This document shows positions 1 to 64,000 of a DNA stretch of 64,000 nt, piece after piece. The stretch lies in NCBI RefSeq assembly GCF_007747995.1, contig NZ_CP036276.1, positions 2,657,001-2,721,000 of the forward strand, in the 5' to 3' direction. The position numbers were made by a program, and so were the translations under genes. The notes beneath the pieces are model-generated. The model ran no database searches and had not been told where the DNA came from. It saw only the letters and a list, made by a program, of their open reading frames with translations. Position 1 is the first letter of the stretch; each line of letters starts with the position of its first letter. This stretch comes from Symmachiella dynata. Lineage in GTDB: Bacteria; Planctomycetota; Planctomycetia; Planctomycetales; Planctomycetaceae.

Positions 1-1
1 G

Positions 2-754
2 ACTGAAGAAGAAAAACCGGCAAACGATCTGGCGAAGGCTTACCAAAAATCGGTCAAAGAACTGGGGTTGGTCTGCAGTCGGTTGAGCCTGAAAGAACAA
101 CTCGAGGTCTCGTTGCTGTGGGACAAAGACCGCGCCGGCGTGACCATTACCGAAGAGAATCAAAAGAAGCTTTATCCCGATGTGGTCGGCACACTCGACG
201 AACATCGTCCGGGTGATATTGAACTCTACCGCCATGCCTTGGCGCGGTATGAAGAGAAACTCAAAAATGTGACCGAAAACGGGGCCCCGGATTTCGCGCA
301 GGAGCACCTCTCCAAGCAGTGGACCGAACTCCAACAAAAACGGGGCGAACTGGTCGGCCCGGTCAATGCCTGGACGGCGGAACTGATGCGCTATGGGGAG
401 GAAATGCTCACTCCGGAACAACTCACCAGTGGTGGCGTTCCCATGCAAGTCACAAAGACCGATGTGACCAATCAGCGCACCATCTGGGCGTTGTTGATCT
501 TGGGCGCGTTGCTGATTTTGGGCCTATTTAGCCGTGTGTCGGCTTTCGGGGCTGCGTTGCTGTTGTTGTCGTTCTACTTCGCAATGCCGCCCCTACCGGG
601 TGTCCCACCCGCTCCCGGGCCGGAACATAGTTTGATTGTCAATAAAAACCTAATCGAAGTCATCGCCTGTTTAGCTTTGGCTAGTCTACCAACGGGACGT
701 TGGTTTGGTGTGGATGGGTTCTTTCGCCGCGTGATTCTCCGCAAGAAAGACTAA
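2..754 (+). CDS. DoxX-like membrane protein, 5' end missing
   Basis: The reading frame is open from the left edge of the window, so the 250 residues seen are the C-terminal part of a longer protein. A hydrophilic stretch of about 155 residues, rich in charged residues and predicted to lie outside the membrane, is followed by hydrophobic segments (about residues 160-195 and 218-235) containing GLFSRVSAFGAALLLL. A second hydrophobic segment ends in the LASLPTGRWFG signature seen in DoxX/TQO-small-subunit-like proteins. In planctomycetes such proteins often carry a long soluble loop, which fits. Their function is unknown or linked to quinol or sulfur redox. It is transcribed towards the Gfo/Idh/MocA gene, 96 bp downstream. 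Family call is moderate; function is not established. Confidence 0.65.
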   Translation, partial: TEEEKPANDLAKAYQKSVKELGLVCSRLSLKEQLEVSLLWDKDRAGVTITEENQKKLYPDVVGTLDEHRPGDIELYRHALARYEEKLKNVTENGAPDFAQEHLSKQWTELQQKRGELVGPVNAWTAELMRYGEEMLTPEQLTSGGVPMQVTKTDVTNQRTIWALLILGALLILGLFSRVSAFGAALLLLSFYFAMPPLPGVPPAPGPEHSLIVNKNLIEVIACLALASLPTGRWFGVDGFFRRVILRKKD

Positions 755-850
755 GTTTGCGCCGTCAATTTCCCTTTGTTTGACGTACGTACAGTAGTAC
801 TCGAATCGCAATTTCCCGGTTGATACCGCTTTTTAATGTGAGGTTTAGTC

Positions 851-2422
851 ATGCAAATGACTCCTGAAGAGAAACAGATCGGCAAGGACAATTTTCACGA
901 AGCCTCGGCCGACGTGCAGTTGTTGCAAAAAGAAAAAGCCAAAAAATCGGGCGATGACGCAGGACTCACACGTCGCGACGCCATCAAAGCGGCGGCCATC
1001 ACCGGCATGGGCCTCGGAGCGGCCGTCTACGGCTACGATGAACTCTCTGGCGCTGATCGGGTCAAAGTCGGATTCATCGGCACCGGTGACGAGGGGAGCG
1101 TACTGCTCACGCAACATCCCCCGGAATACATGGACATCGTCGCCATCGCCGACATTCGTCCCAGCAACCGCAAACGGGCCTTCACCGGTGACGGAAACGA
1201 TCACCGCGTCGGCCTGTACAAAAAACTGGGCCGCGAAAAATGCGAATCGATCAAGGTCTACAACGACCATACCGAATTGCTAGCCGATCCGGACGTCGAA
1301 GCGGTCGTGATTGCCGTTCCGCTGAACCAGCACGAGCCACTGGCCATCGCTGCACTCGAGGCCGGTAAGCACGTGCTCAGCGAAAAGCTGATGGCGCACA
1401 ACATTACCGAGTGCAAAAACCTGATTCGCAAAGCTAATGAAAAAGGTTTGCTCTACGCGGTCGGCCATCAACGGCATTACAACGTGCTCTATGAAAATGC
1501 CTATGAGCTGATCAAAGAAGGATTGTTGGGTGACATCAAATTCATCCGCGCCCAATGGCATCGCAACAACAGCTTTCCCAACAAAGATAGCTGGCACAAA
1601 CCGATTCCCAGCGAAGACGAAGTCGAGTTGAAGGAAACGGTAACCAAATATGGTTACGATTCGGTCGAAGAGCTGTGTCGTTGGCGGTTGTACAACAGCA
1701 CCGGTGGCGGTTTGATGGCCGAATTGGGCAGCCACCAGTTGGATGCTGCGAGCATTTTTCTGGGCAAGGTGCGACCGATCGCCGTGCAGGGTTATGGCGG
1801 ACGTAATTTCTACGGTGTCAAAGGGGTCGGTTCGAAGGATAAGCAGGAGGACAATCGCGAGATCGATGATCACGTCTACGTCACCTTCGAGTTCCCCGGA
1901 CCGAACTACGCCGAAGACCAAAACGACGTCGTGATTGTGACCTATTCCTCGATCAACACGAATCGCATGGAGCCGTATGGTGAAACCATCTTCGGCAGCC
2001 GCGGCACGATGATCGTGGAGTTGGAACAAGACGTCATGCTGTTCAAAGAAGCGGGTGGAGCGACCGGCGGTGGTGGAGCAGAGCAGCGACTGCAAGTCCT
2101 CAACAAAGGGGGCGGACCGGTCATGGATGCCAGTGCCAGCCTAGCCCCCAGCGCCAAAGCGGCGACGGCCGACATTGGCGAGGTGAGCCGCGGTTACACC
2201 GAAGAGATGGAACACTTCGCCTATTGTGTCCGCAACAACATCAACAAGCCGCGTGAAGAAGGGGGACTGCGTTGTAACGGCGTGGTTGCCATGCAAGACG
2301 CGATTATGGCCCTCACGGCCAACTTGGCGATGAAACACAAAAAGCGGATCGTCTTCAAAGACGAATGGTTCGATCCCAATAGCGACGCCGTGCCGGAAAC
2401 CGATCCGGACATCATCGGCTAA
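851..2422 (+). CDS. Tat-exported Gfo/Idh/MocA family oxidoreductase
   Basis: The 523-residue protein has a twin-arginine signal near residue 40 ([20 protein letters not shown]), then an NAD(P)-binding Rossmann fold starting [12 protein letters not shown] (about residue 72). The EKLMAHN stretch (about residue 178) corresponds to the family's EKP/EKL lysine motif. The C-terminal half is the family's alpha/beta substrate domain. Family members oxidise or reduce sugars and sugar derivatives with NAD(P). Tat export of a folded, cofactor-loaded enzyme is common in planctomycetes, which carry many such paralogues; the substrate cannot be told. The ATG at 851 follows a GAGG-type site (841-844). A strong hairpin terminator lies 25 bp after the stop. 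Confidence 0.88.
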
Positions 2423-2446
2423 TCAAAAATACGTTTATGGCCTATA

Positions 2447-2478
2447 GGACCGGGATATCGCCGTTGGTATCCCGGTCC
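2447..2478 (+). terminator. Rho-independent terminator after the oxidoreductase gene
   Basis: The perfect 11-bp arms GGACCGGGATA (2447-2457) and TATCCCGGTCC (2468-2478) enclose a 10-nt loop and are followed by a T-rich stretch (GTTTGCTTTC). It lies just after the stop at 2422. Confidence 0.85.
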
Positions 2479-2511
2479 GTTTGCTTTCACCCGCTGGACT
2501 GTTCGAATTCC

Positions 2512-2619
2512 ATGGCACGCTGGCCCGACAATCCCCGCTCAACGATCACCACCGTGATCCTGATCGTCGTCATCTTTCCCCTGCTATGCTGGCTAGCGGT
2601 CTGGTACGTAGGCGGCTAG
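2512..2619 (+). CDS. Possible 35-residue single-span membrane peptide
   Basis: A short frame starting MARWPDNPRS contains one clear transmembrane helix (TVILIVVIFPLLCWLAVWYV) and ends in GG. The same frame is open further upstream, but that part overlaps the terminator hairpin at 2447-2478, so only the portion from the ATG at 2512 is plausible. There is no clear ribosome-binding site. The hydrophobic, N-in/C-out layout is typical of real small membrane peptides, but no family is recognised, so this is tentative. Confidence 0.3.
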   Translation: MARWPDNPRSTITTVILIVVIFPLLCWLAVWYVGG

Positions 2620-2642
2620 GATTGCCTGCTGTTATTTAAAAT

Positions 2643-2796
2643 TCACCACGGAGGCACGGAGCACACGGAGTTTTCAAGACTGTAGGCTCTAGACCGTAGG
2701 CTTTAGGATTGGGCTGCCAACGTAAGTCCTACAGTCTAAGGTCTAAAGCCTACAGCCTTTTTCCTTCTCAGTGTCCTCCGTGCCTCCGTGGTTCAA
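2643..2796. repeat. Palindromic intergenic repeat, copy 1
   Basis: A long imperfect palindrome. The outer arms read ACCACGGAGGCACGGAG (from 2645) and its reverse complement, ending near 2793. The inner arms contain CTGTAGGCT/CTTTAGG-type words and their complements CCTACAG/CTAAAGCCTACAG. The central part (GGATTGGGCTGCCAACG) recurs in opposite orientation in a second copy at 44041-44153. There are no coding features. It resembles a MITE or REP-type element. Confidence 0.75.
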
Positions 2797-2825
2797 TAAA
2801 GATCTCTGTCGCACGAGGCGAAACG

Positions 2826-4088
2826 TTGTCGAAACACTCCAAGGCATCTCTGGGTGTCATTTTTGTCACAGTCTTTATCGACCTGTTGGGCTTTGGGATT
2901 GTGCTGCCGTTGTTGCCTCGTTACGGCAAGTTTTTTGAAGCGGACCATCTGCTCGGTCCGTTGATGGCATCGTTTTCGGCGATGCAATTTCTGTTCGCCC
3001 CCGCCTGGGGCCGCCTCTCCGATCGCATCGGACGTCGCCCGGTTTTGATCGTGGGACTGGCCGGATCGACGATATCGTATTTCATGTTCGGCTATGCCAC
3101 GTCGTTGGGAAAAGACGATACGCTGCTCGGGCTGGGCGTGCTGGCTTGGTTGTTCATCTCGCGAATCGGCGCGGGGATCGCTGGGGCGACAATTCCCACC
3201 GCCCAGGCCTACATCGCTGACGTCACCGGTCCGGAACAACGCGCGCGCGGGATGGCCCTGATCGGAGCCGCGTTTGGAATTGGTTTTACGTTCGGTCCCT
3301 TGATTGGCGCCGGGTTTGTTTCCGATCAAGTCGACGCTCCGCCCAGTGCGGCGCCGGGATATGTTGCTGCGGTGATGTCGGGCTTGGCACTGTTGTCGGC
3401 GATCTTTTTTCTCAAAGAGTCACTTGAGCCCGGCAATACAACGACCCGGCATCACTGGTTCGACCGCTCCAGTTTGAGACACGCCTTAACTCAGCCCAAG
3501 ATCAGCATGATTTTGCTGGCGATTTTTATCACCACGTTTGCATTCGCCCAATTTGAATCGACCTTGTCACTACTGACGAGAAACCTGGGCATGTCGCCGC
3601 GCAGCAACTTTTGGATTTTCGCCTATGTTGGCTTGGTGCTCACCATCGCACAGGGTGTTTTAGTCCGTCGCTTGTTACCGCGGATGGGCGAATATCGCAT
3701 GAGCGTTGCCGGCGCTATCCTGATGACCGTCGGTCTGCTGTTGGTCGGCCTGGCTGGGCAACAAGGTTCGACCGGCATGCTGTTTGCCGTGCTGCCGGTA
3801 AGCGTTGTGGGATTTTCGGCACTCACCCCGTCGCTGCAGTCGTTGCTCTCGCGAGGCACGTCCGCCTCAGAGCAGGGGGGAATCTTAGGCCTGGGCCAAA
3901 GCCTCTCCGCACTGGCCCGCATCTTCGGCCCCTGGCTCGGCATCTCACTCTTTCTCGACGACATGTTCTTCCCCTACGCCGTCGCTGCAGCCATCATGGC
4001 GGTAGGGTTTGTCATGGTCCTCGGCCTGCGTAACTTTTCAGACAAAATCGAAACCGCTTCACACGCAATCGATATGGGCGAAAAATAG
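2826..4088 (+). CDS. TetA-like MFS drug/efflux transporter
   Basis: The 420-residue protein has about 12 hydrophobic segments. The opening IFVTVFIDLLGFGIVLPLLP is typical of the DHA1 TCR/Tet subfamily of major facilitator proton antiporters, and the loop 2-3 motif A reads GRLSDRIGRRPV. The second half has the expected inverted organisation. I chose TTG 2826 because it follows GAGG (2815-2818) at normal spacing and the protein then begins just before helix 1. Earlier in-frame starts would run through the palindromic repeat at 2643-2796. The substrate is unknown; Tet-family resemblance does not prove tetracycline export. Confidence 0.85.
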   Translation: MSKHSKASLGVIFVTVFIDLLGFGIVLPLLPRYGKFFEADHLLGPLMASFSAMQFLFAPAWGRLSDRIGRRPVLIVGLAGSTISYFMFGYATSLGKDDTLLGLGVLAWLFISRIGAGIAGATIPTAQAYIADVTGPEQRARGMALIGAAFGIGFTFGPLIGAGFVSDQVDAPPSAAPGYVAAVMSGLALLSAIFFLKESLEPGNTTTRHHWFDRSSLRHALTQPKISMILLAIFITTFAFAQFESTLSLLTRNLGMSPRSNFWIFAYVGLVLTIAQGVLVRRLLPRMGEYRMSVAGAILMTVGLLLVGLAGQQGSTGMLFAVLPVSVVGFSALTPSLQSLLSRGTSASEQGGILGLGQSLSALARIFGPWLGISLFLDDMFFPYAVAAAIMAVGFVMVLGLRNFSDKIETASHAIDMGEK

Positions 4089-4223
4089 TAGGACCTGTCG
4101 GCGGCGCACCCCACCGCAACGGAGTGCACAATTTTTCGAAAAAACTTGGTCCTGGTGGTGTTACGTGTTTAGAATAGCTTGACGATTAGCAGTTGCTACT
4201 TTTCCAACGCTCAGAAGGTCATT

Positions 4224-5087
4224 ATGGCGGGGCGCAGCCACAGAGCTTCAATCGCGAATGAGACGATCGATATCTTAAGTCGTGGGACATATCGCGGTCC
4301 CGATGGAGACGAGATTTCCATTGAGTCCTCATTACGTGCAGCAGTTGATGGAACCGTGGTCTATTTACCAGAGGATGGCGATGAGCTTCTCGCACGCCGA
4401 CAAGCGTCCGCCGACGACTTGCCTGCGTCTGAAGGAACAAAGTATTCGGTCCTCAATACAACAACTTTTGCCGCTGCGCAGCGATTGTTGTTGGATCATC
4501 CAGCCGAACGTGTCGCTTGTCTGAATTTTGCCTCAGCGAAGAATCCCGGCGGCGGTTTCCTCAAGGGCGCGCAAGCGCAAGAAGAATGCCTTGCGCGGGC
4601 GAGTGGGCTGTACGCTTGCATTCGCGATGCTGCGACCTATTACGAGTCTAACCGACGTTGTGGAACGGCGCTCTATACGGATCATGTCATCTATTCCCCC
4701 AATGTCCCGGTATTTCGCGGCGATGACGATCGTTTGCTGGCGGCACCCTATCTGACCTCCATTATCACTGCACCTGCCGTGAATGCCGGAGCGGTCATGA
4801 AAAATGAGCCGCAGCGCAGTTCTCAAATCGAACCTGTCATGCGGCGGCGTATTGAAAAAGTACTGGCCGTGGCTGCCGAACAAAAACAGACCGCGCTCGT
4901 ATTAGGGGCTTGGGGCTGTGGAGTGTTTCGGAATCAGCCGCGCGACGTCGCTGCGTGGTTTCACGAAGCGCTAACAGCCCACAACCTGTTTCCAGGGTGC
5001 TTTCAACGGGTCGTATTCGCCGTGCTTGATGGTACTGACAACGGACGCTTCATCAATCCGTTCACCGAGCAGTTCAGCAAGGCTTGA
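4224..5087 (+). CDS. Bacterial-type poly(ADP-ribose) glycohydrolase (TIGR02452/DUF2263 family)
   Basis: The 287-residue protein carries the family signature around residues 100-125: NFASAKNPGGGF followed by GAQAQEECLARAS. The GGG and the paired glutamates (QEE) correspond to the ADP-ribose-binding loop and catalytic Glu region of macrodomain-fold PARG enzymes. A glycine-rich LGAWGCGVFRNQP motif near residue 230 matches the conserved C-terminal part. Such enzymes remove ADP-ribose or poly(ADP-ribose) from modified targets. Start ATG 4224 is preceded by AGAAGG (4213-4218). The next gene, 44 bp on and on the same strand, is another ADP-ribose hydrolase, so the two probably act together. Confidence 0.82.
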   Translation: MAGRSHRASIANETIDILSRGTYRGPDGDEISIESSLRAAVDGTVVYLPEDGDELLARRQASADDLPASEGTKYSVLNTTTFAAAQRLLLDHPAERVACLNFASAKNPGGGFLKGAQAQEECLARASGLYACIRDAATYYESNRRCGTALYTDHVIYSPNVPVFRGDDDRLLAAPYLTSIITAPAVNAGAVMKNEPQRSSQIEPVMRRRIEKVLAVAAEQKQTALVLGAWGCGVFRNQPRDVAAWFHEALTAHNLFPGCFQRVVFAVLDGTDNGRFINPFTEQFSKA

Positions 5088-5131
5088 TCTGTCGTTACAA
5101 GGTTGCATCTTCATGAAGTTGAGGCGGGTTC

Positions 5132-6220
5132 GTGCAGCAACAACAAGTGACGCTCCGATCTGTTGCCATTGAGGGAACTCTCCTAGGCATGGCCGTGGGA
5201 GACGCGTTGGGGCTTCCCCGCGAAGGGCTTTCCGCACGCCGCGCGGAGCGAATGTTCGGCACGGACGAATTGCGGCATCGGTTTTTCTTCGGCTACGGCA
5301 TGGTCAGCGATGATACGGAACACACCTGCATGACGGCACAGGCGTGGTTGGCCTCACAGGGGGACGTCCCCCGGTTTCGCCGCTGCTTGGCTTGGCGTCT
5401 GCGTTGGTGGCTGTTGGGATTGCCGGCGGGTATCGGTATGGGGACGCTCAAAGCCATCCTCAAATTGTGGATTGGGATTCCCGCCAGTCGGAGCGGAGTC
5501 AGGTCTGCTGGTAATGGGCCGGCAATGCGGGCACCAATCTTGGGCGTTTGTCTGGAAGCGACTCCCGACGTAATGGTGGAATTCGTCCGCGCCTCCACAC
5601 GCATCACGCACAATGACCCGCGCGCCGAACAAGGAGCTTTGGCAATTGCCGTCGCAGCTGCCTGTGCAGCGCGCTGTGGAGGGACGATCGATCAGCCCGA
5701 CGAGCCGATCCAGAGTATTCGTGCGGTTATTGACGACGCCGAACTGTTGAGCCTGCTGGATCAAGTTGCCGAACATCTCGCTCGCAATTCGACAGCGGCG
5801 GAATTCGCGCGGGATCTGGGACTGGATCGGGGCGTCACCGGTTACATTTATCACACGGTGCCCATCGCATTGTTTTGTTGGCTACGGCACCGTGGCGATT
5901 TTCGCGCAAGCGTGGAACAATCCATTCGCTTGGGAGGCGATACCGATACGGTTGCGGGAATCGTCGGCGCGCTGGCCGGAGCAACCGTTGGTAGCAAGGG
6001 CATCCCGCAGGATTGGCTGGACGGCATCATCGAGTGGCCTTGCTCGATCGCTTGGATGCGACAATTGGCCGAGCGACTCAATCAGCAAGCAAAACAACAA
6101 GGCACGGGCGAAATGGTGCGCCCTCGACCGCACAACTGGCCCGGGCATTTCTTGCGAAATCTATTCTTCGCGGCGGTTGTGCTCGTACATGGTTTCCGTC
6201 GCCTTTTACCGCCGTATTAG
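5132..6220 (+). CDS. ADP-ribosylglycohydrolase (ARH/DraG family) with C-terminal hydrophobic tail
   Basis: The 362-residue protein begins VAIEGTLLGMAVGDALGLP, the classic ARH opening. It has the metal-binding SDDTEHT motif near residue 59 and the second metal motif GGDTDTVAGIVGALAGA near residue 268, so both halves of the binuclear Mg site are present. ARH enzymes release ADP-ribose from Arg, Ser or other acceptors, or from ADP-ribosylated small molecules. The last ~25 residues (FLRNLFFAAVVLVHGFRRLL) form a hydrophobic tail that could anchor it to a membrane, which is unusual. Start GTG 5132 follows GAGG (5121-5124). It likely forms a two-gene unit with the PARG-like gene. Confidence 0.87.
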   Translation: MQQQQVTLRSVAIEGTLLGMAVGDALGLPREGLSARRAERMFGTDELRHRFFFGYGMVSDDTEHTCMTAQAWLASQGDVPRFRRCLAWRLRWWLLGLPAGIGMGTLKAILKLWIGIPASRSGVRSAGNGPAMRAPILGVCLEATPDVMVEFVRASTRITHNDPRAEQGALAIAVAAACAARCGGTIDQPDEPIQSIRAVIDDAELLSLLDQVAEHLARNSTAAEFARDLGLDRGVTGYIYHTVPIALFCWLRHRGDFRASVEQSIRLGGDTDTVAGIVGALAGATVGSKGIPQDWLDGIIEWPCSIAWMRQLAERLNQQAKQQGTGEMVRPRPHNWPGHFLRNLFFAAVVLVHGFRRLLPPY

Positions 6221-6242
6221 ATTCGGATACCGATCGCCCTAC

Positions 6243-6273
6243 CCGCAAAGGTGCGTCGCGACGCACCCTACGG
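6243..6273. repeat. Short hairpin repeat, copy 1 (GGTGCGTC palindrome)
   Basis: The perfect 8-bp stem GGTGCGTC/GACGCACC (6250-6257, 6260-6267), flanked by AAA and CTACGGG, lies between two convergent genes. It could stop transcription from both sides. An almost identical copy in opposite orientation lies at 37657-37684. Confidence 0.7.
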
Positions 6274-6296
6274 GCAGCGGGTACCAGTCTGGGGAG

Positions 6297-6608
6297 CTAT
6301 TCTTGGTCGTTCTGCTTCAGGGCGGTGATGACGCGCTCGTCGTACTGCGCCAAAACTTCCGGATCCAGGCTTTGTTGCTTGGCGGCGTTTTGTTGGCTGA
6401 GGCGGTAGAACGTGTAGCTGAATCCCGTGAAGATCGTCGCCGGGACGGTCAGCATGAAGATGATGCTGTACTGGTAGGCACGCGGCATTTGGTTGTCGGT
6501 TTTGATCCCTTCCTTGCAATTGGGGCAAGCTTGGGCGGACTCGACGACGGGACCAGCGAACAGCGCAGCCAGAACGAACAGGCCGATGAATGATAGTTTG
6601 CGGAACAT
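6297..6608 (-). CDS. Small exported membrane protein at the end of the oxidase cluster
   Basis: The 103-residue protein has a signal peptide (MFRKLSFIGLFVLAALFAGP), then a CPNCK motif just after the predicted cleavage region, and one further transmembrane helix (SIIFMLTVPATIFTGFSYTF). The CxxC pair facing the outside could bind metal or be redox active. It is the last gene of the respiratory cluster, downstream of the Sco-DUF420 gene, so a role in oxidase assembly or copper handling is a reasonable inference. I do not recognise a named family. Confidence 0.7.
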   Translation of the reverse strand: MFRKLSFIGLFVLAALFAGPVVESAQACPNCKEGIKTDNQMPRAYQYSIIFMLTVPATIFTGFSYTFYRLSQQNAAKQQSLDPEVLAQYDERVITALKQNDQE

Positions 6609-6641
6609 GGGATTCTCTTTCTCAATAAACGACCGGAAAAA

Positions 6642-7838
6642 TCAAACCGGCCATTGGTACAGCATAACATATATTATCACGCCGGTGATCGAGACGTAAA
6701 GCCAAATCGGGAAGGTGATCTTTGCAATGCGGCGGTGTTTTTCAACCTGTCCAGCCAATCCACGGTAAATGGTGACTCCCGCAAGAAACGGGACCGGGAC
6801 GGCGAGAATTATATGCGTGATCAAGATCGCGAAATAGACCATTCGGATCGAGCCGGTCCCTCCAAACGGTTTGGAAAGATGGTGGTAATGGTAAATCAGA
6901 TAACAGGTCAAAAAGGCGACCGAGACGCTAAACGCCGCGAGCATCACGTTGCGATGAGCGGTGATTTTTCGGGCACGAATCAGACCGTAACCCAATAACA
7001 GCAGGATTGTTGCCAAGCTGTTGAGGCTGGCATTTACTTCCGGCAGCGATTTGACCCACTCGGGGACATCGGCCACCGCGTCCTCCAGATCCGCTACCGG
7101 CTCCTCTGACGGTTCCGCCGCGGGGGGCTTGGTTGTCGCCAAATCCTCCGCCATCGGTTCTTCGCCAATCCGAATCCCCGGCTTCGGTTTGACGAAACGA
7201 TGCTTTTCCGGTGTTTCCATGCCGTTGACCAGCACGCGGCGCAACGCAACGACATCGTCGGGCACGACGGCGTTGTATTTGCCGACCACTTCTCCCTCGG
7301 CATTGACGTGCATGATGTTGTTGCTGTGGATCACTTGGTTGCCGGGTAGAGCATTCGGGTTAGGATTGTCCGCTGCGGCAACACCGAAACTGTGATGCAG
7401 CAGATGAAACGTATCCGCTTTATCCCCTGTGACGAACCACCAGCGGTCGGGGTCGGCGCGGAATTGTTCAGCGTATCGGGAGAGTACCTCGGGCGTATCG
7501 TGGTCGGGGTCGACGGTGATCGTGACCAACTGCACGTCCTTGTCTTTCAATGCATGGCTCAACTCGGACATCGCCGCCGTCACCTTGGGGCAGGTTGAGG
7601 CACAGCGCGTGAACACAAAACAAGCCAGCCACGGTTTTCCCAACAGATCCGCCCGCGTCACAGTCCGGCCGCTCCGCTCGGTGAACGTAAAGTCTTCGAC
7701 GATCGTTTCTTCGTCGCCTGGAGATTCGGGAACGATGACTTCCACATCGACATCTTGCGCACCGGCGCGGGGCATCGAAGCACAGACCATCATCGCAGCC
7801 GTCAGTCCCAGCCACAGCGACCGGCGGAACTTCGCCAT
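6642..7838 (-). CDS. Sco1/SenC copper chaperone fused to a DUF420 membrane domain
   Basis: About 398 residues. A signal peptide (MAKFRRSLWLGLTAAMMVC) leads into a thioredoxin-fold Sco domain with the copper-binding CASTCP motif near residue 79 and the conserved His in VIHSNN near residue 170. These are the ligands used by Sco proteins to deliver Cu to the CuA centre of oxidase subunit II. After a Pro/Glu-rich linker the last ~130 residues form a four-helix DUF420 domain (NSLATILLLLGYGLI, YHYHHLSKPFGG). DUF420 proteins are linked to haem-copper oxidase biogenesis (CtaM type). Start chosen at the signal peptide; an in-frame ATG at 7871 is possible. Confidence 0.85.
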   Translation of the reverse strand: MAKFRRSLWLGLTAAMMVCASMPRAGAQDVDVEVIVPESPGDEETIVEDFTFTERSGRTVTRADLLGKPWLACFVFTRCASTCPKVTAAMSELSHALKDKDVQLVTITVDPDHDTPEVLSRYAEQFRADPDRWWFVTGDKADTFHLLHHSFGVAAADNPNPNALPGNQVIHSNNIMHVNAEGEVVGKYNAVVPDDVVALRRVLVNGMETPEKHRFVKPKPGIRIGEEPMAEDLATTKPPAAEPSEEPVADLEDAVADVPEWVKSLPEVNASLNSLATILLLLGYGLIRARKITAHRNVMLAAFSVSVAFLTCYLIYHYHHLSKPFGGTGSIRMVYFAILITHIILAVPVPFLAGVTIYRGLAGQVEKHRRIAKITFPIWLYVSITGVIIYVMLYQWPV

Positions 7839-7908
7839 CCCGCGAACCGTATGTTGATGAGCAAAAATCATGGCAAAACCGTACGTTTCTCGAAAATTCG
7901 TAAACCAA

Positions 7909-8769
7909 TCACCGGGCATCCTTAGAGACCCGACGACTTGCCAAATAAACCGACAGCCCCACGCAGACACAACAAAATAAACAGGTAACGGCCAGTGATA
8001 TCCCGAGACCCGGCAGCCCGTTGCCTGTGGGAATCTCACGATTGAAGTACAACAGCCGTCGCAGTCCAGCCATGCCGTAGGTCAGCGGATTGGCAGCGAT
8101 GATCCAGGAGAGCCAACCCGATTCGCCGGCGGGAAAAAATGCGCCCGACAGCAACCACATCGGCATTAAAAACACGCTCATGATCGCATGAAACCCCTGC
8201 GTCGATTCCATCGGCCAGGCGATAACAAATCCCAGCGCCGTGAGCGTAAACGATAACAACGTCAACCAGGCCAGCGTGCAAATCGCCGCAGTGGGCGACA
8301 AGTCGATTCCCATCGTCGGCGCCAACAACAAAAACAGCGCCGCTTGCAACACTGCCAACACCGTTCCGCCACACAGTTTGCCTAATACCAATGATAGTCG
8401 CGAAATCGGAGCGACAAGCACTCCTTGCAGAAAACCTTCGCGACGGTCTTCGATGATGGAGATCGTGGAAAAGATCGCGGTGAACATCGCAATCATCACG
8501 GCGATGCCTGGGAAAAAGTATTCCTGATAACTCATCTCCCAAGTCGCCCAACGCGGCGGTTGGAAGGAGCCTTTCAGGCCCGCTCCGAACAGTATCCAAA
8601 ATAGGAGTGGCTGCACCAGCGCACCGATCACACGTGTACGCTGCCGAAAAAACCGGACCAATTCCCGTTGCGTCAACGTGAGGATCGGCAGCCAAAAGTT
8701 CCCGCGCGGCTGCGCATTGATCGTGGGCGAAGCAGGGGAGGGGGCGACCGCCTCAGTCGATGTACTCAT
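7909..8769 (-). CDS. ABC-2 type transporter permease
   Basis: The 286-residue protein has six hydrophobic segments and the ABC-2 layout (QRELVRFFRQRTRVIGALVQPLLFWILFG at the first helix, the conserved AANPLTYGMAGLRRLLY stretch near residue 235). It is the membrane partner of the ATPase encoded immediately upstream: the two genes overlap by four bases (ATGA, 8766-8769), and GGAGGAGG precedes the start. ABC-2 pairs export drugs, lipids, polysaccharides or ions. Within an oxidase operon a role in oxidase maturation, as NosFY has in N2O reductase maturation, is possible but only inferred. Confidence 0.85.
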   Translation of the reverse strand: MSTSTEAVAPSPASPTINAQPRGNFWLPILTLTQRELVRFFRQRTRVIGALVQPLLFWILFGAGLKGSFQPPRWATWEMSYQEYFFPGIAVMIAMFTAIFSTISIIEDRREGFLQGVLVAPISRLSLVLGKLCGGTVLAVLQAALFLLLAPTMGIDLSPTAAICTLAWLTLLSFTLTALGFVIAWPMESTQGFHAIMSVFLMPMWLLSGAFFPAGESGWLSWIIAANPLTYGMAGLRRLLYFNREIPTGNGLPGLGISLAVTCLFCCVCVGLSVYLASRRVSKDAR

Positions 8770-9704
8770 GCCTCCTCCTTGGCCCAAAATTGATGTCCTG
8801 TCAGGTGAATAAACGCATCCTGCAGCGTCGGTTTGCCCAACGTGATGGTGTTGATCTCTGCCGGAAAGGCCTCGACCAATTCCCGCACCAATTCATGTCC
8901 GCCGCTCCGTTCGATCCGCACATTGCCGCCCACGACGGTGGCATCCAGGTCGAACCGCGCCGTAATGGTTTCTGCCAGCGCGGCCGGTACAGCGGATGTA
9001 ATCGTGATGCAATCGCCGCCAACATGCGCCCGCAATTCAGCCGGCGGTCCGGTGGCGACCAAGCGACCTTCGTCCAGAATTGCCAAGCGGTCACAATGCT
9101 CGGCTTCTTCCATCAGATGCGTCGTCACAACCGCCGTCACGCCGTCGCTGTCCCGCAAGTCCCGTAGATACCGCCACAAATCGTCGCGGGCCCCTGGGTC
9201 GAGTCCGGTACTCGGTTCGTCGAGCAGCAATAACCGCGGGCGATGCAACAGTCCCTTGGCGATTTCCACACGACGTTGCAAGCCTCCCGATAGTGAGGCA
9301 ATACGGTCCCGCGCGCGGTTGGCGATGCCCAGTCGTTCTAAGAGCAGTTCAATCCGTTGCCGCAACTCCGACCCGCGCAGTCCGTACAAGTGCCCCTGAT
9401 GTTTCAGGTTTTCGCTGACAGTGAGCATGCGGTCGAGGCTGGGAGATTGGAAGACCACACCGATTTGCGTGCGAACTTCGCTTTGCCGTGTGGCGACGTC
9501 GGCGCCTAAGATATTCACGGTGCCGGTTTGAATCGGCAGCAATGTGGAGAGCAGACGAAACAGCGTGGTCTTGCCGCCGCCATTGGGGCCGAGCAAGCCA
9601 AAGATCTCGCGTTCAGCCACGGAAAACGAAACGTCGCTTAACGCCGCGTGGTCTCCATACCGATGGGCCAATCCGTGGATCTCAACCGCCGGGTGATGCG
9701 ACAT
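8766..9704 (-). CDS. ABC transporter ATP-binding protein
   Basis: The 312-residue protein has a full nucleotide-binding domain: Walker A GPNGGGKTT (about residue 38), Q-loop region GVVFQSPSLD, signature LSGGLQRRVEIAKGL, Walker B LLLLDEPSTGLDPGA and the H-loop in TTHLMEEAEHCD. A C-terminal extension of about 80 residues is typical of DrrA/NatA-type export ATPases. It starts one base inside the stop of the subunit IV gene (TGATG, 9702-9706) and overlaps the permease gene, so translation of all three is probably coupled. Confidence 0.92.
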   Translation of the reverse strand: MSHHPAVEIHGLAHRYGDHAALSDVSFSVAEREIFGLLGPNGGGKTTLFRLLSTLLPIQTGTVNILGADVATRQSEVRTQIGVVFQSPSLDRMLTVSENLKHQGHLYGLRGSELRQRIELLLERLGIANRARDRIASLSGGLQRRVEIAKGLLHRPRLLLLDEPSTGLDPGARDDLWRYLRDLRDSDGVTAVVTTHLMEEAEHCDRLAILDEGRLVATGPPAELRAHVGGDCITITSAVPAALAETITARFDLDATVVGGNVRIERSGGHELVRELVEAFPAEINTITLGKPTLQDAFIHLTGHQFWAKEEA

Positions 9705-10126
9705 CAGTGACCGCCGCCATGCTCCGCTGGTTCGTCGCCGTGATGGTGCTCCGCTTCAGCTTTTTCTTTGGCGATCTGCTCGATTTCTTTTTCCAGCAGC
9801 GTGTTTTGCTGCGGCACCTCGACATCGTAGTAGTGAATGCCGATATCCGAGGCCAGCGCAAACGGAATCGCCAATGCCAGCACCACGGTGGGAAGCAGGA
9901 TGATGTACTTCCAACCCCTTTCGAATTTCAGGTGCATGAAATACCGCATCACGTACGACGCCTTGAAGCAGGCAATGATCAACACCACAGCGGCGAGCAC
10001 AGTCAAGTTGTACATTTTCCTGAGATCCATAACGTCGGCGATCACCGATGCGACCGTGAAGATGCACAGGTAACCAAAAATCCGCCAGTAGGGGACGTGA
10101 GGATGGTCATTATGTTCGTCGGTCAT
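9704..10126 (-). CDS. ctaF: Cytochrome c oxidase subunit IV (caa3-type)
   Basis: The 140-residue protein has three transmembrane helices and the prokaryotic subunit IV pattern (VLIIACFKASYVMRYFMHLK, then a third helix ILLPTVVLALAIPFALA). The C-terminus is charged and His/Glu-rich. The subunit supports assembly of haem-copper oxidases and carries no cofactors. It is placed directly downstream of subunit III, as in other caa3 operons. Confidence 0.85.
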   Translation of the reverse strand: MTDEHNDHPHVPYWRIFGYLCIFTVASVIADVMDLRKMYNLTVLAAVVLIIACFKASYVMRYFMHLKFERGWKYIILLPTVVLALAIPFALASDIGIHYYDVEVPQQNTLLEKEIEQIAKEKAEAEHHHGDEPAEHGGGH

Positions 10127-10218
10127 AACTTTGATTTCTTTCGACAGCAGAGGCGAAGATCGCCATGATCCGCCCAGGTGTCCATTTTGATGTCGTCAAT
10201 AAATTTGCGACTGAAAGG

Positions 10219-11256
10219 CTAGATAATATAAAGCAGCGGGAACAAGAAGATCCAGACCAAGTCGACAAAGTGCCAGTACAGCCCCGCGTTCTCGACAAAC
10301 ACTTCATGTTGCGAGCTGAGCTTGCTGCCGTAAGACAACAACAAAACAAACATGAACATACCGACCAACACGTGGATCGCATGAAAACCGGTCATGATGA
10401 AATAACAGGATGCGAACAGGTTGCCATACTGAATCGGGTGTGGCACTTGAACCGAACCAAACACGTCTGGGTTTTCTTTTTGGAGCCGGGCCACTTCGGT
10501 CACCATGGTCGATTGACCCGCTTCTTCGGCAGGATGCTCAGCGGCCGGTTTTTCAGTGGTCGAGGTCTCAGCAGCGGAATGCCCTTGTGGCGCATCTTCG
10601 CCATGCTCCGCAGCCAGTCCGAGTTCGATGGTGCCTGCCTTCACGCGGTCGTTGATCGCCACGACTTTGTTCGCGATCGGAGTGATCTCATCGACCACTT
10701 TTTGTTGTGCATCAATGCGTTTCTGGACTGCCTCGGTGCTACGTCCCTTCTTTTGCAACTCAGCCATTTGCGTTTCCAACCGCTTAAGCTTTTCTGTTTG
10801 GGGAACAATTCCCGTAGCAGCGCGGAGGTCGCGAGCGGTGAAGGCCAAGGCCTGGCTTTCGGTTTCGGGGATTCGTCCCGGCAGGATGTTGTGGTCGAAT
10901 TTTCCGTAGTATTCGTAGCTTTTAATGCCCAAAAACACGAACGAAAGCATTAAGGTGACGAACAACCATTTGCGGGCGAGTTGGAAATCCTTGCTCCGCA
11001 TGCCTTCCAGGGCGAACACGACCGCCACACTGGAACAGATCAGCACAAACGTATTCGTACCCCCCGCCCAAATGCGAATGTGCGTAACGCTTGCGTCTTC
11101 GGGCCAGCCTTGGGATCCAATCCGCAGTACGATGTAGCTGCCGATGAAGGCCGTGAAAAACATGATTTCCGTACCCAGAAACAACCACATCCCCAATTTT
11201 CCATTAGGAATGTCGATCCCCATCTTCAGTGGTGGGTGTCCGGATTGATGCGACAT
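10219..11256 (-). CDS. ctaE: Cytochrome c oxidase subunit III with a large internal insertion
   Basis: 345 residues from the ATG at 11256, which follows AGAAGAAG. The N-terminal helices (GKLGMWLFLGTEIMFFTAFIGSYIVLR) and C-terminal helices (GFHAIHVLVGMFMFVLLL, GLYWHFVDLVWIFLFPLLYII) are diagnostic of subunit III. Between them lies a hydrophilic insertion of roughly 120 residues (about residues 105-240) with a predicted helical, Lys/Gln-rich stretch and a Glu/Ala/Pro-rich stretch. This is absent from the usual ~200-residue bacterial subunit. The core membrane parts appear intact. Confidence 0.88.
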   Translation of the reverse strand: MSHQSGHPPLKMGIDIPNGKLGMWLFLGTEIMFFTAFIGSYIVLRIGSQGWPEDASVTHIRIWAGGTNTFVLICSSVAVVFALEGMRSKDFQLARKWLFVTLMLSFVFLGIKSYEYYGKFDHNILPGRIPETESQALAFTARDLRAATGIVPQTEKLKRLETQMAELQKKGRSTEAVQKRIDAQQKVVDEITPIANKVVAINDRVKAGTIELGLAAEHGEDAPQGHSAAETSTTEKPAAEHPAEEAGQSTMVTEVARLQKENPDVFGSVQVPHPIQYGNLFASCYFIMTGFHAIHVLVGMFMFVLLLSYGSKLSSQHEVFVENAGLYWHFVDLVWIFLFPLLYII

Positions 11257-11385
11257 GAGTTCTTCTTCTAAACCGTTCTGAACTGTTTCCAAAAACCCCT
11301 ACGGTTTCTCAAAAATATTGCGTTGAACAAACACGATGTAGGGACGGCAAATGTGTGCTACCAAAGTCGTGGAAGCACCGTTCTC

Positions 11386-12327
11386 TTAATTCAACAAATG
11401 CAGGTGTTCTCCCACCATCGCCAACCAAACGGCCGGCAAATATGCCAGCGAAGCCAGTAGCAACTGCCGGGCGGTGTGGACCGATTCGGTTTTGCAGAAT
11501 CGAACGGCCGTCCAGAGATAAATCACACCAAAAACCAAGGCGACTACAAAGTAAATATCACCCGCCAGTCCCATTTGTCCCGGCAACAGACTGACCGGCA
11601 ACAGCGCCAAGGCGTAGCCCACTGCTACAAAACCCGTGACCTGTTTGCGGTCTTCGACTGCGGGAATCATCTTCAATCCGGCGCGACGATAATCATCGCG
11701 GTACAACCAGGCAATCGCCATGAAATGCGGGAATTGCCATAAATACAAAATCGAAAACATCATGAATGCGTTGAAATCTAAACTTCCCCCGGCAGCCGTC
11801 CAACCCAGCACCGGCGGCAAGGCGCCCGGCACCGCTCCCACAGCCGTGTTGACCGTCGAGATGCGTTTCAGTGGCGTATAAATCAGCGTGTAGGCTAAGT
11901 AGGTCGCTGCTGCCAACGCGGCGGTCAGCAGATTGACGAACAGTGCTAAATAAACGCAACCTACGATTCCACTGACCAGCCCCATGGTCAAAACTTCACC
12001 TGCGGACAAGCGTCCTGAGGGAATGGGGCGGGAATTCGTCCGTTCCATACGGGCATCGGTGTCCCGCTCGTAGTACTGATTCAATGCGCTGGAACCGGTC
12101 GCCACCAGGGCGATTCCCAGCAACGCATTCGCGAGGGTCCAGACTTGAAACTCACCGCTGCCGCCCAGTAAGAATCCGGCAGCGACGGAGATCAACACAA
12201 AAAATGAAATCCGCGGTTTGGAGATTTCGACATAATCCGCAATCCGATCGGTCCAGTGACGGCGTAACGGAATTGCGACTGTCTCCGTGGAGGCATAGGT
12301 CGAAGCTTGAGCGGTGGAGCTTCTCAT
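11386..12327 (-). CDS. ctaB: Protohaem IX farnesyltransferase (haem O synthase)
   Basis: The 313-residue UbiA-family membrane prenyltransferase has both Asp-rich motifs: NQYYERDTDARMERTNSRP and YTPLKRISTVNTAVGAVPGA. It converts haem B to haem O, the precursor of haem A for the oxidase encoded alongside. The ATG at 12327 overlaps the ctaA stop by four bases (ATGA) and follows AAGGAGG, so I prefer it to the longer open frame that would run back into ctaA. Confidence 0.93.
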   Translation of the reverse strand: MRSSTAQASTYASTETVAIPLRRHWTDRIADYVEISKPRISFFVLISVAAGFLLGGSGEFQVWTLANALLGIALVATGSSALNQYYERDTDARMERTNSRPIPSGRLSAGEVLTMGLVSGIVGCVYLALFVNLLTAALAAATYLAYTLIYTPLKRISTVNTAVGAVPGALPPVLGWTAAGGSLDFNAFMMFSILYLWQFPHFMAIAWLYRDDYRRAGLKMIPAVEDRKQVTGFVAVGYALALLPVSLLPGQMGLAGDIYFVVALVFGVIYLWTAVRFCKTESVHTARQLLLASLAYLPAVWLAMVGEHLHLLN

Positions 12328-13292
12328 CGGGCGCCTCCTTGCAAACTGAATTGATTGGGCGAAACAAAGGAGTTTTCCATAACCGGTGCGTTGTTCCGCG
12401 AACCGTCGTTCACCGCACAAAGGCGTGCGGCACGGAGCAGAAGATTCACCGAAACCATGAACGTCAGCAAACCGAGGACGAAATGCGCTGTGCGAAAGAT
12501 CACTTGTGACAGTGAGCCCTCGACAACCAAATAGTTGCCAAAGCCAAATTTCGTTACCCAGGCTCCCAGGCCCAAGGCGATTTGCGCGACTAACATCAAT
12601 GCCAGCCAGTGGGCCGGTTTCCAAATCCAAGGCTGTTTGTCGGTCCGTGCGACCCAGACGGTCATCGAGACCACGACGAAGACCACCACAGCGAAACCCA
12701 GGTGTTGATGCGGCCACCAACCCAGATGCCGCAGCAGCCCGCCCAGAATGTATTGGACAAATAACACAGCCGTACTGGCCGCTGCAAAGGTGCGAATGCG
12801 GTGAATGTTATTCGGGACGGTCTTTTCCGCGGCGTTCAGCCAACCACGACTGGTGAACAGCGCTACCGCTGCCATAAATGCAAAGACCAAATTCGCGAAT
12901 CCACCGTGTAAAAATGCTAGTCCGAGTTGGTCCAGCAACACGCGTTGGCCACCCAACAGGCCTTGAGCAATCACACACAACAGCACAGCCACTCCGCACC
13001 AACGGACCCAGGTGCGTTTTTCACACACCCACAGGATTGCCGCCAGCACGATGCTCACAAAGCCGATCAACATCCCCGCTAAGCGGTGTCCATGTTCGAA
13101 GAATTTGTCCCCGGCCGATTGCAGCCAAGGATAGGCAAACATGCCGTGCCCATCCGACGAAGGCCAATCGGCGAACGCCATGCCGGCTTTCATCGTGGTC
13201 ACCAACCCGCCCATCACAATCGGCAACAGGGCCACGCACGCCGTAAACACGGCGAATCGAAAGACCCAGGGTTGATAGACGGTTGGTTTCAT
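12324..13292 (-). CDS. ctaA: Haem A synthase (COX15/CtaA)
   Basis: The 322-residue protein has about eight membrane helices and the CtaA features: GGLVTTMKAGMAFADWP near the start, FFEHGHRLAGMLIG with a haem-ligand His, and QGLLGGQRV followed by LAFLHGGFAN. It oxidises haem O to haem A. It is transcribed just after subunit I (73 bp gap) and translationally coupled to ctaB. Confidence 0.92.
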   Translation of the reverse strand: MKPTVYQPWVFRFAVFTACVALLPIVMGGLVTTMKAGMAFADWPSSDGHGMFAYPWLQSAGDKFFEHGHRLAGMLIGFVSIVLAAILWVCEKRTWVRWCGVAVLLCVIAQGLLGGQRVLLDQLGLAFLHGGFANLVFAFMAAVALFTSRGWLNAAEKTVPNNIHRIRTFAAASTAVLFVQYILGGLLRHLGWWPHQHLGFAVVVFVVVSMTVWVARTDKQPWIWKPAHWLALMLVAQIALGLGAWVTKFGFGNYLVVEGSLSQVIFRTAHFVLGLLTFMVSVNLLLRAARLCAVNDGSRNNAPVMENSFVSPNQFSLQGGAR

Positions 13293-13364
13293 GGTGCTGT
13301 GAGGATTTGGTTGTCGCGGTTCTATATTGCAAACAGTAGGTTCGTATACGGCGGTCGAATCGGT

Positions 13365-15179
13365 CTAAGTGGTTCCGGGCTGCGGACGCGGCGGAATGTA
13401 TTCCGTCTGCGGCAAGTAATCCTTGTCGGTGAGCGGCGAGGAGTACTCGTACGGTCCGCGATAGACGATCGGAATCGAATCAAAGTTGCCATGCGGCGGG
13501 GGTGACGGAGCATCCCATTCCAGCCCGTTGGCATTCCAAGGATTGCGGCCACATTTCGGACCCCAGAACATGCTGTAGAAGAAGTTGCCCAGCAACAGGA
13601 ATTGCGCGAATCCCATCAGCATGGCTGAATAGGTCATGAACTGATTCAACGGCAACAGGTGTTCCAAGTAGGGGTAGTTAAACGGATCGGCCAATCGACG
13701 CGGCATTCCGGCCACACCCAACAGGTGCATGGTGAAAAACGTGCCGTTGAATCCGATGAACGTCAACACAAAGTGCAGTTTGCCCACATTGTCGTTCATC
13801 ATGCGGCCGAACATTTTGGGGAACCAAAAGTGAATCCCACCGAACACACCGAACAACGTGGCTCCAAACAAGACGTAATGGAAGTGAGCCACGATGAAAT
13901 AACTGTCGTGAATGTACAGGTCGACCGGCACCGCTGCCATGAAAATTCCGCTCAAGCCGCCGACGATGAACATCGAGATGAATGCCACCGAATTCAACAT
14001 CGGTGTCGTGAAGATCAGATTGCCACCCCACAGCGTGCCAATCCAGTTGAAGGTTTTCACCGCCGAGGGGAGGGCGATCATCATCGTCGAAACCATGAAC
14101 GTCATGCCCAACGCAGGATTCATGCCGGAGGTAAACATGTGGTGGCCCCACACAATAAAGCCCAGTCCGGCAATCGCCGCCAGTGAATACACCATCGGCT
14201 TGTAACCAAACAATGGTTTGCGGGCGAATGCACACAGCATATCCGAAACCATGCCCATGGCCGGCAGCAGCATGATGTACACAGCCGGGTGCGAATAGAA
14301 CCAAAACAGGTGTTGCCACAACAGCGGCTGACCACCACCAATTGTGGGATCAGCATTGTTCACGACCAGTCCAGCTGGCACAAAAAAGCAGGTTCCCAAT
14401 GTCCGGTCACACAGCACCATGAAACCCGCAGCCGTCAATACTGGCAGAGCAAAAGATTGCAGGATGGCCGTGATGAACATTCCCCAAATCGTCATCGGCA
14501 TGCGGAACAAGGTCATTCCCGGAGCTCGCATGTTGATGATCGTGGTCATGTAGTTGACCGAACCCATCATGGAGGAAACACCCACGCAGGTGACGGCCAA
14601 CAACCAAACCGTCTGGGATGAGCCGGAACCAGGGGCAGCCGAGGCGATGGCTGAAAGGACCGGATAGGAAGTCCAGCCCGCAGCGGGGCCGGCCGTGACA
14701 CCGCCGATCACAAAGCTCAAGCCAAACAGGGCGATCGCTGGCCACATGAACCAATAGCTGAGCATGTTCAGCGTCGGAAACGCCATATCATCGGCGCCGA
14801 TTTGTAGCGGAATCAAAAAGTTACCAAACGCTCCTGCCAGCACAGGAATGATGACCAAAAAGATCATCACCGTAGCGTGCATGGTGAAGAGCATCGTATA
14901 AAACTCGGGAGAGATGATCCCCCCTTGATCTTTGAAGACTTCCAGGTCGCCGGCGATCGGCATCCATTGCCATGGAAACGCCAGTTGCCAGCGGACCGCC
15001 AGTGCTAGCGCACCCCCAACCATCAGCATCAGTAATGTGGTAATCAAAAACTGAATGCCGATGACCTTGTGGTCGGTCGAGAAGATATATTTACGGACAA
15101 AGCCGATCTCGGGATGACCCCCATGTGCGTGGTCGTCGTGCGAATGGGCGCCGGCCGTGTCGTGCGTCGCGATACTCAT
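13365..15179 (-). CDS. ctaD: Cytochrome c oxidase subunit I
   Basis: The 604-residue haem-copper oxidase catalytic subunit contains HATVMIFLVIIPVLAG, the CuB motif HLFWFYSHPAVYIMLLP (His-Pro and Tyr for the His-Tyr cross-link), HHMFTSG and the haem a/a3 ligand stretch AHFHYVLFG. All expected ligands seem present, making it an A-type proton-pumping oxidase. A His-rich N-terminus (THDTAGAHSHDDHAHGGH) precedes helix 1. It starts 3 bp after the subunit II stop, so expression is coupled. Confidence 0.96.
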   Translation of the reverse strand: MSIATHDTAGAHSHDDHAHGGHPEIGFVRKYIFSTDHKVIGIQFLITTLLMLMVGGALALAVRWQLAFPWQWMPIAGDLEVFKDQGGIISPEFYTMLFTMHATVMIFLVIIPVLAGAFGNFLIPLQIGADDMAFPTLNMLSYWFMWPAIALFGLSFVIGGVTAGPAAGWTSYPVLSAIASAAPGSGSSQTVWLLAVTCVGVSSMMGSVNYMTTIINMRAPGMTLFRMPMTIWGMFITAILQSFALPVLTAAGFMVLCDRTLGTCFFVPAGLVVNNADPTIGGGQPLLWQHLFWFYSHPAVYIMLLPAMGMVSDMLCAFARKPLFGYKPMVYSLAAIAGLGFIVWGHHMFTSGMNPALGMTFMVSTMMIALPSAVKTFNWIGTLWGGNLIFTTPMLNSVAFISMFIVGGLSGIFMAAVPVDLYIHDSYFIVAHFHYVLFGATLFGVFGGIHFWFPKMFGRMMNDNVGKLHFVLTFIGFNGTFFTMHLLGVAGMPRRLADPFNYPYLEHLLPLNQFMTYSAMLMGFAQFLLLGNFFYSMFWGPKCGRNPWNANGLEWDAPSPPPHGNFDSIPIVYRGPYEYSSPLTDKDYLPQTEYIPPRPQPGTT

Positions 15180-15182
15180 GAA

Positions 15183-16001
15183 TCATTCCTCATTGCTTTG
15201 GGCCACAGCATTGTTCGCTTCGGCCGAAAAGCCGTCGTCGTTCATTTTTGCCTGCAGGGCCTGCAGGTATGCGTCGTATTCTTCTTGCAACTCAACCGTC
15301 AGCTCGCCCTGCATTTTATAGTGCCCCCAACCGCATAGTTCCTTGCACACAATGTCATATTTGCCAGTTGTGTTGGATTGGAACCAGACGGGAATTACGA
15401 GTCCGGGCACCGCGTCCTGCATCAATCGTAATTCTGGAAGGCCAAAACTATGTTGCACGTCTTCACTGCGTAGACGGATCATGACCGGCTTACCGACCGG
15501 CACGTGCAGGTCGTTCACGGTGTACAGATCTGTCGGTTGTGGTTGCGGCATCAGTTTTTTGCCCGGCGCCGGATAACGAATCCGCCATTCAAACTGCCGA
15601 GCAGAAACCTCCGCCACCGGAGCATCGCGGGCTTGTTCGGGAAACTGACTCATCACACGAATCCGTGCCAACACATCCATCTGGTACAACGAAATGAACA
15701 ACAGAATGATCGCCGGCAGGATTGTCCAAATCACCTCCAGGTTGTGGCTACCATGGCTGAACCAGGCACCGCCTTTTTTGACGGTCGTTCCTTTCCAAAG
15801 TACATAACCCAGCGCGACTTGCGTACCGATGAACACGACCGTTGTGATGATCAGCAACAGATTGAACAAGTCATCGATCTGTTGGCCCAGTTCCCACGGA
15901 GCGACGCTGGGAAACCACCAACCATTCGTGGGGGCAACCACGCACACGGCGATGGCCAACGTCGGCCAGAACATAAAAAATAGGCACCAAAACTTTCTCA
16001 C
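15183..16001 (-). CDS. ctaC: Cytochrome c oxidase subunit II
   Basis: The 272-residue protein has an N-terminal signal/first helix, a second helix (LLLIITTVVFIGTQVALGYVLW) and a cupredoxin domain. The CuA site is complete: His in SEDVQHSFG, then CKELCGWGHYKM (two Cys, Glu, His, Met). There is no C-terminal cytochrome c domain, so the separate cytochromes upstream probably deliver electrons. It is the first oxidase-core gene after the dihaem cytochrome c. Confidence 0.95.
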   Translation of the reverse strand: MRKFWCLFFMFWPTLAIAVCVVAPTNGWWFPSVAPWELGQQIDDLFNLLLIITTVVFIGTQVALGYVLWKGTTVKKGGAWFSHGSHNLEVIWTILPAIILLFISLYQMDVLARIRVMSQFPEQARDAPVAEVSARQFEWRIRYPAPGKKLMPQPQPTDLYTVNDLHVPVGKPVMIRLRSEDVQHSFGLPELRLMQDAVPGLVIPVWFQSNTTGKYDIVCKELCGWGHYKMQGELTVELQEEYDAYLQALQAKMNDDGFSAEANNAVAQSNEE

Positions 16002-16088
16002 GTCTCATGCTCCCTGACTGGGGGGCCCAGTCCGATCATGGCGAATTGCCAAACGATCATTTTCCGAAAGCGGGCAGGCCGCTGACAA

Positions 16089-17501
16089 TTATTTTGTAAT
16101 ATGTTCGGCAACCGTTTTTTCAGCCGGTACCGACTCGGGGGACAAGTTATTCTCGTAAGGGATGCTCATAACGTAATTCACCAGATCCCAAATCTGATCA
16201 TCACTCAGTGACGTCCCAAAGCCGGGCATCAACGCACCTTTAATTCCAGCACTGATCCGGCGGTAAATGTCCAACGGACGTCGTCCGCCACGATAAATAC
16301 CGGTGTGTAAATTCCGCGGTTTGATCGGGTGTCCCCAATCGTCGTAGAGCCCCGGCTTGTCGTACGTCAGTGAAGAGCCGGGAAGTTGCTGATAAGCCTC
16401 TGTTTGCGGACCGTTCCCATTACCTTGCATGCCATGGCAGTCCGAGCATTTGGCATCCTTGGAGATGAACAAGGCGCGGCCGCGGGCAATCGACTCAGCC
16501 GTCGGTTCCGGGCGCGGCTTTTTCGGAAAGACCTCAACTTCCGGCGAATTGGCTCGTTCCCAGTCCTCAGACAGAATCAGCGCCACTTCATCGGATAGTT
16601 CGGTTAAACCCGTACTGATCTCTTCTTGTTCATTGAATTCTTTGAAAACCTGTTGCCGAGTGAGTCCCGTTTCTTCCCGAAGACGATCGTCGACTTCCTG
16701 TTTACTGCCACCAAGCACTTTTAATTCGTTGCCAAGATTGATCTCATATTCGCCTCGCGAGGATAAGAACAACACATAGGCGATGACCGCATCCATGTCG
16801 TCACCGATCAATTTCAACTTGAAAGAGGGCATGCTCGTGCCTTGGATTCCGTCATACAGTGTCTGACGGAAGTCGCGATGCGCAGCTTTTTCTGTTGAAA
16901 TTGTAGAAGTAAACTTAAAGATGCCTTTGCGATAATCGCGCGGAAGCGGATTGAGATATTGCGCCGTCGGTCCGGCACCATCTCCGCTGACTCCGTGACA
17001 ATGCACGCAATGGATCATATACAAATTGCGACCGCGGACCAGTTTCCAGCCTTGAGGCTTGGTCACAATCGTCACGCTGTCTTCGTCGGTCAATTCCGTT
17101 GCAATCGGAGGAGTGACATGTAACTGACCCGACTCCGAGTCGTAGCTGACAATGTCATGCACGGCGTCGGTAGACAACTTGAGCGTTGCTCCCTCCAAGT
17201 CGACTCCCAAGTCGTCGGTGTTGTCCACCACGACGACTCCCTTCGCGGCCGTATCAAAAGAATTAACTTTGACCGTCACGGACTCTTCATCGCCGAAGTC
17301 GAACTGAAATTTCAGCCAGGCAACCAAGGCTTCAGGAGTTCCGAAATTCTCTTGGAGTTCGGTTTTTACGACCGTTTGTGCCGGTTCGATCAACTCATCC
17401 GTCGTTTTGTTGTACGAAAACACGGACTTGAAGTCACCGCAACCAGCGAGGGTCACAGCCAGCAGCGAGGCAGCCGAGAGAATAACGAATCTGGGTTTCA
17501 C
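16089..17501 (-). CDS. Dihaem cytochrome c lipoprotein
   Basis: About 470 residues from GTG 17501, which follows GAGG at 8-nt spacing. The signal VKPRFVILSAASLLAVTLAGC has a lipobox Cys, so the protein is probably lipid-anchored outside the inner membrane. Two CxxCH haem sites are visible: CVHCH (about residue 168) and CSDCH (about residue 352), each with a downstream Met-containing segment (GTSMPSFKLK, GALMPGFGTS) that could give the sixth ligand. It lies between the cupredoxin-like lipoproteins and the oxidase core, so it may link the b/Rieske/multihaem complex to CuA. An in-frame ATG start at 17525 is possible. Confidence 0.87.
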   Translation of the reverse strand: MKPRFVILSAASLLAVTLAGCGDFKSVFSYNKTTDELIEPAQTVVKTELQENFGTPEALVAWLKFQFDFGDEESVTVKVNSFDTAAKGVVVVDNTDDLGVDLEGATLKLSTDAVHDIVSYDSESGQLHVTPPIATELTDEDSVTIVTKPQGWKLVRGRNLYMIHCVHCHGVSGDGAGPTAQYLNPLPRDYRKGIFKFTSTISTEKAAHRDFRQTLYDGIQGTSMPSFKLKLIGDDMDAVIAYVLFLSSRGEYEINLGNELKVLGGSKQEVDDRLREETGLTRQQVFKEFNEQEEISTGLTELSDEVALILSEDWERANSPEVEVFPKKPRPEPTAESIARGRALFISKDAKCSDCHGMQGNGNGPQTEAYQQLPGSSLTYDKPGLYDDWGHPIKPRNLHTGIYRGGRRPLDIYRRISAGIKGALMPGFGTSLSDDQIWDLVNYVMSIPYENNLSPESVPAEKTVAEHITK

Positions 17502-17580
17502 AACAACGACCTCAAAAAAATTCATTGCCCGGCGATGGACCAAATCCACCGCCTTACAAAACAAAACGTAATTGATACTC

Positions 17581-18891
17581 TTAGCGACCGGTGTTCAGCA
17601 CCAGGACCTTGGCGGTGGGACCATTGTGCTGAGCGAAGTCTTTGGCCGCGTATTTCAACGGCTCTTCGGTATACTCGCCCGCTTTAACGGTGACTTTCAA
17701 AGACTTGGTCAAGTAACCCGGCTTTTCTTGCCACACAGTAAAGGTGTAATTCCCAGGTGGAAGATTGGGGATTGCAAATTTGCCATTCTCATCGGTGGAG
17801 GCACAAAACGGATGGTCCAGCACCGAATGATAAGCCGACATCCAAGCGTGCAAGTCGCACACCACCTTGACCGGCAAGCTCTCGGGACGGCGATAAAGCA
17901 GTTTGACACCCACGCGGTCGTCCGCACCGATCGCCGAGTTGAACCCGGGATTGCGAACTGGATTGGTGTGCGTATTGTGTACGATCGGGTCGCCATTCTT
18001 AACCAACACTTCGCGACCTGCATAGACGATCAGGTTGTGCGGCAGGAAGACACAATATTTTTGGTCAAACACCAACGCCTCTTTCGGCGGTTTGGGCTTA
18101 AACCCGCGGGGCTTTTTGCGGAGATAGACGAACACATTTTTCACGCCATTATTCTCTTGATTGACGATCAGTGATTGATCGGGAATCGCTTCCAGACCAC
18201 ACACTTCCGGGTCCTTCGGAGCTCCACCTTTTTGGTACAAAAATTTGGGTTCCGGAGCTTTGCCATCAAATGTGATGACCCCCGAGAATCCTCCAGTGCC
18301 ATCAGCCAATACGGGACGTCCTTTGTCGTCGACATCACCGGCATCATCGGCCGGAGTGGGCGTTGGTTTTGGCTTGGGAGCCAATGCCACCTCAGTCTTA
18401 GGGGCCGGTTTTTGGGGAGCCGGTTTCTTGGCGACTGGCTTCTTAGCAGCCGGCTTCTTGGCAACCGGTTTTGCCTCGACAGTTTTCTTGGCAACAGGTG
18501 TTTCAGTCGCTGGCTTCTTCGCAACAGGCGTTTCCACGGCCGGTTTTTTAACAACAGGCTTCTTGACAGCCGGCGATTTGACTGCGGGCTTCGAAACAGC
18601 GGCCACTTTTTTCATCGGTTTTTCAGCAGCAGGCTTTTGGGCGGCCGGCTTTTTGACCTCAGGAGCCTTGGCGGCTGGAGTGGTGACGGTGACGGTGGCT
18701 TCCGGCCCGACATCTCGCCGCGGGAACAGTGCGGTTGATTCTTGACCGGTTCCAAAGTCGGTCAGCACCACATGTTGACCGCCCGATTCATTCGAGTTAC
18801 AGCCGCCGATCATGCACAGACCGCTCATCAAAATGGCGCAGACTGCCAAAACTCGAAGGGCACGAATTTGTCGGTGGAAGTTCATTGTCAT
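17581..18891 (-). CDS. Cupredoxin-like lipoprotein with a long AKKP-repeat linker
   Basis: 436 residues from ATG 18891 (preceded by AGGAG). A lipoprotein signal ends in CMIGGC. Residues about 55-165 are a low-complexity linker built from repeated PAKKP/PVVKKP/PAAEKP units. The C-terminal ~260 residues hold a beta-rich domain with VHNTHTNP and CDLHAWM, a His plus Cys-x2-His-x2-Met set resembling a mononuclear copper site, followed by a carboxypeptidase-regulatory-like region (GKFAIPNLPPGNYTFTVWQE). It is paralogous to the next gene upstream. It is probably a periplasmic copper electron carrier; copper binding is inferred. Confidence 0.8.
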   Translation of the reverse strand: MTMNFHRQIRALRVLAVCAILMSGLCMIGGCNSNESGGQHVVLTDFGTGQESTALFPRRDVGPEATVTVTTPAAKAPEVKKPAAQKPAAEKPMKKVAAVSKPAVKSPAVKKPVVKKPAVETPVAKKPATETPVAKKTVEAKPVAKKPAAKKPVAKKPAPQKPAPKTEVALAPKPKPTPTPADDAGDVDDKGRPVLADGTGGFSGVITFDGKAPEPKFLYQKGGAPKDPEVCGLEAIPDQSLIVNQENNGVKNVFVYLRKKPRGFKPKPPKEALVFDQKYCVFLPHNLIVYAGREVLVKNGDPIVHNTHTNPVRNPGFNSAIGADDRVGVKLLYRRPESLPVKVVCDLHAWMSAYHSVLDHPFCASTDENGKFAIPNLPPGNYTFTVWQEKPGYLTKSLKVTVKAGEYTEEPLKYAAKDFAQHNGPTAKVLVLNTGR

Positions 18892-18963
18892 GTTCAGACT
18901 CCTGTGTGTTGCACGTTTGTCATTGCCACTCACTTTGGAGCAGCGACGGATGGCTCTTCAGAT

Positions 18964-19854
18964 TTATAGCTTGAACTTGTCTGGAGAATAGGTGGTTTTT
19001 GCCGGATCGATCGTTGTGGTTTCATCCGGATTGATCGTAACTTCCAGTTTTCGGTCTATAAGTCCACCACGTTCTTGCCAGACTTTGAATTCATGTTTGC
19101 CTGCCGGCAGTCCTTCGATCGTAAACGTCCCGTCCGGCTTGGTGATTGCAAAGTAGGGGTGATCGATCGGAAAATGGTAGGCCTTCATCCAACTGTGATA
19201 GTCGCAGGTCACGCGGAGCGGTTCGCTTTCTGCACGGGAATACTTGATCGGAATCCCGTCACGATCATTAGCTTTGACCGCTTGGTTAAATTGCGAATTC
19301 CGTTGCGGATACGTATGTGTGTTATGGGCAATGCCATCGTCGCTTTTGACCACCAACGGTTGGTCCAAGTCAACGCGGACCGGTAAAATGTGCGGAAAAA
19401 ACTTACATCCCTTTTGGTCAAACACCGCCGGTTCGACATCCGTCTCCGCTGAGGCCAGATCAGGATTGATGTATTTGGGAGGTTTGGCCAAGTAAATAAC
19501 CACGTTCCCAATACCCTTGGTCGCCGGATCGATTTCCAACGATTCATCGGGGACTGCCTCAATCGAGCAAACCGAGGAATCCTTTACTCCGGCATCCCCT
19601 TGATTGACCAGCGGCGTCAAATTCGGCGGCGTGCCATCAAACGTAACCCGACCGGTGAGAGTGCCGTAGCCTGACACCCCGGCGTCATCCGGATCCACTT
19701 CAGCGGTTCCTTCGTCTTCGCCACCGGCGGACTTAATCGTCACACTGACAACCGGCGGGGATGGGAATTTGCAGCCCGAAAGGAGCAATGCACCCAACAG
19801 CGGTAGGCTACACAGCGTCCGAGTTCGGAATGAGAAACGGTTGCACATCATCAT
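18964..19854 (-). CDS. Cupredoxin-like lipoprotein, short paralogue
   Basis: The 296-residue protein has the signal peptide and lipobox LPLLGALLLSGC. Its C-terminal domain parallels the neighbour at 17581-18891: GTLTGRVTFDGTPP, CSIEAVPDESLEID, AHNTHTYPQRN and CDYHSWMKAYH. The candidate copper ligands are a His in HNTHT and Cys/His/Met in CDYHSWM. The AKKP linker is missing, replaced by a short Glu/Asp-rich one. It starts one base after the multihaem cytochrome gene (three consecutive ATGs, GGGAGG upstream), so it is co-translated with that complex. Confidence 0.8.
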   Translation of the reverse strand: MMMCNRFSFRTRTLCSLPLLGALLLSGCKFPSPPVVSVTIKSAGGEDEGTAEVDPDDAGVSGYGTLTGRVTFDGTPPNLTPLVNQGDAGVKDSSVCSIEAVPDESLEIDPATKGIGNVVIYLAKPPKYINPDLASAETDVEPAVFDQKGCKFFPHILPVRVDLDQPLVVKSDDGIAHNTHTYPQRNSQFNQAVKANDRDGIPIKYSRAESEPLRVTCDYHSWMKAYHFPIDHPYFAITKPDGTFTIEGLPAGKHEFKVWQERGGLIDRKLEVTINPDETTTIDPAKTTYSPDKFKL

Positions 19855-19855
19855 A

Positions 19856-22800
19856 TTACTCGCCTCCCGCCTGACCCGGAGCGGTTTCGCTGCCGGCGAC
19901 TTTTTCGTTCTGTTCCATCAAGCGATGATAATTCATCAACGCATCGCGGATGGCCCGCGTCTGGACATCTCCTTCGCCTCCGAAAAACTGCGGAAACTGG
20001 GGAGTGGCCTTTTTGAAGTTCTGCGGCATCGCTGTGTAGGGCGTGATCCATTTCGGATTCGAAATCCACAACAACGTCCAATCAGGTCGCAATCGTGATT
20101 CAACCCGATTCAGGTTCGGTCCTCGTTTGTCTTTGGGATCGGTCGATGTATATTCCATGCCACCGAACTGGTGACACTTCACGCACAAACCATCCGGACG
20201 AGGAATGTTGAATAGCTTCCAGGATTCCTCGAGATAGTGCGGATACTTTGCGTTTTGTTTCGACAGGTACTCCGGTTCCCGCTCTGGGATGTCCTGATAC
20301 GGATATTCTGCCCCGTTGACAGCGGCAAAGTAGTTGGCCAAAACCAGGGCCTCTTCATCGCTCATATTAAACTTGGGCATCCGCAACACTGTCGAGAAAC
20401 GCAACTTGTCCGGGTTTTTGAGGAATTTATACAGCCAAGGCGTTTGGACCTTGATCCCTTCCTGGTACAGCGGCGGAGGTGACATTTGCCACGCGTCGGC
20501 CGATTGCAATTGGTTGTCCTGTTCGACCAAATATTTCACCAAGAAACGCGCGAACTCTCCGCCGCGACCTTTGTTGTTGGACACCAGTTGTTGGGCCGGA
20601 ACCAACATCGGCTCCGAGGGGAGCATCAATGTTTCACCGACCTGCAGTGGTTCCCAAAGCTGGAATGAGTATTCTTGATCTTCGATGGCATCGTCCGGAT
20701 CGGGAGTCGCCGTGGCCATGCCGTGGAAACTGATCACCGGCAGGTCCCGCGCCTCGTCGTACTCCGTGGCCGGCAGATGCATCGTCTCGCCGGTTTCGCC
20801 GTTATGAATCGGCTTCAATTTGTAAAGCAGTTCCAGTGCTTCTGGGTATTCGCCGCTGGTATCGGTGGCCAGCAACTCATCCGGGTCGATTGCCGCAATA
20901 ATCTCCGGCATATCGAGCATATGACAACCGGTGCAGTTGTACTTCTTCAGCAGCTTCTCACCTTCCAGACGGTCCTTGTCCGGTCCGGTCGGTGTATAGA
21001 CATATTCCGGTTCCGGAGGATCGGCTGTTAAACCGAGCACGAAGGTCACGACCGCTTCGTTTTCCTCTTCACTGAAGGGGAATTTCGGCATCCGCAACCG
21101 CTCATCGTAACCTTTGGTTTCGATCTTGCGATAATCATAACTCCGCGGGGCACGTAGTTTTTGCCACGCAAAACCAGGACGGCCGTGGTGATTGATTTGG
21201 TCGTAGAAATAGGCGACTGCCAATTCCGTTTCAGGGTTTTCATCGGCGGGGAAGCTCTCGTTCTCCGCATTCATCACCGCCAGTTTGGCTCGTTCTGCTG
21301 TGCTGGACCCGTTGGGTTCACCGAAGTGATGCAGATATTCGCCGATGTGCTCAAAGGCCAATTTCGACGGATCCTTGCGTCCCCAGTCCTGCAGCGCGGT
21401 TCCGATCGGACGCGCGTCTTCAAAGCCGGGAATGTCATGGCAACCGTAACAGCCATAGCGCGAAATCGTGCGACGGCCGACGTAACGCAGCTTCATTTCT
21501 TCGGTGATCGTTTCACCGAACAATTCAATTTCATCCCCTTTGATGGTCTCTTCCGTCATGTTTGCGGGAAGTTTTCCATCAATCATTGCTTGCTTGGCTG
21601 ATCGCACGGAAATGGCTTTGCCCAGGAACATTTGCACCATTTCGTCCAGCGCCGATTTATCCGCGTCCACACCCGGACCGTTCCATTCGAGCTTGCCGAA
21701 GTTCTTCGATCCCCCTTGTTGAAGGTAAGCAGCAATGTCCGCTGCCGGGTCGATCGTGACTCCGTCTTTGACTTCCGGATCTAAAAACAGATCGGGCATC
21801 TTTGTGCGGGCATGGTAACGGCTTGGCTCGCGGATCCAGGTATACAACCAACGAAATCCCGCTTCGCCCGGCAGCAATTTTTCATGCACCTTGGTCAGAT
21901 CCGGACCAAAGTCGGAATGACTGTCCGGGAAATCAGCGTGATTGTGGCAATTCAAACATCCGCGTGTGGCGAACGTGTTTTTGCCCCGTTCTGCCTCCGG
22001 TGTATAACCTTCCGCAGGGGACAACTCTTCAAAATCTTCAGAACGGCTCATTAAGTAAGCAACCGTTCCAGCAATTTCGACGGGACTGTATTTCTTGGCG
22101 ACTTCATCCTGTTGATTCGACAGATGGAAGAACTGTGGCATGCGCGTTGAGGGGCGGAAGCTCTTGGGCTCTTCGACCCAGACTTGTGTCCATCCAGTCG
22201 TCACTTTCGACTTGATGTGCCGCAACGACGGGCCGACCTTACGCAGTTTGCCGGGAACCGCGTTGGGATCTTCAGCAATCTTGGCCGCCTGTTCAGGGGT
22301 GTTGGGCTCCAGACGCAAGTCCGGCCCGATCGATTTCAAACCGTCATAACCACGGATTTCGTGGCAGCCAAAGCAACCATATTTTTCGACCGTTTCCCAA
22401 CCATCAACCACTTTGGGGGCGCTGGCACCAAACTTAGGATGCTCAGCCAATTCCGTCACGCCATGGTGACACTTCAAGCAGGTCGACTCCTTGAAGCGAT
22501 CGGGATACATCGGGTTTTCCCAAAAGTGGTTGTGGAAGTAGTCGTATTCCTTCTTCCACTCTGCGGCGATGACCGGATTGTTGGGCGTGTGCGAGGCATT
22601 GTGAAAACTGGTTCCAGAGCCTTGGCCGTCATGACAAATCGTACAGCCGAACTTTGCCTGCGAGTGCGGACTGGATGCTGTGATGAACAAATCGGTCCGG
22701 GGATGCGTGGCGAAAGGGTGTTCGTATTCGCTCTCGGGAAATTCGGCAACGTTTCCAGCTGCCACACGATCCGTCGCGAGATGGCAGGTGATGCAACGAT

Positions 22801-23566
22801 CAAACCGCGGAACGTCCTTCATCCCTCCCAGGTTGATCGTCAAATCCGGTAGCCAAATTTGTTGGATCTTGTTCGTGGGATTGAGATCCAGCAGCGGGAT
22901 ATTGACGAAAGTCTTCTTGGTAATAGCAACCCATGACTCCGGCTCTTTGGCCAACCGGTCGCCCTGAATACGGACGAAATCTTTGGTGTGATCCTTGAGT
23001 TCTTCCTCGGCTGCCGACTGGGCGGAGCGAAGTTCCTTCAAGACAGCCGTATTGTTGTTCAGAGCCTCTGTTTGCTCGCTCAGCTCTTGCTCCATATCGG
23101 AGACGATGGCCTGCTTGCTGTCGAAAATCTCTTTCAATTGATCCTGACGGGCTTTGGGAGCATCTTTGCTGATCGCCAAGTCATAATCGGCCCGCGCTTT
23201 GTCCCGTTCCGCCCGTTTGAATTTAACGGATCGGTTCAGAGCCAGCGTAACAGTCTCCAGCTCGGAGATCTCTTTTTCAATCTCCTCAACTTCTGCCTGC
23301 CGGCTCTTCACATCATCCTCAGCGTCTTTGAGTTTGCCTTTCAAATCCGCTTCGGTTTCCAGGTAAGCCTTGTCGGCAATCGCCTTTTCTTCGCGCTCGG
23401 CGCGCTGGGCGTCTAATTTGGAGAATTTGCGTTGATAGACCCTCCACTCGTCGTCGTAATCTTTGACGAGCATCAATACCGTTGCGAACGTGAGCACCAG
23501 CGCGCTGATGGCAAACACCACGTGCATTCGACTCGGACGTCGCCAGAATTCTTCGTTAGCCGGCAT
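19856..23566 (-). CDS. Giant octahaem cytochrome c with membrane anchor and coiled coil
   Basis: 1236 residues from ATG 23566 (GGAAG upstream; an in-frame TTG lies at 23593). One N-terminal helix (HVVFAISALVLTFATVLML) is followed by about 190 residues of strongly charged heptad-like sequence, a long coiled coil. Then come eight CxxCH sites: CITCH, CTICH, CLKCH, CFGCH, CLNCH, CYGCH, CTGCH and CVKCH, at about residues 257, 309, 363, 399, 537, 707, 879 and 1129. It follows the two cytochrome b genes and so occupies the place of cytochrome c1 or f. It would be the electron outlet of the quinol-oxidising complex on the outer face. The size and haem count are far beyond a normal c1/f subunit. Confidence 0.9.
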   Translation of the reverse strand: MPANEEFWRRPSRMHVVFAISALVLTFATVLMLVKDYDDEWRVYQRKFSKLDAQRAEREEKAIADKAYLETEADLKGKLKDAEDDVKSRQAEVEEIEKEISELETVTLALNRSVKFKRAERDKARADYDLAISKDAPKARQDQLKEIFDSKQAIVSDMEQELSEQTEALNNNTAVLKELRSAQSAAEEELKDHTKDFVRIQGDRLAKEPESWVAITKKTFVNIPLLDLNPTNKIQQIWLPDLTINLGGMKDVPRFDRCITCHLATDRVAAGNVAEFPESEYEHPFATHPRTDLFITASSPHSQAKFGCTICHDGQGSGTSFHNASHTPNNPVIAAEWKKEYDYFHNHFWENPMYPDRFKESTCLKCHHGVTELAEHPKFGASAPKVVDGWETVEKYGCFGCHEIRGYDGLKSIGPDLRLEPNTPEQAAKIAEDPNAVPGKLRKVGPSLRHIKSKVTTGWTQVWVEEPKSFRPSTRMPQFFHLSNQQDEVAKKYSPVEIAGTVAYLMSRSEDFEELSPAEGYTPEAERGKNTFATRGCLNCHNHADFPDSHSDFGPDLTKVHEKLLPGEAGFRWLYTWIREPSRYHARTKMPDLFLDPEVKDGVTIDPAADIAAYLQQGGSKNFGKLEWNGPGVDADKSALDEMVQMFLGKAISVRSAKQAMIDGKLPANMTEETIKGDEIELFGETITEEMKLRYVGRRTISRYGCYGCHDIPGFEDARPIGTALQDWGRKDPSKLAFEHIGEYLHHFGEPNGSSTAERAKLAVMNAENESFPADENPETELAVAYFYDQINHHGRPGFAWQKLRAPRSYDYRKIETKGYDERLRMPKFPFSEEENEAVVTFVLGLTADPPEPEYVYTPTGPDKDRLEGEKLLKKYNCTGCHMLDMPEIIAAIDPDELLATDTSGEYPEALELLYKLKPIHNGETGETMHLPATEYDEARDLPVISFHGMATATPDPDDAIEDQEYSFQLWEPLQVGETLMLPSEPMLVPAQQLVSNNKGRGGEFARFLVKYLVEQDNQLQSADAWQMSPPPLYQEGIKVQTPWLYKFLKNPDKLRFSTVLRMPKFNMSDEEALVLANYFAAVNGAEYPYQDIPEREPEYLSKQNAKYPHYLEESWKLFNIPRPDGLCVKCHQFGGMEYTSTDPKDKRGPNLNRVESRLRPDWTLLWISNPKWITPYTAMPQNFKKATPQFPQFFGGEGDVQTRAIRDALMNYHRLMEQNEKVAGSETAPGQAGGE

Positions 23567-23696
23567 GGTCTTCCAGACTTTCGTTTTCAACAATCCGACA
23601 GCCCGTCCCCAGTGGGCGGTGCCGCGGATACCTCATGTCGTTTTCAAAGCAACAACTATCACGACGGACACGGAAACATCAACTTGCCCAAAGGGC

Positions 23697-25088
23697 TTAA
23701 ATGTTGAAGAAGTATTCCGGAATCGCGACGATATATTTCAGGTTGAAGGTCCAACGCAACAACATCTTGATTGGCAAACAGGCCATGAACAAAAACAGGT
23801 TTGCCAACACGAAGTAGCGGATGAAACCCATGTGTCGGAAAAACTTGCGAAAAATGGTCACTGCCATCAACGGCGGTAGCACCAGCAAATAGGCACCCAC
23901 CAACAACAGTCCCACCGATTCCCGCCACAAGATGGTGACAAATTGCGTAAACCCATCGGAACCAGGCGCTGCCATGGGAGGAGTCCGACCCATCCAGGCC
24001 CAAAAATACTCAGACAAGTTCACGTTATTGAGCACCTCTAACTTGTGAGGGTCCCAAGGTTCGTAAATACCGAAAAAGTTCCAGTTGGGACCTCGTAAGA
24101 ATGTCCCCAACACGATCAGCCCAATCCACAACGGCAAAAAGCCGAACATGAAGGTCAGAATCGCGAATTTGCGTTCGTTGAATGAGTAATAACCGTTACC
24201 CCGCTTATTGAAATCGATGTAGGGCAACGCCATCAGACCCACCAGAATCACAGACGGCAGCACCACGCCGGCCATCCAAGGGTCGTAATAAACCAGCATT
24301 TCCTGCAAACCCAGGAAATACCACGGAGCTTTCGAGGGGTTGGGAGTCTTAACTGCTGAGGCGGGTTCTTCCAGCGGGGCTTGTAGGACGCATCCCCACA
24401 GCACCAACAGGGCGGTTAAAGCCACCATGCAGATCAATTCGGTATAAACCAGATCCGGCCAGACCAAAACCTTGTCGTTATCGTCTTCGCCGTAGAGCGG
24501 TTTCCCAGCGGCGATGCGATCGTCGTTGTCATTGGCTTTACGGAAATACAGCCAAGTGAAGTACCCCACGATAAACAACATCGAGACAATCGGCACGTTG
24601 TCCGGCTTGCCCACGATTTGACGGAAGTCGTAATCGGTCATGCTCAAGGCAATGAACACGATCGTCAGATTCAGTAACACCCAGGCTACGGTGACATTGG
24701 CCAACACGCGCCGGAGCAGAATCATCAAGACAAATAGGCCGACAGTGCCGAAGAAGTACAGCACGGGGTTGGCCAACGCATCGATGCCCGTTTTGACAAA
24801 CTGCGGCATACGAATCAAAAACGCAGCTGGATCGCTTGTTCCTGTGAAGTGCGTAATGGCCAGCAAAAAGAAGCCCATGGAGACGATCGCCCAGAACGTC
24901 GTGTAGGCCAAGCTGGGCCCGTCTGACCAATGCTCTCCTTCGTGGCTTTTGTCGCCGCTTTCGTGGTCATGCTTGCCGGGACCTTCGACATACGCGCGAA
25001 AGGCCCAAGCCGCATTCATTGCAAAGAGCAACAAATACAGCCAGCCGAGACCAAAGATCACTTCGGACGTGAGATCGGGATGATGCAT
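23697..25088 (-). CDS. Cytochrome b C-terminal-type subunit (PetD-like, enlarged)
   Basis: The 463-residue membrane protein contains the b6f subunit IV/cyt b C-terminal signature KTPNPSKAPWYFLGLQEML; PWYF corresponds to the PEWY/PDWY quinol-site motif but lacks the acidic residue of PEWY. Several extra helices (about residues 10-190) precede this domain and more follow it, so it is much larger than the ~160-residue PetD. A His/Asp-rich loop (GPGKHDHESGDKSHEGEHW) lies after the first helix. It is encoded between the haem-binding cytochrome b half and the octahaem cytochrome. Confidence 0.88.
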   Translation of the reverse strand: MHHPDLTSEVIFGLGWLYLLLFAMNAAWAFRAYVEGPGKHDHESGDKSHEGEHWSDGPSLAYTTFWAIVSMGFFLLAITHFTGTSDPAAFLIRMPQFVKTGIDALANPVLYFFGTVGLFVLMILLRRVLANVTVAWVLLNLTIVFIALSMTDYDFRQIVGKPDNVPIVSMLFIVGYFTWLYFRKANDNDDRIAAGKPLYGEDDNDKVLVWPDLVYTELICMVALTALLVLWGCVLQAPLEEPASAVKTPNPSKAPWYFLGLQEMLVYYDPWMAGVVLPSVILVGLMALPYIDFNKRGNGYYSFNERKFAILTFMFGFLPLWIGLIVLGTFLRGPNWNFFGIYEPWDPHKLEVLNNVNLSEYFWAWMGRTPPMAAPGSDGFTQFVTILWRESVGLLLVGAYLLVLPPLMAVTIFRKFFRHMGFIRYFVLANLFLFMACLPIKMLLRWTFNLKYIVAIPEYFFNI

Positions 25089-25173
25089 CGACGATTAACT
25101 CGCAAGCAAACCAGTTGTGTGACTTAATTTCACTGCAACGCAATACGCCGCCTAACACGGCACGGTGACGCCG

Positions 25174-25947
25174 TTACAGCGGTTGGCTGATGCCGCCGTC
25201 TTTGCGAACACGCCAGAAGTGGATGGCAATCAATGTCGCCACAACCAACGGAATGAAGACGCAGTGCAAAATGTAGAAACGATTCAAAGTGGCTTCGCCG
25301 ACAAAACGACCGCCCAGCAACACAAACCGTGCGTCACTACCGGAAGTAATCAGGTCGAAACCGCCGATATTCAAAATCTGAGCACCCGGACCTTCGCTCC
25401 CCAAAAACGGAGTCGCGCGGGCCATGTTGGAACCGACCGTAATGGCCCAAATGGCCAATTGATCCCAAGGCAACAGATAGCCGGTAAACGATAGCAATAG
25501 GGTCAGCACCAGCAGCAATACGCCGACCACCCAGTTGAATTCGCGTGGAGGTTTATAACTCCCGGTCAGAAAGACACGGTACATATGTAGCCACACCGTA
25601 ATCACCATTCCGTGGGCGCCCCAGCGGTGAATTTCCCGCATGATGCCCAGCGTCGCCACGTCCCGCAGCGCGAGAATGTCATTGAATGCGTGTTCAAGCG
25701 TGGGTCTATAGTAGAACATCAGCAACACGCCGGTGACCGTTTCCACCAGGAACAGGAAGAAGGTAATCCCCCCCATGCACCAAGTGTAAGACAGGGCGAT
25801 TCCCTGTTTTTTGATCGAAACCGGATGGAGATGCAGGAAGAAGTTGGTCAGCATCACCACCACGCGGTTGCGACGGTCGTACGGCGCCGGATGCCGAAAA
25901 ACGCTCTTCCAAATTTGCGACTCGCGAATATATTCGCCGATTTTCAT
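25174..25947 (-). CDS. Cytochrome b N-terminal-type subunit (PetB-like)
   Basis: The 257-residue protein has four helices with two His pairs spaced as in b-type haem ligands: HRWGAHGM and VWLHMYR in helix B, and ILHCVF and AIHFWR in helix D. FTGYLLPWDQLAIWAITVGSN is the cd-loop region of the quinol-oxidation site. Together with the downstream PetD-like gene it makes a split cytochrome b, as in b6f-type complexes. The start follows GAGG in GAGGTCTCCG. Confidence 0.93.
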   Translation of the reverse strand: MKIGEYIRESQIWKSVFRHPAPYDRRNRVVVMLTNFFLHLHPVSIKKQGIALSYTWCMGGITFFLFLVETVTGVLLMFYYRPTLEHAFNDILALRDVATLGIMREIHRWGAHGMVITVWLHMYRVFLTGSYKPPREFNWVVGVLLLVLTLLLSFTGYLLPWDQLAIWAITVGSNMARATPFLGSEGPGAQILNIGGFDLITSGSDARFVLLGGRFVGEATLNRFYILHCVFIPLVVATLIAIHFWRVRKDGGISQPL

Positions 25948-26030
25948 CGGAGACCTCGATTGCGCCGTTGTGAATTAGTGAAACTCAATCTTACTGCCGT
26001 GACTTCAATTATTTTCCCGTCAGCCAAGCC

Positions 26031-27137
26031 TTAGGCACTGACGAAGGACTTGGGATCTTCCCATTGCCCCATCTCTTCTTGGAACTTCAGGCCTTTGTCG
26101 ACTTCCAGCATGCCGTCAGCGGCGACGACGATACCATGTCGCTCCAACGGTCGCGGTGCGGGACCTTCGAAGTTGACCCCATCGATGTAAAATCCCGAAC
26201 CATGGCAAGGGCACTTAAATTTTTGTTCCCCTTCCAACCAGTTCGGCGTGCAGCCTAAGTGCGTGCAAACCGTCGACAAGGCGACGATCACGTTTTGACC
26301 TTTGTAGCGATCCGTGTGCACCACCCAGATGCCACGTTCCGCTTTCCATTTGGTCGAGACCGTGCCGAAGTCGTAATCTCCCGGCGAACCGATCTTGAAT
26401 TTGCTCGGGGGTTCGACCAAGACATTGGGCAAACCAAAGCGGACCAGTGCTAACAGCCACGCGCTCGCCGAACCAGCCAGCATGACCCACGCTGCCGCGA
26501 AAGCCGATGGCACTACCAGCAGTGCGGCCAAAAAGCTGCGGCGATTCTCATCCACAGGCGCCGGCACCGGCTTGGCTTTGGGCTTACGAGGTGGGACCGG
26601 CATTTTGGGCGGCAACTTCTTGCCGTCCGCAGTCGTGGCAGCCGGAGCCGCCTTCTCACCCGCTGCTTGTTTCTCACTGCGAAACGCGGCCAGCATCTCC
26701 TTGACCGACGGTTTGTCGCCGCTGGCGGTTGTTGCTGCTTTTGCGGGAGCTTCTTTTTTCTTCGCCGGAGCTGCGGAACCTGCCGCTGCTGCGGCGCCTC
26801 CCGCCTTTTGGGCACGGGCGGCCGCTAGAATATCTTTGGTCGATGTCGGTTTGGCGCCGGATGCGGCCTTTGCCTTGGGCTTTTCTGCCGCAGGAGGAGC
26901 CGCTGATTTCTCGCCACCCGCTGCTGCGCGAGCCGCGGCTAGAATGTCTTTCGTCGACGTCGGCTTCTTCGCTGGAGCTGCCGGCGTGGACTCTGCCACG
27001 GGTGCTTCCTCTGCGGGCGTTTCGGCGGTTGTTTCTTCCGGAGCAGGGGCCTCGACAACCTCCTCAGCCGGAGCGTCCGATGAAGATCCAGCGGACGCCT
27101 CGGCGCGACAAAACGCCAAGATATCCGCGGTGGTCAT
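26031..27137 (-). CDS. Rieske iron-sulfur protein with repeated N-terminal motif
   Basis: 368 residues from ATG 27137 (AGGAAG upstream; an alternative ATG lies at 27164). The C-terminal Rieske fold has both cluster boxes, CTHLGC and CPCHGSGF, giving two Cys and two His for the 2Fe-2S centre. A single helix after RRSF (about residues 185-215) anchors it. The first ~170 residues are Ala/Pro/Lys-rich and contain four copies of a short helical motif: TTADILAFCRA, STKDILAAARA twice, and SVKEMLAAFRS. The motif is not part of known Rieske proteins. It is the first gene of the respiratory cluster. Confidence 0.9.
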   Translation of the reverse strand: MTTADILAFCRAEASAGSSSDAPAEEVVEAPAPEETTAETPAEEAPVAESTPAAPAKKPTSTKDILAAARAAAGGEKSAAPPAAEKPKAKAASGAKPTSTKDILAAARAQKAGGAAAAAGSAAPAKKKEAPAKAATTASGDKPSVKEMLAAFRSEKQAAGEKAAPAATTADGKKLPPKMPVPPRKPKAKPVPAPVDENRRSFLAALLVVPSAFAAAWVMLAGSASAWLLALVRFGLPNVLVEPPSKFKIGSPGDYDFGTVSTKWKAERGIWVVHTDRYKGQNVIVALSTVCTHLGCTPNWLEGEQKFKCPCHGSGFYIDGVNFEGPAPRPLERHGIVVAADGMLEVDKGLKFQEEMGQWEDPKSFVSA

Positions 27138-27179
27138 GTTCTTCCTGTCTGGAATCTTTGCCATGCGGTTCCAAACCAA

Positions 27180-27701
27180 TCCCTAAAGGCAGACGAGACG
27201 CAACCAAAACAGCGCGATACCTTATCGCTTGTTGATTGTGCCAATCGCTGACAATTGCTTGAAAATTCGACTCGATGATTCAGGCGCATCGTGAGTCCCG
27301 CATCGATGAAATGCCGGGTCGCTCACAATGATTTGAGGAGCCTCAACGTATTCTCACAGCCAACGTTGATGGCGGCTGGAAGAATTCCTGTTTGACGGGT
27401 CTTCTTCGATAAGTAAAGGATTTTGGCATGAAGAAACGCGGCTGACAACCGAGAAGCTCCGTTTCCGCACCGTTTTCTCAGTTCCAAGAATGCCACTCAA
27501 GTCGTTTCCCAGGCACGAGAAGCAGACAGGAGCCCACAGCGCTGGATAATCGTTTCAGCACCTGATTTCACTCCAAGCCCACTACAAAACGGCCCGCTTG
27601 CCCCGCGCGCCACGGGGGATGCCAGGCCCTCCTGACGCCTCGATTCGGGCCTCCAGGACGCGTCGACCGAATTGAATCGTTTAGCAATTCAATGCACAAT
27701 A
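27180..27701. promoter_or_regulatory. Divergent intergenic region upstream of the respiratory cluster
   Basis: About 520 bp without a convincing gene separates the Rieske gene (minus strand) from the DUF4392 gene (plus strand). It must hold the promoter of the ~20-kb respiratory cluster and probably that of the DUF4392 gene. I saw no clear sigma-70 boxes, operator palindrome or riboswitch in it. Confidence 0.4.
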
Positions 27702-28730
27702 ATGAGCATGCCCTCCACTCCACCATCGCCATTGATCGCACAGCTCGACGAACTTATTCGTCGCGATCCCGCACAACGCGGGTTAATCGGAACCGAACGA
27801 GAATTTGGAGCGTTGTGTCCTGGGCACCTCGCCGCCGCTGCCGCCGAACTCGCCGAGAATGCCCGTTCGGTGGGAATCGTCACCGGCTTTTTCATCCCCG
27901 GCGGCCAACCTCCAGCCGCTGAGACCGACGGACCGCTCGGCACCCTGTTTCTAGCAGCGGTTCTGGAAAAACTGGGAGTCGAGTCCCACGTCATCACCGA
28001 CAATCACTGTCATCCGGCCCTCCAAGCCGCCGCAGAGGCCATGGAATTTCCCAATGATCGCGTGCATCAAACGGTGGTCAACATAAACGAAACCGGCGAG
28101 ACGTTTTTCCAATCCGCCCCCGGTAAACAATTGACGCACCTGATCGCCCTCGAACGGGTCGGTCCCTGCCACACCACCACTTCGCTCACCGGTCAACGCC
28201 GCAGCGGGACAGTTCCGCTTGAGGAATTCCATCAACTCGTCCTGCCGACCGCCCATGACCGCTGCCACAACATGCGGGGCGAAGCGATGGATGCCTATTC
28301 CGGCAATCTGCACCGCCTCTTCGAATTCGCCACCCAATCGCGTCCCAGCATCAAAACCATCGGCATCGGCGACGGCGCCAACGAAATCGGCATGGGCAGC
28401 ATCCCCTGGGAAAACCTGCACCGGCGACTGGAAGGCGATCACGCCGGCCGTGTCCCCTGTCGCATCGCCACCGACTGGACCATCGTCACCGGCACCAGCA
28501 ACTGGGGCGGCTACGCCCTCGCCGCCGCCATCGCCCATCTAAAAGACGCCCCGCAACACCTCGCCCCCTACGACGCCGCCCAGCAATTCGGAGTGCTCGA
28601 ACATTTCGTCCAACACGGCCCCGCAGTCGACGGCGTCACCCGCCGCCAAGAACCAACCGTCGACGGTCTGCCGTTTTTGACCTACATCCAACCGCTGGAA
28701 GGGATCCGGCAGCTGTTGGGGATCGACTAG
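27702..28730 (+). CDS. DUF4392 protein, D-glutamate cyclase-like
   Basis: The 342-residue protein matches the DUF4392/D-glutamate cyclase family: ARSVGIVTGFFIPGG near the start, ETDGPLGTLFLAAVLEKLG, ALERVGPC, IGIGDGANEIGMG and the C-terminal TDWTIVTGTSNWGGYALAAA. Mitochondrial relatives (DGLUCY) convert D-glutamate to 5-oxo-D-proline; bacterial roles are little known. Start chosen at ATG 27702 (MSMPSTPP); ATG 27708 is also possible. The last 39 codons are present again at 29469-29585 with only synonymous differences, on the far side of the next gene. Confidence 0.85.
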   Translation: MSMPSTPPSPLIAQLDELIRRDPAQRGLIGTEREFGALCPGHLAAAAAELAENARSVGIVTGFFIPGGQPPAAETDGPLGTLFLAAVLEKLGVESHVITDNHCHPALQAAAEAMEFPNDRVHQTVVNINETGETFFQSAPGKQLTHLIALERVGPCHTTTSLTGQRRSGTVPLEEFHQLVLPTAHDRCHNMRGEAMDAYSGNLHRLFEFATQSRPSIKTIGIGDGANEIGMGSIPWENLHRRLEGDHAGRVPCRIATDWTIVTGTSNWGGYALAAAIAHLKDAPQHLAPYDAAQQFGVLEHFVQHGPAVDGVTRRQEPTVDGLPFLTYIQPLEGIRQLLGID

Positions 28731-28835
28731 ATGCAGTGATTGATCGCTTTAATAGGCCTCTGGTGAATTTATAGGGCAAAATGTCGTTTACACAAATTGA
28801 ACGCCATGAAATACAAACCTAAGGGCAAACTGAAG

Positions 28836-29435
28836 ATGCGAATTCCATTGCCTTTTTTTCTCCTCACTTGTGCCCTGTTTGGGTGCGAAAAACCTCCAGA
28901 TCAACCAGATGTCACACGAAAAATTTCAACGGAGAAGTCCACAAAGCAAATCCCCGCTAATTGGCAAACGATCAGAGTGGATGCCCTTTTTTCTTTTCGT
29001 GCGCCACCTGATTTGAAAGAGGTCGACGTGCAAGGCTTCGATTCGTTGGTGGGAGAATTCGTCGGTCCAACTTTGACATTGAGCTACGATTATGGACGGT
29101 TTTCGAATTCGCTGTCTGAAGAGGAGTTTGACGGAAATTGGACCATCATCGACGGATTCCGTGCTCGCATCGCTCGGAGAGGGAACTATTGTGGCGTCCA
29201 TTTTCCTGAGGTGAAACAAGCCTTCCAAGCAAAAGATCCCCCTGGGGTGAAAGAACCCGCGGAGGAAAAAGCCTCCCGAGAGGAGAGAGTGCTCCTGGAT
29301 GAAGAGAGCCAGCGTATTGAAAAACAGCTCGGTCGCATGAAGATCTGGAATTCGCTGACGATGAGTATCGAGATGGATGTTGCTGATGCAGAGTTCTGTG
29401 AAATGATCTTCCGGACAATCAAATTTACCAAATGA
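28836..29435 (+). CDS. Small lipoprotein, paralogue of 30915-31382 (cargo of a 3'-end-duplication locus)
   Basis: About 199 residues with a lipoprotein signal (MRIPLPFFLLTCALFGC). The body contains FSFRAPPDLKEVDVQG, DSLVGEFVGPTLTLSYDYG and TIIDGFRARIAR. These align closely with the lipoprotein at 30915-31382, so the two are paralogues. A charged, Glu/Lys-rich insertion near residues 135-165 is specific to this copy. The start is uncertain: ATG 28836 gives a compact signal peptide, ATG 28806 a longer one. It lies between the intact DUF4392 gene and a second copy of that gene's 3' end. Function unknown. Confidence 0.65.
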   Translation: MRIPLPFFLLTCALFGCEKPPDQPDVTRKISTEKSTKQIPANWQTIRVDALFSFRAPPDLKEVDVQGFDSLVGEFVGPTLTLSYDYGRFSNSLSEEEFDGNWTIIDGFRARIARRGNYCGVHFPEVKQAFQAKDPPGVKEPAEEKASREERVLLDEESQRIEKQLGRMKIWNSLTMSIEMDVADAEFCEMIFRTIKFTK

Positions 29436-29459
29436 CATTCAAGCAACGATTGTACATGG

Positions 29460-29585
29460 ATGTGCAACCACGGCCCCGCCGTCGACGGCGTCACCCGCCG
29501 CCAAGAACCAACCGTCGATGGTCTGCCGTTTTTAACCTACATCCAACCGCTGGAAGGGATCCGGCAGTTATTGGGAATTGATTAG
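29460..29585 (+). pseudogene. Duplicated 3' end of the DUF4392 gene
   Basis: Bases 29469-29585 repeat the last 39 codons (stop included) of the gene ending at 28730. I count 8 base differences in 7 codons (GCA/GCC, GAC/GAT twice, TTG/TTA, CTG/TTA, GGG/GGA, ATC/ATT), all synonymous. The frame opens with an ATG at 29460 but there is no ribosome-binding site or full domain. It is a remnant, most likely a displaced gene end. Confidence 0.9.
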
Positions 29586-29598
29586 TCGACACTGCTTA

Positions 29599-30585
29599 TC
29601 AGAAAGCCAATGCCGTGAATCGCATTACAACTTTTCCACTGTTTGCGTCGAACCCTTCGACATAGGCTCCACAATTTCCCGCACCGACGACATATACTAA
29701 GTTGTCATTGCGTACAACGGACACATAGTGATTGCCCAAGGGCAGACTCATAGAAGACGGAGGAATCGTTCCCCATACATCGGCTTCCCACCGAACTTTA
29801 TCTCCAACATAGAATCTCAGTAAATCGTCTTCGCTAAGTATGCTGCGATCATAAATCGTCACCCAAAAGCGACGCTCATCATTTGTGAACGCAAAACCTT
29901 TCTGGAGAGCGCCTCTAGTTTTCACGGAACTCAGAGGAATCACCGACTCTGCGGATGTGCCATCTAGTACAACATTGTCTCCGGAGACCGTGACTTCATT
30001 GGGGGCGTTACTAAGCACCGTCCAGTCAAGTTCCGTATTATCGTCGCCTTTGATTGTTACGTGCTGTTTTTGAATGGCCAGACCGTGCATGCCGTCGCGA
30101 AACACAAAATACGTTGAAACTCTGTCGTGACGCACAGATCCAAATTCCAACACGGTCAAATACCAATCAGGCAACGGGATCTTAAGACGTCCCTCGCAGA
30201 ATCCCACAAACCTCGCCGCATCAGCCCTGTCAATTTGATAATCTCTTTTGGCGGGGAGCCCTGTGGTTTCTGGCGTCCGAAGTTCATCGCGGTTGGTTCT
30301 ATTCTGGGCCGGCCTCACAACAAACAATTCAAATGCCGCTGAGAGGCTTACCGTATCGTTGTCGTCCATCGTCAAAAGACGTAAATCATTCTCTGAACAA
30401 TTCCAAAGCTCCCGATTCCATTTTACGAACAACTCACGGTTCGTGATCGCTTTTTCGGCATCTGCAACTATCTCTCCTGTGCCGGCCGACAAATCATCGC
30501 AATGCCCAACGTTCACAGAAAACAGAAGTCCACTCACTAGACAAAAGCAGATTAAGTTAACCTTCACGATCGAGAGTCGTTTCAT
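29599..30585 (-). CDS. Exported protein of unknown function
   Basis: 328 residues from ATG 30585 (GGAG upstream). A signal peptide (about MKRLSIVKVNLICFCLVSGLLF) is followed by a soluble domain with no family I recognise. The C-terminal third is beta-rich (HYVSVVRNDNLVYVVGAGN, YVEGFDANSGKVVMRF), recalling a WD/PQQ-type blade where a value is fetched and compared, but this is weak. It faces the lipoprotein gene at 30915 across a divergent region of about 330 bp. Probably periplasmic. Confidence 0.55.
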   Translation of the reverse strand: MKRLSIVKVNLICFCLVSGLLFSVNVGHCDDLSAGTGEIVADAEKAITNRELFVKWNRELWNCSENDLRLLTMDDNDTVSLSAAFELFVVRPAQNRTNRDELRTPETTGLPAKRDYQIDRADAARFVGFCEGRLKIPLPDWYLTVLEFGSVRHDRVSTYFVFRDGMHGLAIQKQHVTIKGDDNTELDWTVLSNAPNEVTVSGDNVVLDGTSAESVIPLSSVKTRGALQKGFAFTNDERRFWVTIYDRSILSEDDLLRFYVGDKVRWEADVWGTIPPSSMSLPLGNHYVSVVRNDNLVYVVGAGNCGAYVEGFDANSGKVVMRFTALAF

Positions 30586-30914
30586 CGTGTTTCTCCGAGA
30601 CAAGGAAAGTCCGAATATTTGCGAGGCATGTAAAAAAGGAGAAGGCGTCTTTTCGGAATCGTCAAATCGATGCTACCAAAAATTGCCGCCCCCCACCTCA
30701 AAAAGCCACCACTCCACCGTCCGGAATCTCCTACAACTGACGGCGATGCATCAAATTGACGAACTTTTTTTGCCGAATTGGAATGAATTCGGGAACCAAT
30801 CCGAGGAATGGGCCGTCTTTATCTGGTAGCGCGACGGGCAACAACCCAGTCCTGGTGCGGATTCGCGTACAGCGAATAGAAGATCTCAATGAGCACGGAA
30901 TCAGGAGTTTCTTT
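30586..30914. other. Divergent intergenic region, no gene seen
   Basis: About 330 bp between two divergent genes. It should hold both promoters. Open frames here are short and lack coding character; the only clear element is the AGGAG site at 30903-30907 in front of the gene at 30915. Confidence 0.4.
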
Positions 30915-31382
30915 ATGTCCGTCTTGCGACTTTCAATTCTGCTCAGCGTGGCCTCGGTTCTGGGGTGCGCAGAGTCCGTGCCGACCAAAGACCTAGCCCA
31001 TGAAATCCCGACGGGTTGGGAGATGATCAAAGCTGACAATTATTTTCGATTCCGTGCGCCGTCCGACCTCCAGAAACAAGACGTACAGGGAGTCGATTCA
31101 TTGGTCGGAGAATTCGTCAGTCCGACATTGACGTTATCTTTTGACTATGGAGCTTACTCTGATCCGCTCGACAGGGAGGGGTTCGACGGATTCTGGACCA
31201 CGATTGACGGACGTCGTGCTCGTATCGCTCGAAACGAGGAACTCATCGGAGTCCACTTTCCGGATGTCAACGGGGGGCCGAAACAGCCTATGACTACCAA
31301 ACTGACTATGATTGTCAAATTAAACGGCGCTCCTCCAGAAATTGGTGAGACAATTTTTCAGACAATCGAGTTTGGCGAATAA
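30915..31382 (+). CDS. Small lipoprotein, paralogue of 28836-29435
   Basis: 155 residues. The ATG at 30915 follows a clear AGGAG at 7-nt spacing, so the longer open frame upstream is not used. The signal MSVLRLSILLSVASVLGC has a lipobox. The body has FRFRAPSDLQKQDVQG, DSLVGEFVSPTLTLSFDYG and TTIDGRRARIAR, matching the neighbour at 28836-29435 but without its charged insertion. Function unknown; probably attached to a membrane on the outer side. Confidence 0.7.
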   Translation: MSVLRLSILLSVASVLGCAESVPTKDLAHEIPTGWEMIKADNYFRFRAPSDLQKQDVQGVDSLVGEFVSPTLTLSFDYGAYSDPLDREGFDGFWTTIDGRRARIARNEELIGVHFPDVNGGPKQPMTTKLTMIVKLNGAPPEIGETIFQTIEFGE

Positions 31383-31472
31383 CTTTCATGCAACATCTTT
31401 GATTTGGCACGTCATTGCCGCGCCCATCGCATCAATGCAGCTCAGCAGGAGCTTCGCCCTCCCGGTGGAACC

Positions 31473-32681
31473 TCAATAATCCACCACCCCCCCATCCGCA
31501 TCTAACTTCGGACCCCGCCAGCGGTATTTGTAATTTGGGTCCGCCGCCACCTTCGCCAGCGCGGTTTCGTTAACATCCACGCACAGCCCCGTCCCCTCCG
31601 GCAGCGTTACATGCCCGTCGTCGGTGCGCTTCCAATGCGGCTTGACGATTGTCCCTAATAGTTCATCGTCGTACGCTTCGTGGATCAAAAATAACGGCAC
31701 CGAGGCGGCGACGTGAAAACTGGCCGTCATGCCCAGATACGATTGCGTGCAGTGCGGCGCGATGGGGGTCATGTAGGCCTCGGCCAGCGTAGCGATCTTT
31801 CTCATCTGGCTGATGCCCCCTGTATATCCGCAGTCGGGCTGCACAATGTCCAACACCTTCTCCGCCAGATACGGCAGGATACCCCAAATCGTGCGGTCCC
31901 GTTCCCCGGCAGCGAGCGGAATGCGGATTTGCTGTTTCAGCCGTTTGAACACCTCAATATTTCCCGGCACCGCCGGCTCTTCCAGAAACAACAAATTGTA
32001 CGGTTCGATGGCGGCGGCGAATTGAATCAGCATCGCCGGCGGCACGGCGCTGTGGGCATCGAACATCACCGTGCCATCAGGTCCGACTTTTTCGCGGGCG
32101 TTACGGACCGACTGCACCATGCGTTCAATCTGATCGGGATTGCCCGACTGCGGTTGCGGCCCGCTACCCACCTTGATCGCCTTGTCCGTGGGATAAACGC
32201 GAATCTTCTCCCGCAGTGGTCCGCCCAACAGGCGATACACCGGCACGCCCCACAACTGCCCGGTGATATCCCACAGCGCCATATCGATCCCGGCGATCGT
32301 GTGCAGCATAAACGCCCCACCGCGCTGATTCCGCTCCGCCCGATACAGCACCTGCCACAGATGCTCAATCCGCGTCGGATTCTGCCCGTCCAACATCTCA
32401 AACATCGAACTCGCCAACGCCGCCGCCACCGTCGGCACAACCCCCTTGATCTCCCCCCACCCGCTAATGCCATGATTCGTGTCGATCTTTACGTACACCC
32501 GATCCCGACAAATATGCGGCGTCAACCGCGTAATCCGAATCGAAGAAGTCCGATCCAAAACCGCCCCCGCCGGATCCGCCGCCCGAGCCTCTCCAGCAAA
32601 CAACGCCGCCCCGGCCGCCGCCCCGATTGAGCCGAGTAATGTGCGTCGCGGAATATGTGTCTCATGGGATGGTAACGTCAT
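31473..32681 (-). CDS. Tat-exported enolase-superfamily enzyme (mandelate racemase/muconate lactonizing type)
   Basis: 402 residues from ATG 32681 (GAGGAG upstream). A twin-arginine signal (IPRRTLLGSIGAAAGAALFA) directs export of a folded enzyme. The capping and barrel domains show the metal ligands in VMFDAHSAV (Asp), LLFLEEPAVP (Glu) and LAAGERD (Glu), with a likely catalytic His in APHCTQ, as in sugar-acid dehydratases of the superfamily. The reaction is probably Mg-dependent proton abstraction from a sugar acid; the substrate is unknown. The open frame extends upstream of the signal but that part has no coding character. Confidence 0.87.
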   Translation of the reverse strand: MTLPSHETHIPRRTLLGSIGAAAGAALFAGEARAADPAGAVLDRTSSIRITRLTPHICRDRVYVKIDTNHGISGWGEIKGVVPTVAAALASSMFEMLDGQNPTRIEHLWQVLYRAERNQRGGAFMLHTIAGIDMALWDITGQLWGVPVYRLLGGPLREKIRVYPTDKAIKVGSGPQPQSGNPDQIERMVQSVRNAREKVGPDGTVMFDAHSAVPPAMLIQFAAAIEPYNLLFLEEPAVPGNIEVFKRLKQQIRIPLAAGERDRTIWGILPYLAEKVLDIVQPDCGYTGGISQMRKIATLAEAYMTPIAPHCTQSYLGMTASFHVAASVPLFLIHEAYDDELLGTIVKPHWKRTDDGHVTLPEGTGLCVDVNETALAKVAADPNYKYRWRGPKLDADGGVVDY

Positions 32682-32809
32682 AGTCAGCTCCTCGATGCGC
32701 TTCGCGATGTTACGGCGGCAGGATACGTAAGCCTCCATTGAACCGCGTAGCGTCGCGAATGCCAAGCCGCCACACGACTCTGACTGGCGTCTGAGAACAT
32801 CCTCCAGAT

Positions 32810-33250
32810 TCAATCATAGCCGCCGACTGGAAATACCATATCGTCTCCTGCTCCGTTGGAATCTATGCCGTCGAGCCCTATAGAGTACAGTACATACACT
32901 TCACATTTTCCTAGCTTGACCAGTTTGTACTGTAGAAGATTGTTCCAACCGTCCAATAATTCTTGTTCAACAAAAACCGGTCCAACACCTCGTCTGACTT
33001 CATCTTGCCATTGATCGGGATCCGGAAATCGATCATTTTCTTCAAAAAAGGCGTCAAACGTGCGCCCCATACGTGCTAGGTTTCGTCGTGTCACCCCTCT
33101 AGCTGTTAAATTCGGCTGCCCATAAAAGTAATAGACTCCAAGTCCCGAGAGAAATGATAGAACACATAAGAATAACGTCGTCAATGAAGGCAAGATTCCT
33201 CCGACACCTGATTTCGTCGGGCTGCTGTCACTTACATCTGTTGTTTCCAT
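32810..33250 (-). CDS. Membrane-anchored protein with GspG-like C-terminal segment
   Basis: The 146-residue protein has one helix (LTTLFLCVLSFLSGLGVYYFYG) after a short Ser/Thr-rich N-terminus. The C-terminal part (FPDPDQWQDEV, GWNNLLQYK, LYSIGLDGIDSNGAGDD) looks like the major pseudopilin GspG fold, which ends in a Ca-binding SxGxDGxxG...DD stretch. The canonical pilin N-terminus (GFTLIE) is missing, so it is not a normal pseudopilin. Such stand-alone GspG-like proteins occur widely in planctomycetes. Function unknown. Confidence 0.65.
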   Translation of the reverse strand: METTDVSDSSPTKSGVGGILPSLTTLFLCVLSFLSGLGVYYFYGQPNLTARGVTRRNLARMGRTFDAFFEENDRFPDPDQWQDEVRRGVGPVFVEQELLDGWNNLLQYKLVKLGKCEVYVLYSIGLDGIDSNGAGDDMVFPVGGYD

Positions 33251-33333
33251 CGCCGTTCCTATTAACGATAAAAGAGCGGTAGGTCAGGCAGCAACATAAG
33301 ACCGATCGATCCAAGTAGCATTTCACGACACGC

Positions 33334-33567
33334 TTACTTATCTGAATTCTCCGCACCCGTCTTCGCCGCTTCCTCCGCCGCAGTCACCCGTGCACGGATC
33401 TCCGCATCACACCCCTCCGCGAGGGCTTTCATCACGGGGTCTTTTTCCAGCTTCACGTTGGAGCGGACGCTGCCCATTGATTTGCGGTCGTCAATCTCGA
33501 TTTCAACGTCGGTGACTTTCGGTAGATCGAACGCCATATTGCCTGGGAGCCTTTGAGGAGATTGCAA
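33334..33567 (-). pseudogene. Duplicated 3' end of the zinc-ribbon/repeat protein gene (35558-37486)
   Basis: The last ~50 codons repeat the 3' end of the gene at 35558-37486. Thirty-four consecutive residues (33385-33486, starting RKSMGSVRS and ending IRARV) are identical in protein while I count about 7 base differences, all synonymous. Sequence upstream of this block (MAFDLPKVTDVEIEIDD) is not shared, so the fragment is a gene tail joined to unrelated sequence. The full gene is on the same strand 2 kb away, with the WGR gene in between. Confidence 0.8.
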
Positions 33568-33632
33568 GAAGCGGCGGTATTTCGAAAGCGGGCCATTCCC
33601 GATCGACTCCGCCTAACGTGCGACATGCCGAG

Positions 33633-35414
33633 TTACGTTTTGACGTTCGCGAACAGGTGATACGATTCCTCAATGTAGTCAGACAGTTTCTTGTAAAGTC
33701 CCTTTTTAAATGCAGCCGTGTAGAAATACTTCTGGATCTTCTGAGCTGTTTTCAGTTCCGCGTAACCTTCGGCAAAGGCCTGCCAGCGTTTTTTCGTGCT
33801 GAGGTTCTTGTCGCCGAACCGTTTTCGCAGGTCCGATAGCGAGCGCCCCTTTCCCAAGAACTCTTCCAATGTGGCCCGGTAATCGCGTGCTAGCTTCATC
33901 GCGCCGATTTCGTTCATTGCTTCGAGGGCGGCCAATGACAACTCGGGCCAGTTGAACAAAAACTGCCACACACCGCCGTTATCAGTTTCACCGATGAAGT
34001 TGAGCAGAACATAGAACACTTTCTGGCGCCGATTCAGTTTGTTCCACAACGCACGGCGACCCGACTTTGATTTCTTGTATATAGGATCCATGAAGGCCGT
34101 AGCGTACTCCCAGATGCGGTTGTCATTCTCGTCGAAGTTAGCCCATGGATACGTGGCATTAATTTCAACGAGTGTGTCGAGTGTGACCGTCGCTACGAGG
34201 ATTCTTTCTTGCTGGTTGTCGTCATCGAGGCTGAACAAGAATTCCTTCGACGAGCCTGATTTCTGTTTTGTTTTTTTCCGTGGTCGTTTTAAAAACTCTG
34301 CTTCAGCCTGTTCTATCTGTTTGACCAGTTTCTTGTGGATGGCCGGTTTCCGCGCCTGGGTCTTTTGCTTCTCTTGATCCCAGTACTCGTGGTACTCCTT
34401 CCATTCCTGCTTTCGCTTCACAGCCAGATTGTCGAGGTGCTGCCGTTGGATCGACTTCCCCTGCTTCTCGATAACGGGTTTCTTGCCTTTGACCGCGACC
34501 ACCTGTTTGCGAATCTGAGCTGCGCTCGATCCTCGCCTATTTTTCCAGACGACCGTGAACTCGCTCGCATGAAGTCCCTGATCGTCGAACGTGACGAGCA
34601 CGGTAAACGGCCGATCGTCAGGATTGTACATCGCATAATTCTTCTGTGCCTGCTTATGCTGGAATCCCTTGACGATCGCCTCTTGCATCCGTTCCATCAG
34701 TTCACGCTCAAGTGCCCGTCGCTCCTTTTCAATGGTCGCCTCGTCAACACCCTTTTGTTTCTCAATCTTCCGTTTCTCCTGCTTGTAGCCCTTTAGTTCA
34801 AAATAAAGGGGTTGCGGCCGGACGAATGAGCGGTGCGATTCATCCAAGGCGGTGCAGGCGGGGCGCACGAGCACCGTGGGACCGATCTCCCAGACGGCCA
34901 CATCAATCCATGGATCTTGAAGTCGCATGTGTCGCAGCAACCAGATCCATACGTAATGACAACGATCCGCCATATCTCGCTTATTACCGAACAGACAGTG
35001 ATGCATGTTCTTGCGACGCGTGAGATCATTCAAAGTGATGGATATTTTTCCGGAACCATTTGAAGGTTGCGCTCGTTTTTTCTTGGGAATCGTCGAGGGA
35101 AATGAGACCTTTCTCACTTTTTTTACGTGATGTTTTTTTATTGTCTGTTTTTTGGGGGCCAGCTTTTTCGCAGCCTGCTTCTTCGTGGTACGTGTTTTCT
35201 TCTGCGAAACGTCCTGGTAGCCTTTCTTTAGCTTGGAATCTATCAAACTCGTGTAAGACGCTTTCGCTTCGGACCGCGTATCAAACGTCTTCGAGAGTGT
35301 GCGCCCAGACGTACCAATGCGGCCATAGACGACCTTATGAGAATTCCCTTTCAAGGTAATGTTCCAAAACTTCTGGGACTTTCCTTCGGTGAATTGAAGT
35401 TCACGGTTCGGCAT
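33633..35414 (-). CDS. WGR-domain protein with C-terminal DUF4375-like domain
   Basis: 593 residues from ATG 35414 (GAGGAAC upstream). The N-terminal ~75 residues are a WGR-type domain (FWNITLKGNSHKVVYGRIG, TFDTRSEAKASYTSLIDSKL), the nucleic-acid-binding module of some PARPs and of bacterial MolR/YehF-type proteins. A very Lys-rich linker (about residues 75-125) could bind DNA or RNA. The middle is charged and helical. The C-terminal ~140 residues resemble DUF4375 (NFIGETDNGGVWQFLFNWPEL, EAMNEIGA). No catalytic PARP domain is present. It occupies the cargo position between the intact 35558-37486 gene and the duplicate of its 3' end. Function unknown. Confidence 0.72.
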   Translation of the reverse strand: MPNRELQFTEGKSQKFWNITLKGNSHKVVYGRIGTSGRTLSKTFDTRSEAKASYTSLIDSKLKKGYQDVSQKKTRTTKKQAAKKLAPKKQTIKKHHVKKVRKVSFPSTIPKKKRAQPSNGSGKISITLNDLTRRKNMHHCLFGNKRDMADRCHYVWIWLLRHMRLQDPWIDVAVWEIGPTVLVRPACTALDESHRSFVRPQPLYFELKGYKQEKRKIEKQKGVDEATIEKERRALERELMERMQEAIVKGFQHKQAQKNYAMYNPDDRPFTVLVTFDDQGLHASEFTVVWKNRRGSSAAQIRKQVVAVKGKKPVIEKQGKSIQRQHLDNLAVKRKQEWKEYHEYWDQEKQKTQARKPAIHKKLVKQIEQAEAEFLKRPRKKTKQKSGSSKEFLFSLDDDNQQERILVATVTLDTLVEINATYPWANFDENDNRIWEYATAFMDPIYKKSKSGRRALWNKLNRRQKVFYVLLNFIGETDNGGVWQFLFNWPELSLAALEAMNEIGAMKLARDYRATLEEFLGKGRSLSDLRKRFGDKNLSTKKRWQAFAEGYAELKTAQKIQKYFYTAAFKKGLYKKLSDYIEESYHLFANVKT

Positions 35415-35557
35415 TGTAGTTCCTCGTAGCCCGCATATTTGGCAGGCCATTTCCGAAGGATTGTTCTGAACACTCCACCCTGCAACTCATGACAACGCAA
35501 AACAGCCCCGCCAATTTATCATCGTTAGCGATGGATACGCGCAACAACAACGCCCAA

Positions 35558-37486
35558 TCACTCCCCATCTCCCCCCTCCGCACCCGCCTTTGCCGCTTCC
35601 TCCGCAGCAGCCACCCGCGCACGGATCTCCGCGTCGCACCCCTCCGCGAGGGCTTTCATCACGGGATCTTTTTCCAGCTTCACGTTGGAACGGACGCTGC
35701 CCATAGACTTGCGGCCGCCGATTTCAATGAGGGCCGCATAGACTCGTCGGCGGATGCGTGCGTCTTTATGTTTTAGATAGGGCAACACCGGGCCTTCGGC
35801 GAGCGGTCCCATTTTTATCAAATACCGCACCGAATCGTCGCCGGAAAAGAAGTCTGTCAGTGCGGTGGCCAGTGCTCGCGCGGTGGTGGGCGTGTTCAGC
35901 TCGACGAGGGCCTGCATCAAGGCGGCGCCATCGTCAGGCGAGTGATGTTTCCCGCCCATTTGCAGAATCATTTGTTCGGTGTCGTCTGTTTTCCAATGCA
36001 GGATCGCCGGGATCTGATCCTTTAGACGAAAGAAGGGCTTGCCGATGGTTTGTTGCAACACCTTGGCAACCTCCTCGCGCCGCTCGTCATCCACATCCAT
36101 CCGAGCCAATGCTTTGAGAGCCTTTTCGGGACGGCTGACATTTTCCTCTTGCAGAACGCGAAGGGCCCAGTCTAATTCCGCTTCACCCGGACGAGCTTTT
36201 CCGGAAATGTCGGCGCTGCGAATGGCGTTTTCGTCCGCTTGTCGTTTCCTTTCCTCCGCCCGCAGTTTTTCCTCGGCCGCTCGTAGTTCAGCTCGGCTGG
36301 GCAGGTGCTCCGGCAATTGGGCGGCTATGGTCACCAACCCCGCATCCGCATCGACGTTTTCCGGTTGCCCCCAATCCAGGCTTTCGGCAAACACTTGTGC
36401 ATTCTCAACCGGTGCTACCACAAACTGATACCGGCCGTTCCCCAAAGCCTCCATGGCGACGAGTGAAAGTTTATTTCCGCCGTTGTCGAGCGCTTCGGTT
36501 TGATTCTGCAGGTACAGTTGCACCAACTCCGGGCTCCCCTCGGCGCCGTGGACTTCGACACGCACCACTTTCTCGTCGCCGTGCTGGAGCACCAGTTCTT
36601 CAATATCGGGATCCGGGATCGGCGTCGGCAATTGCGCGCGAATGTGAATCTCGCGACCCTGCACGTCCGATACGGACCCTACACCAATTTGTTCAGCAAA
36701 TTCGCGAAGATTGATCGCCGGGCCAACGAGAAACGTAAACGTATTGTCCTGCCGCCCCATATTGAGGACGCGTGGATAAGGCAAGTCGGAGCGGATCACC
36801 TTGTATTCAAAGCGGACAAATCCGGGACCCGCTTTGCCCCACTGTTTTTTGTGTTCTTGCAACGCTTTTTGTGCAGCGGCGTCTTTGTTCTGTTTGGTTT
36901 GTTGCGACGCGCGCTCCTGTGCCCCGGCATAGATGCTGTAAGCGGCGCGGAAGATTTTCCGATTCAAATAGCGATTAGCAGCAGCTGTATCCCCCACGAC
37001 GTTGTTGATCACAACCGTCGCTACTTTTTCCTTGCCGAAATTGGAAATGAGCGCCTTTTTGTCGCGATCACCGCGTGCCTGGCGTCGCTTTTTCAAGCTC
37101 GCCTGATACGTTTCTTGCCGCTTCGCTTTCTCCTCGTCGCTCAAATCCTCTGCAGCGATCCCTTCGTCCGACAGCCCTGGTTCACCCTCAACAGCAATGC
37201 GCTCCTCCGCTCGATTCCGCGAAGAGACCACCATGCCGATGATCGTGCCGATGCCCAACAGAAGCACAAACCCGCCCACAATTCCGCCGATCAACAAGAC
37301 CCGTTTGTCGACGCTCGCTCCGCCGCCCGACGACGACCGTGGTCGCGAACTGCCAGCCGCACGACTTCGAATGCCGGGAACTTCGACCGTCGCACTACAC
37401 CCCCGACAACGAAACGTCCGCCCCGCTTTATCATCCGAGAGCTTGTACGTCTGCCCGCACGTAAAACATTCCGCAACAATGGCCAT
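35558..37486 (-). CDS. Zinc-ribbon membrane protein with C-terminal helical repeats
   Basis: 642 residues from ATG 37486 (AAGGAA upstream). The N-terminus has a zinc-ribbon-like pair (CFTCG and CRGC), then one transmembrane helix (VLLIGGIVGGFVLLLGIGTI) and a long, Glu/Arg-rich outer domain. Two similar beta/alpha segments are visible (LRE/FAEQIGVGSVSDVQGREI and VFAESLDWGQPENVDADAG), followed by HEAT-like helices near residues 520-600 (VRYLIKMGPLAEGPVLPYLK). Zinc-ribbon plus one helix is a common planctomycete layout. The 3' end is duplicated at 33334-33486. Function unknown. Confidence 0.7.
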   Translation of the reverse strand: MAIVAECFTCGQTYKLSDDKAGRTFRCRGCSATVEVPGIRSRAAGSSRPRSSSGGGASVDKRVLLIGGIVGGFVLLLGIGTIIGMVVSSRNRAEERIAVEGEPGLSDEGIAAEDLSDEEKAKRQETYQASLKKRRQARGDRDKKALISNFGKEKVATVVINNVVGDTAAANRYLNRKIFRAAYSIYAGAQERASQQTKQNKDAAAQKALQEHKKQWGKAGPGFVRFEYKVIRSDLPYPRVLNMGRQDNTFTFLVGPAINLREFAEQIGVGSVSDVQGREIHIRAQLPTPIPDPDIEELVLQHGDEKVVRVEVHGAEGSPELVQLYLQNQTEALDNGGNKLSLVAMEALGNGRYQFVVAPVENAQVFAESLDWGQPENVDADAGLVTIAAQLPEHLPSRAELRAAEEKLRAEERKRQADENAIRSADISGKARPGEAELDWALRVLQEENVSRPEKALKALARMDVDDERREEVAKVLQQTIGKPFFRLKDQIPAILHWKTDDTEQMILQMGGKHHSPDDGAALMQALVELNTPTTARALATALTDFFSGDDSVRYLIKMGPLAEGPVLPYLKHKDARIRRRVYAALIEIGGRKSMGSVRSNVKLEKDPVMKALAEGCDAEIRARVAAAEEAAKAGAEGGDGE

Positions 37487-37847
37487 TGCCTGATTCCTTC
37501 GAGGAATTCGTCTCAGGGGTAAGTAGGCGAATACAAACGTATGCAGAAGAATTGCCAGGGCCACAGAGTGGGGCCGCTAGAAACAAATACCATATCCCAA
37601 CAAAGACACCCCCGTCAAATCGAAAGCCGCCCCCCAAACAAGCCCCAACCACTGCACCCGTAGGGTGCGTCACGACGCACCTTTCTCGCGCAGTACGGTA
37701 GATACGCCTACCCCAAAAACAACGCACATTCCATTGATCCAGACCCCTGTGCCATACGTATTGCTTTTCAGACTTGAATCGGTGACTATTTACGCCACTT
37801 GCTCACAAGCTCACTGCTCGCCTTATTGCAATCTTCTGGAGTGACCC
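37487..37847. other. Divergent intergenic region with hairpin repeat
   Basis: About 360 bp between divergent genes. It holds the second GGTGCGTC hairpin copy (37664-37681) and presumably both promoters; GGAG at 37837-37840 serves the gene at 37848. Nothing else recognisable. Confidence 0.4.
37657..37684. repeat. Short hairpin repeat, copy 2 (GGTGCGTC palindrome)
   Basis: CCCGTAG followed by the perfect 8-bp stem GGTGCGTC/GACGCACC (37664-37671, 37674-37681) with a 2-nt loop, then TTT. This is the reverse complement of the copy at 6243-6273, apart from one loop base. Confidence 0.7.
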
Positions 37848-39119
37848 ATGACAAAGAAGCGATGCGTTCTCGTTTTAATGGTTCTTGCATGTTGGGGTCT
37901 GTCGAGTATTGCCAATGCAGCCGACAAACAATCCGATATCCAGCAACGGCTTGAGGCCATTCTGAATGAGCGTGCAGCCATCACCGGCGTGTATGCCTGG
38001 GACTTCGAGTTGCTGGCACTCAAGGGGCAGCTCCCTGACATAGCCCGTCAAGGTCCCGCAGCAGCTCTCAAAGAAGCGCACCAGAATGGTTTAGCGAGCT
38101 TCAAAGAACAACCGAAAACTGGTGAAAAGGGATATACCTCAGGCAATGCGTTGTTCGACTGCAATGCCGGACGTTTCTACCTGAACGTGGAATCGGTATC
38201 AAAATGGGTGAATGGGGCTGCTCCCCATATCGCAACGCGAGTTCGTTGGGGTTTTGATGGCGAGACCTATTCCATGTGGACCCGATCTCGACAGGGAACC
38301 AGTCTACCACCGCAGGAAATAACTCCCGCGGACAGTAATCACGGTACTCGTAGCATAGCGGAAGGGGAAATCAGTAAGACCGTCCCCTCGACAGACACTT
38401 ACCGGGCCTATCTCTCGACGTCGGGTACTTGTTTCTTACCTCCTTTTGTCAATCTGTTTGGCAAAGAACCACTGCCAACAAACTTAAAAGAGTTCATCGC
38501 GTCGCGCATTTCAAGCAAGAGCGTTTTGGCTGTCACCGAAAATAAAGACGGTATCATTGAGTTCTCGTTTGAATCTCCAAACGCAAGTCCTCAGTCCACA
38601 AAACCTGACAAGATCGTATTCACTTTCGATCAACGCCACGGAGGGATGCTGACTCGAGTTTCAAAATTCTCCGCCGGACTGCCGCACGCGATTGAGGAAT
38701 ATCTCATCGAGCCGGGAGAATGGGAAGCGGGGGTTTGGGGGCCTGCGCAAATCACTTATGTGAACTGGCTCAACGGATTTGGAAGTCGCGCAAAACTCAC
38801 GCAAAGGAAAATCCGGCAGGATGTGGAGGCAAAAGAATTTCGCGTCGAAATGCCAATGGGGACGATGGTCAACGACAACATCAGCAAAATGAGCTACATC
38901 GTGGCCGATGGCTCAATCGATGAGGCCCAATCCAAGGAACGATATGTGGCGGCTCACAATGTTGTTCCGGTGTTGAGTCACGATGCCAATCAAGCTGATG
39001 GATTTACCCCGAAAGCGTTAACTGCCTGGGCCAAGACGTTGATTGCCATCAGTCTTGCAATTCTGATCGGGATAGCCGTAATCGGAATTCGCAGGTTCCG
39101 CAGAGGAAGCACCGCTTGA
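37848..39119 (+). CDS. Exported protein with C-terminal membrane anchor
   Basis: The 423-residue protein has a signal peptide (MTKKRCVLVLMVLACWGLSSIANA), a large outer domain and a C-terminal helix (TLIAISLAILIGIAVIGI) followed by RRFRRGSTA. That is a type I membrane protein layout with a positively charged tail inside. The outer domain is beta-rich (AGRFYLNVESVSKWVNG, KIVFTFDQRHGGMLTRVSKF) and is reminiscent of LolA/LolB-like lipoprotein carriers, but I cannot support that firmly. It starts after a GGAG site. Confidence 0.6.
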   Translation: MTKKRCVLVLMVLACWGLSSIANAADKQSDIQQRLEAILNERAAITGVYAWDFELLALKGQLPDIARQGPAAALKEAHQNGLASFKEQPKTGEKGYTSGNALFDCNAGRFYLNVESVSKWVNGAAPHIATRVRWGFDGETYSMWTRSRQGTSLPPQEITPADSNHGTRSIAEGEISKTVPSTDTYRAYLSTSGTCFLPPFVNLFGKEPLPTNLKEFIASRISSKSVLAVTENKDGIIEFSFESPNASPQSTKPDKIVFTFDQRHGGMLTRVSKFSAGLPHAIEEYLIEPGEWEAGVWGPAQITYVNWLNGFGSRAKLTQRKIRQDVEAKEFRVEMPMGTMVNDNISKMSYIVADGSIDEAQSKERYVAAHNVVPVLSHDANQADGFTPKALTAWAKTLIAISLAILIGIAVIGIRRFRRGSTA

Positions 39120-39176
39120 ATGATTTTGGCGCTGCCGCCTCTCCCGCTGTATTGCGGCAGGGCGGGAACCCCGTAG

Positions 39177-39194
39177 GTCAGGCTCCCGCCTGAC
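39177..39194. repeat. Hairpin GTCAGGC-TCCC-GCCTGAC
   Basis: A perfect 7-bp stem with a 4-nt loop between two convergent genes, preceded by other GC-rich inverted words (GCTGCCGCC/GGCGGG). It is a plausible bidirectional terminator or a dispersed hairpin repeat. Confidence 0.5.
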
Positions 39195-39262
39195 GCGAAT
39201 CAAGTTTGGTAACCAACCCCACAAAACGGGAGGGCCGTTGTCCGACCTGCGCCTAATTTGCA

Positions 39263-39634
39263 CTAGAGTAACCGCAGGTAATAATTCCCTTTATAATTTT
39301 CAATCACATTTTCGTAAGAATCAAATTCAAATGCGACTTTGATTTCTCCCCTTTTTCCACGTCCCGCCTTTTCTAATTCATCATATACAAAATCGACAAT
39401 GTCTGGCTGAATTCCGTTTGTATTACTTAGCCTGAGGTATATGTCAGTCTCAAAGAATACATACGCTCGGAATTCTGGCACGCTTTGGGGGAGAATGGCG
39501 AAATGATGAAGAGGGCAAGTACTCCGGAAATGTTGACTAACATTTTTTTCCACCTGGTCAAGGTTACGGAATTCTTCTCGAGATTCTCTATTTGCCCGCT
39601 CAAAATCTTCCGGGCTAGGAACTCTGTTTGTCAT
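39263..39634 (-). CDS. Small hypothetical protein
   Basis: About 123 residues if translation starts at ATG 39634 (MTNRVPSPEDFERANRE). An in-frame ATG lies at 39652 and the open frame continues to 39724, but neither upstream start has a good ribosome-binding site. It is acidic, soluble and without signal or membrane segments. The fold may be a small immunity-like alpha/beta protein (AYVFFETDIYLRLS, EIKVAFEFDSYENVIENYKGNYYLRLL), but no family is recognised. Confidence 0.5.
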   Translation of the reverse strand: MTNRVPSPEDFERANRESREEFRNLDQVEKNVSQHFRSTCPLHHFAILPQSVPEFRAYVFFETDIYLRLSNTNGIQPDIVDFVYDELEKAGRGKRGEIKVAFEFDSYENVIENYKGNYYLRLL

Positions 39635-39797
39635 TTCAACACCATTTTTCATTATTCGCGGGTGGCCCCGAAAGATTCTTTCGGGGCGGCGCAGCCGCAG
39701 GAGAGGGTTGCGAATCATCAGCAACTCTGCGGCACAGCTTTTGCCAACTTCGCGGCTCAGAAAGAAACGCTCTGGGCTACCTGCGGGGGCAGCAGCC

Positions 39798-41009
39798 TCA
39801 ATCGTTGTTAGATGTCGGCGCTGTCGTCTCGATCTGCTTGATCGCCTCGGCGGCCATCCGGCGGGTATCTTCGTCAGGGTCCTGCAGTGCTTTGCGAAGT
39901 TCCGGAATAATGGACTTCGCGCCCGGCCCGATCTGCCCCAGATGCTGAATGGCCTGGCGGCGTTGGTAACCGCTTCCGTGTTTAATCGCCTGGACGAAGT
40001 CCGTCAGATCGTCTCCATCCTTATAGAGTTCCCGTAAGCTTTCTCTTTCCTGTTCTTGTTGCTTAAGCCACTCGCGCATCCCTTGCTCAGCCTCGTCTCG
40101 CTTCTCACCTTTCAATCCGAGTGCTTCGATCAACTCGGGAACGAGCTGCGGGTCCGGTTCAATATCGCTCAGCGCATTGACTGCCCAGCTGCGGACGAGG
40201 CGGTCCTCATCCTTCAACAGCTTGCGTAGCGCTGGTACGGCAGACTTCGCATCGAATTCCAACCCTCCCAGAATTCCGATTGCCATTGCTCGGATGGTTG
40301 TTGGATATTCTCCCGTTGCAATCTTTACAAGATAAGGCACTTCAATCTTCGTATGACCAGAAGAGATCATCGGACCAAGGTAGGCAGGAATGGACAAAGC
40401 GACCATGGTCCCTCGCTGCTTCTGTGCGTTTTCAGATTGTTGGTCGTCGTCGCTAGGCAGGCTGCCGTACACCAAATTCAACAGGTTTTCATATGTTTCC
40501 CATGGCAAGGAGTTGAGCAGCTTAAGCAAAATCGGCCCAACGGGTTTGTCCTCCGGCGTGGCAAACAGCAGCACGTAGAACATCGTAGTTCGCGTGGATG
40601 CGGTAGATGATTCGCTGAGGATGATTCGTTCCAAATCGGGCAACGCGACCTGCGCTTCAGGTCCCAAGAGCATCAGCATTTCGGCCGCCACACCGACAAC
40701 ATTTTCGTCAGTGTTCCTCAGCGCTTTAAGCAACTCGGGAATTAGCGGCGTTGCTTCCTGTCGAAAGTTGCCGCGTCTCTTGAGTCCCTTGAGATCAAGA
40801 GGCTCGCCCTCCCAAACCAAATCCGAAAACTCACTTACCTCGATCCTCACGAATTTAACCGCTTGTTCGCGGACCTCCGCGTCCGAGTCGTTTAATCGAT
40901 CGACCCAGTACCTCAAAGGCTTGCGGCCAGCCACCGGGTCGTCCCACCCAAACACCGATGCCACACACGAAAGCTGAACCACTAGAGCAAACAGAATAGA
41001 TCGTCTCAT
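39798..41009 (-). CDS. Exported HEAT-repeat protein
   Basis: The 403-residue protein has a signal peptide (MRRSILFALVVQLSCVASVFG). Helical HEAT/PBS-lyase-type repeats are recognisable at LNDSDAEVREQAVKFV, LLKALRNTDENVVGVAAEML, LLKDEDRLVRSWAVNALSDI and LRKALQDPDEDTRRMAAEAI. Such repeats form a superhelical binding scaffold. No catalytic motif. Planctomycetes encode many exported HEAT proteins. It is transcribed away from the Hsp70 gene's 3' end; no obvious partner. Confidence 0.75.
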   Translation of the reverse strand: MRRSILFALVVQLSCVASVFGWDDPVAGRKPLRYWVDRLNDSDAEVREQAVKFVRIEVSEFSDLVWEGEPLDLKGLKRRGNFRQEATPLIPELLKALRNTDENVVGVAAEMLMLLGPEAQVALPDLERIILSESSTASTRTTMFYVLLFATPEDKPVGPILLKLLNSLPWETYENLLNLVYGSLPSDDDQQSENAQKQRGTMVALSIPAYLGPMISSGHTKIEVPYLVKIATGEYPTTIRAMAIGILGGLEFDAKSAVPALRKLLKDEDRLVRSWAVNALSDIEPDPQLVPELIEALGLKGEKRDEAEQGMREWLKQQEQERESLRELYKDGDDLTDFVQAIKHGSGYQRRQAIQHLGQIGPGAKSIIPELRKALQDPDEDTRRMAAEAIKQIETTAPTSNND

Positions 41010-41182
41010 GGCGATGTCCTCGATGACGGCCAGTTGCGGGGAATATGCCTGCCGGAGCAGAAAAACCTATAAATCAAATGCAAGAAAGCGTCAATGCAGG
41101 ATACCAAGCAGAGTGCTGTTGCCGTATACGCGAGAAGCCGGCGATTCGCACGTTCCGCGTTGCCTTGCAAGACTGTGTCACA

Positions 41183-43996
41183 CTACCCCAACCGCAACCC
41201 AGCCGGCAAACTCTCACCGAATACAATCCCTTGTTCGTCCGCTTCCAACTCCCCACCATCGCGCACCAGCGTCACGAAGTGCGACGGGGCGTCGTGGTCT
41301 TCCAGCCAGTCGACGACGCGCTGCCGGGTCTCGTCCGACACGTCGCGATAGCGGTCGCCGGTCTTGCGGGTGAGTTGCATCAGCGTGAAGCCCAGGACCG
41401 GATCGGGATCTCGGGTTTTGAGTAACTTGTCGATCCAAGCTTCCACAATCGTCGGCGCCAACACGCCATTGAGCGGACCGTGCAAGGGGATGCGGGCAGC
41501 GGCGCGGCCTAAGGCCCATGCGGCTGCTTCACGAATCGCAATCGCGCCCTCGTTGCTGATGATCTTTAACAAGACCGTGCCGAGTTCCTTTTTGACGTCG
41601 AGGCTTAAGGACTCGAGCGAACCGAGCAGCCGCAGCACTTCGACGATCCCCGCGCCGCCCGAGGGCTTGCCTTTTTTCTTCGACGACTTTGGACGATTGC
41701 GAACGGCCGAGAGTAACGGAGCGGCCAATGTCCAATGTTGCCCCGCCGCTAAGCCGCCGCCAATCCGCCGCCACAAAATCCAAAACTCCGCCTGACAAGT
41801 CGGGTTGGCATGAATCAACTTGCCCTGCAATTGCCGCCACGTCTGTGCGACCCGCCAATCATCGACCGCCATGCCGAAACCGGGCCGCAGCGAATAGCCC
41901 AGCAGGTTCAGCCAACGTGCTTCGTGTGTCATGCTCAACTTGCGGCCCGCTTCGACCTCCATCAAGCATTCCCACATCTCCCGCAACAACGACGGTGGCC
42001 ATTCATGCCGGCTCATCCCCGCTGCGGCCGCCAGCCGTTTGACCAATGATTTAGGATCACCCGCATCGGTGAAGGTTTCTTGGATCAAGGCCCGGCAGGT
42101 GGCAATGGTCTGTTCATCCACAAACCCCGCCGATTCGCCGCCACCAGTGTGCGCTTCGCGGTCGGTGTGCGTGGCAGCGCGGACGTCGAATTGCAACTTC
42201 CAAGTCCGCGGACCGTCGACCTCACTGCACCACATGTCCATCGTGCCAATCGTCGTCAACCGCGCGTGCAAATGCACCGGCAAGATGTTGGCGTCGGAAC
42301 TGCGCGACTTGAGCACTGTCCGAATGGGCGGCAGCGCCGACATCTGTTCGCGGTCAAACGGCACCGCATCGCCCGGTTGGTCGGTCAGGCGGGTACTCGA
42401 CACAAAAATCGGAAACTCAACCGGCTCGCGGATCCGCAAATGAAACGCGCGGTCGGTGAGATCGACCCCTTGTTCATCTTCAATACCAGCAGGCAACAGG
42501 CAAACCGCCGTCGTCTCGTCGTTCTCCGCCGATTCCGCCCCCACGTAATATGTCCGCGGCAACCCGGCGGCGATCTTTTCACCCACCCCGCGGCGCACCA
42601 TGCCATAGTACGCCGCTCCATAGGCGACCGCCAAATCAAGCCGGTCGTTCTTGAGCACCAACGGTTGCCAATCGGACCCCGCTGCAGGCGAAAACCATTG
42701 CGACAATTGATCCAACATCCGCTCGCGCAGCGTCGTCGATTCAAACAACCCACCGTTGAATACCACAATGTCAGGCCGCGCCGGATCGTGGTCGACCGGA
42801 TCATCTTCGTCGGGACGCGCATCGTGCCGGTGCGCCGATAAAAAGGCCGCCAGGTAACGCGTGATCGCCGGGTCGGGCGCGTAGGGCAGACCGAATTCTT
42901 GAAATCCCGAACTGCGTCGCGAGGGCTGCGCATCGAGTTCAACAGCAGGCAAAAAACCATCCAACAAAATCCGCCGCACATCCGCTTCGGAAACTTCTGT
43001 TTGCAATCCGCCGCCAATCAGCTTCGAACCGCCACCGGGTAGGTTGATGACAAACGTCTCCGGCGGATTCGCACCCAACAGCGCTTCCTTAGCGCGGCGA
43101 CAGGTCCGCACAAGCACGCCCCATTGTCGCGGCGAAAGTTTCTTACCGCCTGCGGTCAGTTTTCCTTCGACATGATGCGCGAGCGCCAGGTCTAGGTTAT
43201 CACCGCCCAAAATCAGATGATCGCCCACCGCCACGCGATGAAACCGCACCTTCCCCGCACTGCCGGGCCGGACGCGGATCAAGGTGAAGTCGCTGGTTCC
43301 GCCGCCGACGTCGCAGATCAAAATCTTCTGTCCCGGTTGCACATGATTTTGCCAATCGTTGCGATGCCGGTAAATCCACGCATAAAACGCCGCTTGCGGT
43401 TCTTCGAGCAACACAATCCGCGGCAACTGAGCTTGCGCCGCCGCCTTAACCGTCAACTCACGAGCCACCTCATCAAACGACGCAGGCAGCGTGATGGCGA
43501 CGTCTTGTTGTTCCAACGGATGTTCGGCAAACCGATGATTCCAGGCCGCACGGATATGCGCGAGAATGCGGCTGCTGACATCAATCGGCGAAAGCATTTC
43601 AACATCGTCCGCCCCATGCCAAGGCAGCAGCGGCGAGGTACGGTCGACTCCCGAATGACACAACCACGACTTGGCCGAACCAATCTGACGTCCGGGAACC
43701 GTCTCACCATGATCTCGCGCAAATGCCCCCATGATGTAGGAGCAATTCTCATCGCCCCAAGGCAACCGAAGTGCGCCAGCGGCAAATTCCCCCGCAGCCG
43801 GTTGATAATGAAACGACGGCAATGTCTCGCGCGCTTCGACCTCCCCGGCAGCGACCAGTTGCGGAACTTCAAACGTACAAACCGTGCCACTCTCATCCTC
43901 AGTATCGACAAATGCCACCGCGCAATTCGTCGTTCCTAAATCAATACCAACGACAAACCGGCTCAGCGTACGTTCGTTTTCCGTAGAATCAGGCAT
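41183..43996 (-). CDS. Hsp70-family protein with C-terminal DUF3731 domain
   Basis: The 937-residue protein has an actin-like ATPase core with the Hsp70 phosphate loops VVGIDLGTTNCAVAF (about residues 13-27) and ILICDVGGGTSDFTLI (about residue 225). LLEEPQAAFYAW lies near residue 195. The DnaK substrate-binding domain is replaced by a divergent beta region and a large all-helical C-terminal part (about residues 600-937) resembling DUF3731, with HEAT-like features (LREMWECLMEVEAGRKLSM, WALGRAAARIPLHGPL). These atypical Hsp70s have no known clients. It is monocistronic as far as can be seen. Confidence 0.85.
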   Translation of the reverse strand: MPDSTENERTLSRFVVGIDLGTTNCAVAFVDTEDESGTVCTFEVPQLVAAGEVEARETLPSFHYQPAAGEFAAGALRLPWGDENCSYIMGAFARDHGETVPGRQIGSAKSWLCHSGVDRTSPLLPWHGADDVEMLSPIDVSSRILAHIRAAWNHRFAEHPLEQQDVAITLPASFDEVARELTVKAAAQAQLPRIVLLEEPQAAFYAWIYRHRNDWQNHVQPGQKILICDVGGGTSDFTLIRVRPGSAGKVRFHRVAVGDHLILGGDNLDLALAHHVEGKLTAGGKKLSPRQWGVLVRTCRRAKEALLGANPPETFVINLPGGGSKLIGGGLQTEVSEADVRRILLDGFLPAVELDAQPSRRSSGFQEFGLPYAPDPAITRYLAAFLSAHRHDARPDEDDPVDHDPARPDIVVFNGGLFESTTLRERMLDQLSQWFSPAAGSDWQPLVLKNDRLDLAVAYGAAYYGMVRRGVGEKIAAGLPRTYYVGAESAENDETTAVCLLPAGIEDEQGVDLTDRAFHLRIREPVEFPIFVSSTRLTDQPGDAVPFDREQMSALPPIRTVLKSRSSDANILPVHLHARLTTIGTMDMWCSEVDGPRTWKLQFDVRAATHTDREAHTGGGESAGFVDEQTIATCRALIQETFTDAGDPKSLVKRLAAAAGMSRHEWPPSLLREMWECLMEVEAGRKLSMTHEARWLNLLGYSLRPGFGMAVDDWRVAQTWRQLQGKLIHANPTCQAEFWILWRRIGGGLAAGQHWTLAAPLLSAVRNRPKSSKKKGKPSGGAGIVEVLRLLGSLESLSLDVKKELGTVLLKIISNEGAIAIREAAAWALGRAAARIPLHGPLNGVLAPTIVEAWIDKLLKTRDPDPVLGFTLMQLTRKTGDRYRDVSDETRQRVVDWLEDHDAPSHFVTLVRDGGELEADEQGIVFGESLPAGLRLG

Positions 43997-44040
43997 AGTG
44001 GAAGAAGAGCAGGGGGGGGATTTTAGTGAGTCGGGATATT

Positions 44041-44153
44041 AACCACGGAGTGGAAAGAGGCTATAGGCTTTAGGCCGTAGTCCATAGGAAAGCATTGGCA
44101 GCCTAATCCTAAGGCCTACAGTCTAGAGCCTACAGCCTAAATTCTCCGTGGTG
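44041..44153. repeat. Palindromic intergenic repeat, copy 2
   Basis: The outer arms are ACCACGGAG (44042-44050) and CTCCGTGGT (44144-44152). The inner words (CTATAGGCTTTAGGCCGTAG, and its counterpart CTACAGTCTAGAGCCTACAG) and the centre GGCAGCCTAATCCT match the copy at 2643-2796 in reverse orientation. It lies just upstream of the Hsp70 gene start. Confidence 0.75.
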
Positions 44154-44224
44154 AAACAAACGCAGGCGCGCACCGCGATCGTAGAATCCCCGCCGGTCAC
44201 AGGCAAGCGTAGCGCCGAATGCGA

Positions 44225-44328
44225 TAGCAGCCCGTTGAAGAATCAGAAACCTCACTAAGCTGGGTGCCACTGCTGGCTTGTCCAGCAGTGCTTTTGCCAA
44301 CAATACGGTTTTCACTGGCGGACAAGCC
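44225..44328. repeat. Left part of a REP-like hairpin repeat, split by the IS
   Basis: It contains the perfect hairpin CACTGCTGG-CTTGT-CCAGCAGTG (44268-44290), then the left arm CACTGGCGG plus loop ACAAG of a second hairpin whose right arm (CCGCCAGTG) lies at 45808-45816 beyond the IS. The outer words GGGTGCC (44262-44268) and GGCACCC (45816-45822) pair. Further out, TAGCAGCCCGTTG (44225-44237) and CAACGGACTGTTA (45828-45840) are also partly inverted. Joined without the IS this is one compact palindromic element between gene ends. Confidence 0.75.
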
Positions 44329-45800
44329 CAATCCTGTTCGGCACGGAATTTGCGCCATGGGCTTTGGTAGTCTTTCATAACTGCCAATTTGACGGAGAGG
44401 CGCCCTGTGGCCAGGAAGAAAGCGAAGCGGGTTTCCGATGCGGATTTGACCGGACTGAAATATCTGAAACGAATCTCTTCGCTGCTCAAACGCTTGCGGC
44501 CCGTCGGCTGCGAACGGGACAAAGCGGGCAATCGCGACTTGTTTTTTGATCAGTATTGCGGGTTGATACTGCTGTACATGTTCAACCCGATCGTCACTTC
44601 GCTGCGCGGCATGCAACAAACCAGCCAACTCAAAAAAGTGCAGCGCTTGCTGGGCTGCCAACGGGCTTCGCTGGGTTCGTTGTCCGAAGCGGCACGTGTG
44701 TTTGACCCGGAATTGCTGCGGGAAATCGCCGGTGAACTGCTCCAGCGCGCTCCGCAACGCGCCGACTGCGACCCGCGGCTGAAAGACTTCGCGCAGACCT
44801 TGACCGCCGTCGACGGCAGCCTGCTGAAGAAGCTGCCGCAAATCACGCAGGCCTGTTTTGCCACCCGCAACGATCGCGGTTTTAAGCTGCACGCGCACTT
44901 TGAAATCCTCAAAGGCGTGCCTGTCAAATCGGCAGTCACCGACGCCAGCGGCCAAGGACCGGCCAATGAAAAAAACGTGTTGCGCAGCCAATTGGAACCG
45001 GATCGCTGCTACGTGATCGATCGCGGTTACGAACAATTTTCGCTGTTCAACGCGATCGTCGATGTCGGCAGCAGCTACGTTTGCCGCATCCGCAACGACC
45101 GCGCGTTTACGGCTGACGAGGTTCGCGAACTGGACGAGGAGGCGCGGGCGGCGGGCGTGTTGGAAGACGCCATCGGCCAACTCGGTTCGCCCAAATCGCG
45201 ACGGATTGAGCATCCGCAGCATCGCGTGCGGCGGGTGGTGATTCGCGCCGAAACGCATCCCAAGCGAGGCGGACGCAAGCGGGCCGCTGCCACGCACGAC
45301 GTCGTGCTGGTGACGAACTTGCTGGACGTGCCGGCGGAAATCATCGCGTTGATTTATCGCAGTCGCTGGATGATCGAATTGTACTTTCGGTTTTTGAAAC
45401 ATGTGCTGGGCTGCCGCAAGTTATTAAGCGACTGTGACAACGGAATCGAAATTCAAACGTACTGTGCGATCATCGCTTGCCTGCTGATCAGCCTAGTGAC
45501 CGGCCGCAAGCCGACGCTGCGGACGTATGAAATGCTTTGTTATTACTTCCAAGGTTTGGCGGATGAAGAAGAACTACTGGCCCACATAAACCGTTTGCCG
45601 CCGCACGCCACGACAAGCGTCTAACCCCACTCGCTCCGCGACTCCCCGCAGATGACGAGCCGCTCAACGCTGCGCTGAGACAACTCCCCACCCCACCAAC
45701 CGCAGCCCTTGCAGCCACGCCCTCCCCCAAAAAACAAGCAAACACACCGCCACCTTGCCATCACGCCCAACAATAGCAACAATCGAGCCGAACAGGATTG
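44329..45800 (+). mobile_element. IS4-family insertion sequence, complete
   Basis: 1472 bp bounded by perfect 14-bp terminal inverted repeats, CAATCCTGTTCGGC (44329-44342) and GCCGAACAGGATTG (45787-45800). It is flanked by the 9-bp direct repeat GGACAAGCC (44320-44328 and 45801-45809), the target duplication. A single transposase gene fills it. Intact ends, an exact target duplication and an open transposase frame suggest a recent, possibly active insertion. The target is the loop and inner stem of an intergenic hairpin. Confidence 0.9.
44407..45624 (+). CDS. IS4-family transposase
   Basis: 405 residues from GTG 44407, preceded by GGAGAGG. The DDE pattern is visible: Asp in TLTAVDGSLLKKL, Asp in YVIDRGYEQFSLFNAI, and the Y-R-E-K signature in YRSRWMIELYFRFLKHVLGC, characteristic of IS4 transposases (DNA_pol-like RNase H fold). 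An N-terminal helical region precedes it. The frame is uninterrupted. A 401-residue open frame on the opposite strand is a shadow of this gene. Confidence 0.93.
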   Translation: MARKKAKRVSDADLTGLKYLKRISSLLKRLRPVGCERDKAGNRDLFFDQYCGLILLYMFNPIVTSLRGMQQTSQLKKVQRLLGCQRASLGSLSEAARVFDPELLREIAGELLQRAPQRADCDPRLKDFAQTLTAVDGSLLKKLPQITQACFATRNDRGFKLHAHFEILKGVPVKSAVTDASGQGPANEKNVLRSQLEPDRCYVIDRGYEQFSLFNAIVDVGSSYVCRIRNDRAFTADEVRELDEEARAAGVLEDAIGQLGSPKSRRIEHPQHRVRRVVIRAETHPKRGGRKRAAATHDVVLVTNLLDVPAEIIALIYRSRWMIELYFRFLKHVLGCRKLLSDCDNGIEIQTYCAIIACLLISLVTGRKPTLRTYEMLCYYFQGLADEEELLAHINRLPPHATTSV

Positions 45801-45837
45801 GGACAAGCCGCCAGTGGCACCCTTCGACAACGGACTG

Positions 45838-47184
45838 TTAGGCCATCACTTCGCTGATCGGCGTCGGATCGCTAACCAAGTGCGTTGGGCGGCCTTGCGG
45901 CGTGTAGAGCATTTTGTCGGGGTTGATCCCCAACTTCGAATACACGGTCGACACAAAATTCTCCGGAGAGAGGACACGGTCGATGGCCGTATAGCCTTTG
46001 CGATCCGTGGCGCCGACTACGGTATTCCCAGGCGTACCGCCACCGGCCATCAAGACCGACATGGCGTTGGCCCAGTGGTCACGTCCCGGTGCCGTACGTC
46101 CGGCGAGTTGTGAAATCTTCGGCGTGCGGCCGAATTCGCCCAAGGCGACGACGATTGTCGTTTCCAACATGCCCCGCTGGTCGAGATCTTCAATCAGCGC
46201 CGACACGGTTTGGTCCCACTTCGGCAAACGTTTGCTACAAGCGGGGAAGATGCTGCCGTGATGGTCCCAGCCACCGTCGTAAACGGTGACAAAAGGGACA
46301 CCCGCTTCGACCAAACGGCGAGCCAATAGACAGCGTTGCCCAAAACCGTCGCGGACATACGCTTCACGCGTTTCGTCCGTTTCGCGACTGATGTCAAAGG
46401 CCTCTTGGGCTTGCTGCGAAGTGACCAGATCGTATCCTTGCGAGAAGTATTCGTCGTATCCGCCGATCGGGTCGCCGGCCGCCTTGTCGGCAATCCGCCG
46501 CATTTTGTCGACCTGCGCACGAATATCGGTCCGTCCCGAAAAACGTCCGGTGCCCAACCCATCGGGCAGGGCGACATCGCGGACGCGGAATTTTTCTTTG
46601 TTCGGATCGTCTGCCACAACAAACGGAGCGTACTTGGCACCCAAGAAGTTGGGGCCGCCCGAACGCGCCATACGCGGCATCGAGAAGTATTGCGGCAAGC
46701 CGGTCGGTTGGCCCAATTCGTGCGAGACCACCGAACCCATGCTGGGATGAAAACTGACAAACGCACCGCAGCCAACCGGAATCCGTGGCGGCGCACCGGT
46801 CATCATGTAGTGGTTGCCCGCACCATGGTTGCCTTGGTTGTGTCGGATCGAGCGAATCATCGAGAACCGGTGCAAATTGCTCGCCAGTTTCGTCATGTGC
46901 TCCGAGAAGTGGACCCCCGGCACGGACGTGGCAATCGGATCAAATTCGCCGCGAATTTCCGCCGGCGCCTCCGGCTTGGGATCGAACGTCTCAAAATGGG
47001 TCGGTCCGCCGTCCATCCAAATCAAAATGCAATTCGTCGCCTTCTTGCGACCGTTGGCCACAGCATCACTCGCGTGCGCTTGCATCCGCAATGCGTCAAC
47101 AAAGCTTCCGCCAAACAGTGCACCTAAGCCCAACTTCAGGCAGTCACGACGTCGAAATCCTTCGCAATTGGTCGAAACGGTCAT
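45838..47184 (-). CDS. Tat-exported DUF1501 protein (sulfatase-like fold)
   Basis: The 448-residue protein has a twin-arginine signal (RRRDCLKLGLGALFGGSFVDAL) and the DUF1501 signature CILIWMDGGPTHFETFDPKP. It also has NHGAGNHYMMTG and the C-terminal VVALGEFGRTPKI, with Asp/His residues placed as in the alkaline phosphatase superfamily. These proteins are abundant in planctomycetes, usually beside DUF1549/DUF1553 cytochrome-like partners; none is next to this one. Function unknown, probably periplasmic. Its TAA stop (45838-45840) lies in the terminal word CAACGGACTGTTA of the split hairpin repeat. Confidence 0.9.
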   Translation of the reverse strand: MTVSTNCEGFRRRDCLKLGLGALFGGSFVDALRMQAHASDAVANGRKKATNCILIWMDGGPTHFETFDPKPEAPAEIRGEFDPIATSVPGVHFSEHMTKLASNLHRFSMIRSIRHNQGNHGAGNHYMMTGAPPRIPVGCGAFVSFHPSMGSVVSHELGQPTGLPQYFSMPRMARSGGPNFLGAKYAPFVVADDPNKEKFRVRDVALPDGLGTGRFSGRTDIRAQVDKMRRIADKAAGDPIGGYDEYFSQGYDLVTSQQAQEAFDISRETDETREAYVRDGFGQRCLLARRLVEAGVPFVTVYDGGWDHHGSIFPACSKRLPKWDQTVSALIEDLDQRGMLETTIVVALGEFGRTPKISQLAGRTAPGRDHWANAMSVLMAGGGTPGNTVVGATDRKGYTAIDRVLSPENFVSTVYSKLGINPDKMLYTPQGRPTHLVSDPTPISEVMA

Positions 47185-47474
47185 TCAAGAATCCTCAATC
47201 AAAGTCTTTTCGCTAACTCCGGTTGCCGTACGAATTGAGATATTAGTATATCCTGATGAACACCCTTTGCCCAGACATCCTGACCAGTTTATCCTGGCCA
47301 AGGGTGGTCGTGTGTACACTTTGCTGGTGGGGTGTCCAGTATCATTTTCGGCATTCACCCGACGTGAATATCAATCCCGTCGGTATCACCGTCACGGTTT
47401 GACGCAATGAACCCCTACCAACCTCGACTCTGTAGGAGGGCGTAGGCTGTTTAACTAAACACGTTTCCCACTTA

Positions 47475-49412
47475 TCATTCAGCCACCGTTTTCGGTTGAG
47501 TCATCAACGACACCACAATCAACGTCAAAAATCCCAACGGAATCGTCACAATTCCCGGTTGGCTGAATGGCACCAGTGCGTCACCAGCCGGTAGGCCATA
47601 AACTTTGGTGTAGGTATCCGCGCTCAGCAGAATCCACCCCAGGGAACTGGTCATGCCGACCACGACGGCGGCGATGATTCCTTGTCGTGTCGTCCCTTTC
47701 CAGAACAACAACATCACTAGCGCCGGCAGATTCGCCGAAGCAGCTACGCTAAAGGCCCAGCCGACGAGATAACTGACGTTCATCTCTTTGAACACGATGC
47801 CCAACACAATCGCGATCGCACCGACGAAGACCGAAGTGATCTTTGCCACGCGGACTTTTTCGCCGTCGTTCAACTCCACACCAAACGCATGTGTGACCAA
47901 GTCGTGCGTGACTGCTCCGGCAGAGGCCAAAATCAATCCACTGACCGTGCCCAGCACCGTCGTAAAAGCAATCGCTGAAATCGCCGCGAACAGCCATTCG
48001 TTCATGCTCCGCGCCAATAGCGGCGCTGCCATGTTGCTGTTGGTGACATCCATCGACCCGCTAGTCATCGCTCCCAGTCCCATATAGAGCGTGAGCACAT
48101 AAAAGAATCCGATGCTGCCGATGCCCACGATCGTACTCTTCCGCGCGGCGGCGGCGTCTTTGACCGTGTAATAACGAATCAAAATGTGCGGTAACGAAGC
48201 GGTCCCGCAAAACAGCGCCAGCATCAGCGACAGAAAATTCAATTTGTCCAGCAGTTTGGTGCTGCGGATACCACTAAACGTGGGATGCTCGCCCGGACGC
48301 AACACTTGGCTGCCGGCGGTCGGTTTTTGGAAATAGACCGTCGTCGTGGTCCCATCCGGTTCGGTGATTTTCTGATTGCCCCACAGCACGACTTCGCTGT
48401 TTTGCAGCGTGCTGAAAAACGAAAGAAAGCCGAGCTTCCCGGTCCGCGACTCCCCGCCGGGCAACTTCGTCACATTCCCCACCGGATGCAATTCCGCCTC
48501 ACCCTTTTTTGTGCCTTTGACTTGGCCGTTGACCAGCGTTTCCCCGTCCGTGGTATGCGTTTCCGACTGCGCTTCACGCAGCACCAATTGGCCCGGCGCG
48601 ATTTCGGCTTCGCTCCAAACAGAGACGACCCCCGTTTCGTTATTTCGAAAGCGGCGAAAATTCGTGTCGGCCCATGGCCCCTCAGGCGGAATCGGGGTTG
48701 TCCCTTTCAGCGCAGGGAGTGCGGCAAACTCCGCCCCGCTGCTTACCGGACCGAGTGTTTGAAACTCATAACCATCCTCTCCGCCCGCTTTGACCTCAAA
48801 TCCACGCTCAATAATCATCCACGTCAGAATGGCGCTGAACAGGACTAATAGCGAACCTTTGAGAAACTGCACCCAGGTCGTTGAGACCATCCCAGCGGAG
48901 ACGACGATCAGAATCACCGTCACACCCACTAAAACAACTCCCACCCAGTGTGGAAATCCGAGCAGCGGTTGCACCAACACGCCCGCGCCGACCATTTGTG
49001 GAATCAGATAAAACACACTGACCGCCAAAGTGCTGATCCCCGCGGCCAATTTGATGCCTCGCGATTCAAACTTCGCATCCAGCGCGTCGGCAAATGTGAA
49101 CCGCCCCAACCGCTTCATCGGTTCGGCGATCACAAACAATGCCACAATCCAACCCGCGAGATAGCCGATTGAGTACAAAAACCCGTCGTACCCATAAAAG
49201 GCAATCATCCCGCAGATGCCCAAAAATGATGCCGCCGACAGGTAATCACCCGCAAAGGCAATACCATTGACGAACCAGGGGATCTGACCGTGCGCGGTGA
49301 AATAACCCTGTGAAGATTTCGCCTTGCTGCCCAGATAAAAACTGAGCCCCAATGTGATGGCGACGAACAGAAAGAAGAAGACAACAGCCTGGGTGGAGGG
49401 TTCGTAAATCAT
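47475..49412 (-). CDS. Sodium:solute symporter (ActP-like) with a large soluble insertion
   Basis: The 645-residue SSS-family protein has about 13 helices. FVNGIAFAGDYLSAASFLGICGMIAFYGYDG is the ActP/acetate-permease signature. ActP is usually about 550 residues; here a hydrophilic insertion of roughly 170 residues (about 207-380) sits between two helices, followed by LMLALFCGTASLPHILIRYY typical of the family. It starts inside the stop of the DUF485 gene (ATGA, 49409-49412), the same pair order as yjcH-actP. Likely substrate is acetate or another short carboxylate, driven by Na+. Confidence 0.88.
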   Translation of the reverse strand: MIYEPSTQAVVFFFLFVAITLGLSFYLGSKAKSSQGYFTAHGQIPWFVNGIAFAGDYLSAASFLGICGMIAFYGYDGFLYSIGYLAGWIVALFVIAEPMKRLGRFTFADALDAKFESRGIKLAAGISTLAVSVFYLIPQMVGAGVLVQPLLGFPHWVGVVLVGVTVILIVVSAGMVSTTWVQFLKGSLLVLFSAILTWMIIERGFEVKAGGEDGYEFQTLGPVSSGAEFAALPALKGTTPIPPEGPWADTNFRRFRNNETGVVSVWSEAEIAPGQLVLREAQSETHTTDGETLVNGQVKGTKKGEAELHPVGNVTKLPGGESRTGKLGFLSFFSTLQNSEVVLWGNQKITEPDGTTTTVYFQKPTAGSQVLRPGEHPTFSGIRSTKLLDKLNFLSLMLALFCGTASLPHILIRYYTVKDAAAARKSTIVGIGSIGFFYVLTLYMGLGAMTSGSMDVTNSNMAAPLLARSMNEWLFAAISAIAFTTVLGTVSGLILASAGAVTHDLVTHAFGVELNDGEKVRVAKITSVFVGAIAIVLGIVFKEMNVSYLVGWAFSVAASANLPALVMLLFWKGTTRQGIIAAVVVGMTSSLGWILLSADTYTKVYGLPAGDALVPFSQPGIVTIPLGFLTLIVVSLMTQPKTVAE

Positions 49413-49654
49413 TTCTCCACCTCTTTCGCGGCGACGTCTTCATCGTCCGGTTGGCACATCCAGCCGTAAATCAAGGCCAGCAGCACAGCGGCGATGATCA
49501 AGCCAAATCCGTACAAAATCGCCAGATTCACACCGGCAAAGGGCAGGACTTCCATGGTTTCCGGCGCAAAAGCGTTCAGAAATACAAACCCGCCGTACAG
49601 CAGCAGGTACACACAGAAGAGCACCATCCCGATTCGCGCGTTGCGTTGTCGCAT
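49409..49654 (-). CDS. DUF485 membrane protein (YjcH-like)
   Basis: 81 residues from ATG 49654 (GAGG upstream); the frame is open further upstream but without coding character. It has two helices (ARIGMVLFCVYLLLYGGFVF and LAILYGFGLIIAAVLLALIY) and an acidic tail, as in DUF485 proteins that accompany ActP-type symporters. The overlap with the symporter gene supports a functional pair. Confidence 0.82.
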   Translation of the reverse strand: MRQRNARIGMVLFCVYLLLYGGFVFLNAFAPETMEVLPFAGVNLAILYGFGLIIAAVLLALIYGWMCQPDDEDVAAKEVEK

Positions 49655-49930
49655 ATCAACCTCGTCATGAGTTGCTGAGATATTTGGGAAACAACCAGGA
49701 TAACGAGCCTCGTTGACGGACGAAACCGTGTCCATCGGGTATTACCGCTCCTCTCAGCCACTCGATTCGCGATGCAGGCCGTAGGAACCGTGCATCCTGC
49801 CGTGACAACCGCTCACTTCTCTTTTTCCCAAGACCTTAATATCATCAGGGGCACAAATGCTGATTACAGACAATATTGGCCGGAAAAAACCGGATTCTTA
49901 GCGGAATAGCGTAGACAGGGAGAGGTACCG

Positions 49931-52603
<2,673 letters not shown>

Positions 52604-52685
52604 TCTCGCCAAGCCACAAACACAATGGAGCGCTCCCATCACCGACTCCACCCCCAAAAGCCGCCTCCCACGCACGGGCACGCTG

Positions 52686-53552
52686 GTGCTCATCGCTGTG
52701 GTGTTGCTGATTGGTGGTGGGGCGTTGATGGTGTGGTTGCCGTATCATCGCAATCAAGTGGTTATGGCTGAGATTGAGAAACTGGGAGGAAGAGCAGTAA
52801 CAGAGATCGTTCGTCCTGCGTGGATACCGGATGCAATAGACGACCAATACTTGGCAGTATTCGAGAGAGTATGCTGGATTGATTTGTTCGATACCCAAGT
52901 CACTGACGCAGGGCTTGAATGTCTCCGAGGACTGACCAACCTTGAAACTCTGCTCCTTAACAGCACCCAAGTGAGTGATGCGGGACTTGAGCATCTCCAA
53001 GCGCTGACCAACCTCGTTGACTTTTCGCTCGCCGACACCCAAGTCAGTGACGCAGGGCTTATACACCTTCGAAAACTGAATAATCTTGATTATTTATCTC
53101 TCGACAGTACACAAGTCACTGACGCTGGGCTTGAGCATCTCCGAAGGCAAACAAAGCTAACGGTCCTTGATCTCGACGACACCCAAGTCAGCGACGCTGG
53201 ACTTAAGCATCTCCGAGGGCTGACCACACTTAGAGTCGTGTGGCTCCGCAACACACAAGTCAGTAATGCTGGATTAGAACATCTCCGTGAATTGATCAAC
53301 GTCAATCGCCTCTCGCTTACAAATACTCAGATCAGCGATGTCGGATTGGAGCATCTCAAAGGATTGACCAACCTTGAATCCCTATCGCTCGACAGCACTC
53401 GAGTCAGTGATGTTGGGCTTGAACATCTCCAAGGTCTGACAAATCTTCAGCGTCTATTCCTCTTCAAAACCAACGTTACGAATGCAGGAATCAAAAAACT
53501 CCAGAAAGCCCTACCTGATTGCGAAATCGAATGGACACCACCATCGGAATAA
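52686..53552 (+). CDS. Leucine-rich-repeat membrane protein, array copy 1 (canonical start lost)
   Basis: One N-terminal helix (VLIAVVLLIGGGALMVWLPY) is followed by about nine 24-residue leucine-rich repeats of the form TQVSDAGLEHLRGLTNLESL. Homology to copies 2 and 3 begins upstream, at 52638, with the residues TDSTPKSRLPRTGTL. There the start codon position reads ATC instead of ATG, so translation would need ATC or begin at GTG 52686 with a shorter cytoplasmic tail. It lies 34-82 bp after the aconitase stop. LRR domains bind proteins; the target is unknown. It may be a pseudogene in practice. Confidence 0.7.
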   Translation: MLIAVVLLIGGGALMVWLPYHRNQVVMAEIEKLGGRAVTEIVRPAWIPDAIDDQYLAVFERVCWIDLFDTQVTDAGLECLRGLTNLETLLLNSTQVSDAGLEHLQALTNLVDFSLADTQVSDAGLIHLRKLNNLDYLSLDSTQVTDAGLEHLRRQTKLTVLDLDDTQVSDAGLKHLRGLTTLRVVWLRNTQVSNAGLEHLRELINVNRLSLTNTQISDVGLEHLKGLTNLESLSLDSTRVSDVGLEHLQGLTNLQRLFLFKTNVTNAGIKKLQKALPDCEIEWTPPSE

Positions 53553-53584
53553 CGCCGAACCACTGACACAAATGAGCGTCCCCC

Positions 53585-54535
53585 ATGACCGACTCTGCCC
53601 CCAAAAGCCGCCTACCACGCACGGGCACGCTGGTGCTCATCGCCGTGGTGTTGCTGATTGGCGGTGGGGCGTTAATGGTGTGGTTGCCGTATCATCGTGA
53701 GCAACAGGTGATTGCTGAGGTCGAAAGACTTCGTGGACGAACGGGAATTACTATCGTTCGTCCTTTCTGGGTCCCGGATGCGATCGATGATGAGTATTTG
53801 GGGGTGTTCGAGAGAATAGCTTTTGTTGAATTCTCCAATCCCCTGGTCGGCGATGCGGGACTTGAACATCTTCATGGGCTCACACACCTTGAATCCCTTT
53901 CCCTTTCAGAGACCCAAATCACGGATGTAGGGCTTAGGCATCTTCGGGGGTTGACCAACCTTCAGTGGCTAGTCCTCGATAATACGCGGGTTCGCAATTC
54001 CGGTCTTCAGCACCTCCGACCGCTAATCAAGCTGAAATACCTATATCTCAACAATACGCAAATCAGTGATGAGGGGCTTGAGCACATCCGAGGGTTAACG
54101 AAACTCGAAGAACTGTCACTAAATGGCACTCAGGTCAGTGATGTCGGGATTGAACATCTACGCGGGTTAATTAACCTGAACTGTCTATGGCTTGGCAACA
54201 CCAAAGTCAGCGACGATGGTCTAGTGCATCTTCAGGGGTTAACCAATCTTGCCGACATCTCCTTTAGCAGCACTCTAGTCGGTGATGAGGGCATTGAACA
54301 TATCCGAAAGCTAACTGACCTAATGTACCTGTCGTTCGATGACACTCAAGTGAGTGATAGCGGGCTTGAACGCCTGCAACGACTAACCAACCTTCGCTCC
54401 CTAAACGTCAGCAACACAACAGTTACACGAACAGGAATCGAAAGGCTCCACCAATCTCTACCCAATTGTATAATCAATTGGACGCCCCGAGTGAAAAGAC
54501 TCCAAATCAATGACATAATTGAGCGTTTACCATGA
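53585..54535 (+). CDS. Leucine-rich-repeat membrane protein, array copy 2
   Basis: The 316-residue protein begins MTDSAPKSRLPRTG, then one helix and about nine 24-residue LRR units (for example TQVSDVGIEHLRGLINLNCL). It ends RVKRLQINDIIERLP. Its last base pairs overlap the start of copy 3 (ATGA, 54532-54535), so the two are translationally coupled. The repeat type is the bacterial GALA-like/LRR_6 kind, with the N-terminus inside and the LRR domain outside. Paralogous to its neighbours; N-termini are much more similar than the LRR parts. Confidence 0.78.
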   Translation: MTDSAPKSRLPRTGTLVLIAVVLLIGGGALMVWLPYHREQQVIAEVERLRGRTGITIVRPFWVPDAIDDEYLGVFERIAFVEFSNPLVGDAGLEHLHGLTHLESLSLSETQITDVGLRHLRGLTNLQWLVLDNTRVRNSGLQHLRPLIKLKYLYLNNTQISDEGLEHIRGLTKLEELSLNGTQVSDVGIEHLRGLINLNCLWLGNTKVSDDGLVHLQGLTNLADISFSSTLVGDEGIEHIRKLTDLMYLSFDDTQVSDSGLERLQRLTNLRSLNVSNTTVTRTGIERLHQSLPNCIINWTPRVKRLQINDIIERLP

Positions 54536-55230
54536 CCGACTCCGCCCAAAAAAGCCGTCTACCACGCACAGGCATACTGGTGCTCATTGCTGGGGTGCTC
54601 CTAATTGGCGGTGGAGCGTTGATGGTGTGGTTGCCGTATCATCGGGAGCAGAGGGTGAGTGCTGAGTTTCAAGGGTTGGGCGGAACTACAGGAGCAAGGA
54701 TCTTTCGTCCCGCCTGGATTCCAGATGCGGTTAGTGATGAGTATTTAACCGTGTTCGAGAGAGTAAGCATAGTTGATTTATCTGAGACCCACGGCAGTGA
54801 TTTGAGGCTTGTGCAACTCAGGGGGCTGACCATGCTTAAGGTACTAGATCTCCTTGGCACCCAAGTGAGTGATTCAGAGCTTGAGCATCTTCGAGGACTG
54901 ACAAATCTTGAGAACTTGCAGCTCAGGTATACCCAAGTCTCTGATGCTGGGCTGGAACATCTCCGAGGACAAAAAAATCTTGCGTACTTGGCGCTCGGCG
55001 ACACGCAAATTAGTGACGCAGGGCTTGGGCATCTTCGAGGACTGACAAACCTTCAACATTTAGCTCTTGACAACACTAAAATCAGTGATGTTGGCCTAGA
55101 GCACCTCCGTGGGCTGACCAACCTTGGGTACTTGTTTGTCGAAGACACATATGTCACGCAAGCAGGGGTCGATAAACTCCAGAAAGCCCTACCCGATTGT
55201 CGTATCAGTTGGACACAATCATCGGAATAA
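54532..55230 (+). CDS. Leucine-rich-repeat membrane protein, array copy 3 (shorter)
   Basis: The 232-residue protein begins MTDSAQKSRLPRTGI, then the same membrane helix and about six LRR units (for example TQISDAGLGHLRGLTNLQHL). It ends KALPDCRISWTQSSE, almost like copy 1 (KALPDCEIEWTPPSE). The lower repeat number relative to copies 1 and 2 fits loss or gain of 72-bp units by recombination. It is coupled to copy 2 by the ATGA overlap. Confidence 0.78.
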   Translation: MTDSAQKSRLPRTGILVLIAGVLLIGGGALMVWLPYHREQRVSAEFQGLGGTTGARIFRPAWIPDAVSDEYLTVFERVSIVDLSETHGSDLRLVQLRGLTMLKVLDLLGTQVSDSELEHLRGLTNLENLQLRYTQVSDAGLEHLRGQKNLAYLALGDTQISDAGLGHLRGLTNLQHLALDNTKISDVGLEHLRGLTNLGYLFVEDTYVTQAGVDKLQKALPDCRISWTQSSE

Positions 55231-55254
55231 CACCGACACGCATGAGCGTATGCC

Positions 55255-55404
55255 ATGACTGACTCTGCCAAAAAAAGCCGCCTCCCACGCACGGGCACGC
55301 TGGTGTTTTATGATTGGCATTGCAGCCTTGATGGATTGGGGCCATCTCACCGGGAACAACAGTTTCAGAAATCATTCGCCCTGACTGGATTCCAGTTACA
55401 TTAG
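55255..55404 (+). pseudogene. Decayed fourth copy of the LRR gene
   Basis: It begins MTDSAKKSRLPRTGTLV like the others, then loses frame within the membrane helix and stops at 55404 after 49 codons. Traces of the family (SHREQQ and the PDWIP-type nucleotides ctgactggattcca) remain, and the LRR region is gone. It is followed ten bases later by the structured 220-bp repeat, which may mark the deletion end. Confidence 0.85.
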
Positions 55405-55413
55405 ACGCCTAAT

Positions 55414-55632
55414 CAGAGTCCCGTTCACGGGACTTCCCCCGCGGAACGCAGGTATTCGCCCCGCCGTTTACGGCGGGGAAACTAGCGTCACCTCGCGCCG
55501 CTGAGCCTCGTTCACGAGGCTTCTCGCTGTACGGCTTGAGCCACGGCCGCGCGGTTTTAGCAGAACGCAAGCCCCCGCCGTAAACGACGGGGCGAATACC
55601 GCTGTGCGGAAAACCCGGTCAACCGGGCTGGC
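55414..55632. repeat. Structured 220-bp repeat, copy 1
   Basis: It contains a series of hairpins: AGTCCCG-TTCA-CGGGACT, CCCCGCCG-TTTA-CGGCGGGG, GCCTCG-TTCA-CGAGGC, CCCCGCCG-TAAA-CGACGGGG and CCCGG-TCAA-CCGGG. The first and last thirds are also inverted copies of each other (GGTATTCGCCCC at 55451-55462 pairs with GGGGCGAATACC at 55589-55600), so the whole can fold as one long stem. A direct copy lies at 56658-56877 with about 16 differences. No open frame of note. It could be a mobile palindromic element or encode a structured RNA. Confidence 0.85.
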
Positions 55633-55685
55633 CTCAGGCGCTGGCCGGAGATCGGGCTGAGAGGAACGCTTCGCTCAAATTCTCT

Positions 55686-55715
55686 TTGCCACCTAGGACC
55701 GCAATATGCTATAAT
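55686..55715 (+). promoter_or_regulatory. Sigma-70-type promoter, probably giving a leaderless mRNA
   Basis: TTGCCA (55686-55691) and a perfect TATAAT (55710-55715) are 18 bp apart. The expected transcription start, about 7 nt after the -10 box, falls at or next to the ATG at 55722, and no ribosome-binding site fits in between. Confidence 0.7.
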
Positions 55716-55721
55716 TTCAGC

Positions 55722-55967
55722 ATGAACCCAACCGCTAACAATACCGCATTCGACCGAGCGACTGATCCGTTGCTGAGCATTCTCAGTCCTGACCAGGCGC
55801 ACCGGATTATTGATTTTCACGCCGATGCCGAAATGCAGGCACGCATCGAAGTTCTTGCTCACAAAGCGAACGAGGGTGAACTGACGGACGAAGAGCGGGC
55901 CGAATACGAAGGCTACGCGCAGGCCAACCGGTTCATCGCCGTCTTGCAAGCCAAGGCGCGACGATGA
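55722..55967 (+). CDS. Small acidic protein of the type usually paired with an HNH nuclease
   Basis: 81 residues (MNPTANNTAFDRATDPLL...). The core ILSPDQAHRIIDFHADAEMQ, then LTDEERAEYEGYAQANRFIA and LQAKARR, belongs to a family that, from memory, is often encoded directly before a small HNH endonuclease. Here the next gene, overlapping by ATGA (55964-55967), is a short membrane protein instead. Soluble and helical; it may be a partner or regulator. It lies between the two copies of the structured repeat and has a strong promoter. Confidence 0.7.
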   Translation: MNPTANNTAFDRATDPLLSILSPDQAHRIIDFHADAEMQARIEVLAHKANEGELTDEERAEYEGYAQANRFIAVLQAKARR

Positions 55968-56176
55968 GTGCACGATCGACCGCTAATTTCCTGACCATCA
56001 TGCTGATGATCATGTCTGCCGTATGGTTGATGCTGGGATATCTCGAACCCGCTGTTTCGCGAGAGACGCGAAATATGGGGGGATATACGAATTTGTCGTT
56101 GGGTGTTGGTGCCGTTATTTTCTTTTGGATGGCGAAGCGGGAGCCTCGGACGAAACCGGACAACGACGCTAAATGA
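55964..56176 (+). CDS. Small two-helix membrane protein
   Basis: The 70-residue protein has two hydrophobic segments (TIMLMIMSAVWLMLGYL and LSLGVGAVIFFWMA) and a charged tail (KREPRTKPDNDAK). The start overlaps the stop of the previous gene by four bases, so the two are co-translated. No family recognised. It occupies the place where related gene pairs would have an HNH nuclease. Confidence 0.6.
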   Translation: MSARSTANFLTIMLMIMSAVWLMLGYLEPAVSRETRNMGGYTNLSLGVGAVIFFWMAKREPRTKPDNDAK

Positions 56177-56203
56177 TTCCGTCTTGCTAGTATCCCACTT
56201 AGA

Positions 56204-56584
56204 ATGGTGACCGCCTTAGGTGTAGCTGTGTTAAGCATTGAAGAAGTTGGCGGGGGATGGTTCGGCGGCGGAGTCTACGCTACAACGATTTCGATCGATT
56301 GCGCATCCATTATTCAATTCAAATCGGATTGGGCGGAAGCATTGCGTTGGATTGCTGAGTGGCGTGAGCGCCGAGTTGGCCAATCAGGAGACGTGACGTT
56401 TTTGGTCAGGTCTGAAACGACGGCGGGATCAATGGGCGCGTTCAAGGCGTTTATTGGCGAACAATTGCTAAACAATCCATTGCCTCCTACTGAATTGCAA
56501 GGTCACCGAGTCGATGTTGCACTTTTCTTGCTACCGGAGATGGAACAGTATTTGGATCTCATTGTATATCCGAATGGCAATTGA
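56204..56584 (+). CDS. Small hypothetical protein between the structured repeats
   Basis: 126 residues from ATG 56204, no strong ribosome-binding site. The body (WAEALRWIAEWRERRVG, AFKAFIGEQLL, LPPTELQGHRVDVALFLLPE) looks like a soluble alpha/beta protein. There is no signal peptide or known motif. It ends 74 bp before the second structured repeat. It could be a passenger of a repeat-bounded segment; function unknown. Confidence 0.5.
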   Translation: MVTALGVAVLSIEEVGGGWFGGGVYATTISIDCASIIQFKSDWAEALRWIAEWRERRVGQSGDVTFLVRSETTAGSMGAFKAFIGEQLLNNPLPPTELQGHRVDVALFLLPEMEQYLDLIVYPNGN

Positions 56585-56657
56585 GCGGCGCGCATTTTAT
56601 GACTTTGGATCGCTCTGCAACGCGAAATGAATGAACGTTTTTTGGGCGCGCTCGATA

Positions 56658-56877
56658 CAGAGTCCCGTTCACGGGACTTCCCCCGCGGAACGCGAGTATT
56701 AGCCCCGCCGTTTACGGCGGGGAACACAGCATCACTTCGCGCCGCTGAGCCTCGTTCACGAGGCTTCTCGCTGTACGGCTTGAGCCACGGCCGCGCGGTT
56801 TTAGCAGCACGCAATCCCCCGCCGTAAACGACGGGGCTAATATCGCTGCGCGGAAAACCGGGTCAACCGGGTTTGGC
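56658..56877. repeat. Structured 220-bp repeat, copy 2
   Basis: A direct copy of 55414-55632. In the long-range stem a C:G pair of copy 1 (55457:55594) is an A:T pair here (56701:56838), and a neighbouring G:C becomes G:T. These changes keep pairing (if read as RNA, A:U and G:U). The central part, including GCCTCG-TTCA-CGAGGC, is identical. Confidence 0.85.
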
Positions 56878-56905
56878 TGCTACACTCGCAATCAGCCAAC
56901 AGCGC

Positions 56906-56949
56906 AAAAAAAAAATCCCGCCGTGCTGTCCAATTGACAGCCGGCGGGA
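56906..56949 (-). terminator. Rho-independent terminator for the 57002-58354 gene
   Basis: On the minus strand the arms TCCCGCCG/CGGCGGGA (56942-56949, 56916-56923), with an inner CTGTC-AATT-GGACAG stem, are followed by a run of ten T (56906-56915 read in reverse). Classic intrinsic terminator. Confidence 0.92.
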
Positions 56950-57001
56950 ATCCGGACTTGCGGGAATCCTTAACGTTGCATGCTTGTAAAGTCTTGGTCT
57001 G

Positions 57002-58354
57002 CTATTCGACGCGTGTCTCGAATTTCACGGCGCCGCCTTCTCCTCCCGCAAGCGGTTCATCCAACTCCCAGCGGAGAATCAGACTTCCCGCACCGTTGTC
57101 TTCGGTGACAAACTTGCCGGCGTGGTCCGAGGTCGCAGTCCCTTCAACATAGCTCAACCGCACGGTGAGGTTGTCCATGATGACCACTTCGTTCACCGGC
57201 AGGTCGCCAATGTTATCGTAGCGAATCGTGAAGGTGACGATCTCTCCTTTTTCAGCCACATGTTTGTCAGCCAACTTCACAAGACGAATCTGACCCTTGC
57301 TCTTGTCGGGATCGTCGGTAGCGGCCAACTCTTGTGCAGTCCAGGTGGAATACACTTCGTTGGAGCCGGTGGTTTTGGCGGCCAGCACCGGATAGGCGCG
57401 ATGCGACCAAACCGCTGCTGCTTGCACGGCTTTGCCAATCACGGCCGCTTCGTCCTGAATCAACTCGCCAGCGACGATAAACTTGTAATCCTCGAAGGCG
57501 TTGATCAACTTCGTGTTTTCGACCAAGGTGACCGGCTTGTCGACCAACGACGTAATCATGTCGCGATCCAGGCCACTGGCACGTTTACGCATCCGCACCC
57601 GCTCAGTGCCCAGGTTTTCTTGATGCTCGACGATCGCCGTGCGGTTGTAGTAGTTCACGCCGTATTCCGAGACTTCCGAACCGACCGCCTGATCGATGTC
57701 CGTTCCTTCACCCAGTGTGCTGATGACGCTCACTGCTGCAAAACGCGGCGAGTAGACAGCGACGCGGTTCGATTTTTTAATATGCCGCTCGCCGATTTCA
57801 TCGCGGTACTCAGCAATCGCATCCTCAGGATCGAAACCGCCCAAGCCGTAACCTGTGTAGTGCACCGACGTGGCCCGGTCGCCGCCGTCGTAAATGTATT
57901 CGTCCGGATATTTCGCTTGCGAGGCTGTGTTATCCTCGGTGATCATCGTTGGCATCGCCGGCGGAAACAACGCATGCCCGCTGCCAAAGCCGACGCCGCC
58001 GGCTGAGTTTCCATCCAGGCAATCCTCAGGGCAGTACTCCGTCCCCATACTATGGCCGGACAGTTGTACAATTTCACCCGCCGTCGAGTTGCGACGCGAA
58101 TTCACACGTTCGGTTTGAGCCGATTCAACATGCACGGCCGATTCCACCGGGGCGGTGACGCCTGCGGGCGTCTCCTCAATGGCATTGACGGTGAGTGTCT
58201 CGGTGTCGGTACCGAATGGATCACCGGAGATTTGGTTCCGGCTACTGGAACAAGAGCACAGTCCCAATAACAACAGTGCGGCGGGAACATAGCCCAGACG
58301 CATTGCCGCATGTCGCCATCGCTGTGCTGCGCTGTCTGTTTTTTGAATTGTCAT
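57002..58354 (-). CDS. Exported lipoprotein with DUF11-like C-terminal domain
   Basis: 450 residues from ATG 58354. The signal ends in LLLLGLCSCSS (lipobox). A Ser/Thr/Glu-rich stretch and a CPEDCLDG motif follow (similar to CPDDCNGG in the lipoprotein at 59439-60701). The C-terminal ~110 residues (EIVTFTIRYDNIGDLPVNEVVIMDNL, then LSYVEGTATSDH and RWELDEPL) match the DUF11/OmcB-like repeat of bacterial envelope proteins, an Ig-like beta domain. It is probably an outer-envelope component. It ends in a strong terminator and forms an envelope-protein cluster with the next two genes. Confidence 0.72.
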   Translation of the reverse strand: MTIQKTDSAAQRWRHAAMRLGYVPAALLLLGLCSCSSSRNQISGDPFGTDTETLTVNAIEETPAGVTAPVESAVHVESAQTERVNSRRNSTAGEIVQLSGHSMGTEYCPEDCLDGNSAGGVGFGSGHALFPPAMPTMITEDNTASQAKYPDEYIYDGGDRATSVHYTGYGLGGFDPEDAIAEYRDEIGERHIKKSNRVAVYSPRFAAVSVISTLGEGTDIDQAVGSEVSEYGVNYYNRTAIVEHQENLGTERVRMRKRASGLDRDMITSLVDKPVTLVENTKLINAFEDYKFIVAGELIQDEAAVIGKAVQAAAVWSHRAYPVLAAKTTGSNEVYSTWTAQELAATDDPDKSKGQIRLVKLADKHVAEKGEIVTFTIRYDNIGDLPVNEVVIMDNLTVRLSYVEGTATSDHAGKFVTEDNGAGSLILRWELDEPLAGGEGGAVKFETRVE

Positions 58355-58435
58355 GTTCCCGTGTCTCTGTATGTTGCCCGGAGTGTGGTATCGCAGTGTG
58401 TACAATGGACTGAATTGATTCGCTGGCTAAAAACT

Positions 58436-59164
58436 CTATTTCGTAATCATCCGTCCGGATGGGGCGACCGCTTGACCAGGTGGTTGGGCTGTCGCCGAGA
58501 CAGCAATCGGCGCTTGGTCGCCGAAGAAATCATTGTTGTTCCCTTGCATCAAGGGGACACGGCCTCCCAAGCGGACAATGGCCATCGGCCGTCCGTAGTA
58601 ATCGGCGGCGGCGAGTGCATTTTGTTGCGGCGCCAAAACTTCCACCGGGACCTTTGCGTCGAATTTGATCGGATTGGCCAATTGCGGTTGTTCCAGATAA
58701 ATCACTTTGGTGACCATCCGGCCGTTGAGCGCCAACTCGATTTCTTTGTCGGAGAATGTAATGGGGATCGGGAAGTCAGCCGCTCTACCGCGCGGAGGAT
58801 GCAGTCGATCCAGCAGTTCGATGCTGGGATACAACTCTGCTCCGGGATGTTGCGGCATGTGACTGATTCGAAAGCGATAGACATGCCCGACAAGCATGCC
58901 GATCTGTCCGGGGGCCGGGGATTCGTTGGCCTCTCCGCCAGCTCCGTAGAAGGTGACTTGTCCGTCTCCGGGAAGTTCCACCCGCACCGGCTGAAAGTAG
59001 TGGCCGTCGGCTTTGCCGATCAAGCCCGCCCAACGTCCGGCGACACCTGGCGGCGTGTTTTGGTTCAACGGGTAATAGCGGCCTGAGGACTGAGCCCAAG
59101 CCGTAGACCCCGTAGCCCATAATGCCAGTCCCGCGAAGAGGATGGTCAACGACCGGCTAGTCAT
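58436..59164 (-). CDS. Exported protein, paralogue of 59439-60701
   Basis: 242 residues from ATG 59164, with a signal peptide (MTSRSLTILFAGLALWATGSTAWA). The middle part (YRFRISHMPQHPGAELYPSI, DFPIPITFSDKEIELALNG, MVTKVIYLEQPQLA) aligns with the neighbour 59439-60701 ([48 protein letters not shown]), so they are paralogues. Periplasmic, beta-rich, function unknown. The upstream part of the open frame has no coding character. Confidence 0.7.
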   Translation of the reverse strand: MTSRSLTILFAGLALWATGSTAWAQSSGRYYPLNQNTPPGVAGRWAGLIGKADGHYFQPVRVELPGDGQVTFYGAGGEANESPAPGQIGMLVGHVYRFRISHMPQHPGAELYPSIELLDRLHPPRGRAADFPIPITFSDKEIELALNGRMVTKVIYLEQPQLANPIKFDAKVPVEVLAPQQNALAAADYYGRPMAIVRLGGRVPLMQGNNNDFFGDQAPIAVSATAQPPGQAVAPSGRMITK

Positions 59165-59358
59165 GTTTCGGCGGACGAATCCGACGAGTAGCTTTGCCGT
59201 ATCTTGCCGTGTCTGTTCAATGCGCCACATCACGATTGACGTTCCAGGCAATAGAGAAAAAGTGGTTGCGACCGATAAATTGTGTCGTCACTGCCCAAGC
59301 GTTTTATCGCTCGGGGCGTTCCGACGTCTCGCGTTTTAAATACTGTTCCCGCCGCGGG

Positions 59359-59400
59359 CCGGAGACCGTGCCGCCCTAAATGCTGGCGGCACGGTTCCGG
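59359..59400 (-). terminator. Strong hairpin after the 59439-60701 gene
   Basis: CCGGAGACCGTGCCGCC (59359-59375) pairs with GGCGGCACGGTTCCGG (59385-59400), leaving one bulged base and a 9-nt loop. It lies just downstream of the minus-strand stop at 59439. There is no T-run immediately after it, so termination is likely but not certain. Confidence 0.6.
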
Positions 59401-59438
59401 TTAGATTGGCAGCGGTCGTCACATAGCTCGCCGAGTGC

Positions 59439-60701
59439 TTACTGTTGGGCACCCGGAGGGCAGTTTTGCAACTGGTTGCCGTCGAGGATCGTACGCAGCT
59501 CGATTTGGCTCGCACGGTGTTGCTTGAGGTGCTCGATCGGTTTCGCACCGTAGTGGCGTTCCTCGTACTCCACGTAGTTGACGGGATCAGGCAGATTGAT
59601 ACCCGGCTTGTGCTTAACATCAATCAGCAGGTCACGCGTCGGTTTCGGAATGTGCGTTTTGGTCAAGTTCCGAACCGTGTGCGACCGCAGTCCAGCAGGA
59701 CCGCCGTACGGCAAGTGCGGAGGACCGGGCAATCCGATCGGCGTACTGGTCATCGGCTGACCCCAAATCGGAGTTCCGTTGACACCACTGACCGGATTGT
59801 AGGCCGGAACGCCACCCATAGCGCGGGGGGCACCCATCATCATCGCTGTCGGCACGCCATCGGCACCAATGTATCCAATCGGCATCGGCGGAGCGTGCTG
59901 ATCGTTTTTACCGCTGATGTGGCGAATGTGCGAAGCGGGGAGGACTTGGCCATTGGCACCCGCAACGGGCATTCCATCGGCCATTTCCAGATCCATGTTC
60001 CCGATGCGAATCACAGCCATGATCGAACCACGACGGCTGGCTTCACGGACGGGATCAACACCCGGGTCAAGTCGCGTGGAGACCAAGGTTTCCACACCGG
60101 CAATCGCCAATTCTTGATGTTCCGCATCCGGCAAGTAGATGACTTTGGTCACGAAGTTGTTGGCATCGACTTGATCGATGTCTTCATCCGTGAGCTGGAT
60201 CGGAATCGGATTGTGCGACAAGTACGCATCGGTGGTCGGCTGCGACATGTAAACTTGCAGCGTGGGATACAGCACCATGCCGGCGCGATCCGGAACGTTG
60301 GTCAACTTCAGGCGATAGGTCGCGCCTTGATTGAAGTTGTACCGTCCCGGAGCCGTCAACTGCTCTTCGGCGAATCCGCCGTTGATCTGCCAGCCAATGC
60401 CCATACCGGCCGGGCCAATAAAGCGGAGTTGCGAAGTCTGCGTCGAAAACGGTCCGCCGGCTCCCATGCCCATGCCACCCATCATCGGCAGCACGCCCGG
60501 GCCAGGGCCATCAACCATGGGTCCAGGACGCAACAGATGTTGGGCCGGGGGCGCGTGGTATTGGTTGGAATCGACCGAAGGATACCCTCCGGATCCTCCA
60601 GGTCCACCGCCATTACAGTCGTCTGGACATGTGTCGTAAGAGCTGCAGCCGACGCTCACGACGACCACAGTGCTTAATGCCAAAAAGTAGGATCTCATCA
60701 T
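59439..60701 (-). CDS. Exported lipoprotein, Gly/Pro-rich
   Basis: The 420-residue protein has a lipoprotein signal ([19 protein letters not shown]) and a CPDDCNGG motif. A Gly/Pro/Met-rich region (about residues 30-85) is followed by a beta domain paralogous to the 58436-59164 protein, and then more Gly/Pro-rich sequence (about residues 245-345). The start follows GAGGGGG. The Gly/Pro-rich flanks suggest an extended surface or cell-wall-associated protein. Three neighbouring genes (57002-60701) share secreted character and the CPxDC word in two of them. Confidence 0.68.
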
Positions 60702-61050
60702 AACCCCCTCGGGTACTTAAGTAATGTGACTGGTGCCAACAGGATTCGTCTCAGTGAAACGTTTCCCAAACACCCCGCTCCCGCTGCGACTCAAGCGCCG
60801 GATCCAATCGTATTCCTGCGCCGTTGTCCCGATTTTGTTTCTTCTGGATTGCGGTCGACCTACCTGCGGCCTAGCGAATACACTAAAACCATCAAACAGA
60901 TCGCCCAAAAGCGGCATACGTACCAACAGGCAGCATCACCGCCGATTTGTTCACGCAGTCGAATGGCAATTTCCGTACGGCATGCGATCACAATCAGTTT
61001 TTTCGGAATAACCCGCCCCGTTTCTTTGGTGAATTCAGTATTTTCGTAAC
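60702..61050. other. Divergent intergenic region, no gene seen
   Basis: About 350 bp between divergent genes. Open frames here (for example 60726-61049) have no coding character, no ribosome-binding sites and no recognisable products. Expected to contain both promoters, but none is clear. Confidence 0.4.
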
Positions 61051-62157
61051 ATGACAAAAACCTTGCCCATTTTATGTGTGGCTGCAACTCTCGTTGCAGC
61101 AATGGCTTACGGTTATGCTGCACCGCCAGAGCTGCACCGAGCAATTCTTCCGGATTTGCCAACCGGGCCGCAAAATCAACAGCCACGAGCCGATTTGACG
61201 CTCGCTCAGGCGGAAACCGCGCCCGAAGAGTCCGCGGAAAAACCTGCTGAAACTCCCGCAGAAACCCCGGCGGAGAAACCGCCTGAGAAGGGGGGCAACA
61301 AAGCGACGGCGACCGATGCCCTCAGAAAATCACGGGAATTGCTCTCGCAGCACCAATCCATACGTGCCAACGTCATCGAGACGGTCGAAATCGGGAATCA
61401 CGGATTTACAGCCACCGGACGCTACCTGCAGCGGGGCAAAATGAAGCTGCGTTTGGAATTCGACCTGCAAATCGGACAGACCATCGGTGCGATGATGGAA
61501 GTCTGTGACGGCGAGGTTTTGCATACTCGGCACATCATCGGCGAAGAGGTCCAACTCACGCGGCGCAATGTGCGTGAAATCTTAGAAGCCGCCAGCGCTA
61601 GCAAGGTCGCGACAGCGGACATGTTTATCGCTGAAATGGGCTTTGGAGGACTTCCCGGCTTGTTAGCAGCCATGGAACAGTCGATGACCTTCGACAACCT
61701 CAAGGACGATTCACTGGGCGACAAGAGCGTCTGGATGATTCAAGGGACCTGGAACCAACAATTTCGCAGTCGGTTCCTCCCACCGCAACAAGCCAACGCT
61801 GGTCCCCAAGGTGGGCAAAAAGAGGGACAGCAGCCCGCGCAGGCGTTGCCATCGCTGGTTCCCGATTTTGTGAAAGTCTACCTCGACCGGCAAACAGGAT
61901 TTCCCCTGAAAATCCAGTACCTGAAAAAAGTGGCGGGACGCAATCACGCGCGGCCCATGCTCACGTTGGCGTTTCGCGATATTGAACTCAACGGCGTTAT
62001 CGACGATAGCGAGTTCACGTTCATTCCGCCGGAAACACCCACTCCCGTCGATCTCACGTCGCTGTACAAAGAACGTATTCGCGCCGCCGAAGAGGCTGCG
62101 GCACAACGAAACGCACCCGGCGCGCCGCAACCCATTCAACAACCGCCGCAGAACTAG
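61051..62157 (+). CDS. Exported LolA-like protein (outer-membrane lipoprotein carrier-like)
   Basis: The 368-residue protein has a signal peptide (MTKTLPILCVAATLVAAMAYGYA). A Glu/Pro/Ala-rich linker built of AEKPAETPAETPAEKPPEK-type units (about residues 50-80) leads into a LolA/LolB-type half-barrel. The barrel has VIETVEIGNHGFTATGRY, KMKLRLEFDLQIG and the C-terminal VYLDRQTGFPLKIQYLKK with IELNGVIDDSEFTFIPPE. Such domains carry lipids or lipoprotein anchors across the periplasm. The PDLP/PE-rich linker is unusual. Function inferred from the fold only. Confidence 0.72.
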   Translation: MTKTLPILCVAATLVAAMAYGYAAPPELHRAILPDLPTGPQNQQPRADLTLAQAETAPEESAEKPAETPAETPAEKPPEKGGNKATATDALRKSRELLSQHQSIRANVIETVEIGNHGFTATGRYLQRGKMKLRLEFDLQIGQTIGAMMEVCDGEVLHTRHIIGEEVQLTRRNVREILEAASASKVATADMFIAEMGFGGLPGLLAAMEQSMTFDNLKDDSLGDKSVWMIQGTWNQQFRSRFLPPQQANAGPQGGQKEGQQPAQALPSLVPDFVKVYLDRQTGFPLKIQYLKKVAGRNHARPMLTLAFRDIELNGVIDDSEFTFIPPETPTPVDLTSLYKERIRAAEEAAAQRNAPGAPQPIQQPPQN

Positions 62158-62224
62158 TGAGATGGTGTCGGTGGGAAGCACTCATCGCTTTCCGACTCCG
62201 AGCAGAGCCGTTCAAAAAGCGGCA

Positions 62225-62878
62225 TCACCCAACCGTCAATCCATCGAGATGAAACGCGGCGTTCATCGTGGTGACCACCGTCTCCTGTGGATTGTGGCGG
62301 ATAATGTTCACGCCGCAGTTCGCTTGCCGGATCGTGGGAGCCAGTTCCAGCGGAACGCCCAGCAGGGTCGCCAGATAGACGCGATTGACGACGTTGTGAG
62401 CCACCACGACGATCGATTCGCCCCGGTGTTTCTCTAACAACCCGTTGAGCACCGGCGTCACCCGGGCTGCGACGTCGCCGTACGACTCGCCTTCCAGATA
62501 GCCATGTTTGGCCGGGTTTTCGCGAAAATAGGCATACGCCTCGGCAAAATCCCGCTCGATCGAACCCCAGTCCAACCCTTCCCAGCGGCCCACGTCACAT
62601 TCGTTAATGTCCCCGGCTGTCTGCACCGGCAACTGGTGCGGCTTAGCAATGGCCGCCGCCGATTCCTGTGCCCGCAGCATGGGGCTGGCGTAGACTTGTG
62701 AGAGAGGAAACTCGCTTAACAACGCGCTACACGCGGCAGCCTGTCGCACACCCAATTTGCTCAGCGGCCCGTTAATCCCTTGCCCTTGCAAGATATAAGG
62801 CTGCTGCAAATTGGCATCCGTCGCGCCGTGTCGTACCAAAAACAAATAGGTCGTGTCCGAGGGGGGAAGAGTTTTCAT
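62225..62878 (-). CDS. Histidine phosphatase family protein (phosphoglycerate mutase-like)
   Basis: The 217-residue protein has the RHG motif LFLVRHGATDAN (catalytic His about residue 17), the second Arg in YASPMLRAQESA, Glu in INECDVGRWEG and the second His in SIVVVAHNVVNR. These define the two-His phosphatase fold (phosphotransfer through phospho-His). The lack of wider PGM motifs suggests a broad-specificity phosphatase (alpha-ribazole- or PhoE-like) rather than glycolytic mutase. A short tandem repeat lies between it and the next gene. Confidence 0.88.
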   Translation of the reverse strand: MKTLPPSDTTYLFLVRHGATDANLQQPYILQGQGINGPLSKLGVRQAAACSALLSEFPLSQVYASPMLRAQESAAAIAKPHQLPVQTAGDINECDVGRWEGLDWGSIERDFAEAYAYFRENPAKHGYLEGESYGDVAARVTPVLNGLLEKHRGESIVVVAHNVVNRVYLATLLGVPLELAPTIRQANCGVNIIRHNPQETVVTTMNAAFHLDGLTVG

Positions 62879-63047
62879 CGATGAAATGATGGAGAATCCA
62901 TTCTGGGAGTAGGCTTGGGGCTTGAGGGGACTGGCTTGAGTGTTGGCAGGGGGACGCAGTGTGAAGTGGGGACGTCTAGTGTGGCTTGAAAGATAGGCAG
63001 GAGCGTTGATGAACCATCCGGTCCCTCTTTCTGCTCACGCCTGTCCC

Positions 63048-63068
63048 CTCACGCCTCACGCCTCACGC
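63048..63068. repeat. Short tandem repeat CTCACGC x3
   Basis: Three copies of the 7-mer CTCACGC in a row in a ~190-bp intergenic stretch (62879-63068) that otherwise holds nothing recognisable. A simple slippage repeat. Confidence 0.8.
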
Positions 63069-63782
63069 CTATTGAAGCAACGCTTGCACGTCGCCATAGG
63101 TTGCGTAAACCATCAAACCGAGGATCAGCACAATGCCCGCAATCGTCAAGCGTTCGTGCAACCATAGCAACCGACGGTCGATCGATTCGAGCAGATACAT
63201 CATAATCTTGCCGCCATCCAGCGGAGGCATCGGCAGCATGTTGAAGACAGCCAGACTAATGCTCAACGCGTTCAGGAATTTCAGCATCCCGATAAATCCA
63301 CCGGAGACAATTTTGTCCCCCACAGCCACGATGCCCACGACGCCAGATACTTCACCGGCACCTGTGAACAATCCCCCGATAGCGGCGATCATCGCCATGA
63401 TCATATTGCCGATCTGCACGACCGGTTCGACTGAGATGGCCGACAGGCTCAACCCGCCCTGCAAGACGTTGTAGATCGCCAAGCAGACAAATGAGAGCAG
63501 GATATTGGCGACCGGACCGCCAAAGGCAAAGATCAAACGTCGCGACACGGGAATCTTCACAAACTCGTCGTGATCTTCCACCGCCGGCAGGACATAGCCT
63601 CCCAGCGGAATCGCAGACAGCCAATAGTCGGTCTCGCCCCGCCGCCAGCCCCAAACCTTGGGGCCGATCCCTACGGAAAACCGGGTGACCGGAATCTTGG
63701 TCCACCAAGCGGCGACCAAATGGCCCATCTCATGAATTAAAATCGCCAGTCCGATCAACAAGGCGCTAACAATATATCCCAT
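63069..63782 (-). CDS. Site-2 protease (M50 family), without PDZ domain
   Basis: The 237-residue membrane metalloprotease has the zinc motif HEMGH in ILIHEMGHLVAAWW at its first helix, the family G-x-G (FGGPVANILLS) and the third zinc ligand in MLPMPPLDGGKI. RseP-type site-2 proteases are usually about 350-450 residues with one or two PDZ domains between helices; here that region is short and no PDZ is visible. It cuts membrane-embedded substrates, often anti-sigma factors. Substrate unknown. Confidence 0.9.
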   Translation of the reverse strand: MGYIVSALLIGLAILIHEMGHLVAAWWTKIPVTRFSVGIGPKVWGWRRGETDYWLSAIPLGGYVLPAVEDHDEFVKIPVSRRLIFAFGGPVANILLSFVCLAIYNVLQGGLSLSAISVEPVVQIGNMIMAMIAAIGGLFTGAGEVSGVVGIVAVGDKIVSGGFIGMLKFLNALSISLAVFNMLPMPPLDGGKIMMYLLESIDRRLLWLHERLTIAGIVLILGLMVYATYGDVQALLQ

Positions 63783-64000
63783 CTCACAACTCCTAAACGA
63801 GTTTCAAAACCTGGTTGCGCTTGTTCCGGAAACTTACACATCAGTATCAGCGGCACGCGTCAGAGGGTTTTGAAACAACCTGTAGCGAGTATTTTGTCAA
63901 TTTGATCCTCAATTATCACGCGCGGCCGATGCATGTAAAGGCGGGTTCATTGAATTCGGGATGAAGAGGGGTGTTGATTTCTCGAAACAAACCGGCGCAA
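63783..64000. other. Right-edge intergenic sequence, no gene seen
   Basis: About 218 bp upstream of the site-2 protease gene. It should carry that gene's promoter; no clear element is visible and no open frame extends off the window edge. Confidence 0.4.

Follow-up and report, generated by a model that had tools for sequence, protein, structure and literature searches.

The two repeats in the 64-kb window (the whole stretch of DNA that was analysed) are, on their sequence, probably non-autonomous, internally shortened members of a palindromic element family linked to a Y1 transposase. One such family is found at ~24 places in the 7.77-Mb genome, a number that reflects our own grouping of 36 end-level matches, and the window repeats are two of its members. 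The same genome also contains a longer relative that encodes its own transposase, so the repeats are most likely mobile DNA and not functional RNA. The initial annotation had offered a structured non-coding RNA, a mobile palindromic element or a protein-binding array; the second of these options is well supported by the dispersal of the family and by the presence of a transposase between the same ends.

Copy 1 and copy 2 lie exactly where they had been described (55414-55632 and 56658-56877); a genome search returned copy 2 at 93% identity to copy 1 over 214 bases, and re-reading of the bases bore out C at 55457 and G at 55594 in copy 1, A at 56701 and T at 56838 in copy 2, and the adjacent change from G:C to G:T. 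The local hairpins and the long-range stem between first and last thirds, also described earlier, are both present in the predicted fold. Comparison with shuffled sequence, a check the initial annotation had proposed, showed that both copies fold far better than chance: z = -7.0 for copy 1 as DNA and -7.6 as RNA, none of 200 shuffles doing as well in either case, and z = -7.4 for copy 2 as DNA, again with 0 of 200. The parts of the two copies are listed in Table 1; right-end hairpin 3 is missing from both, as it is from copy D. A search of plasmid records gave no match. Just before copy 1 (window 52686-55230) lie three adjacent, similar leucine-rich-repeat ORFs of 288, 316 and 232 aa, the middle one of which is shown to carry a Pfam LRR.

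Table 1. Parts of the two repeat copies, in window coordinates
Feature	Position	Strand	Basis
Copy 1, whole element; left end complete, right end without hairpin 3	55417..55629	+	sequence and family end matches
Copy 1 left end hairpin 1, loop TTCA	55417..55434	+	sequence
Copy 1 left end hairpin 2, loop TTTA	55459..55478	+	sequence
Copy 1 left end hairpin 3, loop TTCA	55503..55522	+	sequence
Copy 1 inner palindrome GGCTTGAGCC	55533..55542	+	sequence, end alignment
Copy 1 right end hairpin 2	55573..55592	-	sequence
Copy 1 right end hairpin 1, TTGA loop on - strand	55612..55629	-	sequence
Copy 2, whole element; deletion type as copy 1	56661..56873	+	sequence and family end matches
Copy 2 left end hairpin 1, loop TTCA	56661..56678	+	sequence
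Copy 2 left end hairpin 2, loop TTTA	56703..56722	+	sequence
Copy 2 left end hairpin 3, loop TTCA	56747..56766	+	sequence
Copy 2 inner palindrome GGCTTGAGCC	56777..56786	+	sequence, end alignment
Copy 2 right end hairpin 2	56817..56836	-	sequence
Copy 2 right end hairpin 1, degraded	56856..56873	-	sequence

The family was defined by a covariance model of one end, which, as had been suggested, was built from genome-wide copies (24 ends of this genome, being 24 of the 30 listed ends in alignment A1 after omission of six without a full hairpin 3) and which returned the 36 end-level matches. Elsewhere the model matched 9 ends in G001 and 14 in G002, both of the same genus, 9 in G014, of the same family, and a single weak end in G033 (E 0.0099); it detected no family ends in the other 54 of 59 related genomes, with the proviso that over 40 genomes were searched with stricter filters that lose weak matches. 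Clear copies are thus confined to 4 of the 59, the genome under study included. From the outside inwards, an end comprises hairpin 1, a small stem, GTATTAG, hairpin 2, a variable spacer, hairpin 3, TTCTCGCTG and GGCTTGAGCC, and the second end of an element is an inverted, imperfect copy of the first. Left ends in this genome begin AGTC and right ends AGCC, AACC or ACGC (one end of the ACGC type is listed one base late), and the seven copies that lack the window-type deletion (C, F, G, I, M, N and P) measure 260-268 bp. Loops of hairpin 1 have the form TTN(N)A in 40 of the 41 ends in which the stem was found, and the TTTA loop of hairpin 2 is invariant in all 24 aligned ends; under strict pairing, 13 of 40 hairpin 2 stems fall in a shifted register, and hairpin 3 loops have the expected form in 30 of 36. 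Relative to the ends the middle can point either way: of the 11 copies in which both hairpins 3 are legible, 5 have it in one orientation and 6 in the other, as scored by eye. Inspection of the element flanks by eye revealed no target motif, and overlap with ORFs is mixed, 8 of 19 family places overlapping no ORF of at least 120 aa in a mechanical count, so that intergenic position was given no weight as evidence.

The link to a transposase is provided by a single locus, L031. The genome has eight PF01797 matches, of which only L031 sits between detected family ends; the other Y1 genes were therefore rejected as the driver. The L031 element spans 705 bp, from a left end at 6260666 to a right end at 6261370, and is the only family place in this genome with the gene; a lone right end lies 122 bp upstream of this transposase copy (G000, 6260413-6261370). 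Its 141-aa product bears NHVH, WQ and YIRNQKQHH (a Y---Q--HH motif), stops 15 residues past the HH motif, and passes both the Pfam Y1_Tnp model (84.2 bits, cut-off 23) and the NCBIfam IS200/IS605 model (79.5, cut-off 55). It resembles the ISDra2 and ISHp608 transposases in sequence, and its predicted fold (mean pLDDT 83.0) matches them as well; every one of its 30 PDB matches with E <= 0.001 bears the title of a transposase. G001 and G002 carry family ends yet have no close transposase (no match at 1e-10), and the place of the transposase is occupied in both by one right end with no gene.

Close relatives of L031 are present in 4 of 196 other genomes (G119, 51% identity, or 46% in a full-length alignment; G190, 59%; G124, 49%; G080, 50%), in one more of 392 genomes sampled from the phylum (G301, 53%), and in one named record, a Terriglobia MAG of the Acidobacteriota (L069, 59%). 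All six relatives, 49-59% identical, are flanked by inverted hairpin arrays, the stems of which differ. Only L031, L069 and L078 display three clear hairpins at each of the two ends; the others (L133, L075, L076 and L077) have two or three per end. Together with L031 the six form one clade in the tree (support 100/99), within which L031, L069 and L076, with GTTYAC hairpin tops, group with support 95/91, and L133, L075, L077 and L078, with CTTYAG tops, with support 92/84. The exceptions are one L069 hairpin that reads GTTTTAGC, one L077 hairpin with a TTAA loop and one L078 hairpin paired in another register. As read from these genes and their ends, the loop-closing pair (GTTYAC or CTTYAG) follows the transposase clade, and this correspondence is new. 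Two of the seven genes are probably inactive, since the L076 protein lacks the part with the Y motif and L069 (1501-1950), although its hairpin ends are intact, carries F where the catalytic tyrosine would align.

These arrangements bear on the proposal that the repeats are a protein-binding array or a REP-like host element, such as gyrase, IHF or terminator sites, to which a transposase gene lies close by chance. REPs are known for such roles, as described in PMC3733652 and PMC6006769, but the gene sits between two inverted family ends, six homologous genes are similarly flanked, and the restriction of clear copies to so few related genomes is a poor fit to a host element. We consider the array option very improbable.

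Whether pairing in the repeats is under selection was judged separately for the short hairpins and for the long-range stem. The hairpin sample held 42 ends, 30 from this genome and 12 from G002 and G014. At least two Watson-Crick pair types occur at 5 of 7 positions in hairpin 1 (42 ends), 3 of 8 in hairpin 2 (35 ends) and 4 of 7 in hairpin 3 (33 ends), figures that are not counts of events because changes are inherited. Paired cells number 274 of 294 in hairpin 1, the outermost pair accounting for 9 of the 20 broken cells, and 274 of 280 and 230 of 231 in hairpins 2 and 3, the latter two fractions being favourable because rows were preselected by text patterns, which kept 35 of the 42 ends for hairpin 2 (TTTA loop required) and, for hairpin 3, 33 of 42 (those with certain loops whose 3' arm begins with CG[AG]). 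Selection on structure is thus supported for the short local hairpins.

For the long-range stem the informative part is the GTATTAG segment, because the hairpin 2 sequences in its two arms, each itself a palindrome, pair on that account. The segment was compared across 17 copies that have both arms (11 from this genome, 4 from G002 and 2 from G014); the two-armed place R (1889293-1889540) was left out on account of its degraded left end. It deviates from consensus at 27 columns, of which one is concerted (in copy 1) and 26 are one-sided, the latter representing fewer than 26 independent events because the left-end variant GTCATAG is common to five copies (F, M, N, O and one of G014), and including four columns from a G014 segment that was probably aligned out of register. 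Three other copies also have the TTCG variant of copy 1, on one side only. In 14 copies the spacers between hairpins 2 and 3 display no excess likeness within a copy (mean local score 4.43 within copies, 4.55 between). Arms are slightly more alike within copies than between in all three regions tested in the 11 copies of this genome (0.622/0.599, p 0.0045; 0.614/0.589, p 0.008; 0.804/0.765, p 0.025), a weak excess that shared subfamily history could explain without pairing. On the one-sided changes and the spacer comparison the long-range stem was rejected as a conserved RNA structure. The earlier reasoning from preserved pairing to selection on structure therefore stands for the short hairpins, by their covariation, and falls for the long-range stem; the compensatory-change argument is lost, the 17 copies showing the very lack of covariation in that stem that had been named beforehand as its refutation. 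A concerted change seen in two copies can mislead: in 17 copies the signal is nearly gone for the long-range stem and is kept for the short hairpins.

The sister species G001 has both window copies in the corresponding places, but each has lost its middle. In its copy 1 the left-end hairpin 1 runs into the right-end hairpin 2, in its copy 2 the centre is lost, and place G looks shortened likewise on match coordinates. These losses disfavour a conserved role of the whole fold. At places C and M, G001 lacks the element plus some flank, and at D likewise by coordinates; a clean empty site was obtained at none of the five places compared in G001 (O, C, M, G and D). Because flank is missing along with the element at C, D and M, insertion is not proved, and deletion in G001, instead of insertion here, is possible at these three places. 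G001 thus has short, centre-deleted forms at C1:782676, C2:1121597 and C2:1122802; the palindromes of this genome at these places are long, as though palindromes were handled differently in the two species. A 90-bp insertion in G001 at window position 56187/56188, absent from the window and bounded by inverted ends (TTTCAAAACCC ... GGGTTTTGAAA), is perhaps another small mobile element.

A structured non-coding or regulatory RNA, selected for its long-range stem and local hairpins, would be in keeping with the strong RNA fold of copy 1, the one concerted stem change and the slightly greater likeness of arms within copies that was seen in three regions. We regard it as highly unlikely, given that 26 of the 27 deviating columns are one-sided, that the spacers are no more alike within copies than between them, that copies adjoin a transposase gene, and that an Rfam scan of the window gave 0 matches at gathering score. 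An RNA with a host function is unsupported, G001 having lost the middle of both window copies.

A different alternative is that the concerted change of copy 1 is a true compensatory pair, kept by selection because the whole element forms a DNA cruciform or a long hairpin that the transposase uses. In its favour, the right end of copy 1 in G001 retains CTAATACC, which makes the right-side change a derived one in the lineage of the window; the left side, the site of the other change, is deleted in G001. The inverted-copy relation of the arms and their within-copy excess likewise agree with it. Against this, the one-sided occurrence of TTCG in three other copies indicates that the variant is tolerated unpaired, the middle takes either orientation in nearly equal numbers by eye, and template switching, as treated in PMC8604942 and PMC8794818, can mimic compensation. 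A compensatory pair of this kind is accordingly improbable, less remote though it is than the RNA or the host element.

The preferred reading, that of mobile DNA, suggests the following pathway. In single-stranded DNA each end would fold into hairpins with TTNA-type loops; the transposase would recognise the hairpins, cut near hairpin 1 and move or copy the segment, like the TnpA of IS200/IS605 and REP-linked TnpA. By this analogy we infer mobility and cleavage of the family. Hairpins of IS200/IS605 lie on one strand at both ends, whereas the ends here are inverted, and cleavage may therefore follow another scheme. The inverted-copy relation of the ends would also let the arms recombine or undergo template switching, which could at times make them alike and flip or delete the middle. 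The concerted change in copy 1 would then be a product of such an exchange, or a coincidence, and is no proof of a selected long-range RNA stem. In SELEX experiments described in PMC8266576, a REP with a TTTA loop needs the T, T and A of the loop. Template switching is described as homogenising arms and inverting spacers (PMC8604942) and as able to mimic compensatory changes (PMC8794818).

Systems of this class are already known, as REP/REPIN, IS200/IS605 and TIR-flanked Y1 genes. With IS200/IS605 elements such as ISDra2 and IS608 the L031 element shares a Y1 HuH transposase of the same predicted fold, a length of ~700 bp and hairpins near the ends, and L031 has the features of that superfamily (Y1_Tnp/IS200 domain above curated cut-offs, NHVH, YIRNQ and Y1 fold); unlike IS200/IS605, the family has ends that are long mutual inverted copies with several hairpins, a hairpin 1 at the edge of the conserved part, and no target motif visible by eye. 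As in REP/REPIN-RAYT (TnpAREP) systems, dispersed inverted hairpin pairs outnumber one transposase gene, and TTNA-type loops recall the Marinomonas REPs described in PMC8266576, but hairpin 1 lacks a GT[AG]G foot (30 ends, by eye) and L031 reads YIRNQKQHH and not the class 2 Y---NP, so that neither REPtron hallmark is present. Y1 genes with terminal inverted repeats that form repeat families are known from TIRtrons/TIRYTs, described in PMC3733652 as Y1 genes between long, in some cases self-complementary, terminal inverted repeats with copies that make up a dispersed family, and the L031 element has this organisation. According to the account in PMC6006769, 20 of 26 TIRYTs belong to subclass 2.1 with helix-turn-helix tails, unlike the short L031 protein, which has the Y---Q--HH motif and no such tail domain.

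In its WQ and Y---Q--HH motifs L031 agrees with TnpAY1 subclass 1.2 as described in PMC6006769, from which it differs in having NHVH and not DH[IV]H. The subclass is characterised there by a conserved C-terminal domain and, generally, by the lack of terminal IS200-type secondary structures; judged by its tail length and hairpin ends, the L031 element departs from that description, its ends being multi-hairpin and its tail shorter than in the 1.2-like L032 and L033 of the same genome, which fall in a separate clade. The class 3 features (W[TA], a YV[VI]-EQ-type motif and a CnGA foot) are absent, L031 having WQ and YIRNQ, with the foot judged by eye only. A subclass-1.2-like Y1 gene at L033 (1367-2162; G000 near 1408904) is flanked by a different inverted hairpin set, and L093 of G003 is likewise flanked by inverted hairpins; structured ends may be wider among such genes than described. 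New here is a Y1 lineage in which the Y---Q--HH motif goes together with multi-hairpin inverted ends and a dispersed family of repeats; no earlier description of the family was found in the literature by title or start of abstract, although supplementary lists might name it.

Tentatively, the Y1 lineage with subclass-1.2 motifs may possess a REPIN-like system of its own, with up to three inverted TTNA-loop hairpins per end and gene-free spread in this phylum and the Acidobacteriota, in which loop-closing pair and transposase change together; the case for it is close to even. If true, that co-change would be a natural record of how hairpin recognition switches. The seven related transposases with their two loop types would form a ready set for studying how Y1 enzymes choose single-stranded hairpins, and what appeared to be a signal of RNA structure becomes a testable mobile-DNA system.
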